From the NCBI GenBank assembly GCA_024643795.1, contig JAHEMF010000005.1:11089-56828 (forward strand): a DNA stretch of 45,740 nt. The letters run 5' to 3'. Below the pieces are notes generated by a model. It searched no databases. It was not told the origin of the DNA and was given only the letters and a program-made list of their open reading frames with translations. Below, piece by piece: positions 1 through 45,740 of this stretch (the stretch's first letter is position 1; every line of letters starts with the position of its first letter). Made by a program: the position numbers and the translations under genes. The stretch is from Bacteroidota bacterium (GTDB lineage: Bacteria > Bacteroidota > Bacteroidia > AKYH767-A > OLB10).

Positions 1-200
1 CCACCAAGTCCCGAAGCGATTCGGGATTTTTTTATTTAAGTGGGTCGCTGTCCCGATGGCTATCGGGACGAACCCAGCAGTTCCCATCAAGTCCTGAAGC
101 GATTCGGGATTTTTTTATTTAAGTGGGTCGCTGTCCCGATGGCTATCGGGACGAACCCAGCAGTTCCCACCAAGTCCCGAAGCGATTCGGGATTTTTTTT
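1..200. repeat. 83-bp tandem repeat with two alternating hairpins (about 2.4 copies)
   Basis: Copies begin at 1, 84 and 167, and the third is cut after its first hairpin. Each unit carries hairpin A (TCCCGAA, loop GCGA, TTCGGGA) followed by 7-8 T, and hairpin B (GTCCCGAT, loop GGCT, ATCGGGAC) whose arms extend outward through TGGGT (41-45) and ACCCA (72-76). Copy 2 differs in hairpin A by one C to T (TCCTGAA), which still pairs as a G-U wobble. Another difference lies just before it (ccacc versus ccatc). Hairpin A plus its T tract has the form of an intrinsic terminator reading plus. The array may continue beyond the left edge. Its origin is unknown. Confidence 0.93.
175..200 (+). terminator. 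Terminator-like hairpin of the third repeat copy
   Basis: A 7-bp GC-rich stem (175-181 with 186-192) and a 4-nt loop are followed by eight T. The same structure occurs at 9-33 and 92-116. In form it is a good rho-independent terminator for transcription coming from the left edge, but three in a row is more than termination needs, so it may simply be part of a repeated element. Confidence 0.55.
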
Positions 201-201
201 A

Positions 202-499
202 AAGCTTGCAAGGACAGGAATTTTATCAATTGTTTCACCATTGGCAATTCCAATTCTTGCATGGCCGGGAACCATTGTTACAGCAATGAACTTTGCACGA
301 TCACTCAAGTTATCTGTAATTTGGGGTTGTCATCGCCACCTTAGCACTCATCACCTGGTTCACGTATCTGTGTTTTATCTCTAGTGAGTTGATTGTAAAG
401 AAAGTTGGAAAAAACCTCATCTCAGTTATTGCAAAACTTATGAGACTCATCATTGCCATTATCGGAACAGGCATGGTGATGGAATGGATAAGTTTATAG
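202..499 (+). pseudogene. MarC-family membrane protein, C-terminal half, frameshifted
   Basis: The first frame reads KLARTGILSIVSPLAIPIL followed by AWPGTIVTAMNFARS, which resembles the MarC/NAAT family signature PLAIPxLAGPG. Here the usual Gly of AGPG is Trp. After about residue 42 the similarity moves to another frame (from 329), which encodes a hydrophobic stretch ending in KLMRLIIAIIGTGMVMEWI, a typical MarC C-terminus, with stop TAG at 497-499. Removing one G from the GGGG run at 323-326 joins both parts into IWVVIATLALITW. The N-terminal half of a roughly 200-residue MarC protein is missing: the 83-bp repeat array lies directly against the truncation point. MarC proteins are multi-pass inner-membrane proteins of unclear substrate. 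The family call is moderately sure; a sequencing error could explain the frameshift but not the missing N-terminus. Confidence 0.62.
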
Positions 500-524
500 G
501 TTAATAATTGATAACAATCAACTT

Positions 525-2249
525 CTAATAAAGAACGATCCCCTGTCCATACAAACTGGTTGTGCCTGAAAAAATCCTCAGAGAATAGTGTCCGGCAGCG
601 AGATCTGTGTCACATGAAATAGATTGCAGATCATGATAAGTTCTTGCCAGGATCACTCTGCCTCGGGCATCTATAAGCTCCAGTTGAACTTCCGGATAAA
701 CCTTATCAAGTGTAATATTTATTTGAGATGTAGTTGGATTCGGATAAACCTGAACTTCGATGGCAGAATTATTTCCCGGTAATGATGTCAGAATAGATTC
801 ATATTTGGCAACAAATGAATCTTCACCATTGCTTGAAGTTAAATTATAAATACCGGATGTTGGGTCAAAGTCAACGATATCAGTATATCCTCCGGTTACT
901 ATGATTTCATTACTGGAATTAATTTTCATACTCTTTACGATGTCTAGTCCAAGACCGCCAAATGTTTCTGCCCAGTTCAATGTACCGGAAGGAGTGTAAT
1001 TGGCTATAAAAATGTCAAAATCGCCTTGTGATGTTAGGCTGTAAGCGGCAGGTGAGGGGTCAAAGTCGCAAACATCTTCATAATAACCTGCGATCAACAC
1101 TTCTCCTGCGCTGTTGGTAGTGATGGTATGTGCCCATTCGTCACCCGATCCGCCAATGGCGAAGCAATTGATAAAGGCTCCCTGGACATCCAGTTCCATA
1201 ACGTAAATATCGTCACCGCCTGCTGCGTTGAGCAGATACGTTCCTAATGAAGGATCAAAATCAACGGTTCCCTGAAACCGGCCGGTAACAAAGATGCGGT
1301 TACCACCATTCCAATGTATCGCTTCTCCAAAATCTCCTCCTGTATGCCCAACAGATCCAACCCATTGATAAATTCCGTCTTTGTTAAGCTTAAGAACGAA
1401 TATGTCAAAATCGCCGTTTGAAGTTCGGTTGGCCACACCCGGTCCCGGATCGAAGTCGATGGTGCTGCTGTAACGACCTGTTATATAAATATTATCAGCA
1501 TCATCAATATCAACGTCTCTTGCATGGTCGAAGTCGTTACTTCCAAAGTTGTGAGCCCAAAGCATGTTACCGGAAGGGTCCAGCTTCATGCAATAGATGT
1601 CGGCATATCCATTTGATGTCACAAACTGGTTGCCGGTACCGGGGTCAAGGTCAACTGTTCCTTGAAAGTTACCGGTAATAATAATGTTATCCTGATTATC
1701 CACAACAACCCCTCTTCCGTCGTTCCATGCTGATGCCGGACTGCCAACTATAGTTTTAGCCCAGAGAAAATTTCCTGCAGCATCAAGCTTAAGAATGAAT
1801 ATATCTTTTGTAGCTGTTGCAGAAATGTTAAACACAGAAATGCCGGGGTCAAAATCTACGGTTCCCTGAAAGCGACCTATAACTATAATGTTTCCTGATT
1901 TATCAAGTGTGATACCTCTGCCAAGATCTTCACCGGTTCCGCCGAAGGTTTTTACCCAGATGAGGTTGCCGGATGCAGAAAGTTTCTGAATATAGGTATC
2001 ACTATCGCCGTTGGAATTAATGTTAAGCACTATGCCCGAAGGATCAAAATCTACCGTGCCTTTAAAGTCGCCAGTGGTAATGATCTCACCTGATGGAGTG
2101 TATGTGATGGCACGACCTCTTTCATCGCCGGTATTACCATATGAATTTGCCCATTCGAGTGATAAGGCCTGGGCTATTGCTTCAGAAGTAAAAATTGATA
2201 AAATAACAATTGATGCTAATAATAACTGGTGTGATTGTTTAAGGTTCAT
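525..2249 (-). CDS. Secreted SBBP-type beta-propeller protein with T9SS type A sorting domain
   Basis: An exported 574-residue protein. Residues 1-26 form a signal peptide ending in AIAQ. Seven repeats of about 57 residues follow, each with a core like GTVDFDPxxG, then a short loop and DIYxxKL and W/F motifs. This matches the SBBP (seven-bladed beta-propeller related) repeat pattern. The last ~80 residues start at VQVYPNPTTSQINI and end with a beta-rich segment, the standard T9SS type A C-terminal signal (YPNP motif), so the product is predicted to cross the outer membrane and be anchored or released. The acidic DFDP motifs could bind calcium, which is inference. It stands alone on the minus strand, converging on the marC remnant. 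Its ligand or enzymatic role is unknown. Confidence 0.85.
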   Translation of the reverse strand: MNLKQSHQLLLASIVILSIFTSEAIAQALSLEWANSYGNTGDERGRAITYTPSGEIITTGDFKGTVDFDPSGIVLNINSNGDSDTYIQKLSASGNLIWVKTFGGTGEDLGRGITLDKSGNIIVIGRFQGTVDFDPGISVFNISATATKDIFILKLDAAGNFLWAKTIVGSPASAWNDGRGVVVDNQDNIIITGNFQGTVDLDPGTGNQFVTSNGYADIYCMKLDPSGNMLWAHNFGSNDFDHARDVDIDDADNIYITGRYSSTIDFDPGPGVANRTSNGDFDIFVLKLNKDGIYQWVGSVGHTGGDFGEAIHWNGGNRIFVTGRFQGTVDFDPSLGTYLLNAAGGDDIYVMELDVQGAFINCFAIGGSGDEWAHTITTNSAGEVLIAGYYEDVCDFDPSPAAYSLTSQGDFDIFIANYTPSGTLNWAETFGGLGLDIVKSMKINSSNEIIVTGGYTDIVDFDPTSGIYNLTSSNGEDSFVAKYESILTSLPGNNSAIEVQVYPNPTTSQINITLDKVYPEVQLELIDARGRVILARTYHDLQSISCDTDLAAGHYSLRIFSGTTSLYGQGIVLY

Positions 2250-2548
2250 GTTGGCAGATTTTAATAGTAAGGATGAATCAGCAAACAGAACAGCTCATCA
2301 GTGATGAGACAGTCTCATATAAAGGTATGAAATATATAATTTACTAAAAACAAGGTGTTAACGTGCTCAGATAAAGCTACTATGGAGCTTATATCGTGAT
2401 CAATTGCCTTTGCTTTTCAGATCTATCAACAGTTATTTCAACGAAATAAATTCTATCAGCAATACCTATAAGGCCAAGCTTCATCTGCTTGTTTAAAGTA
2501 GTAAAATAATGGGTTTAAAGATGGAAAAATGTAACCCAATTTATTTAT
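2250..2548. other. 299-bp AT-rich intergenic region
   Basis: It lies upstream of the propeller gene and downstream of the TonB-domain gene. I see no convincing ORF, RNA gene or U-rich terminator in it. The one notable structure is the interlocking pair of dyads at 2294-2318, listed separately. A near match to the Bacteroidota -7 box (TCTGTTTG, minus strand, 2282-2289) lies about 35 nt before the propeller start codon, without a clear -33 element. Confidence 0.6.
2294..2318. promoter_or_regulatory. Two interlocking 15-bp palindromes, possible operator
   Basis: The first palindrome is CTCATCA-G-TGATGAG (2294-2308) and the second is ATGAGAC-A-GTCTCAT (2304-2318). They share ATGAG, and their centres (2301 and 2311) lie 10 bp apart, one helical turn. 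The pair sits 45-69 bp upstream of the propeller gene's start codon. This geometry suits two dimers of a regulator binding the same DNA face, or two mutually exclusive RNA hairpins. The symmetry is seen directly; the function is inferred. Confidence 0.4.
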
Positions 2549-3136
2549 TTACTTCAGCACGAACTTCACTGGCAGGTTCATCTTTACATTGACCCTGTTG
2601 CCTTTATGATATCCCGGTTTCCAACGGGGCATGTTATTTATAACCCGTATAGCTTCTTCGTCGCAACCATGTCCAACGCTGCGTATTATTTTAGCTTTGG
2701 TAACAACGCCATTGGTGTCTATTATGTAGCTGACGAAAACTGTACCACCAACCCCACCTTTTAATGCCTCTGACGGATATTTGCTCTCTTTTTGCAAATA
2801 TTTTAGAAGTGCACTTTCGCCACCGGGAAACTCAGGCATTTTTTCTACAACAAAATAAATTTCTTCGGTATACATCACCTTTCCACTGTTCAGTTTCATG
2901 GTAACAGTTTGTTTTACCGGTTTTACATTTTCGCTTAATTGTACCGGTTCTTCTTTTTCGCCGTAGTAAACAGTGTCAATTACTCCACAACTCTCCATGA
3001 ATTTATTCAGAGCTGTTGAATCGCCTTCCCAGGCCTCGCGTGAACATATGGCGCAGAATTCGTCCTGAGCATAGCAGAAGTTACAACTGATCGACAGAAC
3101 TAAAAATGATAAAACAGCTATTGTTTTGAGTTTCAT
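2549..3136 (-). CDS. Exported protein with TonB C-terminal domain
   Basis: This 195-residue protein has an N-terminal signal sequence (about residues 1-23, ending CYAQ), a Cys-containing linker (FCAICS, and ESC further on), and a C-terminal domain of about 90 residues typical of TonB. The diagnostic segments are MPEFPGGESALLKYLQKE, YPSEALKGGVGGTVFVSYII and GCDEEAIRVINNMPRWKPG. Unlike a classical TonB it has no proline-rich periplasm-spanning region, and its hydrophobic N-terminus looks cleavable, so it is probably periplasmic and not an energy transducer. Stand-alone TonB-C domains of this type are common in Bacteroidota and their role is poorly known. It follows tryptophanase on the same strand after 148 nt, so co-transcription is possible but not shown. 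Confidence 0.75.
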   Translation of the reverse strand: MKLKTIAVLSFLVLSISCNFCYAQDEFCAICSREAWEGDSTALNKFMESCGVIDTVYYGEKEEPVQLSENVKPVKQTVTMKLNSGKVMYTEEIYFVVEKMPEFPGGESALLKYLQKESKYPSEALKGGVGGTVFVSYIIDTNGVVTKAKIIRSVGHGCDEEAIRVINNMPRWKPGYHKGNRVNVKMNLPVKFVLK

Positions 3137-3284
3137 TCTCTGATTTTTTATCTAAATTATAATAAATCAATTAACTCAGGCAGATGATATCAACTTTTAA
3201 CTTAGATGATTCCGGATCAGGAATGTGAAAAATCAAAATTCACCCCATAAGCTTGCTCGGATAGATCTCAAAAAATATGCAGTT

Positions 3285-4682
3285 TTACTGGATCTCAAGT
3301 TCTTTTTCCACCGGACCGAATCTGGCAGTAAAGTGTCTCAGGAACTTTGGTTCATGGGTGATCTTAAATCCTGAAACCTGATCTTTTCCTTTTATTATTT
3401 CTTCAAACACTTCTATCACATATTCAATGTGACTTTGTGTATAAACTCTTCTTGGAATGGCTAGTCGTACAAGATCATTAGGGGCCGGTATCAGTTTACC
3501 TTCTTCATCATATTTCCCAAACATTACGGAACCAACTTCAACACACCTGATGCCACCCTTTTTATATAATTCGCATACAAGAGCTTGTCCCGGATATTCA
3601 TCAACAGGAATATGAGGATACAGGGCCCGGGCGTCAACATATACAGCGTGACCACCAATTGGTCGCATTACCGGTACTCCCAGTTCGTGAATTTTATTTC
3701 CAAGATAAGCTGTGCTTTTGATACGATAATTCAAATAATCCTCATCAAAAACTTCCTCAAGTCCTATGGCAATAGCTTCCATATCTCTTCCTGAAAGACC
3801 TCCATAAGTTGTGAAGCCTTCAGTTATGATAAGCAAACTGGTACATGCTTCTGCAAGTGCTTTATCTTTCAAGGCCAGGAATCCACCCATATTTACAAGC
3901 GCATCTTTTTTCGCACTCATTACTGCTCCATCACAAAGCATGAACATTTCCTCTGCAATTTGCCGGCTGGATTTATGTGCCTGACCTTCTTCACGGTTCT
4001 TTATAAACCAGGCATTTTCTGCCACTCTGCAACAATCAAGGAAAAGTTTAACACCGTGTCTCTTGCATACTGCGCTTATGCTTTGCGCATTCTCTAAACT
4101 GACCGGTTGTCCGCCCCCACTGTTATTGGTGACTGTTAAAATGACTGCACCAATATTTGTTGCACCCTTTGAATTTATAATATGTTCAAGTTTGTTCACA
4201 TCCATGTTTCCTTTGAAGGGGTATTCAAGCATGGGGTTGAGTGATTCCTGAATTGGAATATCGATAGCTTCGGCTCCTGAAAATTCAATATTGGCACGGG
4301 TGGTGTCGAAGTGTGTGTTACTTATAAAGGTTTTACCCATCCCGCCAAGGTGTGAATACAAGATCCTTTCAGCAGCACGACCCTGGTGGGTAGGCAAGAT
4401 ATATTCACAGTGTGTGAGTGAGCGGACAGCCTTCTCCATTTTTTGCCAGCTTCTTGAACCCGCATACGCTTCATCACCTTCCATAATTCCAGCCCATTGG
4501 TGTGCGCTCATAGCTGATGTGCCACTGTCAGTAAGCATATCAATGATCACTTGCTCTGAATTGAGGAGGAAAGGATTGTAAAATGCTTGTTCCAGAAAAC
4601 GGGTACGTTCTTCTTCAGTTGTAATAGTAATGGGCTCCACAGACTTAATGCGGAAAGGCTCAAATATGGTCTTAAATTTCAT
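3285..4682 (-). CDS. tnaA: Tryptophanase (tryptophan indole-lyase)
   Basis: A cytoplasmic PLP enzyme of 465 residues, the normal length for the family, that splits L-tryptophan into indole, pyruvate and ammonium. Visible landmarks are EPFRIKSVEP at the N-terminus, LLTDSGTSAMS, GDEAYAGSRS, the PLP-binding segment MSAKKDALVNMGG (Schiff-base Lys probably residue 259), GQPVSLEN and the C-terminal EPKFLRHFTARF. Tyrosine phenol-lyase is the close alternative. In that enzyme a specificity Arg occurs in the MERG segment, whereas here the matching segment is GIRCVEVGS, with Val, as in tryptophanases. I therefore favour tryptophanase, though WAGIMEGDEAYAGS is somewhat lyase-like. No tryptophan permease (TnaB) or TnaC-like leader peptide is visible. 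Indole is a known intercellular signal in other bacteria. Confidence 0.88.
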   Translation of the reverse strand: MKFKTIFEPFRIKSVEPITITTEEERTRFLEQAFYNPFLLNSEQVIIDMLTDSGTSAMSAHQWAGIMEGDEAYAGSRSWQKMEKAVRSLTHCEYILPTHQGRAAERILYSHLGGMGKTFISNTHFDTTRANIEFSGAEAIDIPIQESLNPMLEYPFKGNMDVNKLEHIINSKGATNIGAVILTVTNNSGGGQPVSLENAQSISAVCKRHGVKLFLDCCRVAENAWFIKNREEGQAHKSSRQIAEEMFMLCDGAVMSAKKDALVNMGGFLALKDKALAEACTSLLIITEGFTTYGGLSGRDMEAIAIGLEEVFDEDYLNYRIKSTAYLGNKIHELGVPVMRPIGGHAVYVDARALYPHIPVDEYPGQALVCELYKKGGIRCVEVGSVMFGKYDEEGKLIPAPNDLVRLAIPRRVYTQSHIEYVIEVFEEIIKGKDQVSGFKITHEPKFLRHFTARFGPVEKELEIQ

Positions 4683-4909
4683 GGACTTAGATGATAATTA
4701 GATTAATTCCGCAAATTTGGTCATTGTGCTCAAACTCAGATATGACAATAGTCATAGCTGTATTAATGTGATGTGATCAGGCATGTAGGTCCAATATTTT
4801 TTGATTTGAATCTTTCTGTTTACTTTTAATTCTCTTGGTTATCAGCTTATTGAAGTTATTGCTGTGTCATCAATTACCCATTAACTAAAACATTGTTAAT
4901 ATTCTACCC

Positions 4910-5407
4910 ATGAAAACAACAGAAATAATCCTATCTACCTTGCTTGCGGCGTCTTTGATAGGCACGTATATATTTTATCGGGAAGCAGAAGAGTGCAAAT
5001 CCAGTTTAGCAGTCCCGCCTACTGAGCCTGTTTGTCCAGAGATCAAAGGTTATGCAGGCCCATTATTAATTGATAGTGCAGCAGCAAGGTCCTGTATAAA
5101 TCAATATAAGGCGTTTATTGATTCCAGGTTGTCAGATGAAAAAAATAATGGAAGATATGGTGGTGTTATAAGCGGAGCTGCAATAGATTCGATTTTCAAG
5201 GTGAGTGGAACCAATGGGTTGGGATTTTATTTAGCTATTGATACTACCGGAGAATTTAAAAAAGATAAATCAATCTTTGTGGTATTTGGCGGTCAAAAAT
5301 CCACTCTTGATGCTGACGGAATTTTTAAAACAGAAGAGTCAGGGTCTAAATTATATGAAAATAACAACTGGTGTCCTCCTGATTGTGCGGAGTTCAAGTA
5401 TTATTGA
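4910..5407 (+). CDS. Small secreted or anchored protein, NWCPPxC family, first of a tandem pair
   Basis: A 165-residue protein that I do not recognise. The N-terminus (about residues 4-22) is one hydrophobic segment, either an uncleaved anchor or a signal peptide, so the rest is expected outside the cytoplasm. It aligns along its length with the next gene. Shared features are CPEI near residue 43, a DSxAxxC segment, GG(V/I)ISGxA, GTNGxxxxLAID, a VF strand, a DxDGxF/DSEGK turn and the C-terminal NNWCPPDC. Four conserved cysteines suggest two disulfides in a periplasmic or exported fold. No lipobox, T9SS signal or enzyme motif is visible. The ATG has no Shine-Dalgarno sequence, as is usual here. 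It diverges from tnaA across 227 nt. Confidence 0.78.
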   Translation: MKTTEIILSTLLAASLIGTYIFYREAEECKSSLAVPPTEPVCPEIKGYAGPLLIDSAAARSCINQYKAFIDSRLSDEKNNGRYGGVISGAAIDSIFKVSGTNGLGFYLAIDTTGEFKKDKSIFVVFGGQKSTLDADGIFKTEESGSKLYENNNWCPPDCAEFKYY

Positions 5408-5455
5408 ATCTTAATTATACATTAATATTAGACTAAACCTTAAAATTATTATCCT

Positions 5456-5902
5456 ATGAAAACAAAATCACTTTTGGCCTTATTTTTGGCTCTTTCAGTA
5501 TCAGTTAATGTGATAGTATTTTTATCATCATTCACCCCACAGTCTGGAGAATGTCCTGAGATCCCAAGTTATTCTAATGGTATTGAGTTGAGCGATAGTA
5601 AGGCCCAAGATTGTGCAGAAGCTTATCGTAATTCTGTACCTGGTAATGCCATAACTGGTGGGATAATTTCTGGCAATGCCTTAAAGGAGTTGTTTTGTGC
5701 TCCCGGAACAAATGGTATTGCATACAGTCTTGCAATAGATCCCGAAAAGCAAATAGGTGGCGATGATGCAGTATTTGTTATCCTTACAGGTATAGAAGTA
5801 ACTATGGATTCTGAAGGTAAGATTGAGTCAACCAGACGAACAGGAACAAAAGCATATCGTACCAACAATTGGTGTCCTCCAAACTGCGTAAACTATAAAT
5901 AA
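5456..5902 (+). CDS. Small secreted protein, NWCPPxC family, second of a tandem pair
   Basis: This 148-residue paralogue starts 48 nt after the previous gene. It has a signal-like hydrophobic N-terminus (residues 5-26), then CPEIPSY, LSDSKAQDC, GGIISGNALKELF, GTNGIAYSLAID, VFVILTG, MDSEGKIES and the C-terminal TNNWCPPNCVNYK. The four cysteines and the NWCPPxC tail match its neighbour, while the intervening loops differ in length and sequence, so the duplication is not recent. The pattern of alternating short strands with a conserved GTNG turn suggests a compact beta-rich domain; this is inference. A 13-bp inverted repeat follows its stop codon. The TPR histidine kinase downstream on the same strand is a possible functional partner. 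No function is assigned. Confidence 0.78.
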   Translation: MKTKSLLALFLALSVSVNVIVFLSSFTPQSGECPEIPSYSNGIELSDSKAQDCAEAYRNSVPGNAITGGIISGNALKELFCAPGTNGIAYSLAIDPEKQIGGDDAVFVILTGIEVTMDSEGKIESTRRTGTKAYRTNNWCPPNCVNYK

Positions 5903-5922
5903 CCTTTTTTATTAAAATTTTA

Positions 5923-5961
5923 AAACCTGTTGATGTATTACCAAATTGCATCAACAGGTTT
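5923..5961 (+). terminator. 13-bp inverted repeat between the small secreted genes and the kinase
   Basis: AAACCTGTTGATG (5923-5935) pairs perfectly with CATCAACAGGTTT (5949-5961) around a 13-nt loop. It lies 21 nt after one stop codon and 25 nt before the next start codon. The U-tract after the stem is weak (TAATTCATTTT), so it could be a terminator, an mRNA-stabilising 3' hairpin or an operator. The stem is certain; the role is not. Confidence 0.5.
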
Positions 5962-5985
5962 AATTCATTTTAGGAAAAGCCCCCT

Positions 5986-7965
5986 ATGCTTCCATTCAGA
6001 TATTACCGGTTTGTGATCATAGCAGTGATGCTTTCAGTTACGGCTAGGAACACTTATGCACAATCTGGCACATTGAACGACAGCATATCTGCGGTGCTCA
6101 ACAGTAAGATCTCTGATAGTGATTTTCATGTAGATCGTCTTAACGAGATGATATTTAAGCAATGGGAAATGGGTTTGACCAATGAAGAGCTCGTTTATCA
6201 GGCAAAGCAGGTCCTTGAGATCGCACGAAGCTCCGGTTATAAAAAAGGAGAAGCAGATGCGCTCACCAATCTTGTAAGACTACATTTAAATCAGTATCAG
6301 CTTTCTATTGCACTTGAGAACGCAATGGACGCGATCACGATCTATGAAGGGCTTGGTGATGTGGAAAAGATCGGTTATAACCAGATGCAGATGGGAGTGA
6401 TCTATTATGTAAATCAGGATTATGCAAAGTCTCAGCAGTTTTATAACCTCGCCATTAAAAGCCTTGATAGTGTTGGAGACTCTGAAAGGGTTTCAACCCT
6501 TTATTATTTGTCCGGATTAAATTATTCTAACCTAAAGTCATTTGAGTTAGCAAGGGAAAATTTCAGGATAGCTCTTGCAAGGGTTACACAATTGAAAAAT
6601 AGCAACCGGCTGTCTGAAATATTGACAGGAATGGCCGAGCTGTTCATTGAGATGGCTGAGGCCGACAGTGCTGTCGCTGTTTTGGAGCAACTTCATACGT
6701 TAAAACCTGAGGACCAGCTCGACTATGGTTTATGCAAGGTATACATCATAGAATCAAAGATCTATTTACTAAAGAAAGACAAAGAAAAGTCTTTGGCTTC
6801 AGCAAAGCGGGCACTTGAGGTTGCCGAAATAGTGGATGCCAGTAAGTTGAAGATAGAAGCATATAAAGCTATGTCGGATGCTACTGCAGCAAACAATAGT
6901 TTTAAGGACGCGTTCGATTGGCGTAATAAAGAGATAGCTCTTGATGATAGTTTGTTTAATGAAAAAAATACACAACGCATTAGTCAGTTGGAAGCTGCAT
7001 TCAAGATCCAAAAGACCGAAAATCAACTATCAATACTTGAAAGGGAAAACAGAATACGAGAGTTGTTACTAAAAGGGTCAATTGCCATTACTGCATTGGT
7101 ATTGATCTTATCTTTTGTTTTGTATAACCGTTTCAAGATCAAGCGAGATGCGAATAAAGAATTATCAGACGCATATAATAAGTTGAATGCCACCCAGGAA
7201 CAACTTGTACATCATAAAAAAATGGCATCGTTAGGCCAGTTTGCATCAGGAATTGCTCATGAGATACAAAATCCCCTGAACTTTGTGAATAATTTTGCTG
7301 AAATGAATTCTGAACTTATCAGTGATCTGAAAGAAGATTCAGGTAACTCATCTGCCGAGGCATTGCTGAAAGAGATATCGGTCAATAATGATAAGATATT
7401 CCTGCATGGAAAGCGGGCGCAGGCTATTGTAAAGAATCTTCAGGATCATAGTAATTTGAAAGGCATGAATTTTCAACTTGTTAATGTAAATTCTTTACTT
7501 GATGACACAATTGATCAAACTTATTCTGCCTTTCAAAACACTTACAATGATTTCGAATGCGTGATCGTACGCGATTTCAACCGTGCGCTGCCTCAAGTTG
7601 AGATCTTACCGGTACAGGTAGCAAAAGTTCTTCAGAACATCTTGTCAAATGCCATGTATGCTGTGAAAGAGAAAAGTAAATCTCAAATAACAGGCTACGT
7701 ACCTGAATTAATTGTCCGTACAGATGAGATCAATGATAATGTGGTGATAATAATCAGAGACAACGGTATGGGGATGGATCCTGTTACAAAAGAAAGAGCA
7801 TTTGAGCCGTTTTTTACTAACAAACCCAACAGCACAGGGTTGGGATTATCGCTCAGCTATGATATTATCACGGCTCATCAGGGTAAGATCTCTGTTGAAT
7901 CAGAGCCTGGCGATTTCACTGAATTTATTATCGAGATCCCGGAGGGTTCGCAATCACTTGCCTGA
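5986..7965 (+). CDS. TPR-containing membrane sensor histidine kinase
   Basis: A 659-residue orphan sensor kinase. A signal peptide (about 1-26, ending TYAQ) leads to a predicted periplasmic helical region with TPR-like repeats (about 60-330), a short coiled coil, one membrane helix (about 365-384), a second coiled coil and a cytoplasmic kinase core. His425 lies in the H-box GIAHEIQNPLNF. The N-box is LQNILSNAMYAV (about 549), G1 is DNGMGMD (about 592) and G2 is GLGLSLSYD (about 618). All catalytic boxes are intact. This TPR plus kinase layout is common in Bacteroidota. No response regulator is adjacent: the next gene converges from the other strand 11 nt away. Its upstream neighbours are the two small secreted proteins, which makes them candidate ligands or targets, by position only. 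Confidence 0.88.
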   Translation: MLPFRYYRFVIIAVMLSVTARNTYAQSGTLNDSISAVLNSKISDSDFHVDRLNEMIFKQWEMGLTNEELVYQAKQVLEIARSSGYKKGEADALTNLVRLHLNQYQLSIALENAMDAITIYEGLGDVEKIGYNQMQMGVIYYVNQDYAKSQQFYNLAIKSLDSVGDSERVSTLYYLSGLNYSNLKSFELARENFRIALARVTQLKNSNRLSEILTGMAELFIEMAEADSAVAVLEQLHTLKPEDQLDYGLCKVYIIESKIYLLKKDKEKSLASAKRALEVAEIVDASKLKIEAYKAMSDATAANNSFKDAFDWRNKEIALDDSLFNEKNTQRISQLEAAFKIQKTENQLSILERENRIRELLLKGSIAITALVLILSFVLYNRFKIKRDANKELSDAYNKLNATQEQLVHHKKMASLGQFASGIAHEIQNPLNFVNNFAEMNSELISDLKEDSGNSSAEALLKEISVNNDKIFLHGKRAQAIVKNLQDHSNLKGMNFQLVNVNSLLDDTIDQTYSAFQNTYNDFECVIVRDFNRALPQVEILPVQVAKVLQNILSNAMYAVKEKSKSQITGYVPELIVRTDEINDNVVIIIRDNGMGMDPVTKERAFEPFFTNKPNSTGLGLSLSYDIITAHQGKISVESEPGDFTEFIIEIPEGSQSLA

Positions 7966-7976
7966 CCACAACGAGC

Positions 7977-8600
7977 CTAATGAAATGGTTTGAAATAGTT
8001 TATAAATGCAATCATCGCCAATAGGCAGTACAACAATCCGATATAATTGTTAAGCCTCTTTTTATTTTTAAAAATAGCCATATCACCTGTTTTTGAGGTA
8101 ACGTATACTACAATAGTCAGCAGAATAAATGCTCCAAAATAAGTACCTGAAACAAATGCAACTTGCTGCACAAATTTGGTGCTGTTCAACAATTCAATCG
8201 ATTCCATCCAGGTTGCAATGGCAAGCCAATAAGTAAACAGCATGGGATTGAGCATTCCCATTATGAAAGCAGTAGATGCTTCCTTTTTTTTATTTTCTGA
8301 CCTAGTATTTGGTTTTTCTTTTTTGAGAATAGTAAAGATTCCCAGCAATAAAAGGACAATTCCTGAGATCCAGGGAAGGCTTTCTGCTAATAGATCATGC
8401 TGCAGGATCATGTCAGCAAAATATAATGCAAGAATTGAATACAGAATCTCTGGCAAGGCACCTGTTGCAGCAGAAATGATACCTGTTCGGTAATTGTTTT
8501 TCAATGTTATTTGAAGGACCGTCATATTCACCGGACCGGGTTGCAGTGAGCCAACGAAGCTGATCACACTTATAAGCAGAAAAATAACTAATGCGCTCAT
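7977..8600 (-). CDS. LysE-family exporter
   Basis: A 207-residue inner-membrane protein of about six helices. The N-terminal motif GSLQPGPVNMTVLQ followed by GIISAATGALPEILYS is the LysE/RhtB family signature. A hydrophilic KKEKPNTRSENKKK loop separates the two halves, and the C-terminal half contains GMLNPMLFTYW, as in the family. Members export amino acids and related small molecules. It is the last gene of a minus-strand unit and its ATG overlaps the stop of the ATP-grasp gene (ATGA), which indicates translational coupling. An attractive inference is that it exports the product, or removes an excess substrate, of that enzyme. Confidence 0.85.
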   Translation of the reverse strand: MSALVIFLLISVISFVGSLQPGPVNMTVLQITLKNNYRTGIISAATGALPEILYSILALYFADMILQHDLLAESLPWISGIVLLLLGIFTILKKEKPNTRSENKKKEASTAFIMGMLNPMLFTYWLAIATWMESIELLNSTKFVQQVAFVSGTYFGAFILLTIVVYVTSKTGDMAIFKNKKRLNNYIGLLYCLLAMIAFINYFKPFH

Positions 8601-9676
8601 TGAGTGCGAGGTCCAAAGAAATGTGATATCGTAGTGTTAAAAAAGCTGCTCCAACCGGCAGGTCGTACCCCATTTTGCATATTCATGGATGCGATTTCTG
8701 ATACCAGATCCATATTGTGGAATATATCGCGGTATGCATCGGTGAGTTTTGTAGAAGGATCATAAATGTGTGATGGCTCCGAAGTTGTGCCATTGAGTTC
8801 AAGGATCTTGATATTAACTCCCTCACAAAGATCTTCCAGTGAAGAAACCCTAAGGTCGAATCGTCCAAAATAGAACCCTTCCATGTTACATGTGATACCA
8901 TCAAATACCTTGACCAATTGTTCATTGATGATTTTGTTCCCATTCAGAAACATGGTACCCTTGCAATGGTTGCCAATAGGTTCAACAACTAGTGTTTTGC
9001 CTGCGGGAATTATGTTTTGCAGACTTGAAGAAAGCTTTTCTCTTAATTTTTTTAATTGAAAATGATATCGTGGCTCACGCTTGATAAGGTCTTCCAGAGT
9101 ATCAATACCATTGCCTGTAATTGTAAAGAATTGTTTAGTAGTAACAGAAGATATCCCGGACCTGCTTTTATCGGGGAATCGGTAATACAATATACCCAGT
9201 TCTGTACTCCAGCTAACATACTCCTGAATGATAAATATTGGATCTGTGATTTTGGATTTGTAAGATTCCAGTTCACTTTCACTGTAAATGATCTGTACTT
9301 TAGTTCCTCGTTCACCTTTGTCAGGTTTGCAAACTATTGGAAAGTTAACAGAGTTGGCTCTCATTTCCTGAACAATTGAAATAGTATCAGAAGTTGTTGA
9401 GGCAACAATTGTCTTTGCCTTGAATTCATCAGGAATCATTTCCAGGATCTCGGACTTCGACTCTCCAAAAAAGCCTCCTAAGTGAATTGCCGGGTTGGCA
9501 GCTGTAAAGTATAATAGGTTTTTGTTTTTTACAGATAACCATAGCCAATAAAAATAAGCGGGAATATAAAACAAGCCGAAAGGCCAATATTCAAAATGAG
9601 TTAATCTGATCCACCAAAGTGGAACTCTTTGTGTGGTAGCCTTGCGGGAAACCTCTGCTGAAACAGTTGAGATCAT
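8597..9676 (-). CDS. ATP-grasp ligase-like protein with hydrophobic N-terminus
   Basis: A 359-residue protein from the ATG chosen here; a 380-residue form starting at 9739 would overlap the previous gene by 59 nt, while this start lies 4 nt after that gene's stop. After a hydrophobic, aromatic-rich segment (about residues 20-50; FYIPAYFYWLWLS) comes FFGESKSEIL, and then an ATP-grasp fold: nucleotide-binding VCKPDKGERGTKV, hinge FIIQEYVSW, metal-ligand segments GRFDLRV and ILELNGTTSEP. ATP-grasp enzymes join a carboxylate to an amine, thiol or other group through an acyl phosphate, and the fold resembles D-Ala-D-Ala ligase. The substrate cannot be read from the sequence. The downstream LysE exporter overlaps by 4 nt. 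Confidence 0.75.
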   Translation of the reverse strand: MISTVSAEVSRKATTQRVPLWWIRLTHFEYWPFGLFYIPAYFYWLWLSVKNKNLLYFTAANPAIHLGGFFGESKSEILEMIPDEFKAKTIVASTTSDTISIVQEMRANSVNFPIVCKPDKGERGTKVQIIYSESELESYKSKITDPIFIIQEYVSWSTELGILYYRFPDKSRSGISSVTTKQFFTITGNGIDTLEDLIKREPRYHFQLKKLREKLSSSLQNIIPAGKTLVVEPIGNHCKGTMFLNGNKIINEQLVKVFDGITCNMEGFYFGRFDLRVSSLEDLCEGVNIKILELNGTTSEPSHIYDPSTKLTDAYRDIFHNMDLVSEIASMNMQNGVRPAGWSSFFNTTISHFFGPRTQ

Positions 9677-9680
9677 AACG

Positions 9681-10400
9681 TCAGGCCACTTTGAGGTTAT
9701 GGATCTGAGTATTGAGAATATCCTTGTAAACCATTTCAATATCAGTTTCCGAACGATTCACTTGAGTGATACTAACTGTCTTGACCTTATTATCCCTGTT
9801 CATGACAAAGTCATTCTTAGGGTCACCACTTCCGGCAGATATATGGAAATCAAAAACTTCTTCTGCAGAAGGTTCTAGATTATTAATGATCCAGTTACTG
9901 AACAGTTTTTCTTTGTTATTAATAACTTCATTTGAATACAGTGTGGCTGATGACCGGATGAATGGTATGTTCGCGTCCAGCTCATTTAAATGTGTGGCTT
10001 TTTCATCCCACCTTAACTCGTAGATTTTAATTTCAGAATCTTTGTTCAACATCAACAGGGTAAACGGCTCAATTCCATTAAAGTCATATTCATCAGCAAA
10101 TTTTAACGGGTCATTGAACCTGAAAAAATCAAGTAGTACAAGTCCCCTGCTTTTACGGTACGGAGGTGACCATTCATGTTTTTTAAATGCTCCATTAAGT
10201 AAGCACAGGGTGTAGCCGCTATCGGCTGCTGCAATCCAGGTGCCACCTGCCAATGGGTCACGTGGGTAAAATATTCCCTGACCGTAATGCTCGTATCTTT
10301 TAGGACGTTCAGCTGATGGCCTATTTGGACTTTCATCTCTGTTGGATGTAAGCAGGAATGCTTTTCCATCCCTTTCGGGGATAAACGTTACAGTACACAT
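9681..10400 (-). CDS. NRDE-family (TANGO2-like) protein
   Basis: This 239-residue protein starts with MCTVTFIP and carries the family motif LLTSNRDESPNRPSAE (about residues 16-31), GTWIAAADSGYTLCLLNG, and the family-typical YRKSRGLVLLDFFR. Cys2 is conserved across the family and has been compared with an N-terminal nucleophile. Animal TANGO2 has been linked to haem or acyl-CoA handling; bacterial NRDE proteins remain functionally unclear. It sits in the middle of the YHS-to-LysE unit, 5 nt after the DinB gene. Its own stop is followed after 4 nt by the preferred ATP-grasp start. Confidence 0.85.
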   Translation of the reverse strand: MCTVTFIPERDGKAFLLTSNRDESPNRPSAERPKRYEHYGQGIFYPRDPLAGGTWIAAADSGYTLCLLNGAFKKHEWSPPYRKSRGLVLLDFFRFNDPLKFADEYDFNGIEPFTLLMLNKDSEIKIYELRWDEKATHLNELDANIPFIRSSATLYSNEVINNKEKLFSNWIINNLEPSAEEVFDFHISAGSGDPKNDFVMNRDNKVKTVSITQVNRSETDIEMVYKDILNTQIHNLKVA

Positions 10401-10405
10401 TTAAT

Positions 10406-10912
10406 TCAAGCACTAATGTTATTATCGGTCATATATTTTAGCGTTGAGATCGCAATTCCAAATTCTGTACCTGTATCAATATGTTTATAATGGTGATTTA
10501 ATGCCATTTTAATGATAGCCATGTGATGTATTGCATGCTCAACGTTATACCAGATCTCACGATCGAGGCTGGACTTCATATGAAGGGTTTGATTCAGCTC
10601 ATCTCCCGTCTCAAGCTGTAAAGAAGAATTTACACCTTTCATTTGTTGTAATGATAATATGATCTTATCGATCTCTTGGATGGCAATGCCCGGGTTGTTC
10701 TCTAACTCAGGATCACGAAGCCTCAGGTCATAATTAACTGTTCCGGTAGCAGCTTGTCTGATCAGGCACTGAAAGAACTCAATGATGTGTCTGGAATGTT
10801 TACCGATAGTAGCGCCACTCAAAACCTCAAGTTCGCTGTTATATTCAGTCCCAGAAAATTTATTAAAAAGTTGTTTTAACTGAGTTAAAACATCGATGGC
10901 TTTATCTGTCAT
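10406..10912 (-). CDS. DinB-like four-helix protein
   Basis: A 168-residue, predicted all-helical protein resembling the DinB/YfiT metalloenzyme superfamily. Candidate metal-binding histidines appear in ATIGKHSRHIIEFFQCL (about residues 50-66) and in WYNVEHAIHHMAIIKMAL (about 121-138). The spacing of one N-terminal His region and a C-terminal HxxxHH region fits the superfamily. Members include thiol-dependent S-transferases and many proteins of unknown role, and no substrate can be assigned. Five nucleotides separate it from genes on both sides. Confidence 0.72.
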   Translation of the reverse strand: MTDKAIDVLTQLKQLFNKFSGTEYNSELEVLSGATIGKHSRHIIEFFQCLIRQAATGTVNYDLRLRDPELENNPGIAIQEIDKIILSLQQMKGVNSSLQLETGDELNQTLHMKSSLDREIWYNVEHAIHHMAIIKMALNHHYKHIDTGTEFGIAISTLKYMTDNNISA

Positions 10913-10917
10913 ATGAG

Positions 10918-11316
10918 TTATTGTGAATATTTACTGATTAAAGGGATTTGTTTTCTATAGATCCATGTATTAAACATGCACATGGTAAAGGTAATAATTG
11001 CGTAAATGAATAATAGTCCTTTGTCATTCATGACTTCAAGGCCTAAAATGGTAATGTGTGACAGTATTGCACCTGCCATTATACCGGTTCCCAGAATTGC
11101 TCCAATTCCTCGGGTTGCGGGTATAAGTATAAGTATGGATGCGATTAATTCGGCAATTCCCGAAGCATACCTTCCAACCGGCTCCAATCCAATTTTTGTA
11201 AAAATGTATACCGACTCTTCCGCCCCTGAAAACTTAAAGTACAATGTTTGCAGCATTATGATCGCAGCAATTGTTGCTGAGATCCAGGAGATGGCGGATA
11301 TAATTTTATTTACCAT
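10918..11316 (-). CDS. DoxX-like four-helix membrane protein
   Basis: A 132-residue inner-membrane protein with four predicted helices. Recognisable DoxX-like traits are a first helix leading to MLQTLYFKFSGAEESVYIF, the segment GLEPVGRYASGIAELIASI, and the third helix rich in Gly and Ile (GIGAILGTGIMAGAIL). DoxX-family proteins occur beside redox enzymes in several bacteria, but their activity is not well defined. The neighbours here (YHS before, DinB after) each lie 5 nt away. Confidence 0.8.
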   Translation of the reverse strand: MVNKIISAISWISATIAAIIMLQTLYFKFSGAEESVYIFTKIGLEPVGRYASGIAELIASILILIPATRGIGAILGTGIMAGAILSHITILGLEVMNDKGLLFIYAIITFTMCMFNTWIYRKQIPLISKYSQ

Positions 11317-11321
11317 CCTTG

Positions 11322-11789
11322 CTATTTAATGACTTGAGACCAATTGATATCGGCTTTCTTTTTTAATGTTTCTTCATCCTTATTCCAGTCGGTAAGAGTG
11401 TTATTAAAAAACTTATTGTAAAAAAGGTAAAGTTTGCCATCTATGATCTTATATGTTATAGGGTTTATGTCTACTTTTTCTCCGGTATTTCCCATCGCAT
11501 AAGCACACCAGCCACCATACATAGGTTCGTATTTTTCTGGATCAGATAAAAATAACTCCTTGTTTTTTTTAGTCGTGAATCTGTATATCAAACCTTCATA
11601 TAAAGCCACAAATTCTTTACCTCCTTGTTTCGGTTGATAGCTGAAATATGAAATAGGATCATATCCGTTCAATGCCAGTTTCGAGTTATTGATGTTGTAG
11701 TGTTTAAGCCTTATGCTTTTATCTTGTGCATTTGACAGTTGAGTTCCAAAGCAAAAGCAAATAATAAGGAATGAATTAAAGATCTTCAT
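11322..11789 (-). CDS. Exported YHS-domain protein
   Basis: The start is placed at MKIFNSFLIICFCF because it begins a clean signal peptide (ending SNAQ); an upstream in-frame start at 11846 would add 19 charged residues in front of it. The mature part has the YHS-like pattern LNGYDPISYFSY, then FVALYEGLIYRFTTKKNKELFLSDPEKY and YGGWCAYAMGNTGEK, a combination typical of secreted YHS proteins of Bacteroidota. YHS domains are small and cysteine-containing, and often occur with heavy-metal proteins. The Cys in GGWCAYA is a possible metal or thiol site. It is the first gene of the six-gene unit that runs to LysE. Confidence 0.82.
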   Translation of the reverse strand: MKIFNSFLIICFCFGTQLSNAQDKSIRLKHYNINNSKLALNGYDPISYFSYQPKQGGKEFVALYEGLIYRFTTKKNKELFLSDPEKYEPMYGGWCAYAMGNTGEKVDINPITYKIIDGKLYLFYNKFFNNTLTDWNKDEETLKKKADINWSQVIK

Positions 11790-11906
11790 GAGTTTAATTC
11801 TTTTAGTGGTTTTAATAGATGTTAAGTTACTTCGATCAAAGACCAAATTAATAATAAAGTAACAGCAAACGTGGGGCTTGGTTTATCCAAATACCTGATA
11901 AAACTC

Positions 11907-13232
11907 CTACCGGCTTTTGATCATGCCTTTGTTTGTAAAAAATGCGAGGGCATCTGCTACCATGAAAATACTGCCTCCTACAAATACCAGATCATTTTTA
12001 CCTGCAGCTGTATAAGCCGTTTCAATAGCTTGTTCTATAGTATTGAATACCTCTCCTTTTAAGCCTTGGGTAGCTGCTGCAGCTGCCAGCTCAGCAGGAT
12101 CCATGGCCCGTGGTACAGAAGCTTTGGTGAAATAGTATTTACCCTTACGGGGAAGGAGTTTTATGATCGATGAAGGGTCTTTGTCAGATGAGAGGCCTAT
12201 CACCATATGAAGCTTGTCGTGCGGTGTTTTCTCAATTTGCAGAACAACTTCTTTTATTCCTGCTTCATTATGGCCAGTGTCGCATACAATGGTAGGGAAG
12301 GTGTTAATGATCTGCCACCTTCCTGCAAAGGTCAGATTTTTCCTCACGCTGTTCAAACCTCTTCTAATTTGTTTCCTGTCGGTATGAATACTTTTATCAT
12401 TGAGCACCTGTAGTGCCATAAGGGCAGTACAAATATTCTTTAATTGATAATCGCCTGTCAGATCTACCATCAGGTCACGAATAAATATTTCGTCATGGTA
12501 AAACACATCAGTTTTCATAGTGCGACCGATATTATAAGGGTCGGCTATGGCACGGTAGTGATCTTGGGCAAAATACAATGGGGAATTCAAAGCGGTTGAC
12601 CTTTCGGAAAATATTTTATCAGTAATGGTATCATGTTCACCAATCACTACAGGTGTGTCAGGTTTAATGATGCCAGCTTTTTCTGTAGCAATTGATTCAA
12701 TATTTGTGCCCAGTAAATGTGTGTGGTCCAAAGATACGTTGGTTATGACCGATACAAGAGGGTTAATCACATTGGTTGAATCCAGTCTTCCTCCTAATCC
12801 TGTTTCTATAACGGCTATATCTACACGTTGTTCACTGAAGTAGTTGAAGGCCAGTCCAACTGTCCATTCAAAAAATGAGGGGTTTAAATTCTCAAACCGG
12901 CTTTTGTATTTTGCAACAAAATCTACTACTTCAGCTTTTTTGATCTTTTTTCCATTGATGCGGACTCGCTCGCGGAAGTCTAACAAGTGCGGAGAAGTGT
13001 AGAGTCCGGTCTTATATCCTGCCTCTTGTAACACCGAAGCTATCATATTGCTCACTGAACCTTTTCCGTTGGTACCAGCAATGTGTATGGCTCTGAAATC
13101 CTGTTCCGGATGGTCCAGGATCTCCATGATCATATGTGTATTGTCAAGATTTGATTTGTAGGCAGCCGCTCCGATCCTGTGATACATGGGCAGCCAGTTG
13201 TAAAGATAGGAGAGAGTCTCCTCGTAGGTCAT
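11907..13232 (-). CDS. folC: Folylpolyglutamate synthase / dihydrofolate synthase
   Basis: A 441-residue cytoplasmic Mur-ligase-family enzyme that adds glutamate to dihydropteroate and folates using ATP. The P-loop IAGTNGKGSV is at residues 51-60, with YTSPHLLDFRERVRING (the family's SPHL signature) next, then ETGLGGRLDSTN and NVSLDHTHLLGTNIESIA. The C-terminal ligase domain shows VCDTGHNEAGIKEV. All of these are as in FolC, and the length is normal. Its ATG overlaps the stop of the TonB gene by 4 nt, so it is translated with the ExbB-ExbD-TonB group. The YHS unit starts 117 nt downstream. Confidence 0.93.
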   Translation of the reverse strand: MTYEETLSYLYNWLPMYHRIGAAAYKSNLDNTHMIMEILDHPEQDFRAIHIAGTNGKGSVSNMIASVLQEAGYKTGLYTSPHLLDFRERVRINGKKIKKAEVVDFVAKYKSRFENLNPSFFEWTVGLAFNYFSEQRVDIAVIETGLGGRLDSTNVINPLVSVITNVSLDHTHLLGTNIESIATEKAGIIKPDTPVVIGEHDTITDKIFSERSTALNSPLYFAQDHYRAIADPYNIGRTMKTDVFYHDEIFIRDLMVDLTGDYQLKNICTALMALQVLNDKSIHTDRKQIRRGLNSVRKNLTFAGRWQIINTFPTIVCDTGHNEAGIKEVVLQIEKTPHDKLHMVIGLSSDKDPSSIIKLLPRKGKYYFTKASVPRAMDPAELAAAAATQGLKGEVFNTIEQAIETAYTAAGKNDLVFVGGSIFMVADALAFFTNKGMIKSR

Positions 13233-14050
13233 TCAAATTTGAATATAAATGTGATGGTACCTTTTTGCTGCTCTACACCGGTCGCACTTTTACTGAATCT
13301 TGCTTCTTTTGCTGCTTGTTTTGCTTTTGCAACCAGGTTAGGAGCAGAGGTTGTAGAACCTCTGCCGGGAGCATTCACACTGGTTACAATACCATCCTTA
13401 TCAACTACAATTTCAACTACCACCTTGCCAGTTTCCTGGCTGTCATCATTCAACTGAGGTTTGCGCAATATAGCCCTGCCGGCCAGGTCAAATGAAATAC
13501 CGGAATTTCCTAAACCACTCCCGGAATGACTGTTTGCATTTGGGTCGCCTTGCTGCGACCCCTGATCGCCGGGCTTACCGGTTTCACCTTCACTTCCAGC
13601 GCTTCCTTTTCCATCATTTTTTTTGCCAGGGTATAATGCTTTTGGATCGGGAGTAGGTTCAACCGGCTTTTTAGTTTCTGTTACCTGTTTGGGTGTTTCC
13701 TTTGGTTTAATCTGAGTCTTTGGTTTCTCTTTAGGTATAACAGGTGCTTTTTCTACATCTTGTGTGAGTACAGGTTTTTGTTTTGCAGGTTCAGGAGAAC
13801 TTTCTACTGGCTCTGATAATTTTTCATCGTTGGCTTGTTCATTGGCATCAGAGGTTGTTGATTCGGTTGGCTGAATATCACCTGTTCCCTGATCGCTGGT
13901 GCCAAAGTTTATAAGAATACCTTCTTCTTCGGGAGGTGGAACAGGGGCGATGAGCTTTAAAAAAATAAGAAGCAAGAGTAGCAATCCATGTACTGCCAGA
14001 GTACCTGTGAGTCCTGCATTCTTTGATCTTTTATCTTGCTCGTTCGACAT
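13229..14050 (-). CDS. TonB-like energy transducer
   Basis: This 273-residue protein has a short cytoplasmic N-terminus, one membrane helix (about residues 15-35, LTGTLAVHGLLLLLLIFLKL), a long Pro/Lys/Glu-rich spacer (about 75-145, with many KP and EP pairs), a Gly/Ser-rich stretch and a C-terminal TonB-like domain (GKVVVEIVVDKDGIVTSVNA then EARFSKSATG and GTITFIFKFE). It would carry energy from the ExbB/ExbD proton channel to outer-membrane receptors. It overlaps exbD by 1 nt and folC by 4 nt. A role in a Tol-like system is a possible alternative. Confidence 0.85.
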   Translation of the reverse strand: MSNEQDKRSKNAGLTGTLAVHGLLLLLLIFLKLIAPVPPPEEEGILINFGTSDQGTGDIQPTESTTSDANEQANDEKLSEPVESSPEPAKQKPVLTQDVEKAPVIPKEKPKTQIKPKETPKQVTETKKPVEPTPDPKALYPGKKNDGKGSAGSEGETGKPGDQGSQQGDPNANSHSGSGLGNSGISFDLAGRAILRKPQLNDDSQETGKVVVEIVVDKDGIVTSVNAPGRGSTTSAPNLVAKAKQAAKEARFSKSATGVEQQKGTITFIFKFE

Positions 14051-14454
14051 TATTTTTCCGGATTGGTGGCAAGCACCATCTTCACTTTAAGACGATTTAC
14101 AACATCCATCACTGCTACCACCTTTTCAATAGGTACGGAGTTGGCGGTATGCAATACAACTACCGGATCATTTGAACCTGCTATGAAGCTGGAAAGGGAG
14201 GGTTCAAGCTGATCAAATACCACCGGTTTCCCATCTAGGAAATATTGCTGATTTTCATCGATAGCAACAGAAACTGTAAGGTTATCGGTAGGGCTGGCTG
14301 TATTGCTGCTTGGTAAAGTAAGCTTTAAAGTGTTCACATTAGGCACAATCAAAGTTGTAATAAGCATGAAGAATATAAGCAATAGAAATACAAGGTCTGT
14401 CATAGACGACATGTCAAACTTTGCTGATATTTTACTTCTGGATCGTATAGCCAC
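14050..14454 (-). CDS. exbD: ExbD/TolR-family protein
   Basis: A 134-residue protein with a single N-terminal membrane helix (DLVFLLLIFFMLITTLIV, about 20-37). The Asp at the start of that helix (SSMTDLVFLLLIFF) is the conserved proton-path residue of ExbD/TolR. The periplasmic domain (about 40-134) includes VSVAIDENQQYFLDGKPV and ends VKMVLATNPEK, as in the family. It works with ExbB to power TonB. It lies 33 nt after exbB and overlaps tonB by 1 nt. ExbD and TolR cannot be told apart by sequence alone; no Tol-Pal genes are nearby. Confidence 0.9.
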   Translation of the reverse strand: MAIRSRSKISAKFDMSSMTDLVFLLLIFFMLITTLIVPNVNTLKLTLPSSNTASPTDNLTVSVAIDENQQYFLDGKPVVFDQLEPSLSSFIAGSNDPVVVLHTANSVPIEKVVAVMDVVNRLKVKMVLATNPEK

Positions 14455-14487
14455 AGTGTTATATTATTATGAGATTTTAAATAGGTA

Positions 14488-15183
14488 TTACTTTGCCGGT
14501 TCTTGCAACAGGTCCATGAATTCAATGGATGAGCTTTCCATCTTAAACACCACCTTTTCAACCATTGCCACGAGCAGGTTGTAAGAAACCAGCGAGATAA
14601 TACCCACTATAAGCCCTGCTACCGTTGTGGTCATAGCTTCATACATACCACCTGAAAGGATCCCTATTTCAATGGTATTTCCTGCTTTGGACATATTATA
14701 AAAGGCTTTTATCATCCCGGTAACGGTGCCAAGGAACCCCAGCATGGGGGCTGCACCTGCTACGGTTGCCAGCAGTGAAAGTCCTTTTTCCATTTTTACA
14801 ACTTCAATATTGCCGGTGTTTTCAATGGCCTTCTCAATATCACTGAGGGGTTTACCAACTCTGTTGATACCCTTTTCTATCATTCGGGCGATAGGATTAT
14901 TGGTATTCTTACACAGCGCTTTTGCGGCATCCATATTACCGGAGTGGATATAATCGCGTATATTATTCATAAAGTTAGCGTCGGTAGTTGACGATTTCTT
15001 TATGGCGAAATACCTTTCAACAATGATATATACCGCCAGTATTGAACACAAGGCGATAGGTATCATTATGGGACCGCCTTTGGCAGCCAGTTCAAGAAGT
15101 GAAAGTTTTTCTTCGGCCGCAGCCGTTCCGCTTAAAGCGGACAAGCTATCGGTAGCTTGTGTAATTTGGAGTAACAAACCCAT
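14488..15183 (-). CDS. exbB: MotA/TolQ/ExbB proton channel protein
   Basis: A 231-residue inner-membrane protein. Helix 1 lies at about residues 38-56 (GPIMIPIALCSILAVYIIVE), and the long cytoplasmic section contains NPIARMIEKGINR and IENTGNIEVVKMEKGL. Helices 2 and 3 contain the family signature APMLGFLGTVTGMIKAF and GGMYEAMTTTVAGLIVGI. It forms the pentameric proton channel with ExbD. It is the first gene of exbB-exbD-tonB-folC. The 178-nt upstream region carries three GTTAAY repeats about 80-120 nt before the start. Confidence 0.92.
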   Translation of the reverse strand: MGLLLQITQATDSLSALSGTAAAEEKLSLLELAAKGGPIMIPIALCSILAVYIIVERYFAIKKSSTTDANFMNNIRDYIHSGNMDAAKALCKNTNNPIARMIEKGINRVGKPLSDIEKAIENTGNIEVVKMEKGLSLLATVAGAAPMLGFLGTVTGMIKAFYNMSKAGNTIEIGILSGGMYEAMTTTVAGLIVGIISLVSYNLLVAMVEKVVFKMESSSIEFMDLLQEPAK

Positions 15184-15334
15184 AGACAGTTAAATATAGT
15201 TGCAGATTTAAAGGGTAAAGTTACTTTGACCAAAGGCGCTTAAGGATTGGAGTGAGTGTGGTTGTTAACATCTTAGTGTTAATTAAGGTTAACGCAGAAG
15301 GATATGTGATTATTATAAGTTCCAAGGCAGAAAG

Positions 15335-15350
15335 TAGCTGTTTCCAGCTA
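15335..15350 (-). terminator. Possible terminator after the citrate-type transporter
   Basis: On the minus strand TAGCTG-GAAA-CAGCTA forms a 6-bp stem closed by a GNRA tetraloop, starting 12 nt past the transporter's stop, followed by the pyrimidine-rich CTTTCTGCC. The U-tract is poor, so termination here is uncertain. Confidence 0.35.
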
Positions 15351-15361
15351 TATAGCCATAG

Positions 15362-16573
15362 TTATGGATTCCATCCGTTTAAAATCAGCATTGTCAGAAA
15401 GCCTATTATATAAGCAACTGCAATGTGCCAGCCTGATTTTAACCAATTTGTAACAGATTTTGCATCAGGATATATGCTTGAAATGGCAACTCCTGCGGAT
15501 GACCCAAACCAGATCATACTACCCCCGAATCCGACAGCAAAGGCTGTTAGCCCCCAGTCATACCCTCCTTGTGAAAGGGCGAGTTTTGTTAATGGGATAT
15601 TGTCAAATACAGAGCTTATAAACCCGAGTCCTAATGTTGAATGCCAGCTCGCAGGGGGTAGTTCATTTACAGGCATCATCGATGAAATCAGAACAAGTGA
15701 TAAAAGGAATATGCTTCCTTTGACTGCAGGATATAAGGAGTTCCAATTTGTTTTAACAACTATTGAGCCTACTAAGATGGTGAACCAAACTCCCAATGCG
15801 GGAAATCCAAAGAAAATATTGGTGGAAATAGCGCCCAACAAAATAAATGCCACCAAGATCAGTTTTCTATGATCAACTGCGTGCAATGCTCTTTTTGTTT
15901 CAACTATATTTTGTAACCTCGATTGTTGTACGGAGGCAATGATACCGAAGGTTAGTAATGCAATAGCAGAGCCTATATAAGCGGTTATCACTTCAGAGGC
16001 TGCTACTCCATTTATCCACATCATTGTAGTGGTAGTATCTCCTACAACACTTCCGGCACCGCCTGCATTGCTGGCAGCAACAATGGCTGCTATAAATCCT
16101 AAATGAACCTTCCCATTAAACAATATATATGCAATTGATCCTCCTATCATGGCAGCAGCGATATTATCAAGAAAGCTGCTTATAAAAGCTATGATTAATA
16201 GGAATAGAAATCCACCCAACCAATTTTTTGGCAAATAATGAGGAATTCTTTGAGGTAATCCACTGTCTTCAAAATGATGTGCCAATAAGCTAAAGCCTGT
16301 AAGAAGCCCAAATAAATTCAATAATGTTTTCCATTCACCATCATGCGATTTGGAACCTAGTATATGATGGAAAATATCAAATTCTGTGAATACTACCTTA
16401 AAAAGAATTACAACTGCTAGCCCGCAAATGGCGATTTTCATTGTGTGCTTATGAACAAATGCCACACATAATAAGGTAAACCCAAATAAAAAATATTCGA
16501 CCGGTATATTGAATAAATGTGGGGTGGTGGCGGCTGAAATATGGTTGATATCAGCCAGAACTTGAACCATCAA
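15362..16573 (-). CDS. Citrate-transporter/Na+:H+-antiporter-like membrane protein
   Basis: A 403-residue, very hydrophobic protein with about eleven helices of the ion-transporter (ArsB/NhaD/CitM) superfamily. Family-like segments are FGLLTGFSLLAHHFEDSG, FISSFLDNIAAAMIGGSIA, AASNAGGAGSVVGDTTTTMM and, in the second half, LGFISSVFDNIPLTKLA plus VGFGGSMIWFGSSAGVAIS. The two related segments, SSFLDNIAAA and SSVFDNIPLT, reflect the inverted-repeat architecture of this group and carry its conserved Asp-Asn pair. The substrate (Na+/H+ or an organic or inorganic anion) is not decided by the sequence. Its start overlaps the stop of the MscS gene (ATGA). Confidence 0.75.
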   Translation of the reverse strand: MMVQVLADINHISAATTPHLFNIPVEYFLFGFTLLCVAFVHKHTMKIAICGLAVVILFKVVFTEFDIFHHILGSKSHDGEWKTLLNLFGLLTGFSLLAHHFEDSGLPQRIPHYLPKNWLGGFLFLLIIAFISSFLDNIAAAMIGGSIAYILFNGKVHLGFIAAIVAASNAGGAGSVVGDTTTTMMWINGVAASEVITAYIGSAIALLTFGIIASVQQSRLQNIVETKRALHAVDHRKLILVAFILLGAISTNIFFGFPALGVWFTILVGSIVVKTNWNSLYPAVKGSIFLLSLVLISSMMPVNELPPASWHSTLGLGFISSVFDNIPLTKLALSQGGYDWGLTAFAVGFGGSMIWFGSSAGVAISSIYPDAKSVTNWLKSGWHIAVAYIIGFLTMLILNGWNP

Positions 16574-17679
16574 GGATGGGATTTTTCCATATATACACTG
16601 GTTGAAGGAAACGCAAAGTCGGTATTATTATTTTGTACGATCTCCATTATTTTGAAATGTACCTCCTCTTTTACTTTCATGTAAACTTCCCAATCGTTTG
16701 TCTTCACAAGTATGTTATATAGAATATCAATAGAACTGCTATTGAATGAATCAAGTTTTACCAGAGGACCCTCTTCAATTTCGGGATGAGCTGTAATGAA
16801 TGACATAGACTGGTCAATAATGTTGCGGATGTCCTCAGCCCGTGTGCTGTATAATACTCCAATGGCAAAACGCATTCTCCAAAAGGTTCTTTCAGTTACA
16901 TTATCAAGTTCGGCATCTACCATTTTTTTGTTGGGAACACTGATCAGACTTTTTTCAAGAGTTCTGATCTTGGTACTACGTAATCCGATAGTTTCTACGT
17001 GACCTGCTATTTCACCAATCCTCACCAGATCTCCTATTACAAATGGTTTGTCAAGAAAAATGGTTACAGACCCAAGTAGGTTCTCCAAAGTTTCTTTTGC
17101 TGCCAAAGCAACTGCAAGTCCTCCAATACCCAGTCCGCCGATAAGAGTTGCAATGTTCATTTCAAAAACACTTGCCAAAGCAAAGAAGACCGACATGACA
17201 AGAATGAAGATCTTCAGGATGTCTTTTAAGAAACCTACCAGCTGGTCATCCAGCTTGGATTCAGTAAGTGAGGCACGGTGCTCGAACACAATACCAATGA
17301 AATCAACCATTCTTAAAAGGGCCCAAGTGATTGAAAAAACTAATGCAAGGTGAAAAGTTTTCTCCAGCAGCATCCTCCAGCCAAACTCATGCGAAGGGGC
17401 AAGATCCCATGCAGCGGGGTAAACGAGCTGGTTTACCCCGATATAGAGAGCAAGCAGCATGATAAGGTAATTGAGAGGACCTTTTTCAAGCTCCTCCAGG
17501 CGTTTAACTGCAACACCTTCCGCCAATTTTTTAATAGAACGGTGAATGAGTCGCGAAATTAGTTTTATAAGGGGTTGCTTTATGATCAGAGCAAAGATGA
17601 TTATACCTACACACCAGGTATAATCACCTATTGTGTTTTCAAAATATACTCTTCCCAAAAACTCCTGCAAATTTCCCAT
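16570..17679 (-). CDS. MscS-family mechanosensitive channel
   Basis: A 369-residue inner-membrane protein with about four N-terminal helices before the pore. The pore helix and following beta domain contain ATLIGGLGIGGLAVALAAKE, then TLENLLGSVTIFLDKPFVIGD and the MscS-type beta domain with GHVETIGLRSTKIRT and LISVPNKKMVD. It opens under membrane tension and lets osmolytes leave the cell. The gene lies 3 nt after the dehydrogenase and overlaps the transporter by 4 nt, so the three genes form an operon. Confidence 0.92.
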   Translation of the reverse strand: MGNLQEFLGRVYFENTIGDYTWCVGIIIFALIIKQPLIKLISRLIHRSIKKLAEGVAVKRLEELEKGPLNYLIMLLALYIGVNQLVYPAAWDLAPSHEFGWRMLLEKTFHLALVFSITWALLRMVDFIGIVFEHRASLTESKLDDQLVGFLKDILKIFILVMSVFFALASVFEMNIATLIGGLGIGGLAVALAAKETLENLLGSVTIFLDKPFVIGDLVRIGEIAGHVETIGLRSTKIRTLEKSLISVPNKKMVDAELDNVTERTFWRMRFAIGVLYSTRAEDIRNIIDQSMSFITAHPEIEEGPLVKLDSFNSSSIDILYNILVKTNDWEVYMKVKEEVHFKIMEIVQNNNTDFAFPSTSVYMEKSHP

Positions 17680-17682
17680 TCC

Positions 17683-18912
17683 TTAAATATTCAATTTTTC
17701 CATGGCAATGGCAAAGGCTGTTTCTGCCATGTTTGTTTTTTGTTGTCTTCGTTGGTAAACTTCCTCGATTGCAGCACCTATTTTATCAGAAACATCAGTG
17801 AAGATATCAGTGTCCGTAACAGGGCCGTTTCCGGCGATCAGGTATGCAAAGACCCTTGCCATACCGCAGTTAGAGATAAAGTCGGCAATAACAGAAACTT
17901 TATCATCGGCATGTGTTCCGGTAGGACCAAAAAAGATTTCAGAATCATTAAAAGGAACATTGGCGCCACAGGCAATTACCTCCAGTCCTGAACCTATCAT
18001 AGAGTCGATCTGATCACGATTCACTAGTCGGGATGCAGCGGCTGGTATGAATATTTCGCCAGGTACATTCCATATTTTCTGATTGATTTCTTCAAACGAC
18101 AACATGTTTCCGGTCTTCAGCGCATTCCCTTCACGTTGTGTGAAGAAGTCTGAAACCTCACCTGTGGAAAATCCATTTTCATTAATAACTCCTCCGTTAC
18201 GATCGATAATTGCTTTGACCTTTGCGCCTGCTTTAGCAAGATATAACCCTGCTGCGCCCCCTACATTACCCCATCCCTGAACAATAACACCTTTGCCTTC
18301 TACACTTTGACCTAAAACGTTATAGTAATGTATAACAGACTGTGCTACACCATAACCGGTGATCATATCAGCCACAGTGTATCTTTTATTGCCAGCTGGA
18401 GCAAGTGCCGGATCCGTTACCGGCAAAACAACTCCATACTTTAAGCGATGGATCTTATCTTTCTTTACAGCCTCATCAGCTCCAAGGTGGCCATTGACAA
18501 CACCTTCCTGTGGATGAAGAAGTCCATAACGCGATGTAATTTCTATCACATCATGTATCTCGTCAACATTAAGATCGCCACCTGTTCCGTAGTATTCTTT
18601 TAAGATAGGGAGTACGGCTCTGAACCACCTTTCAAGCACGCCACGCTTACGCGGATCGGCCGGGTCGAAGTTGATGCCGCTCTTGGCTCCGCCGATGGGA
18701 GGACCTGCTACGGAGAATTTCACCTCCATGGTTTTTGCCAGAGAAGTTACTTCATGTTTATCAAGTCCTTTGCGCATACGGGTACCACCGCCTGCAGCAC
18801 CACCTCTGAGAGAATTAATAACTATCCAGCCTACTGCCTCAGTTTCCTGGTCGTGCCATTCAAACACGATTTCAGGTTCTTTTTCTTCAAATTTTTTTAA
18901 TGATTCCCACAT
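17683..18912 (-). CDS. Glu/Leu/Phe/Val dehydrogenase-family enzyme
   Basis: A 409-residue cytoplasmic NAD(P)-dependent amino-acid dehydrogenase that interconverts an L-amino acid and its 2-oxo acid with ammonium. Substrate-domain residues are visible in MEVKFSVAGPPIGGAKSGI (Lys65 and Lys77), with TGGDLNVDE further on. The nucleotide-binding motif VQGWGNVGGAAGLYLAK is at about 210-226 and IPAAASRLVN lies later in the Rossmann domain. GAKSGI replaces the GGKGG of classical glutamate dehydrogenases, so glutamate as the substrate is not assured. It is the first gene of the operon with MscS and the transporter. A TATTTTTG box lies 18 nt upstream. Confidence 0.88.
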   Translation of the reverse strand: MWESLKKFEEKEPEIVFEWHDQETEAVGWIVINSLRGGAAGGGTRMRKGLDKHEVTSLAKTMEVKFSVAGPPIGGAKSGINFDPADPRKRGVLERWFRAVLPILKEYYGTGGDLNVDEIHDVIEITSRYGLLHPQEGVVNGHLGADEAVKKDKIHRLKYGVVLPVTDPALAPAGNKRYTVADMITGYGVAQSVIHYYNVLGQSVEGKGVIVQGWGNVGGAAGLYLAKAGAKVKAIIDRNGGVINENGFSTGEVSDFFTQREGNALKTGNMLSFEEINQKIWNVPGEIFIPAAASRLVNRDQIDSMIGSGLEVIACGANVPFNDSEIFFGPTGTHADDKVSVIADFISNCGMARVFAYLIAGNGPVTDTDIFTDVSDKIGAAIEEVYQRRQQKTNMAETAFAIAMEKLNI

Positions 18913-18930
18913 AATTTTTTAAGCTGGTGG

Positions 18931-18938
18931 CAAAAATA
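18931..18938 (-). promoter_or_regulatory. Bacteroidota -7 box before the dehydrogenase operon
   Basis: Read on the minus strand this is TATTTTTG, an exact match to TAnnTTTG, about 18 nt before the start codon. The expected -33 TTTG is not clear: a TTG occurs at a 15-nt spacing. Confidence 0.5.
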
Positions 18939-18982
18939 CAATAACCACAACAGCAATACACATTCCGTGAGCAGATGTTGTT

Positions 18983-20059
18983 TTAAAATGAAGGCCCTGC
19001 GTATACACAGCCACCTGATGAATCACGGGATGCCCCTGTAACACTTGCAAATGTGTTGGTTCTGCCAATTGACCTTAATACACCAAGGAAGGCGAAGATC
19101 AGGGCTTCTTTAAAATTTATCAGGTCATCAGCCGGTATCACGGTCTCTATTCCCTTTTCTCCAAGTTTGTGTGATATCCTGTTGAGGAGATATGTATTAT
19201 GAGTACCTCCACCGGTACAAAGCATTGTTCCTGTTCTTTCAACAGTATCAAATATCCTTTCGGCAATATGTTCACAGACTGTTGCCAGTTTGTCTTCCAC
19301 AGAAATATCATATGCATTTAATTCTGGAAGGAATATTGCTTCAAACCACTCTCTGCCCAAAGAACGTGGTCCTGTTTGGTGGTAAAACTCAAGTTTTTCA
19401 AGTACACTTAACAACTCACTGTCAACTTTGCCATGTTTTGCCATGCTACCATCAGGGTCAAATAACACGCCTTTAGAGTTAGCCAGGTAGTTCAAAGCCA
19501 TGTTGGCCGGACAAATATCAAAGGCTACCCGGTTTTGATCTTGTTCAAAAGAAATGTTGGCTATCCCTCCAAGGTTCAGGCAATAGGAATATTGGGGAAA
19601 TAATAACATATCCCCGCAAGGGACCAATGGGGCTCCTTCTCCTCCCAAAGCAATATCCAGGTTCCTGAAATCGCATATGGTTGTTACGCCTGATAAGGCA
19701 GCAATTGCTGCCCCATTGCCTATTTGAAGAGAGTACTTTCCGGAAACAGGGCGGTGGTAAACGGTATGCCCGTGGGAAGCCACAATCTGAGGTACAATTC
19801 CTGTTTTTGAATGAAATTTATTGAGGGCTGTGCCAATGAACCGTCCATAAAGCATATCCAATGCCATAAGGTCTTCGCCAGACAGCAAATGAGCTCCTGA
19901 AAGAGAGGTTTTAAGGTCACTTTCGTAATCCACTGTTTCGCAGGCTAATATTTCAAAATCCCACTTGTTTTCAGCCCCGGTAAATGAGCATAATGCCAGA
20001 TCAAGACCATCGCATGAGGTGCCGGACATGATTCCAGTGGCTGTTATAGTAGAACTCAT
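18983..20059 (-). CDS. anmK: Anhydro-N-acetylmuramic acid kinase
   Basis: A 358-residue cytoplasmic enzyme that phosphorylates and hydrolyses anhydroMurNAc to MurNAc-6-phosphate in peptidoglycan recycling. Signatures are GIMSGTSCDGLDLALCSF (residues 9-26), ASHGHTVYHRP, the phosphate-binding LNLGGIANISF and the C-terminal CTGGGTHNTYLLNRIS. The length is close to that of the E. coli enzyme. It is transcribed away from the acyl-CoA dehydrogenase; the 111 nt between the two start codons hold the latter's promoter. No MurQ or other recycling gene is in the window. Confidence 0.93.
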   Translation of the reverse strand: MSSTITATGIMSGTSCDGLDLALCSFTGAENKWDFEILACETVDYESDLKTSLSGAHLLSGEDLMALDMLYGRFIGTALNKFHSKTGIVPQIVASHGHTVYHRPVSGKYSLQIGNGAAIAALSGVTTICDFRNLDIALGGEGAPLVPCGDMLLFPQYSYCLNLGGIANISFEQDQNRVAFDICPANMALNYLANSKGVLFDPDGSMAKHGKVDSELLSVLEKLEFYHQTGPRSLGREWFEAIFLPELNAYDISVEDKLATVCEHIAERIFDTVERTGTMLCTGGGTHNTYLLNRISHKLGEKGIETVIPADDLINFKEALIFAFLGVLRSIGRTNTFASVTGASRDSSGGCVYAGPSF

Positions 20060-20110
20060 TGAAATTTAGATATATCGGATATTCTACAAGGATAAAAAAG
20101 TTCCGGCGTA

Positions 20111-20143
20111 TTGCCTTAAAGACCCTGAAAAAAATTAACTTTG
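20111..20143 (+). promoter_or_regulatory. Bacteroidota-type promoter for the acyl-CoA dehydrogenase
   Basis: TAACTTTG (20136-20143) fully matches the -7 consensus TAnnTTTG, with TTG at 20111-20113, 22 nt upstream, a little longer than the usual spacing. An upstream TTG-initiated reading frame starts inside the -7 box, so its first ten codons would lie before or at the transcription start. This supports the ATG at 20171. Confidence 0.55.
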
Positions 20144-20170
20144 ACCTCCATTTTCCGATTAGCTAATCCT

Positions 20171-21310
20171 ATGAATATTGAACTTACTGAAGAGCAGAAG
20201 ATGATCCGCGATGCGGCACGTGATTTTGCTCAAAATGAGCTTTTGCCAGGTGTTATAGAAAGGGATGACACAGAGACTTTTCCTCACGAACAGGTTAAAA
20301 AACTCGGAGAGCTGGGTTTTTTAGGTATGATGGTAAATCCCAAATACGGAGGAGCAGGCCTTGACTCTGTATCTTATGTACTGGCCATGGAGGAAATATC
20401 AAAAGTTGACGCTTCTGCATCTGTGGTGATGTCAGTGAACAATTCACTCGTTTGTTGGGGTCTTGAAAATTTTGGATCCGAAGAACAAAAGCAAAAATAT
20501 CTGGTGCCGCTTGCAAAGGGTGAAATTATAGGAGCATTTTGTTTGTCGGAGCCTGAGGCTGGTTCTGATGCCACTTCACAACATACGATCGCAGAAGACA
20601 AAGGAGATCATTACTTGTTAAACGGTACAAAGAACTGGATCACTAACGGAAATACTGCAAGTGTCTATTTGGTGATGGCTCAGACCGATGTCTCGAAAGG
20701 GCATAAAGGGATCAATGCATTGATCATTGAAAAGGGAATGGAAGGTTTTACTATCGGACCTAAAGAACACAAACTGGGTATCAGAGGCAGTGATACACAT
20801 TCGCTCATGTTCTCTGATGTTAAGGTTCCTAAAGCCAACCGCATTGGTGAGGACGGCTTTGGTTTCAAGTTCGCCATGAAAACTCTTACCGGTGGAAGGA
20901 TTGGTATTGCCGCACAAGCCTTGGGAATAGCAAGTGGTGCATATGAGCTATCCCTGAAATACTCAAAAGAGCGTAAGGCATTCGGTAAAGAAATAAGTAA
21001 GCATCAGGCAATTCAGTTCAAGCTTGCTGACATGGCCACTCAGATAGAGGCAGCAAGGTTACTTTGTTTGAAGGCGGCCTGGTTAAAAGATAACGGCAAG
21101 GACTACTCTCTGGCATCTTCCATGGCAAAATTATTCTCCTCAAAGGTGGCTATGGACACAACAATAGAAGCTGTTCAGGTTCATGGTGGTTATGGATATG
21201 TGAAAGAATTTCATGTGGAGCGGTTGATGCGCGATGCAAAGATCACCCAGATCTATGAAGGTACTTCAGAAGTACAGAAAATTGTGATTTCACGAACCCT
21301 GCTGAAATAA
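20171..21310 (+). CDS. Acyl-CoA dehydrogenase
   Basis: A cytoplasmic FAD enzyme of 379 residues that desaturates acyl-CoA at the alpha-beta position in fatty-acid or branched-chain amino-acid breakdown. From ATG MNIELTEEQKMIRDAARDF it contains FCLSEPEAGSDATSQ (FAD/substrate motif), KNWITNGNTASVYLV, and the C-terminal QVHGGYGYVKEFHVERLMRD followed by KITQIYEGTSEVQ. The Glu of IYEGTS is the catalytic base of the short-chain and butyryl-CoA groups, so a short-chain substrate is likely. The start was set by the family N-terminus and by the promoter just upstream. The polysaccharide export gene follows 23 nt later. Confidence 0.94.
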   Translation: MNIELTEEQKMIRDAARDFAQNELLPGVIERDDTETFPHEQVKKLGELGFLGMMVNPKYGGAGLDSVSYVLAMEEISKVDASASVVMSVNNSLVCWGLENFGSEEQKQKYLVPLAKGEIIGAFCLSEPEAGSDATSQHTIAEDKGDHYLLNGTKNWITNGNTASVYLVMAQTDVSKGHKGINALIIEKGMEGFTIGPKEHKLGIRGSDTHSLMFSDVKVPKANRIGEDGFGFKFAMKTLTGGRIGIAAQALGIASGAYELSLKYSKERKAFGKEISKHQAIQFKLADMATQIEAARLLCLKAAWLKDNGKDYSLASSMAKLFSSKVAMDTTIEAVQVHGGYGYVKEFHVERLMRDAKITQIYEGTSEVQKIVISRTLLK

Positions 21311-21333
21311 TGCCGGGTGATAAACAGAAATAA

Positions 21334-22101
21334 ATGATTTTCCGGAATATCGCGTTTTACTTTTTACTGGCAACTATTGTTTCTTGTACACCCTTGGAAG
21401 AGATTGTATATCTTCAGGATAAGGATGAAGATACTACCAGTGCTCCAATTCAAGTGCCTGAATTTAAATTGGTGATAAAACCCAACGATGTACTTTCTAT
21501 TCAGGTATTCACGGTTAATGCTGAGGCTTTTCCCGGTATAGCTTCTACAATTGATAAACAAGCAATAGACAATCGTTCACAATATGAAAAAGGGTTTGTT
21601 GTTGATTCAGAAGGTGCAGTTGACCTGCCTTTGATAGGATCAGTTAAACTTGAAGGACTTACCCTTAAAGAAGCTAAAGAAAAGCTTATTTCTAAGTTCA
21701 ACTACTACATGGATGATCCCGTAGTTGTTATAAAACATCTAAGTTTCAAGATCACAATTCTTGGTGAGGTCAAATCGCCGGGATTATATTATATAGAAAA
21801 TGAAAAGATCTCTTTGATGGAGGCCATAGGAATGGCAGGTGATGTCACCTATTATGGCAACAGGGAAGAATTGAAAGTGATAAGGATGGTAGACGGCAGA
21901 TATAAGGAAATTGAAATAGACCTTACGGGGAAAGATCTCCTGAATTCAGAAGTAGCCTACCTCTATCCCGATGATGTAGTGTATGTAAAACCAACCAAGC
22001 GAAGAAACTTTGCAAACCTGAATCCTAGTGTCGCAATTGTAACCAGTGTTGTAGCAACGCTAACATTGATCTGGAGTGTAATAGTTCAGGCTAACCGATG
22101 A
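21334..22101 (+). CDS. Polysaccharide export outer-membrane lipoprotein (Wza-like)
   Basis: A 255-residue protein. The lipobox IVSC places the lipidated Cys at residue 18. A polysaccharide export domain follows (about 45-130; IKPNDVLSIQVFTVN, VDSEGAVDLPLIGSVKLEGL and TLKEAKEKL), then a SLBB-like domain (ITILGEVKSPGLYYIENEKI, about 145-205) and one C-terminal hydrophobic helix (about 232-250) that would cross or enter the outer membrane, as in Wza. It is shorter than E. coli Wza. It overlaps the autokinase gene by 4 nt. Together they would export capsule or exopolysaccharide, but no glycosyltransferase, flippase or polymerase gene is present in the window. Confidence 0.88.
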   Translation: MIFRNIAFYFLLATIVSCTPLEEIVYLQDKDEDTTSAPIQVPEFKLVIKPNDVLSIQVFTVNAEAFPGIASTIDKQAIDNRSQYEKGFVVDSEGAVDLPLIGSVKLEGLTLKEAKEKLISKFNYYMDDPVVVIKHLSFKITILGEVKSPGLYYIENEKISLMEAIGMAGDVTYYGNREELKVIRMVDGRYKEIEIDLTGKDLLNSEVAYLYPDDVVYVKPTKRRNFANLNPSVAIVTSVVATLTLIWSVIVQANR

Positions 22102-24524
22102 TGATCAAGAATAAACACGAGAACCGCATTAACAACGATGAAATAGATCTTAGTTGGTTTGTTGCTGAGATAGTTGCTCACCGGTTTTGGTATATATCGG
22201 CATTTTTGATCGCCATAATAGCGGGCATGGTATACATAAAGTTCACTCATGAGGTGTATGAGGCGTCTTCATCTATACTCATTAAGGAGAATAGTAAAAG
22301 CTCTGTAGATATTAATGATTTCATGGCTGGTGATCTTTTTGGCGATCAGGCCAACATCGCTACCGAAAAAGGTATTCTTGCCTCACGCAGTGTAATGCGT
22401 GAAACTATCAAGAGTCTTGATCTGGGCATCACTTATGTCAATGCCTCAGTTTTTCCATCCAGGCATATGTACAATAATCAACCTTTCCTGGTTGTAATGG
22501 ACAGTGCAAACAGCATTAATACCTTATTTGAAGATGTGTCTTTTGCTGTCACCTATATCAATGATGATAAATTTGTTGTCAGTATTGATGTGGATGAAAA
22601 GACACTAGAAGATTTTCACTTCGAACAGGAAGGTACCTATGGAACCAGATTTAGTTCACCTTACTTTGGGTTCACCATTGAGAAAAATCCGGGACTTGAT
22701 TACAATACTGATTTCACGCAGTTCGAATTCATTATTAATGATGAAGAAGGCCAGATCAGCGAATACCTGTCTCAGCTAAAGGTTGAGTCGCCGGATAAAG
22801 ATGCCTCAATAATTAGATTGTATTTCAGAGACAAATTGCCTGCTAGAGCACGTGATGTACTCAATACAATAGGAAAGGTGTATATAGACCTTGATATTCA
22901 GGATAAGACATCAGTGGCCTCGCTAACATTGAAGTTCGTAGATGAGCAGTTATCTCAAACCAGCAAGGTAGTTCGTGATATTGAATCAGAATTGCAGGTT
23001 TTTAAAGAGTCGAACAAGACAGTGAACCTTAGTGAAGAATCGCGATCCATTCTTGAGAAAGCCAATACTATTGAGATTGAGAAGAAGAAGTCTGACATAG
23101 ATCTCCAGTCGCTTAACAATTTACTTGAGTATGTGAGTTCAAACCGTGATATGACAGAGCTTGCACCTTCAACATTGGGAATTCCTGACCCTTTATTGGT
23201 AGAGCTTATTGCCAACTATCAAACATTGCAGGAGCGAAGGCAGAGTATTTCGTACGGTGTTAAGAATGAAACACCTGCTGTTAAGGTTATTGATAAGCAG
23301 ATAGCAGATACACGGGCATCGATCATTGAGAATATTAAATCAATTCGTGCCAACATGGCACTCACTAATAAATCGCTTGCCAAACAGTTAGCAGGTTATG
23401 AGGCACAGATAAGGCAGATGCCGGAGATCGAGCGAGAGCTTTTATCAATTCAAAGAAAATTTGATGTAAACCAAAATATTTACATCTATCTGCTTCAAAA
23501 GAAAGCAGAAACAAGTATTGCAAAAGCTGCCGCTATTTCTGATAATAAGGTGTTGGATGAAGCTGTTTTGGCAGAAGAGCCGGTTGAGCCTAATAAAAAG
23601 ATAGTATTATCAGTATTGCTCATGGCCGCTTTGTTGATACCAAGTTTGCTGATATTCATACGTAAGCTCTTTAAAACCACTATTGGTAATAAAGAAGAGA
23701 TAAGCAAGCTTACCAACATCCCAATACTGGGTGCAATTGGTCATGCTCCCAAGGCTGACAACCTTGTTGTACATCACAGACCCAAGTCAGGTATTGCAGA
23801 ATCATTCAGGTCTGTTAGAACAAACCTGCAGTTCCTGGGAAGCCAGGGAGGAAACAAGGTTATTCTTATCACAAGTTCGGTAGGCGGGGAAGGAAAATCT
23901 TTTGTTACTATCAACCTTGCATGTGTTTTTGCCATGCAAAACTATAAGGTGGTAATAGTGGGTGTAGATCTGCGTAAGCCAAAACTGTTTCAGGATTTCG
24001 ATTTGAAAAATGATAAAGGTGTGAGCAGTTTTCTGATAGGTCAAAATTCACTCGACGATATTATTCAGCATACACCTATACAAAATCTTGACCTTATTCC
24101 TTCAGGCCCTGTTCCTCCTAACCCTGCTGAATTGGTAAGTAAAAAAGAAATGGCCATTCTTTTAAATGAACTTCAGTCTCGTTATGATTATATCATTGTT
24201 GACACACCACCGCTTGGTATTGTCAGTGATGCGATGATACTTATGAAACACAGTCATATCAATGCGTATATAGTAAGAGAGAATTATACCCGTAAGGAAC
24301 ATATTGAAAATCTCGATCAATATTTTGAGGAAGGCAAATTCAATAACTTATCTATCATTCTTAACGATTCGGGTTTCAGCAGCACCTATGGATCAAGTTA
24401 TGGTTATACATACGGTTACCATACCGGAAACGGATATTATGATGATGAATACTCAATTAATGGAGAAAGAAAAAAAGGAGTGTTCGGATTCAGAAAGAAA
24501 AATGGTGTAAAGTCTGAAAATTAA
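22098..24524 (+). CDS. Wzc-like polysaccharide co-polymerase / tyrosine autokinase
   Basis: An 808-residue inner-membrane protein: Wzz domain with a first helix at about 33-52, a long periplasmic coiled-coil region (about 270-480, including the GNVR-type area around MPEIERELLSIQRKFD), a second helix at about 505-525, and a cytoplasmic BY-kinase domain (about 560-770). Walker A is VGGEGKSF (about 595-602), the second Walker-like strand reads VVIVGVDLRKP, and IVDTPPLGIVSD is Walker B. The tail is Tyr-rich (YGSSYGYTYGYHTGNGYY, about 760-785), the expected autophosphorylation cluster. Walker A' lacks the first Asp of the usual DxDxR. The stop codon shares the four bases TTAA with the convergent gene. 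Confidence 0.9.
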   Translation: MMIKNKHENRINNDEIDLSWFVAEIVAHRFWYISAFLIAIIAGMVYIKFTHEVYEASSSILIKENSKSSVDINDFMAGDLFGDQANIATEKGILASRSVMRETIKSLDLGITYVNASVFPSRHMYNNQPFLVVMDSANSINTLFEDVSFAVTYINDDKFVVSIDVDEKTLEDFHFEQEGTYGTRFSSPYFGFTIEKNPGLDYNTDFTQFEFIINDEEGQISEYLSQLKVESPDKDASIIRLYFRDKLPARARDVLNTIGKVYIDLDIQDKTSVASLTLKFVDEQLSQTSKVVRDIESELQVFKESNKTVNLSEESRSILEKANTIEIEKKKSDIDLQSLNNLLEYVSSNRDMTELAPSTLGIPDPLLVELIANYQTLQERRQSISYGVKNETPAVKVIDKQIADTRASIIENIKSIRANMALTNKSLAKQLAGYEAQIRQMPEIERELLSIQRKFDVNQNIYIYLLQKKAETSIAKAAAISDNKVLDEAVLAEEPVEPNKKIVLSVLLMAALLIPSLLIFIRKLFKTTIGNKEEISKLTNIPILGAIGHAPKADNLVVHHRPKSGIAESFRSVRTNLQFLGSQGGNKVILITSSVGGEGKSFVTINLACVFAMQNYKVVIVGVDLRKPKLFQDFDLKNDKGVSSFLIGQNSLDDIIQHTPIQNLDLIPSGPVPPNPAELVSKKEMAILLNELQSRYDYIIVDTPPLGIVSDAMILMKHSHINAYIVRENYTRKEHIENLDQYFEEGKFNNLSIILNDSGFSSTYGSSYGYTYGYHTGNGYYDDEYSINGERKKGVFGFRKKNGVKSEN

Positions 24525-25639
24525 TTCAGCGGCACACTAAAAACCCTGTGGATCTTCTTGTATTGTCCTCCTAGCCTTTTCATTAAGTTTCGGTAACTCT
24601 TATTGGTGTCGTGAATCAAGTTGCTGTCAATCTTCAACAATCCGTTTTTTCTGGCTTCATCACAAAGCATCAGCATTAAAGATGCTTCCAGTCCCTTGCA
24701 GCGGTACTTCACGTCAATGGTACAAAGGATCAGATCCAGGGTGTCAGCTTTTCTTTTTGCCCTTGAAAGGTGGTAGCTGTTTAAAACAGAACTTTTGCCG
24801 TTGCACTTTTTCAGTCCTTCACTCAGATTAGGTACAGCTATGACTAGTCCGGCAATGTTGGCTGACTGGTCAGTTGCTATTTTGATAAAAGCAGGGTCAA
24901 GCACTCTCATATATTCTGCCCATATTTTATCCATTTCAATTTTGCTTATCGGTGAGTACGAAAACAGGTTATTATGGTTGGCATTAAGAAATTGTCTTAT
25001 AGGTTCTTTCCAAACCTGTAATTTTTTGTGACCCTTGAATTGCAGTATTTCTAGGCGGCTATATTTTTTAACTCTGTCAGCAATTCTTCTGAGGTCAAGA
25101 GGGTCTGATTTAGAGAGCTCAATGATATAGCTGAAAAGGTCGAATTTGATTCGGACATTATTAGTATGGAGTGCTGCCGGCACGTGCGACAGCAGCGCAG
25201 GAGCATTGTACGCCGGCAAATGGCTGATACCATATATAAGTAAACCTTGCGGGTCACGATAAGTAAACCCATAAGGACCGAAAACTTCAGTTGCAGCCTT
25301 CTTTTTTGCCCATTCGGCAACTGATGTCAGGAGTTTTTGACAAACATCTATCGAGTCTGTACAATCAAGTTGAAAAAAGCGGGCAGTTTTAGAATATTCG
25401 TTTTGAGGGTGTAAGAAAATACCCATGATCCTTCCTACGCATTCTTCATTTTCAAACGCCAGGAATCTTATAGTGTCGCTTTCTCTTAGAAGGTCATTTT
25501 TGGTCGGATCATGAAAATCATGTTCGCTGTCAATAAAAGGAGGTACATATATTTTATTCTCCCGGTTCAGGTGAAACGGAAGTTTTATATAAATGTCTGA
25601 TTGTTCGGGGGATTTTACTTCGGTTATCTCAATGGCCAT
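24521..25639 (-). CDS. GNAT-like acyltransferase (YghO-type)
   Basis: A 372-residue soluble protein with two GNAT-like halves. The N-terminal half contains FLAFENEECVGRIMGIF, a typical GNAT beta4 region, and EVFGPYGFTYRDPQGLLI. The C-terminal half contains TLDLILCTIDVKYRCKGLEA and a following helix, then SYRNLMKRLGGQYKKIHRVF, like a second acetyl-CoA-binding region. Long proteins of this type are seen in many bacteria, often without a known substrate. Its proximity to capsule-type genes is suggestive only. It converges on the Wzc-like gene and shares its stop bases. Confidence 0.65.
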   Translation of the reverse strand: MAIEITEVKSPEQSDIYIKLPFHLNRENKIYVPPFIDSEHDFHDPTKNDLLRESDTIRFLAFENEECVGRIMGIFLHPQNEYSKTARFFQLDCTDSIDVCQKLLTSVAEWAKKKAATEVFGPYGFTYRDPQGLLIYGISHLPAYNAPALLSHVPAALHTNNVRIKFDLFSYIIELSKSDPLDLRRIADRVKKYSRLEILQFKGHKKLQVWKEPIRQFLNANHNNLFSYSPISKIEMDKIWAEYMRVLDPAFIKIATDQSANIAGLVIAVPNLSEGLKKCNGKSSVLNSYHLSRAKRKADTLDLILCTIDVKYRCKGLEASLMLMLCDEARKNGLLKIDSNLIHDTNKSYRNLMKRLGGQYKKIHRVFSVPLN

Positions 25640-25732
25640 GCGGGTCTAAAATTAACACACTTTTTTAAACATAGTGAAACATGGTATTCAGATATCTGGC
25701 TTTGAAAAGATAACTCCTAAAAAATGGATCTC

Positions 25733-27340
25733 TCATCGGATCAAATTTATTATTCCGGTATAAAATTCAGTTTTGGTCAACACTTTATAGATGTATGTGC
25801 CAACCGGAAGGGATTTTCCACTTGAAGAACGTCCATTCCAGCCTGACCGAATTGTGTTCGACTGAAAAAGCACCTCTCCCCATCTGTTATAGATCAACAA
25901 AGTGTAGTCGCCTTCAACATCACCATAAGGCTGCCAGATGTCATTGATACCATTGTCGTCTGGTGTAAATGCATTGGGCATATATAGATGGTGCTGATCA
26001 CATGCATCAGCACCTTTGACCATCATTGTATCTGTAAGTTCATATTCACAACCGAAATCATCGGTAACAAGTAATGAGAACATGTGGTAACCAGGTTCAT
26101 TGAACACGTGTGAAACGGAAGAGGAGTTATAACTGACATTATCCAAAACCCAATTCCAGGATACCGGTATCGAAAATCCGGAAGTAACCGACGATGTCAA
26201 AAGAACTTCTTTTCCTTCGCAGATCTCCGGAACCAAGACAGTAGCATTAAGATCAGACCCGGCAATAATTTGTAAACTGGTTGAGTCAGTGCATCCACCT
26301 TGAGTAGTTACCGTAAGGGTGACGTTGTAAATACCCGGTTGGACATATGCATGCAATGGGTCGGTGCCGGTTACGGAGGTGCCATCACCAAAATCCCAAT
26401 AATAGGTGTTATTTGAAGCATTGTTTAATCCAATATAAAACTGATTCAACAGTTCACAGTTCTTGTCAGTTGTAAATTCTGTAACAGGCAAAAGATCTTT
26501 AATATCAGTTTCCAGGATCACTTCACAACCCATATCCCCCGAAAGGGAAACCTGAAACATATCAGGTGATTGAGCAACAGGAAATTGAATGGAAGCTGTA
26601 GTGTCTCCGGTCATCCAAGATGTATAGAACCCTCCCGGTACCGAGAGAGTAACCATTCCGATAGAATCGCAAACAGTTGAATTTATCTCAGCTGAAAGAA
26701 GTCTTGCATCTACGTAAGCATATCCAAAATGTCCTCCTGGTTCACAGTCGCCCGTAACAAAAGTTAATGTAAGCTGCTGGCCTGCGAAATTCCTTAAGTC
26801 AACCAGAGAGGTGGTCCATGGAAGGAATTGAATAATACCATTAGATTGAAACGGTATAGAGGGATCACCTGCAATGATCTCCATATCACACCCGATGTTA
26901 ACACCTGCAGAGTCTTCAATAGAAAAAGAGAATCTGGGTTGTTTAACAGTTGGGTGAGGATAATTTTCCAGTATCACTGCATAGCTTACTTCAATGATCG
27001 TGGATGTGGAAGGGACTATAAAATTATATTTAAGTTTTTCAGACTCAGCACTGGGGTCTGCATTGCCAAGTTTGCAGGAGTAGTTACTTCCCGGTGATAC
27101 GGCTGTTACAAGATTAAAAGTATTGGTATCAGTCATTAATCCGCTTGTGATACCATGTTGTGTTGATACAAAGCCTGTGGAAGAAATATTAACCGGACAG
27201 CAAGTTCCTGTGTATGCATCCCATCCGTTGAAACTACCACTTTCAAATCCGATGTTAGTATTGTTTTGAGCAAAGGCAAAAACCGAGGTTAAAATAAAAA
27301 CCCCTATTGAAAAGAAGTATTTTGGATCAACCGGAATCAA
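25733..27340 (-). CDS. Secreted PKD-domain protein with T9SS type B (gliding-motility C-terminal) signal
   Basis: A 535-residue exported protein. No ATG precedes the signal peptide in this frame, so the start is a TTG (27338-27340) before PVDPKYFFSIGVFILTS, with cleavage after AFAQ. The N-terminal half (about 30-220) resembles an adhesin or carbohydrate-binding jelly-roll module. PKD domains follow at about 290-370 (YYWDFGDGTSVTGTDPLHAY) and about 370-450 (SHVFNEPGYHMFSLLV). The last ~85 residues (MPNAFTPDDNGINDIWQPYG, then LLIYNRWGEVLFQS, GWNGRSSSGKSLPVGTYIY) are the type B sorting domain. Type B cargo is usually surface associated. No partner outer-membrane PorP/SprF-like gene is adjacent. 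Confidence 0.87.
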   Translation of the reverse strand: MIPVDPKYFFSIGVFILTSVFAFAQNNTNIGFESGSFNGWDAYTGTCCPVNISSTGFVSTQHGITSGLMTDTNTFNLVTAVSPGSNYSCKLGNADPSAESEKLKYNFIVPSTSTIIEVSYAVILENYPHPTVKQPRFSFSIEDSAGVNIGCDMEIIAGDPSIPFQSNGIIQFLPWTTSLVDLRNFAGQQLTLTFVTGDCEPGGHFGYAYVDARLLSAEINSTVCDSIGMVTLSVPGGFYTSWMTGDTTASIQFPVAQSPDMFQVSLSGDMGCEVILETDIKDLLPVTEFTTDKNCELLNQFYIGLNNASNNTYYWDFGDGTSVTGTDPLHAYVQPGIYNVTLTVTTQGGCTDSTSLQIIAGSDLNATVLVPEICEGKEVLLTSSVTSGFSIPVSWNWVLDNVSYNSSSVSHVFNEPGYHMFSLLVTDDFGCEYELTDTMMVKGADACDQHHLYMPNAFTPDDNGINDIWQPYGDVEGDYTLLIYNRWGEVLFQSNTIRSGWNGRSSSGKSLPVGTYIYKVLTKTEFYTGIINLIR

Positions 27341-27414
27341 GTTTAGGATAGTAATTAATTCATACTGAAATGACTTACTCCAATGAATTTACGAAAAAAA
27401 AGGTTGTACAGTAC

Positions 27415-28473
27415 TTAAAACTTTAAATGTTCCAGTTTTCTGACATCTAAAATTTTCACCTGACCGGCTTTGAGGTCTATCAGCCCTTCTTCTTTAAAGT
27501 CGGATAAGGTTCTGATGAGTGACTCTGTGGCGGTTCCAACCACGTTTGAAAGGTCCTCTCTTGAAATGAAGATGAGATTTGGGTCGTTGATGTTGTTTCC
27601 ATTGCGGCTGAATAACATTAACAGTGCTTCCGCAACTCTTTTTCTAACAGAATTATAAGCAAGGCTCAGCAAACGATCTTCTTTTTCAACAAGATTATTG
27701 GAAAGCAGTTTGATGAATTTGTTGGCTACTTCACGATTGGAATAAAGTAAATGTGTGAAATCGGCGCGGTTTATCATGCAAATTTCTGAGTCTTCCAAAG
27801 CAGCAGCCGATTCTGTGAAGTTCGTGTCTTCAAGTACAGCAGTGTAGCCAATGAAGTCACCGGCAGCGTATATGCCGGTAATGTATTCTTTGCCGTCTTC
27901 GTTTATCTTGTAAGTTTTCACTTTCCCGGAATGAATGAAAAAAATACCGTTAGGGTAAGTGCCTTCATTGAAGATCTCTTCCTTTTTCTTGTAATGTCTG
28001 CACTTTCGTTCTCCTGTAAGTTTAATGAGTGGTTCAATAGATTCTGCCTGATTGAAGAAATTTTCGAGTCCTTCAATATTTTTTACTAATTCTTTTTTAA
28101 GTGATACAGATTTTTTGATTCTTGTTTCAATGGCATCAAGCAATTCAACATCATTAAAAGGCTTAGTAATGTAGTCATCAGCTCCTAAATTCATGCCTTT
28201 TCGAAAATCGTCTTTCTCGGCTTTTGCAGTAAGGAAAATAAAAGGCACTCCTGATGTTTTGGAGTTTTTACTTAAAATGTGAAGCACACCATATCCATCC
28301 AGTTCTGGCATCATTACATCGCATACAATAAGATCGGGTGGTGTTTTAAGAGCAAGATCAACTCCGATCTTGCCATTTTCTGCTGAAGCAACAACGTACC
28401 CGGCAAGCTCAAGGATCTCTGCAATGTTATCCCTCATTTCGGCGTTATCTTCTATCAGTAATATTTTTTTCAT
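27415..28473 (-). CDS. Response regulator: receiver domain fused to a CRP/FNR-type regulator
   Basis: From ATG MKKILLIEDN the protein is 352 residues; a longer in-frame start at 28548 would add 25 unlikely residues and overlap the kinase gene. The receiver domain (1-120) has Asp9, phosphoacceptor Asp52 in IVCDVMMPELDG, and a TKPF Lys. It is followed by a cyclic-nucleotide-binding-like barrel (about 140-250; GIFFIHSGKVKTYK, GDFIGYTAVLED) and a CRP-type winged helix (about 265-345; ISREDLSNVVGTATESLIRT). FNR's four-cysteine cluster is absent, so oxygen sensing through Fe-S is unlikely; whether it binds a nucleotide is unclear. The sensor kinase upstream is the evident partner. Confidence 0.88.
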   Translation of the reverse strand: MKKILLIEDNAEMRDNIAEILELAGYVVASAENGKIGVDLALKTPPDLIVCDVMMPELDGYGVLHILSKNSKTSGVPFIFLTAKAEKDDFRKGMNLGADDYITKPFNDVELLDAIETRIKKSVSLKKELVKNIEGLENFFNQAESIEPLIKLTGERKCRHYKKKEEIFNEGTYPNGIFFIHSGKVKTYKINEDGKEYITGIYAAGDFIGYTAVLEDTNFTESAAALEDSEICMINRADFTHLLYSNREVANKFIKLLSNNLVEKEDRLLSLAYNSVRKRVAEALLMLFSRNGNNINDPNLIFISREDLSNVVGTATESLIRTLSDFKEEGLIDLKAGQVKILDVRKLEHLKF

Positions 28474-28519
28474 AAGTATGTCTGGCAGGTCGCTAAAATA
28501 AGAATAATTGTATTGAGTG

Positions 28520-30565
28520 TTAGTATGAAATATCACCATCAGCGACAATCAATCGAGGCAGTTTCACAATGAATTCAGTACCCTTTTCGGGGATGCTTAC
28601 AAATGAAGCTGTACCATTCATCAACTCGGCATACTTTTTCACTATGTTCAGCCCCAGTCCTGTACCTTGGATGTTTGAAGCATTGCCGGCTCGGAAAAAG
28701 CGTTCAAATATATGTTGTTGTTCAGACTCCGGAATGCCAATACCTTGATCTTTAACACCTAGTGTAAGGGTGTTGTTGGCAATAGTTGTGCTGAACTCAA
28801 TCTCTGTGGATTCACCTGAATATTTTATTGCATTAGTGAGTAGATTCAGGCATATATTTCGGGTGAGGTTTTTATCGAGCACAACAAGTTCTTCTGTGCC
28901 TGAGTGGTTGTAAATGATCTCCTGACCTTTTTTGGTCATCTCCTTTAATTCATTTACCACATCATTGGCAAATGAAACAATGTTAAACTTTGAAGGATTG
29001 TACTGTATCTTGCCTTCTTCAAGGCGCCCTAGTGATAAGAAATCATTAAGTATGGATGTAAGGTTGTTCACAGATGACTTTATCCTTTCAATGTGTTTAA
29101 TTTTTTTCTCAGTCTGATCAGGCTCATTATATTTTGAAATAAGAGATACAGATGATAAAATTGTACTCAGTGGAGTTCTGAATTCATGAGAAGCCATGGT
29201 AACGAATCTTGATTTTAATTCACCGAGCTCTTTCTCTTTGCTCAGCGCCTGTGCAAGTTCTTCACTGCTTAGTCTTACTTTTTCCTCAGCCTCTTTTCTT
29301 TCTTTCACTTCAACCGCTAGGTCCTGATTGGCAGATTCCAGTTTGCGAATTGCAGCAGCCAGCTCTTCAGTTCTTTGTTGAACCCGGGCTTCAAGTTCTT
29401 CATTGAGTTTTTGTACTTCCTCAGCAGATACCTTAAGGTCGTTATGTGCTTGTTCAAGCAAAATTTGTTGCTGTTTTCTTTCAGTGATGTCCTCGCCCGC
29501 ACTTAACATTGCTACCGGATTCCCTTTTTCGTCTCTAATGAGTGACGATTTCCAGAGCATCAGCTTGCTATCACCATCTTTGGTGATCACTTTATTTTCT
29601 ATATCACCCCTAAGCCCATCTGTGCCGCTCATTATTTTGTTGAATGTTTCATGTGCCTGAGGCCGTTGATCTTCAGGAAGTAGCATATCAACCCAATTTT
29701 TATTGATCAGATCCGATTCACCATACCCCAGAATACGACTACCATTTTGATTTATCAAAGTGATAAGACCTTGTGAATTAAGCACCACAAATACAACCGG
29801 AGCAATATCAAGATACATTTGTGCGAGTTCCTTTTCGTGTCGTATCTGACGTTCTGATTTTCTTCTTTCAGTAATATCAATAATGAAGGCTATAACAAAA
29901 TTTCCTTCAGATGTTTTAAAGTTGCTTAAGCTTATCTCAACCGGAAATTCGTCACCTGATTTTTTTCTTCCATGAAGCGGGTTTCCTCCACCCATAGGTC
30001 GCGGACGTGGAGCCTTACTGTACTTTTCTCGGTGCTTGACATGTCTTTCTGAAACACTTTCAGGTATAAGGATTTCAATTTTTCTGTTTAATAACTCACC
30101 TTTTGTATATCCAAACATTTCTTCTGCCATTGGATTAGCCATAATGATTGTACCAGATGAATCGGCAATGATTATGCCTTCAGTAGCATACTCAAACAAT
30201 GCTCGAAGACGTTCACGATTTTTTGAATCTTCATTTACTCCTGCCTTATATCTTAGTATAAAATAAACAGCAAACCAAACTCCTGCAAGGTTGCTTATAA
30301 CCTGGATGATCATAGGGCTTGAAAGCTGCTCGAAATTTGTAAGTATTCCGGCGACCTGTAAAAAGGTTGTAAGTATTCCGGTAGCAACTGTGATCTTTTG
30401 CCCGTATTGAAAAAGTGTTAATAATACAGTTGCTACATATAGTATAGACAAACCGTTTCCGGGTAATAAATAATTATCCAGTATAAAAATAGCGATGTTG
30501 GATAAGGCAACCAATGAGATAACCTCCACTTTTCCAACTTTTCTGTTATTTTTTTTCAGAGCCAT
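28520..30565 (-). CDS. PAS-domain sensor histidine kinase
   Basis: A 681-residue membrane kinase: four N-terminal helices (about 14-108), two PAS domains (about 118-235 with GTIIMANPMAEEMFGYTKGE; about 245-365 with GLITLINQNGSRILGYGESD), a long coiled coil (about 370-445), dimerisation/phosphoacceptor His460 in FVTMASHEFRTPLS, N-box NICLNLLTNAIKYS, G1 VKDQGIGIPE and G2 GTGLGLNIVKKY. All motifs are intact. PAS domains often bind haem, flavin or small molecules, and the ligand here is unknown. It lies 46 nt upstream of the receiver-CRP gene and diverges from the persulfide dioxygenase gene, which makes redox or sulfide sensing a reasonable inference. Confidence 0.92.
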   Translation of the reverse strand: MALKKNNRKVGKVEVISLVALSNIAIFILDNYLLPGNGLSILYVATVLLTLFQYGQKITVATGILTTFLQVAGILTNFEQLSSPMIIQVISNLAGVWFAVYFILRYKAGVNEDSKNRERLRALFEYATEGIIIADSSGTIIMANPMAEEMFGYTKGELLNRKIEILIPESVSERHVKHREKYSKAPRPRPMGGGNPLHGRKKSGDEFPVEISLSNFKTSEGNFVIAFIIDITERRKSERQIRHEKELAQMYLDIAPVVFVVLNSQGLITLINQNGSRILGYGESDLINKNWVDMLLPEDQRPQAHETFNKIMSGTDGLRGDIENKVITKDGDSKLMLWKSSLIRDEKGNPVAMLSAGEDITERKQQQILLEQAHNDLKVSAEEVQKLNEELEARVQQRTEELAAAIRKLESANQDLAVEVKERKEAEEKVRLSSEELAQALSKEKELGELKSRFVTMASHEFRTPLSTILSSVSLISKYNEPDQTEKKIKHIERIKSSVNNLTSILNDFLSLGRLEEGKIQYNPSKFNIVSFANDVVNELKEMTKKGQEIIYNHSGTEELVVLDKNLTRNICLNLLTNAIKYSGESTEIEFSTTIANNTLTLGVKDQGIGIPESEQQHIFERFFRAGNASNIQGTGLGLNIVKKYAELMNGTASFVSIPEKGTEFIVKLPRLIVADGDISY

Positions 30566-30572
30566 AACACTG

Positions 30573-30580
30573 CAAACATA
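30573..30580 (-). promoter_or_regulatory. -7 box immediately before the PAS kinase gene
   Basis: On the minus strand TATGTTTG, followed by CA as often seen in Bacteroidota promoters, lies only 7 nt before the ATG. Transcription would begin at or next to the start codon, giving a leaderless mRNA. No clear -33 TTTG was found at the usual 19-nt spacing. Confidence 0.45.
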
Positions 30581-30693
30581 CAGATTCAGCTTTTTGGAAC
30601 CACCCTGAATCTTACATTTCGGCTACACTGGAACGTGGTTTTGATGATAAAAATCAGCTTTTGTGGCGCAGGCATCCTCTATTTTTATCGTCC

Positions 30694-30699
30694 GGAGGT
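30694..30699 (+). promoter_or_regulatory. Shine-Dalgarno sequence for the persulfide dioxygenase
   Basis: GGAGGT lies 7 nt before ATG 30707, an optimal spacing. It decides this start over the in-frame ATG at 30635. Such a strong site is unusual among the genes of this window. Confidence 0.7.
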
Positions 30700-30706
30700 A
30701 AAAAAT

Positions 30707-32107
30707 ATGTACATCGAACAATTATATACCAAATGTCTGGCTGAGGCAGCATACTATATTGAGTCGAATGGTGAGGCAGCCATTATTGACCCCTTGCGCG
30801 AAACAGCTCCTTATCTGGAACTGGCCAAAAGTCGCAAGTCTACTATTAAATATGTATTTGAAACACATTTCCATGCCGATTTCGTTAGTGGTCATATTGA
30901 TCTTGCAGCCAAATCTGGTGCACAGATCGTTTACGGCCCGGGTGCCAGGGCAGGGTATGAAATTTACACTGCAGGTGATGGAGAATTATTTAAAGTAGGA
31001 GAGATCACGATAAAGGTGTTGCATACTCCGGGACATACACTTGAATCAAGCTGTTTTTTGTTACTTGATGAGAACGGGGTGCCGCATTCCATCTTTACCG
31101 GAGATACTTTATTTGTTGGAGATGTTGGAAGACCTGACCTTGCCGTGAAGCAGGATCTTTCGCGTGAGCAACTGGCGGGTATGCTTTACGATTCATTGGA
31201 ATCGAAAATAAAAACATTGCCATCGTATGTGGTGGTATATCCCGGGCACGGTGCCGGTTCGGCGTGTGGCAAAGCAATAGGAGGTGAATCACATTCTACT
31301 ATAGGTGTACAAAAAGAAACTAATTACGCTCTGAAGGCTTCAAGCCGGGATGAGTTTATAAAATTAGTGACAGATGGACTGACCGAGCCACCTAAATATT
31401 TTTTTATGGATGCTGCCATTAACAGGAATGGTTACAGGTCTATCGATTCGGTTATGGGTGATAATACAAATCCGCTTACAGTTGATCAGTTTGAAAAAAA
31501 GGTTGGCCGTAGTGATGTATTGATAATTGATACCCGTGATGCAAATGTATTTGGATCAGGATATATCCGCGGATCAATCAACATTGGTTTAAAAGGAAGT
31601 TTCGCTGTAACTGTTGGAACCCTTGTTGATCCAGACAAAGAGTTATTACTTGTTTGTGATGAAGGATTGGAGCAGGAGACCATTCTTAGGTTGGCAAGAG
31701 TAGGGTATGAAAAAGTGGGTGGTTATTTGGAAGGAGGGTTCAAGGCCTGGATAAATGAAGGTAAACCCTTAGATAAGATCACAGGTGTTTCAGCTGTTAA
31801 ATTTTCAGAAGAATTCCGTTATAACGAAAGTAATTTGCTGGATGTTCGGAATCCAGATGAATGGATACCCGGTATTGTTGCAGGTGCTCATCTGATACCT
31901 TTATCTAAATTAATGGATGATCCCATTCCCTGCGACAGCAATAAAACCTGTTATATATATTGTGCAAGTGGTTACCGCAGTATGGTGGCGGCATCAATAT
32001 TAAAGCACAGGGGTTTTAAAAATGTTGTGAATGTAGAAGGTGGGATGAAGATGATCAAAACTACCGGAGTAGCGATCAAGCAACTTACAACCACACCTGC
32101 TAATTGA
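30707..32107 (+). CDS. CstB-like persulfide dioxygenase with two rhodanese domains
   Basis: A 466-residue protein. The metallo-beta-lactamase domain (1-200) has THFHADFVSGH (His54, His56, Asp58), His110 in HTPGHTLES and Asp133 in FTGDTLFVGD. His54, His110 and Asp133 are the expected single-iron ligands of persulfide dioxygenases. Cys187 in GHGAGSACG resembles the extra thiol of staphylococcal CstB. A first rhodanese-like domain (about 265-352) has CDEGLEQE in place of a usual active loop, so it may be inactive. The second (about 368-458) has the complete loop YCASGYRS with Cys419. This arrangement fits CstB, which turns sulfane sulfur and sulfide into thiosulfate. The stop abuts the convergent radical SAM gene with no spacer. 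Confidence 0.9.
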   Translation: MYIEQLYTKCLAEAAYYIESNGEAAIIDPLRETAPYLELAKSRKSTIKYVFETHFHADFVSGHIDLAAKSGAQIVYGPGARAGYEIYTAGDGELFKVGEITIKVLHTPGHTLESSCFLLLDENGVPHSIFTGDTLFVGDVGRPDLAVKQDLSREQLAGMLYDSLESKIKTLPSYVVVYPGHGAGSACGKAIGGESHSTIGVQKETNYALKASSRDEFIKLVTDGLTEPPKYFFMDAAINRNGYRSIDSVMGDNTNPLTVDQFEKKVGRSDVLIIDTRDANVFGSGYIRGSINIGLKGSFAVTVGTLVDPDKELLLVCDEGLEQETILRLARVGYEKVGGYLEGGFKAWINEGKPLDKITGVSAVKFSEEFRYNESNLLDVRNPDEWIPGIVAGAHLIPLSKLMDDPIPCDSNKTCYIYCASGYRSMVAASILKHRGFKNVVNVEGGMKMIKTTGVAIKQLTTTPAN

Positions 32108-33130
32108 TCAGGCCCAGACCTTAGTGCCTTCAATGCAGTTTTTACACATCTCAATCTCCTGTCTCGACCGTATAAGTGAATCCCTGAATTTGCGATACTC
32201 GTTGCCGGTCCAGATCTCCTTAAATGAATTCTCTTTCAGATCGCCCATAACATATTCTGCATCTTTGTCGAAGCAACAGGGAACCACTTTGCCATCCCAG
32301 GTTATAACACAGGAATGCCACATCTTCCAGCAATGGTTTGATAGCTGGTTCTTAATGTGATATTTTCCATCACTACCTTTCCGGTATCTGCTGTAAGCAG
32401 GATCTTCAGGAATCAAGTCATGGCCATTTACATGATCATAGATCTGTGCTGTTTTTAAAGCTACTTCATCTACACCAAGTGTTTGTCCCAGTTTTTTTAT
32501 TTCCGGAACCTGATGTTCATTTGGCTTTACAACCAGAAACTGAAAAATGATATGAGGAGTAGATGACTTTAACTTTTTCTTCCAATAGATCACATTCTTG
32601 GTTCCTTCAATTACTTTTTCAAGATTGCCGCCAATACGATACGATGAGTAAGTTTCCTGATCGATTCCATCAATTGAAATAATTAATCTGTCAAGTCCTG
32701 ATTCAACAGTTTTCCGTGCATTTTCATCATTGAGGTAATGTGCATTGGTGGAAGTGGCAGTATAAATCTTTCTGGATGAAGCATAATTTACCAGATCAAG
32801 GAATGCTGGGTTGAGATAAGGTTCTCCCTGAAAATAAAAGATCAGGTACACCAGCTCATCTTCCAGCTGGGTGATCACTTTTTTGAACATCTCAGGATCA
32901 AGCATTCCGGTTGGCCGTGTAAAAGATCTCAGCCCGCTTGGACATTCAGGGCACCTCAGATTACACGAAGTGGTAGGTTCAATAGAAATAGCCAGGGGCA
33001 TCCCAGAGTGGTGGTTCTTTTTACCTATCCTGCTACGGATATAGCTGGATGTAAGACTGGCAGCATTGGAAATTTTTCCCGCCGAAAGGTGGCCTGTTAG
33101 ATTGATTATGTCTTTGATGTTCCTGTTCAC
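32108..33130 (-). CDS. Radical SAM/SPASM-domain protein
   Basis: A 340-residue protein. The radical SAM cluster motif SCNLRCPECPSG supplies Cys56, Cys60 and Cys63 (CxxxCxxC), followed by FYFQGEPYLNP (the GEP-type motif) and ISIDGIDQETYSSYR. The C-terminal SPASM region contains CWKMWHSCVITWDGKVVPCC and then EMCKNC, enough cysteines to bind at least one auxiliary Fe-S cluster. Such proteins modify peptides, proteins or sugars. No small precursor peptide is visible next to it, so the substrate is unknown. The neighbouring SufE/SufT genes (divergent, 135 nt away) supply Fe-S clusters in general and need not be specific partners. Confidence 0.88.
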   Translation of the reverse strand: MNRNIKDIINLTGHLSAGKISNAASLTSSYIRSRIGKKNHHSGMPLAISIEPTTSCNLRCPECPSGLRSFTRPTGMLDPEMFKKVITQLEDELVYLIFYFQGEPYLNPAFLDLVNYASSRKIYTATSTNAHYLNDENARKTVESGLDRLIISIDGIDQETYSSYRIGGNLEKVIEGTKNVIYWKKKLKSSTPHIIFQFLVVKPNEHQVPEIKKLGQTLGVDEVALKTAQIYDHVNGHDLIPEDPAYSRYRKGSDGKYHIKNQLSNHCWKMWHSCVITWDGKVVPCCFDKDAEYVMGDLKENSFKEIWTGNEYRKFRDSLIRSRQEIEMCKNCIEGTKVWA

Positions 33131-33249
33131 TGCCTGAAAGAAATTCTTCAGAATAGACTCTGAAATGCAATATTAGCGAATTTAATATAATTAATAGTCT
33201 GAATATCAAATATATATGATCTTATTTATAATGATTTTAAATAAAGGCT

Positions 33250-33257
33250 TAATTTTG
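33250..33257 (+). promoter_or_regulatory. -7 box before sufE
   Basis: TAATTTTG matches TAnnTTTG exactly and ends 9 nt before the ATG at 33266. A GTG at 33257 in the same frame overlaps the box, which argues against it as the start. A clear -33 TTTG is missing. Confidence 0.4.
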
Positions 33258-33265
33258 TGCCACTT

Positions 33266-33700
33266 ATGAGGGAATCACTCACCATTGAGGAAATAGAAGG
33301 CCAGATAGTTGATGAATTTTCATTGTTTGATGACTGGTCAGACAAATATCAGTACATAATTGAGATAGGGCAAAAACTTCCTGCACTTGATGTGGGTTAT
33401 AAGATCGATGAGAATAAGATCAAAGGTTGCCAGAGTAGCGTATGGTTACATGCCTACAATAAAGACAGCAAGATCTATTTTGAAGCCGACAGTGACTCAA
33501 CATTTGTGAAAGGTGAGATAGCATTACTTATCAGGGTGCTGAGTAACCGAACACCTGAAGAGATCCTGGCGTCAGACCTCAAATTCATAGATGAGATAGG
33601 ACTAAGGCAACACATAGCAGTTACGAGAGCCAACGGATTAGCATCAATGATCAAACAAATGAAACTTTACGCATTAGGATTAGCCTCGGCAAACCAATGA
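33266..33700 (+). CDS. sufE: SufE-family sulfur acceptor
   Basis: A 144-residue cytoplasmic protein that takes persulfide sulfur from the cysteine desulfurase SufS and stimulates it. Cys55 in KGCQSSVWL is the family's acceptor residue. Other family traits are FSLFDDWSDKYQYIIEIG at the N-terminus, LLIRVLSNRTPEEI and GLRQHIAVTRANGLASM. The ATG is preferred over a GTG three codons upstream, which overlaps the promoter-like box. It is separated from sufABCDS by over 4.5 kb but overlaps sufT by 4 nt. Confidence 0.93.
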   Translation: MRESLTIEEIEGQIVDEFSLFDDWSDKYQYIIEIGQKLPALDVGYKIDENKIKGCQSSVWLHAYNKDSKIYFEADSDSTFVKGEIALLIRVLSNRTPEEILASDLKFIDEIGLRQHIAVTRANGLASMIKQMKLYALGLASANQ

Positions 33701-34026
33701 CCAACATTACAGATAACGATATCAAACCTTTGAATGAACGGGTGGTTGATGTGCTTAAGTCATGTTATGATCCGGAGATCCCGGTCAATATATTTGATCT
33801 GGGACTTATATACAGCGTTGATGTTAATGATGGCAACGATGTTGATGTATTGATGACGCTCACTTCGCCCGCATGTCCGGTGGCAGAGACTTTACCCCCT
33901 GAAGTAGAACAAAAGATCAGAGAGCTGCCGGATGTTAATTCTGCAAAAGTTACTATAACGTTCGACCCGCCATGGGATAAAGAAATGATGAGTGAAGAAG
34001 CGAGGCTTGAACTGGGAATGTGGTAA
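33697..34026 (+). CDS. SufT-like DUF59 (MIP18-family) Fe-S maturation protein
   Basis: A 109-residue small protein with the DUF59 signatures YDPEIPVNIFDLGLIYSVDV, TLTSPACPVAETLPPEVEQK and ITFDPPWDKEMMSEEAR. The Cys in SPACPVAE is conserved in the family. SufT proteins help deliver or mature Fe-S clusters. It begins in ATGA overlapping the sufE stop, consistent with joint translation. PaaD, a phenylacetate-pathway homologue, is longer and has a zinc motif that is absent here. Confidence 0.9.
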   Translation: MTNITDNDIKPLNERVVDVLKSCYDPEIPVNIFDLGLIYSVDVNDGNDVDVLMTLTSPACPVAETLPPEVEQKIRELPDVNSAKVTITFDPPWDKEMMSEEARLELGMW

Positions 34027-34062
34027 GATCTTAACATTTGTAAAACAGTAAATCTATTTTTC

Positions 34063-34575
34063 TTGGTAACAGATAACGAAATAAAAAATAAAGTTGCTGA
34101 AAGCGGCATTGTTACGCTTAACCTGGAAGATTTTTATACCGGGGGTGAAAGGTTAGTTTTTGACCTGAAGCCACTTTTATTTGAAGAACTTGTTTTAAAG
34201 GAAAAAGACTTTCGTCAGTTTATCAAAGATCATGACTGGTCGGCATACGCAGGTAAACATATAGCCGTTACCTGTACTGCAGATGCAATTATTCCAATGT
34301 GGGCTTACATGCTTGTCAGTTCATCACTTACTCCATATGCAGCAACTATAGTAGTGGGGGACCTGGAACAACTCGAAACGCGTTTGTTTATGAATGCCCT
34401 TTCCGGTGTTAATACAGATGCATTCAGGGATAAAAGAGTTGTGATAAAAGGGTGTGGTGATATCAGCATCCCGGTTTCTGCTTATACAGAAATATCAAGG
34501 ATGCTGAGGCCGGTAGTAAAAAGCCTGATGTATGGAGAGCCCTGTTCTACCGTACCGGTGTATAAGAAGAATTAA
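34063..34575 (+). CDS. DUF2480-family protein
   Basis: A 170-residue soluble protein typical of Bacteroidota, with the DUF2480-like segments NEIKNKVAESGIVTLNLEDF, HDWSAYAGKHIAVTCTADAI, IPMWAYMLVSSSLTPYAA and KGCGDISIPVSAYTEISRML. The function is unknown. No ATG is available in the right place: the frame is open from the sufT stop and the first plausible start is TTG at 34063-34065, directly before VTDNEIKNK. The family is often seen near suf genes, consistent with the 36-nt gap after sufT; that association is recalled, not tested. Confidence 0.83.
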   Translation: MVTDNEIKNKVAESGIVTLNLEDFYTGGERLVFDLKPLLFEELVLKEKDFRQFIKDHDWSAYAGKHIAVTCTADAIIPMWAYMLVSSSLTPYAATIVVGDLEQLETRLFMNALSGVNTDAFRDKRVVIKGCGDISIPVSAYTEISRMLRPVVKSLMYGEPCSTVPVYKKN

Positions 34576-34623
34576 TTCTCTTTTTATTTAGGATTTCCGG
34601 GAGGTGTTTCTACCTTAGTTCTC

Positions 34624-36081
34624 ATGAATTTTTTTAGCAGAATAAAGATCTGGCTCGGGCCGATAGCGGGTGTCCTGATCTTTTTATACACTGATCTGGA
34701 TCCTGAAAGGCCAATGGTAACAGCAATGGCTGCGATCACCGTATGGGTAGCTGTTTGGTGGTTGACCGAGGCGGTACATCTGGCCGTTACAGCTTTGTTA
34801 CCTTTTCTACTGATCCCGCTATTCGGAATAACCTCTCCCAAAGAAACGGCGTTTCAGTATATGGATCCTATAATATTTCTGTTCATAGGAGGATTCCTCA
34901 TCTCATTTGCCATTGAAAAGTGGGAGTTGCACAAAAGGATCGCCCTTAAGATACTGATGGGTGTTGGTACCAGAAATCATCACATCCTGTTTGGAGTAAT
35001 GTTCACTTCCTATATCATTTCGATGTGGATATCGAATACTGCTACAGTAATGATGCTTATTTCTGCTGTAATGGCCATAGTATATCTGGTTGAACAGAAC
35101 AATAAAAATGAACTCGAACACGGTAAGTTGACGAAAGCGCTTTTGATCGGTCTTGCTTATTCAGCATCCATAGGAGGTATGGCTACGCTGGTAGGAACCC
35201 CACCTAATATGATCTTCTTCAGAGCTTATTCTGAGTCCTACCCTGCGGGAGAACCTATGACCTTTGCCTCCTGGTTTAAGATAGGATTACCGGTTTCCAT
35301 GATCCTATTTCTTGCATGCTTTTTTATTTTGAGGTTCATTTTTTTAGGAAAGTATACACAAAGTGGCTTAAGTAAAGAGTATTTTAAAAACTCATACCGC
35401 GACCTTGGTAAAAGAACCTACGAGCAAACTGTTGTTGCAATTGTTTTTATTGCTACTGCAATTCTGTGGTTCACTCGATCGGATCTGCAACTTGGTGAAT
35501 TTACATTACCGGGGTGGGACAGGTTATTTGCATTCCCATCTTATGTAACGGATAGTACGGTAGCGATAGCAATGGCGATGTTGCTTTTTGTAATCCCGTC
35601 AAGAAATGAACAAGGCAGGGCTTTATTGACCTGGAACGAAGCCAAGAAACTCCCTTTTGACATCATCCTATTGTTTGGAAGTGGTTTTGCTTTGGCCAAG
35701 GGTTTTGATGATTCCGGATTAAGTGAATGGCTGGCATCTCAGCTAAGCCTTTTCAAGGATGCGAATATCATATTAATAGGATTGTCGCTTACCGTACTGG
35801 TGTGTGTAATAAGCGAGTTTGCATCCAATGTTGCCAGCATTCAGCTTATGATGCCGGTATTGATAGTGTTACAAAGAGAACTTGAAGTTGATCCGCTTAT
35901 ACTGATGATCCCTGCAACGCTAGCTGCCTCAACAGGATTTATGCTTCCGGTGGCCACAGCACCCAACACTATTGTGTTTGGAAGCGGCAGGATAACTGTG
36001 CACGACATGGCCAAGGCAGGTGTAATGATGGATATCGTCGGCGTTATTGTAATAACCTTGTTGATGTACCTGATACATTGA
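34624..36081 (+). CDS. SLC13/DASS-family sodium-coupled anion transporter
   Basis: A 485-residue inner-membrane protein with about 11-12 helices. The two pseudo-symmetric Ser-Asn-Thr-like motifs are visible: WISNTATVMMLIS with GGMATLVGTPPNMIF in the first half, and SEFASNVASIQLMMPVL with TGFMLPVATAPNTIVFG in the second. The family imports dicarboxylates, citrate or sulfate with Na+, and the exact substrate is not readable. A possible SD-like GGGAGGTG lies too far (about 17 nt) from the ATG to be convincing. It follows the DUF2480 gene by 48 nt. Confidence 0.9.
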   Translation: MNFFSRIKIWLGPIAGVLIFLYTDLDPERPMVTAMAAITVWVAVWWLTEAVHLAVTALLPFLLIPLFGITSPKETAFQYMDPIIFLFIGGFLISFAIEKWELHKRIALKILMGVGTRNHHILFGVMFTSYIISMWISNTATVMMLISAVMAIVYLVEQNNKNELEHGKLTKALLIGLAYSASIGGMATLVGTPPNMIFFRAYSESYPAGEPMTFASWFKIGLPVSMILFLACFFILRFIFLGKYTQSGLSKEYFKNSYRDLGKRTYEQTVVAIVFIATAILWFTRSDLQLGEFTLPGWDRLFAFPSYVTDSTVAIAMAMLLFVIPSRNEQGRALLTWNEAKKLPFDIILLFGSGFALAKGFDDSGLSEWLASQLSLFKDANIILIGLSLTVLVCVISEFASNVASIQLMMPVLIVLQRELEVDPLILMIPATLAASTGFMLPVATAPNTIVFGSGRITVHDMAKAGVMMDIVGVIVITLLMYLIH

Positions 36082-36144
36082 CTTATCTGAACACCGGCTC
36101 TTCTGAATCAGGGAAGATCATACTCAATTCACATCAATGTGTAA

Positions 36145-36175
36145 TTTGCAGGTTGAGTACTGAATGGTAATATTG
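36145..36175 (+). promoter_or_regulatory. Promoter of the S46 peptidase gene
   Basis: TTTG (36145-36148), a 19-nt spacer and TAATATTG (36168-36175, one mismatch to TAnnTTTG) reproduce the Bacteroidota promoter layout with its usual spacing. The expected start of transcription is about 12 nt before the ATG. Confidence 0.6.
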
Positions 36176-36193
36176 CAACTATAAATTATTGAT

Positions 36194-38353
36194 ATGAAAA
36201 AGACGCTGTTGCTAATATTAATCTTATCGGGCATTACTTATAGTTCACATGCTAATGAAGGGTTGTGGCTTCCTATCTATATTGAAAAGCTTAATGAGTT
36301 TGAAATGCAGTTCATGGGATCAAAGTTATCAGCTCGCCAGATCTATAATGAAGACTCAGCCAGTGTAAGTGATGCAATAGTTTCGTTCGGAGGTTATTGT
36401 ACAGGCGAAATAATATCCCCGCAAGGGTTATTACTTACAAACCATCATTGCGGATATGAATCCATTCAACAGTTGAGTCTTGAAGGAGAAAATTACCTTG
36501 TTAACGGATACTGGGCATCAGAAAATAGCAAAGAGATCCCTGTTGAAGGGCTCTTTGTCAGGATTCTCAAGAAAATGGAAGATGTCACTGATCAGATTGT
36601 TGATTCCGCTACTATGGCTTTGCCTCGTTCAGAGCGGGGAAAAGTCATGGCTGAAAGAATTAAGTCTATCGAAAAAGAGGCAGGTAAAGACACGCATTAT
36701 AAGGTGCAGGTCAAAAGTTATTTTGAAGGAAATGAATACTTCCTGTTGTTCTATGAACAGTTTGATGACATAAGATTCGTTGGAACCCCACCGGAATCGG
36801 TAGGGAATTTTGGTGGTGAAACCGACAACTGGGAGTGGCCCAGACATACAGGAGATTTTTCCATGTTTAGAATATACACTGCAGCAGATGGTAAGCCATC
36901 AGAATATTCAAAAGATAACATACCCTACAAGGCTCCTTATCATCTTCCCATTTCACTGAAAGGAATTCATGAGGGGGACTTTGCTTTTTCAATGGGATAT
37001 CCGGGAAGTACCAACAGGTATCTGTCTTCATTTGGTGTAAACCATGAACTGCAAATTGTAGGCCCATCAACTGTAAAAACAAGAGCAGCGAAACTGAATA
37101 TCATTAAACCTGCCATGGCTCGCGATGAAAATTTATACCTAAAGTATTCTGATAAATATGAATCCATTTCAAATTATTATAAGTTCTACATTGGCCAGAG
37201 TAAGAGCTTGAAGCGTATGAATGTTGTAGATCAGAAGTTAACAGAAGAGAAAAAGTTTCGTGATTGGGCGACTCGTATTCCTGAAACGAAGGAACGGTTT
37301 GGGTTCGTTCTTGATAGTCTTGAATCAAGTTATAGGTCATTGGCTAAGTATGAAAGTCAGCGATATTATTTCAATGAAGCATTCATTACAGGTGCTGAAG
37401 CCATGAATATGTGTTACTATTATTACCGAAAACTATACAGTATGCTTAGTGATAAGGAAACAGGTAAAGAGGAGATGAAGGCATTTATATCAGAAGTGAG
37501 AGAGGCAGCAGGTGAAGCTTTTAAGTTGTGGGACCAGGATACAGAGATTAGGTTGTATGCAGCTGCTTTTAGTGTTTACACCGAAAAATTCAATGCATCT
37601 GAACTTGCTCCCGTTTTTAATGAAATAGACAAAAAGTATCAAGCAGATTTTTATAAATATGCAAAAGACGTTTACGCCAACTCCATACTTACTGATGCCG
37701 GAAGACTGAATAGGTTTCTTGATAATCCATCGGTAAAAAAACTTGACAACGATCCCTTATATCATGCCTTTAATTCAGTTTATACACATTATTCCAACGG
37801 AGCGGGAAAAGAGTCGAGGAAGATAAGGAATGATATCAATGAATATGAGCGTATATACTTTGAGGGTATGAGAAAAATGTACACTCTAAAGAATTTCTAT
37901 CCCAATGCTAACAGCACGCTAAGGTTGGTATATGGAACAATAAGCAGTTATGCTCCCGCCGATGCTATTCAGTACGACTGGAAAACCACCGGTGATGGTA
38001 TTCTTGAAAAAAGAGATAACTCATATCCTGACTATGTTGTTCCTGACGAATTGTTTCATCTTCTTTCAAACAGAGACTTTGGTGAATATGGTGTCAACGA
38101 TACTCTTCCTGTATGTTTTATTCATACATGTGATCAAACAGGCGGCAGCTCCGGTAGTCCGGTGATAAATGGTGCCGGAGAGCTGATAGGTATCTCATTC
38201 GATAGCAACTGGGAAGCTATGAGTGGGGATATAGCCTATGATATCAAGTACAAAAGATCGATCGCAACCGATATCAGGTATGTGATGTTTTTAATAGATA
38301 AATTGGGTGGGGCAGGAGCACTGCTTCGTGAAATGGATATTCGTAAGCCTTAA
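36194..38353 (+). CDS. S46-family dipeptidyl-peptidase (DPP7/DPP11 type)
   Basis: A 719-residue exported serine peptidase that removes dipeptides from peptide N-termini, normally in the periplasm. Residues 1-20 form a signal peptide. The catalytic triad lies in LTNHHCGYESI (His84/His85), WPRHTGDFS (Asp221) and TGGSSGSPVINGAG (Ser653). Other family segments are GGETDNWEWP and FDSNWEAMSGDI. The position 18 residues after the catalytic Ser, Arg673 in P. gingivalis DPP11 (acidic P1) and Gly in DPP7 (hydrophobic P1), is Ser671 here. It is therefore unlikely to be a DPP11, and its specificity may be DPP7-like or different. It converges on sufS. Confidence 0.93.
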   Translation: MKKTLLLILILSGITYSSHANEGLWLPIYIEKLNEFEMQFMGSKLSARQIYNEDSASVSDAIVSFGGYCTGEIISPQGLLLTNHHCGYESIQQLSLEGENYLVNGYWASENSKEIPVEGLFVRILKKMEDVTDQIVDSATMALPRSERGKVMAERIKSIEKEAGKDTHYKVQVKSYFEGNEYFLLFYEQFDDIRFVGTPPESVGNFGGETDNWEWPRHTGDFSMFRIYTAADGKPSEYSKDNIPYKAPYHLPISLKGIHEGDFAFSMGYPGSTNRYLSSFGVNHELQIVGPSTVKTRAAKLNIIKPAMARDENLYLKYSDKYESISNYYKFYIGQSKSLKRMNVVDQKLTEEKKFRDWATRIPETKERFGFVLDSLESSYRSLAKYESQRYYFNEAFITGAEAMNMCYYYYRKLYSMLSDKETGKEEMKAFISEVREAAGEAFKLWDQDTEIRLYAAAFSVYTEKFNASELAPVFNEIDKKYQADFYKYAKDVYANSILTDAGRLNRFLDNPSVKKLDNDPLYHAFNSVYTHYSNGAGKESRKIRNDINEYERIYFEGMRKMYTLKNFYPNANSTLRLVYGTISSYAPADAIQYDWKTTGDGILEKRDNSYPDYVVPDELFHLLSNRDFGEYGVNDTLPVCFIHTCDQTGGSSGSPVINGAGELIGISFDSNWEAMSGDIAYDIKYKRSIATDIRYVMFLIDKLGGAGALLREMDIRKP

Positions 38354-38369
38354 AAACTGTTGGGCCTGG

Positions 38370-39617
38370 TTAACTGCCGAGTAATTTCTTAGCCTCGTGG
38401 ATGCCTTTTACAAGCCTGTCTATTTCTTCGGTAGTATTATAGAATAAAAATGAAGCCCGTATTGTGCCCGGGATCCCAAACCTGGCCATAACAGGTTCTG
38501 TACAATGGTGTCCGGTGCGTACTGCAATACCTTTGGTGTCGAGATACATACCAACATCAAGCGCATTGAGGCCTTCAATTACAAATGAAATAACTGCTTC
38601 TTTGTTTGTCGACTCACCGATGATCCGCAATCCAGGGATGTTCTTTAATTGTGTGGTAGCATATTTAAGCAAAGCCATTTCATGTTGGTGGATCAGCTCT
38701 CTGTCAAGATCGTTTATGTAGTCAATAGCAGCTCCCAGGCCTATGACCCCTGCAATATTTGGTGTGCCTGCTTCAAACTTAAAAGGTATCTCATTGTAAG
38801 TGGTCTTTTCAAAACTCACGCTACTGATCATTTCACCACCTCCCTGATAGGGGGGGAGTTTTTCCAACCATTCAGACTTTCCATATAGCACTCCAATACC
38901 GGTTGGTCCGAGCATTTTGTGTCCGCTGAAAGCTAAAAAATCGCAATCAAGCTTTTGTACATCAATAATTTCATGAACCATTGCCTGAGCGGCATCAATC
39001 ATTACCGGAATATTAAACTGCTTTGCAATTCTGATAAGCTCCGCTATCGGGTTAACCGTACCCAGACTGTTACTTGTATGAACAACAGATATCAGTTTTG
39101 TGCGGTTGGTTATGAGACTGTTCAGTGATGCCAGATCAAGTTCACCGGAATCATTCATGGGAATCACTTTCAAAGTGGCTCCTGATGATTCACATGCGAT
39201 CTGCCAGGGTACAATGTTGCTGTGGTGTTCCATGGCTGTGATGATGATCTCGTCACCTTGTTTCAGAAACTTTTTTCCAAAAGTTGAGGCAACCAGATTT
39301 ATGGATTCCGTGGTGCCTCTGGTAAATATGATCTCTTTATCGCTTGAAGCATTGATGAAAGTTGCGACACCGGTTCTTACATTGTCGTATGCCTGCGATG
39401 CCTTTTGACTGAGGTAGTGAACGCCTCTGTGGATATTGGCATTGTAAGTTGAGTAGTATAGATTGATGGCATCAATTACCACCTGCGGCTTTTGAGTAGT
39501 AGCAGCATTATCAAAATAGGCTAACGGGTGACCATACGCTGATTCCCTCAAAACCGGGAATTGCTTTCTGATTCCTTCAATGTGAAAACCGGTTTTCTGC
39601 AGATCTTGCTGACTCAT
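38370..39617 (-). CDS. sufS: Cysteine desulfurase SufS
   Basis: A 415-residue PLP enzyme that takes sulfur from L-cysteine for Fe-S assembly. Visible are the N-terminal FPVLRESAYGHPLAYFDNAA, HHSNIVPWQ, the PLP-Lys segment FLAFSGHKMLGPTGIGVLYG and active-site Cys372 in VRTGHHCTEPV, with RASFLFYNTTEEID near the end. It is the last gene of sufABCDS, 9 nt after sufD. The sulfur acceptor SufE is encoded elsewhere in the window. Confidence 0.96.
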   Translation of the reverse strand: MSQQDLQKTGFHIEGIRKQFPVLRESAYGHPLAYFDNAATTQKPQVVIDAINLYYSTYNANIHRGVHYLSQKASQAYDNVRTGVATFINASSDKEIIFTRGTTESINLVASTFGKKFLKQGDEIIITAMEHHSNIVPWQIACESSGATLKVIPMNDSGELDLASLNSLITNRTKLISVVHTSNSLGTVNPIAELIRIAKQFNIPVMIDAAQAMVHEIIDVQKLDCDFLAFSGHKMLGPTGIGVLYGKSEWLEKLPPYQGGGEMISSVSFEKTTYNEIPFKFEAGTPNIAGVIGLGAAIDYINDLDRELIHQHEMALLKYATTQLKNIPGLRIIGESTNKEAVISFVIEGLNALDVGMYLDTKGIAVRTGHHCTEPVMARFGIPGTIRASFLFYNTTEEIDRLVKGIHEAKKLLGS

Positions 39618-39626
39618 GTTATTTGA

Positions 39627-40955
39627 TCAATGGCTCATCACTGAGAGTTTCCTATGTATTTTATCCGCAAATACATCTCTCAATGTTTCGTTAGGGATCT
39701 CATTTAAAGCTTCACCGGAAAATGCGGTAACCAATAGATTTCGTGCTTCATTTTCACCGATGCCTCTGGCACGTAGGTAGAACAAAGCGTCATCATCAAG
39801 CTGACCGGTTGTGGCACCGTGAGAACATTTTACATCATCGGCATAGATCTCCAGCTGAGGCTTGGTGTCTATCTGAGCTTCATCAGAAAGCAGGATGTTG
39901 TTATTGGACTGGTACGCATTGGTTTTTTGGGCATCACGCCTAACGTAAACTTTACCATTGAATACTGCATGCGCACTGCCTCCCATTACACCTTTGTAAA
40001 GCTCGTTGCTGTAGCAATGTGGACTTATATGATCTACAAGTGTATGGTTGTCGAAGTGCTGTTGCCCGTTAGGTAAATATATTCCATGCAGCTCGGCATG
40101 ACCATTTTCTGCGGTTAACTTAATATCCAGGTCGTTCCGTATCAATTTTCCATTCAATGAAAATGTAAAGGATTCTGACCTACTGTCGCGTTGCAACTTA
40201 AAATATGTATTGGTAGTTAGTATCGTGCTATCACTTACATCTTCATACTTGTAGTAATCGACGTGTGAGTTCTCTTCTTCGATGATCTCAGTAACGGCAG
40301 CACAAAAATTCTGATTAGAATTAGGAAGTGAATAATAACTCTCAACAACCTCTACATAGGCGCCTTTTTCTGTATGTATCAAAGTTCGAGGGAAACACAT
40401 GCTATCATTATCATCAGTGCCAAGCAAATGAATGATCTGGATGGTTTTAGGAGACTGTACTCCGGCTTTTACGTTAATGATACAAGGGTTGTTTAGAAAA
40501 GCAGTATTACATGCGCTGAAATTGTGGTTGCTTATGTCGGCAACACTACCCAAGAATGTTTTGAATTCTGAACTATTCTCAACATCGCTTGCAGGGGCTG
40601 CTGTAACACCTTCGGAAATGAGTTTGTCTGATAGTTCCGGCACAGGTATTCCATTAATATAAACAAGCGTGACGGTATTTGCATCGAGCAGCTTGTAATT
40701 TGAAAGATCCTGATTTGCGGGTAATGAATATGTGTGTGGCAGATGATAGTGTTCACCTAATGCTTTCGCGATATGCGTGTACTTCCATTCTTCATCCTTG
40801 AATTTAGGTACCCCCTGTTCTGAGAATGCGTTTTTTCCTGCTATTCTTAACTCATTCAACCAAGCCTGTCCTTTGGAATATACGCTGGTGAATTCATTTT
40901 GCTCATCCAGTATCCCTGAAACAATGTCCGTATTTCCTATCACCTTATTCTTCAT
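39627..40955 (-). CDS. sufD: Fe-S scaffold subunit SufD
   Basis: A 442-residue subunit of the SufBC2D scaffold. The C-terminal core contains DDVKCSHGATTGQLDDDALF followed by YLRARGIGENEARNLL, which includes the conserved His of SufD. The N-terminal region has KFKDEEWKYTHIAKAL, as usual in SufD. It follows sufC by 7 nt and precedes sufS by 9 nt. Confidence 0.94.
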   Translation of the reverse strand: MKNKVIGNTDIVSGILDEQNEFTSVYSKGQAWLNELRIAGKNAFSEQGVPKFKDEEWKYTHIAKALGEHYHLPHTYSLPANQDLSNYKLLDANTVTLVYINGIPVPELSDKLISEGVTAAPASDVENSSEFKTFLGSVADISNHNFSACNTAFLNNPCIINVKAGVQSPKTIQIIHLLGTDDNDSMCFPRTLIHTEKGAYVEVVESYYSLPNSNQNFCAAVTEIIEEENSHVDYYKYEDVSDSTILTTNTYFKLQRDSRSESFTFSLNGKLIRNDLDIKLTAENGHAELHGIYLPNGQQHFDNHTLVDHISPHCYSNELYKGVMGGSAHAVFNGKVYVRRDAQKTNAYQSNNNILLSDEAQIDTKPQLEIYADDVKCSHGATTGQLDDDALFYLRARGIGENEARNLLVTAFSGEALNEIPNETLRDVFADKIHRKLSVMSH

Positions 40956-40962
40956 CTAAATA

Positions 40963-41715
40963 TTAAACCGCTACTTCATTTTTGATCCAGTCGTAACCTT
41001 TTTCTTCCAGTTCCAATGCCAGTTCTTTGGTTCCTGATTTAACGATCTGTCCATTGTAAAGAACATGTACAAAGTCCGGAACAATATAATCGAGTAAACG
41101 TTGATAGTGAGTAATAACTACGAACGACCTTTTTCCGTCGCGCAAAGCGTTCACACCATTTGCCACTATTTTAAGTGCGTCAATGTCAAGGCCTGAATCT
41201 GTTTCATCAAGCACAGCAAGTTTAGGTTGCAGCATTGCCATTTGAAAGATCTCATTCCGTTTTTTTTCACCTCCGCTGAATCCTTCATTCACGGCACGTG
41301 ATGTCATTTGTTTATCCATCTCAACTAATGCCAGCTTTTCTTTCATGAGGATAAGAAAATCTTTGGAGTCTAACGGTTCAAGTCCCTGTGATTTTCTGAT
41401 CTCGTTCACTGCCGTCTTTAAAAAGTTAGCGTTGCTAACTCCGGGGATCTCAACCGGATATTGAAATGCCAGGAATATACCGGCTCTTGCACGATCTTCA
41501 GGAGACATTTCGATAAGGTCGTTGCCTTCAAACAATACAGATCCTCCGAGAACTTCATAATCATCACGACCTGCCAGAACATTGGCAAGTGTACTCTTTC
41601 CTGAGCCGTTTGGCCCCATGATAGCATGTACTTCACCTTCTCCAACTGAAAGATTAAGTCCTTTCAGAATCTCTTTTCCTTCGATCCCTGCCCGAAGATC
41701 TTTGATATTTAGCAT
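40963..41715 (-). CDS. sufC: Fe-S assembly ATPase SufC
   Basis: A 250-residue ABC-type ATPase of the SufBC2D complex. Walker A is [11 protein letters not shown] (about 34-44), the Q-loop region is [11 protein letters not shown], the ABC signature is [11 protein letters not shown] and Walker B is [16 protein letters not shown], followed by the switch His in [11 protein letters not shown]. It sits between sufB (35 nt) and sufD (7 nt). Confidence 0.97.
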
Positions 41716-41750
41716 TATGGTTTTATTTAGTTGTGATAAATTAATGATGT

Positions 41751-43196
41751 TTAGCCAACGCTTCCTTCAAGGCTGATCGCTAAAAGTTTTTGAGCTTCCA
41801 CAGCAAACTCCATCGGTAACTGATTGAATACTTCCTTGCAATATCCGTTAACAATAAGTCCTATTGCATTTTCAGTATCTATTCCGCGTTGATTGCAATA
41901 AAATATCTGGTCTTCACCAACTTTGGATGTAGTGGCTTCATGCTCAACCCGTGCCGACTTGTTATGAACTTCCAGGTAAGGGAAAGTATGAGCACCGCAT
42001 TTGTCGCCAAGTAACAATGAGTCGCACTGTGAGAAATTACGAGCGTGGTGTGCATTCTTATGGATCTTTACCAGTCCACGATAACTATTATCGCTTTTTC
42101 CACCGCTTATACCTTTCGAAATAATAGTGCTGCGTGTGTTCTTTCCCAGATGGATCATTTTGGTTCCGGTATCAGCCTGTTGCATGTTGTTGGTCACTGC
42201 AACCGAATAGAATTCCCCAACAGAATTATCTCCTTTGAGTATCACACTGGGGTATTTCCATGTAATAGCAGACCCGGTCTCTACTTGTGTCCATGATATC
42301 TTTGATCTGTTACCCAAGCAGATGCCACGTTTGGTAACGAAATTATATATACCGCCTTTTCCGTTCTTATCGCCCGGATACCAGTTCTGCACAGTTGAAT
42401 ATTTTACCTCGGCTTCTTCATGAGAAACTATTTCAACCACTGCAGCGTGAAGTTGGTTTTCATCACGCATAGGAGCGGTACATCCTTCAAGGTAACTTAC
42501 AAAAGCACCTTCATCGGCTACAATTAGTGTTCTTTCAAACTGACCTGTTCCGGCAGAGTTTATACGGAAGTACGTGCTGAGTTCCATCGGGCATCTAACA
42601 CCTTTAGGAATGTAGCAAAATGATCCGTCGCTGAATACGGCGGAATTAAGTGCTGCGTAATAGTTATCTGATGGTGGAACAACACTACCCAAATATTTTT
42701 TAATTAATTCAGGGTGCTCCTGAACGGCATCACTGAATGAACAGAAAATAATTCCCAGTTCTGATAACGTTTCCCTAAAAGTGGTCTTCACTGAAACACT
42801 ATCGATCACTGCATCAACTGCAACATTGGCAAGTCTTTTTTGTTCAAGCAATGATATACCTAACTTATCGAATGTTGCTTTTATCTCAGGGTCAAGCTCA
42901 TCAAGGCTATTGAGTTGCTTTTTAGGCTTCGGAGCAGAGTAATAAATAATGTCTTGAAAATCGATCTCTGGATAATGAACATTGGGCCATTTGGGTTCTG
43001 TCATTTTCAGCCAGTTTCGGAAGGCTTTCAACCTCCATTCCAGCAACCATTCTGGTTCATTCTTTTTAGCTGAAATAAACCTTACGATATCTTCATTAAG
43101 CCCTTTTGGGGCATTATCTGATTCAATGTTTGACACAAACCCCCACTTGTATTCACCGGAGGTTACCTTTTCCAATATTTTATCTTGTTCTGTCAT
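41751..43196 (-). CDS. sufB: Fe-S scaffold subunit SufB
   Basis: A 481-residue scaffold protein on which Fe-S clusters are built with SufC and SufD. Characteristic segments are [40 protein letters not shown] and [17 protein letters not shown], containing the conserved Cys used for sulfur transfer, then [20 protein letters not shown]. The gene follows sufA by 39 nt. Confidence 0.97.
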
Positions 43197-43235
43197 GTTT
43201 ATTTAGACTCAATATAAATAAGGAGTCAAATTTTT

Positions 43236-43562
43236 TTAAACTGAAAAACTTTCACCACAGCCGCAAGTACGGGATGCGTTAGGGTTGTTGAATGCGAAAC
43301 CCTTTCCATTAAGTCCGTCAGAAAACTCTAACTCAGTGCCGATAAGGTATAGAAAGCTCTTTTTATCGCACACTATTTTGACGCCCTTATCTTCGAAAAC
43401 CTTGTCACCGTCTTTCATCTCATTATCAAAGTCTAGTTGGTAAGTAAGGCCTGAGCAACCGCCACCTGCAACTCCTACACGCACAAAATAGTTTTCATCA
43501 TGATTAGCTTCCTTTCTTAAACTTGAAAGTTTTTCCTTAGCTGAATCTGTAATGGTGATCAT
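43236..43562 (-). CDS. sufA: A-type Fe-S carrier (SufA/IscA/HesB family)
   Basis: A 108-residue carrier protein. The three conserved cysteines are Cys36 in GGGCSGLTYQLDF and Cys100 and Cys102 in SRTCGCGESF. It accepts clusters from SufBCD and passes them to client proteins. It is the first gene of the suf operon and is preceded by a promoter-like box 36 nt upstream. Confidence 0.95.
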   Translation of the reverse strand: MITITDSAKEKLSSLRKEANHDENYFVRVGVAGGGCSGLTYQLDFDNEMKDGDKVFEDKGVKIVCDKKSFLYLIGTELEFSDGLNGKGFAFNNPNASRTCGCGESFSV

Positions 43563-43598
43563 GTCCTGAATTGTTGATTATTAACTGTTTACAGGCTG

Positions 43599-43606
43599 CA
43601 AAGGTA
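43599..43606 (-). promoter_or_regulatory. -7 box of the suf operon
   Basis: On the minus strand the box is TACCTTTG followed by CA, an exact match to TAnnTTTG, 36 nt before the sufA start. The -33 position reads TTATG, a weak match. I found no clear binding-site dyad for an Fe-S or peroxide regulator here. Confidence 0.55.
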
Positions 43607-43667
43607 GCTCTTTTACGCCTGCATTCATAACATTCGGGCCTCTTTTTAGTTTCAAAGGGGTCCAACA

Positions 43668-43700
43668 AAAAACCCGCGTCAGTACATGACACGGGTTTTT
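43668..43700 (-). terminator. Intrinsic terminator of the five-PKD T9SS gene
   Basis: A 9-bp arm (AAAAACCCG with CGGGTTTTT) and a 4-bp inner stem (GTCA with TGAC), separated by one mismatch, end in a 6-T run on the minus strand, 24 nt past the stop codon. It also separates this gene from the suf promoter. Confidence 0.85.
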
Positions 43701-43724
43701 GTATATAAATGGTTGAATGTCAGG

Positions 43725-45380
43725 TTACTTCACCACTACTTTAATATATTCGATCCAGTTTCCGGCTGACACCTTTAGGATGTACATACCTGCAGGTGTG
43801 TTATTAAGATCCACATTCAAAGTAGCCGATGGCTCATTGATGGTTCCCAGATCCATGGTACGCTGGCCTTGCAAATTGTAAAGTTCAATACTTGCAGGTT
43901 TTCCCGTAGGGTTGGCTAGGTCGATGTTAAGCATACCTGAAGCAGGGTTTGGATACACATTGAGTGATCCTGTTGACTCAGCTTCATTGATTCCTGTTGT
44001 GCCCTGTACAACATTGATGGTTACAGGGGCACCACCAGAAAGTCTTAACAATGACCATTGGTAGCAAGTTGTGCTACTGCATCCAACCGCATCCGTAATA
44101 GTGAGGCAGATATCATACAAACCTGGACCTGCATAAGTATGGCTTGGATATGCAGTGTTACTGAAAGTGCTGTCGCCCCAGCTCCATAAATAAGTCAGAG
44201 GAGCTATTCCTGTTGCAAGATTGTATGCAATATAACTGTGTGCAGCTGTAGTGTCAGGATAAATAGCATAGTTAGACGAGCAGTTTCCTCCTCCGGTTTG
44301 AATGGTCACCACACTACAGTATGTGTCTGTACAACCTGTCTGACTGTCGCTTATGGTCAGGCAAACGGTATATGTGCCTGCATTGGCGAAAATATGAATA
44401 GGGTTTTGTTGTGTTGAAGTACTTCCATCGCCAAAATCCCAGAAGTAGGTTAGGTTAATTCCTGTAGAGGAATTTATAAACTGAAAATGTGTATTTGAAC
44501 TGTCAGGTAAAGTTGTGAATGCAGACTGGCAAGTTTGTCCGGAGCCTGTAGCGGTAGCAATTAAAACGCAGAAGGTGGACTGGCAATTTATTTGCTGATC
44601 ATACACAGTGAGACAAACATTAAAGTGCGCGTTAGATGCGAAAGTGTGAACAGGGTTTTGAAGCGTGGAAGTAGTGCCGTCACCAAAATCCCAAGAATAG
44701 GTCAGTACATTTCCTGACTGTGACGGGCTGCCATTAAATGTGGTAATGTTTGTCTGTGGATCAAGGGTCCAGCTAAAATCTGCCTGACAAGCAGTTGATC
44801 CTGTAATCACATTATCAACATATATATCTGTACAATTTCCTGAAGAATCGCTAATGATCAAGTTAACCAAGTATGACCCACTGTTAGCATATGTGTGTAC
44901 TGGGTTCTGTGCAGTTGAAGTGCTGCCATCACCAAAAAACCAAAATACCTTGTCGTATGCGCCAAATGAACTATTGTTAAATGATGTAGTAAGTCCGTTC
45001 ACAGTATATGTATATCCTGCTGCACATGATATGCTATTATTGTTCGTTACAAATATGGTGTCGCAAGTGGTTGAGGTACAGAGTGGATTTGCAGTTGTAA
45101 TTGTGAGGCATACAACATAGGTTCCAGTGCTGCTGTATGAGTGTAATGGGTGTTGTTGATTAGAACTTGTTCCATCACCAAACGTCCAATTCCAATTTGT
45201 AATATTCCCCTGATACACTAAAGAAGTATCAAAAAACATTACGTTGCCTCCATAGAATTGATTTGATGCACTGATAAATCCAACATCACATGATGGTTGT
45301 GCATGAACAAATGTTGTAGCTGACATTTGGATCATTATGATCAGCGCCAGCATTTTAATTATCTTAAGATGTGTTTTCAT
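43725..45380 (-). CDS. Secreted five-PKD-domain protein with T9SS type A sorting domain
   Basis: A 551-residue exported protein. After a signal peptide (about 1-28, ending FVHAQ) come five PKD domains of about 85 residues, recognisable by WTFGDGTSSNQQHPLHSYSS, FFGDGSTSTAQNPVHTYA, WDFGDGTTSTLQNPVHTFA, WDFGDGSTSTQQNPIHIFA and WGDSTFSNTAYPSHTYAGPG. Cys pairs recur around the repeats. The C-terminal ~85 residues start at LNVYPNPASGMLNIDL and end IKVVVK, a type A signal. PKD modules are usually binding or spacer domains; no catalytic domain is present, so it is probably a surface adhesin or structural protein. Its sorting-domain DNA is nearly identical to that of the next gene. Confidence 0.9.
   Translation of the reverse strand: MKTHLKIIKMLALIIMIQMSATTFVHAQPSCDVGFISASNQFYGGNVMFFDTSLVYQGNITNWNWTFGDGTSSNQQHPLHSYSSTGTYVVCLTITTANPLCTSTTCDTIFVTNNNSISCAAGYTYTVNGLTTSFNNSSFGAYDKVFWFFGDGSTSTAQNPVHTYANSGSYLVNLIISDSSGNCTDIYVDNVITGSTACQADFSWTLDPQTNITTFNGSPSQSGNVLTYSWDFGDGTTSTLQNPVHTFASNAHFNVCLTVYDQQINCQSTFCVLIATATGSGQTCQSAFTTLPDSSNTHFQFINSSTGINLTYFWDFGDGSTSTQQNPIHIFANAGTYTVCLTISDSQTGCTDTYCSVVTIQTGGGNCSSNYAIYPDTTAAHSYIAYNLATGIAPLTYLWSWGDSTFSNTAYPSHTYAGPGLYDICLTITDAVGCSSTTCYQWSLLRLSGGAPVTINVVQGTTGINEAESTGSLNVYPNPASGMLNIDLANPTGKPASIELYNLQGQRTMDLGTINEPSATLNVDLNNTPAGMYILKVSAGNWIEYIKVVVK
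43759..43906. repeat. Near-identical T9SS sorting-domain DNA, copy 1
   Basis: These 148 bp match 45593-45740 at all positions but one (C at 43785, G at 45619), in direct orientation at a fixed offset of 1834 bp. The bases encoding the last ~11 residues of each protein are not conserved to this degree. Confidence 0.95.
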
Positions 45381-45500
45381 TGTTGCTGATATTTAAATTG
45401 AACACCATTAATCCCACCACATTTGAATGGGCATTCTTCACAACAACTTCACAGATTCCTGCCAATGGAAAATGATAAATTATTATAGAGGTCTGAGTAT

Positions 45501-45525
45501 CCCGGAGCTTTGTTCAAGCTCCGGG
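45501..45525 (-). terminator. Hairpin after the second T9SS gene
   Basis: CCCGGAGCTT (45501-45510) pairs with AAGCTCCGGG (45516-45525) around a 5-nt loop, and flanking CTGAG and CTCAG can extend it with a 3-nt bulge. It lies 34 nt past the stop of the right-edge gene. The downstream U-tract is weak, so it could be a terminator or a 3'-end stabilising structure. Confidence 0.6.
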
Positions 45526-45558
45526 CTCAGTAATGAATTGATAGATGATGATAGTTAC

Positions 45559-45740
45559 TTACTTCACCACAACTTTGTGATGCTCTAACCAATTTCCGGC
45601 TGACACCTTTAGGATGTAGATACCTGCAGGTGTGTTATTAAGATCCACATTCAAAGTAGCCGATGGCTCATTGATGGTTCCCAGATCCATGGTACGCTGG
45701 CCTTGCAAATTGTAAAGTTCAATACTTGCAGGTTTTCCCG
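45559..45740 (-). CDS. T9SS type A sorting-domain protein (3' end only, continues past the right edge)
   Basis: Only the last ~60 codons are in the window. They read through PAGIYILKVSAGNWLEHHKVVVK-like sequence to TAA at 45559-45561. Apart from the extreme end they are almost the same as the neighbouring five-PKD protein, so a T9SS type A cargo protein is certain, but its main domains are unknown. One Met to Ile change results from the single base difference. Confidence 0.9.
   Translation of the reverse strand, partial: GKPASIELYNLQGQRTMDLGTINEPSATLNVDLNNTPAGIYILKVSAGNWLEHHKVVVK
45593..45740. repeat. Near-identical T9SS sorting-domain DNA, copy 2
   Basis: This is the partner of the segment at 43759-43906, identical at 147 of 148 positions and reaching the window edge, so the true length of the duplicated segment is not known. 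Confidence 0.95.

Follow-up and report, generated by a model that had tools for sequence, protein, structure and literature searches.

The window, a 45,740-nucleotide stretch of a Bacteroidota bacterium contig, carries two adjacent genes for small, related proteins, followed by a hairpin and a gene for a sensor histidine kinase (Table 1). Both proteins contain a domain of a family of ~100 aa that we label FAM, defined by a GG turn, a GCxGIRxY or GTNGxxxx turn with its strand, a LVxVGxD strand and a C-terminal CPxxC. The initial annotation described the genes as tandem secreted paralogues, and the paralogy is borne out: the two open reading frames are 48 bp apart, and their products share 35% identity across 128 aa (BLASTP), a likeness that does not arise by chance given its E-value of 5e-29. 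Cysteines are at residues 29, 42, 62, 155 and 159 of copy 1 and at 33, 53, 81, 140 and 144 of copy 2; four pairs align (42/33, 62/53, 155/140 and 159/144), as had been noted. The motifs GG-V/I-ISG, GTNG, LAID and NWCPP[DN]C were likewise found in both copies. An extracytoplasmic location is probable, but because both copies begin with a hydrophobic segment, "secreted" is better replaced by membrane-anchored or exported, as predicted. A profile search of the window genome (G000; 2.88 Mb, 99.8% complete) found no third copy.

Table 1. Features at the FAM locus, in window coordinates
Feature	Position	Strand	Description
Small protein	2549-3136	-	Export-like N-terminus, TonB C-terminal domain (1.8e-18); opposite strand, close to the FAM pair
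FAM copy 1	4910..5407	+	165 aa; N-terminal hydrophobic anchor (residues 4-22), linker, FAM domain (residues ~44-163) ending NNWCPPDCAEFKYY; no Pfam or NCBIfam match
FAM copy 2	5456..5902	+	148 aa; hydrophobic N-terminal segment (residues 6-24); FAM domain ending NNWCPPNCVNYK; no Pfam or NCBIfam match
Hairpin between FAM copy 2 and kinase	5923..5961	+	15-bp stem, 9-nt loop, then AATTCATTTT
Sensor histidine kinase	5986..7965	+	659 aa; TPR region, one TM (361-379), HisKA, HATPase_c

The kinase gene starts 83 bp downstream of FAM copy 2. Its product has an export-signal-like segment at the N-terminus (judged by eye) and matches HATPase_c (1.6e-18, 67.6 bits against a cut-off of 26.4) and TPR_12 (4e-10) in Pfam. 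HisKA falls just under its cut-off (1.5e-5, 25.4 bits against 26.9); in a FAM-linked relative of this kinase at another locus (L056), HisKA passes at 31.6. We propose this sensor histidine kinase as the partner of the FAM proteins. Predicted topology places the anchored FAM domains and the TPR region on the same side of the membrane. No response regulator gene adjoins the kinase, and no gene for the 7-TM protein described below was found at the window locus or, in a search run without a positive control, in the whole window genome. The intervening hairpin is stable (-21.1 kcal/mol for 56 nt, z -7.6) and, as judged from its sequence, could be terminator-like or attenuator-like.

The initial annotation recognised no known family in the pair, and our searches agree. 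When 69 members were scanned singly against Pfam, no convincing match appeared, only two stray single hits; NCBIfam and PADLOC returned nothing at curated cut-offs for the members submitted, and tblastn with one canonical FAM member found no match in plasmids or phages. A survey of an open library of published literature yielded no description of FAM or of its gene order, and the passages of the Lipocone paper (PMC12419801) that contain the searched terms do not describe the FAM system. Homologues do occur in other genomes, so the absence of relatives outside this genome, which would have counted against the initial annotation, is not what was found.

Genome searches for these homologues covered Bacteroidota. 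With a single window protein as query, matches appeared in only two other genomes among 149, and a four-sequence profile (A1) brought in more distant relatives within the same order. Taken alone, these single-protein and four-row searches made the family look rare and nearly an orphan (3 of 149 genomes, one locus among the genome contigs), a picture that wider profiles overturned. FAM is present in 99 of 395 sampled Bacteroidia genomes (profiles A3 and A5) and in 51 of 395 genomes drawn phylum-wide, six of the 51 lying outside the class Bacteroidia. Since the profiles were widened step by step, homology was tested with two sets that have no sequence in common. In this test, hhalign aligned A1, the window subfamily, with A4, a set of 15 canonical members, from the first helix to the last cysteine pair (probability 97.9, E 3.4e-13). 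Profile A5, which itself includes both window copies, recovers them at 3.4e-16 and 3.8e-16. The family is thus phylum-wide, and the window pair forms a divergent, membrane-anchored branch of it, a point missing from the initial annotation.

Canonical FAM members are ~104 aa long and mostly lack an export signal; they are mostly predicted to be cytosolic. Their pattern reads GG-x-F-x-K, GCxGIRxYYG and LVLVGVDxxGND, with CPPxCxxxSxLNS at the end. The CPxxC pair is the most constant feature of the family, held by 68 of 80 members. The motif conservation first noticed in the window pair is therefore partly a family trait: CP..C, the GG turn and the GTNG turn (GCxGIR in canonical members) occupy corresponding family positions, whereas ISG, LAID and the NW that precedes CPP are largely restricted to the window branch. 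The tail varies with the partner, in that 7TM-linked members mostly end in CPxxCxxxsxLNS and TPR-linked members do not. Two members are longer: one has two FAM-like domains in a single protein (L065:8189-8887, minus strand) and one a long N-terminal part ahead of the FAM domain (L067:8052-8897).

The structure of a canonical member was modelled with high confidence from 69 sequences (pLDDT 92.8, pTM 0.76), the tail included, as a helix, a short strand, a helix, two long strands and a short strand; the window protein model, from 17 sequences, reached a pLDDT of 75.7. A Foldseek search of the PDB with the canonical model gave nothing below E 0.001, the best VIA-align Z was 3.4, a viral fold library gave nothing below 0.001, and HMM searches with the FAM and 7-TM profiles found no match among PDB sequences. 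FAM has a confidently modelled fold for which the tools used know no close solved relative, which does not by itself prove a new fold. Two candidate relationships were set aside. Weak PAS/LOV-like Foldseek hits to the window model (best E 0.2) were not convincingly repeated with the better model, and a likeness to the copper protein CopG (Z 3.3 over 51 residues) did not stand above other rows.

Genes in up to 18 kb around 75 loci were labelled by profile. Phylum-wide, the recurrent order is FAM, a ~7-TM protein of ~215 aa, a HisKA_3 kinase without a large sensor domain and a LuxR-type response regulator (domains by Pfam). A linked kinase, which the initial annotation had suggested looking for in the neighbourhood, is thus a property of the family as well as of the window: for 70 of 80 FAM ORFs, a histidine kinase gene lies no more than three genes away. 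Within the same loci, kinases account for 73 of 439 genes within three of FAM and for 9 of 596 genes at least five away (Fisher p 6.5e-20); the corresponding counts for response regulators are 67 and 16 (p 1.3e-13) and for the 7-TM protein 62 and 1 (p 2.2e-23). These p-values serve only as a guide, as the loci share ancestry to differing extents. Because FAM neighbours supplied the sequences for the 7-TM profile, part of its count near FAM is expected by design; the scarcity of hits further away is not. At two loci (L068 and L153) the order is FAM-7TM-FAM-7TM-HK, with FAM and 7-TM genes duplicated as units ahead of one kinase gene. In some loci (L058, L061, L064) the kinase comes first and FAM follows downstream, and a few loci have unrelated neighbours. 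Elsewhere, a single FAM gene accompanies two or three 7-TM genes (L071, L073). A FAM pair beside a gene for a 1251-aa kinase that is not a TPR kinase (L055:8301-9524) may represent a third kind of kinase partner.

The 7-TM protein is as anonymous as FAM in the databases searched: 39 members gave no Pfam family except for one weak single hit, and NCBIfam gave no convincing match. In the alignment (A6) of one member (L070:9622-10269) and its 38 relatives, N..H..E falls in one helix and FW...G...Y in another, and no conserved column holds a cysteine.

The association with TPR kinases is also seen from the kinase side. FAM adjoins 9 of the 12 best full-length relatives of the window kinase, often as tandem pairs, and this route reached FAM loci that earlier FAM searches had missed (L165, a tandem pair, and L166). 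The other three relatives (L163, L164, L180) have no FAM neighbour, so such TPR kinases can do without FAM. FAM-linked TPR kinases form one group (tree support 89/91; 0 of 500 label shuffles as low). The FAM tree, which comes from a short alignment and leaves many forks open, splits by partner with support of 98/97, placing 13 TPR-kinase-linked and 2 other copies on one side and 62 others, nearly all 7-TM-linked, on the other. The two exceptions on the window side are a 7TM-linked copy (L080) and a copy of unknown partner (L054). At the window locus, at L059 and at L165, the two copies of the tandem pair cluster together in the FAM tree, a pattern suggesting that local duplication has happened more than once; two of these three groupings are weakly supported.

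Gaps between genes bear on how FAM is expressed. Of 34 FAM-7TM gaps of at least 25 nt, 13 contain a terminator-like hairpin, compared with 1 of 17 7TM-HK gaps and none of 10 HK-RR gaps; unrelated same-strand gene pairs in the same loci show such hairpins too (58 of 342). The median gap is 3 among kinase, regulator and 7-TM genes, which are closely packed, and 50 for FAM, which is spaced more loosely. It follows from the hairpin counts at the gaps between FAM and the next gene that FAM is probably transcribed partly apart from its signalling neighbours, perhaps more strongly. This arrangement, together with adjacency to the kinase, also fits FAM as a target of the kinase: a product under the control of the adjacent two-component system, such as an envelope stress or cell-surface protein, that has no role in sensing. 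We regard such an output role as unlikely. FAM usually lies upstream of the 7-TM, kinase and regulator genes on the same strand, and it duplicates together with the 7-TM protein, as a part of the system would be better expected to do; a common surface function would ill suit a family whose members are mostly predicted to be cytosolic.

On balance, and with somewhat better than even confidence, we favour a role for the window FAM pair as extracytoplasmic, membrane-anchored accessory subunits, or co-sensors, of the kinase encoded directly downstream. FAM proteins in general probably belong to a bacterial signalling system as components so far overlooked, and the functional unit resembles a two-component system more than it does a free protein that binds a ligand. 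Both copies would be exported and held at the membrane by their predicted N-terminal segments. The FAM domain, in which the C-terminal CPPxC closes a small helix-helix-strand fold, would bind or sense something, possibly through a redox-active or metal-bound cysteine pair. TPR regions are common docking modules for proteins or peptides, and the FAM domain may contact the extracytoplasmic TPR region of the kinase. Contact would alter kinase activity and, in turn, a response regulator encoded elsewhere; in this chain, family membership, gene linkage and the kinase clade are shown, and physical contact, the direction of signalling and a ligand are what we infer. The hairpin between copy 2 and the kinase suggests a separate, probably more abundant FAM transcript unit. 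In the canonical branch, the same domain would act with the 7-TM membrane protein and a kinase lacking a large sensor domain, and because of this second pairing FAM could be a module for sensing or modulation that two kinds of kinase have in common. Since most canonical members lack an export signal, one mechanism must span both compartments or else differ between the branches.

In a chemical version of the co-sensor reading, the CPxxC pair itself would be the active element, and its oxidation or metal loading in the periplasm would set the state of the kinase. The constancy of the pair across the family speaks for this idea, and thioredoxin-like and metal-binding CXXC proteins also have a Cys-Pro-containing cysteine pair. 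Nevertheless, we consider it very unlikely. The FAM pair is CX3C, not CX2C as in thioredoxins, and stands at the C-terminus; one or both cysteines are missing in several 7-TM- and HK-linked members (L081, L083, L133, L134, L145); and no fold match to thioredoxin-like or metal-binding proteins rose above background.

Alternatively, FAM could be the precursor or signal of a cell-cell signalling system, as in agr quorum sensing (AgrB/D/C/A). The 7-TM protein of the canonical order would process or export FAM for detection by the kinase; window-branch FAM would rely on its own N-terminal segment for export, and its reader would be the TPR kinase. TPR receptors elsewhere read peptides. The canonical operon of a small product, a multi-TM protein, a kinase and a LuxR-type regulator resembles agrD/B/C/A in composition, and the paired duplication of FAM and 7-TM genes, the hairpins that suggest separate transcription units and the partner-dependent tail are all consistent with a signal. 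We nonetheless judge this improbable. Conservation extends over the full ~104 aa, and the model shows a single ordered domain that takes in the tail, which is unlike a short precursor with a leader and a variable peptide core. Pheromones that set specificity usually vary, whereas the tail is among the most conserved parts of FAM. The cysteine-free conserved columns of the 7-TM alignment offer no catalytic cysteine for an AgrB-like membrane cysteine protease. Finally, the window branch comes without a 7-TM protein, the search of the window genome, run without a positive control, found no relative of it, and agr belongs to another phylum. We also judge improbable the proposal that FAM, the 7-TM protein and the kinase and regulator form an undescribed phylum-wide Bacteroidota system. 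In it, FAM, with a new fold, or else its CPPxC tail, would itself carry a signal between cells or a message across the membrane, and the window pair would be the form that a TPR kinase reads.

Roughly one in four of the Bacteroidia genomes sampled has at least one FAM copy, and both FAM and its 7-TM partner are unnamed in Pfam and NCBIfam. If FAM is a kinase partner, it offers a handle on what many orphan Bacteroidota two-component systems sense, and its association with two kinds of kinase permits a direct comparison between them. With a confidently modelled fold and no closely related solved structure, it is also a good structural target. The window kinase belongs to the TPR sensor histidine kinases of Bacteroidota (TPR, TM, HisKA, HATPase_c), and FAM genes adjoin only one clade among those compared. 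CpxP, YycH/YycI and LuxP are accessory proteins of histidine kinases. Like window FAM, each is a small extracytoplasmic protein encoded with a membrane histidine kinase and thought to act on it. We found no sequence or fold relation between these proteins and FAM, and the FAM domain differs from them in being found, too, in proteins that lack an export signal and are linked to a 7-TM protein.
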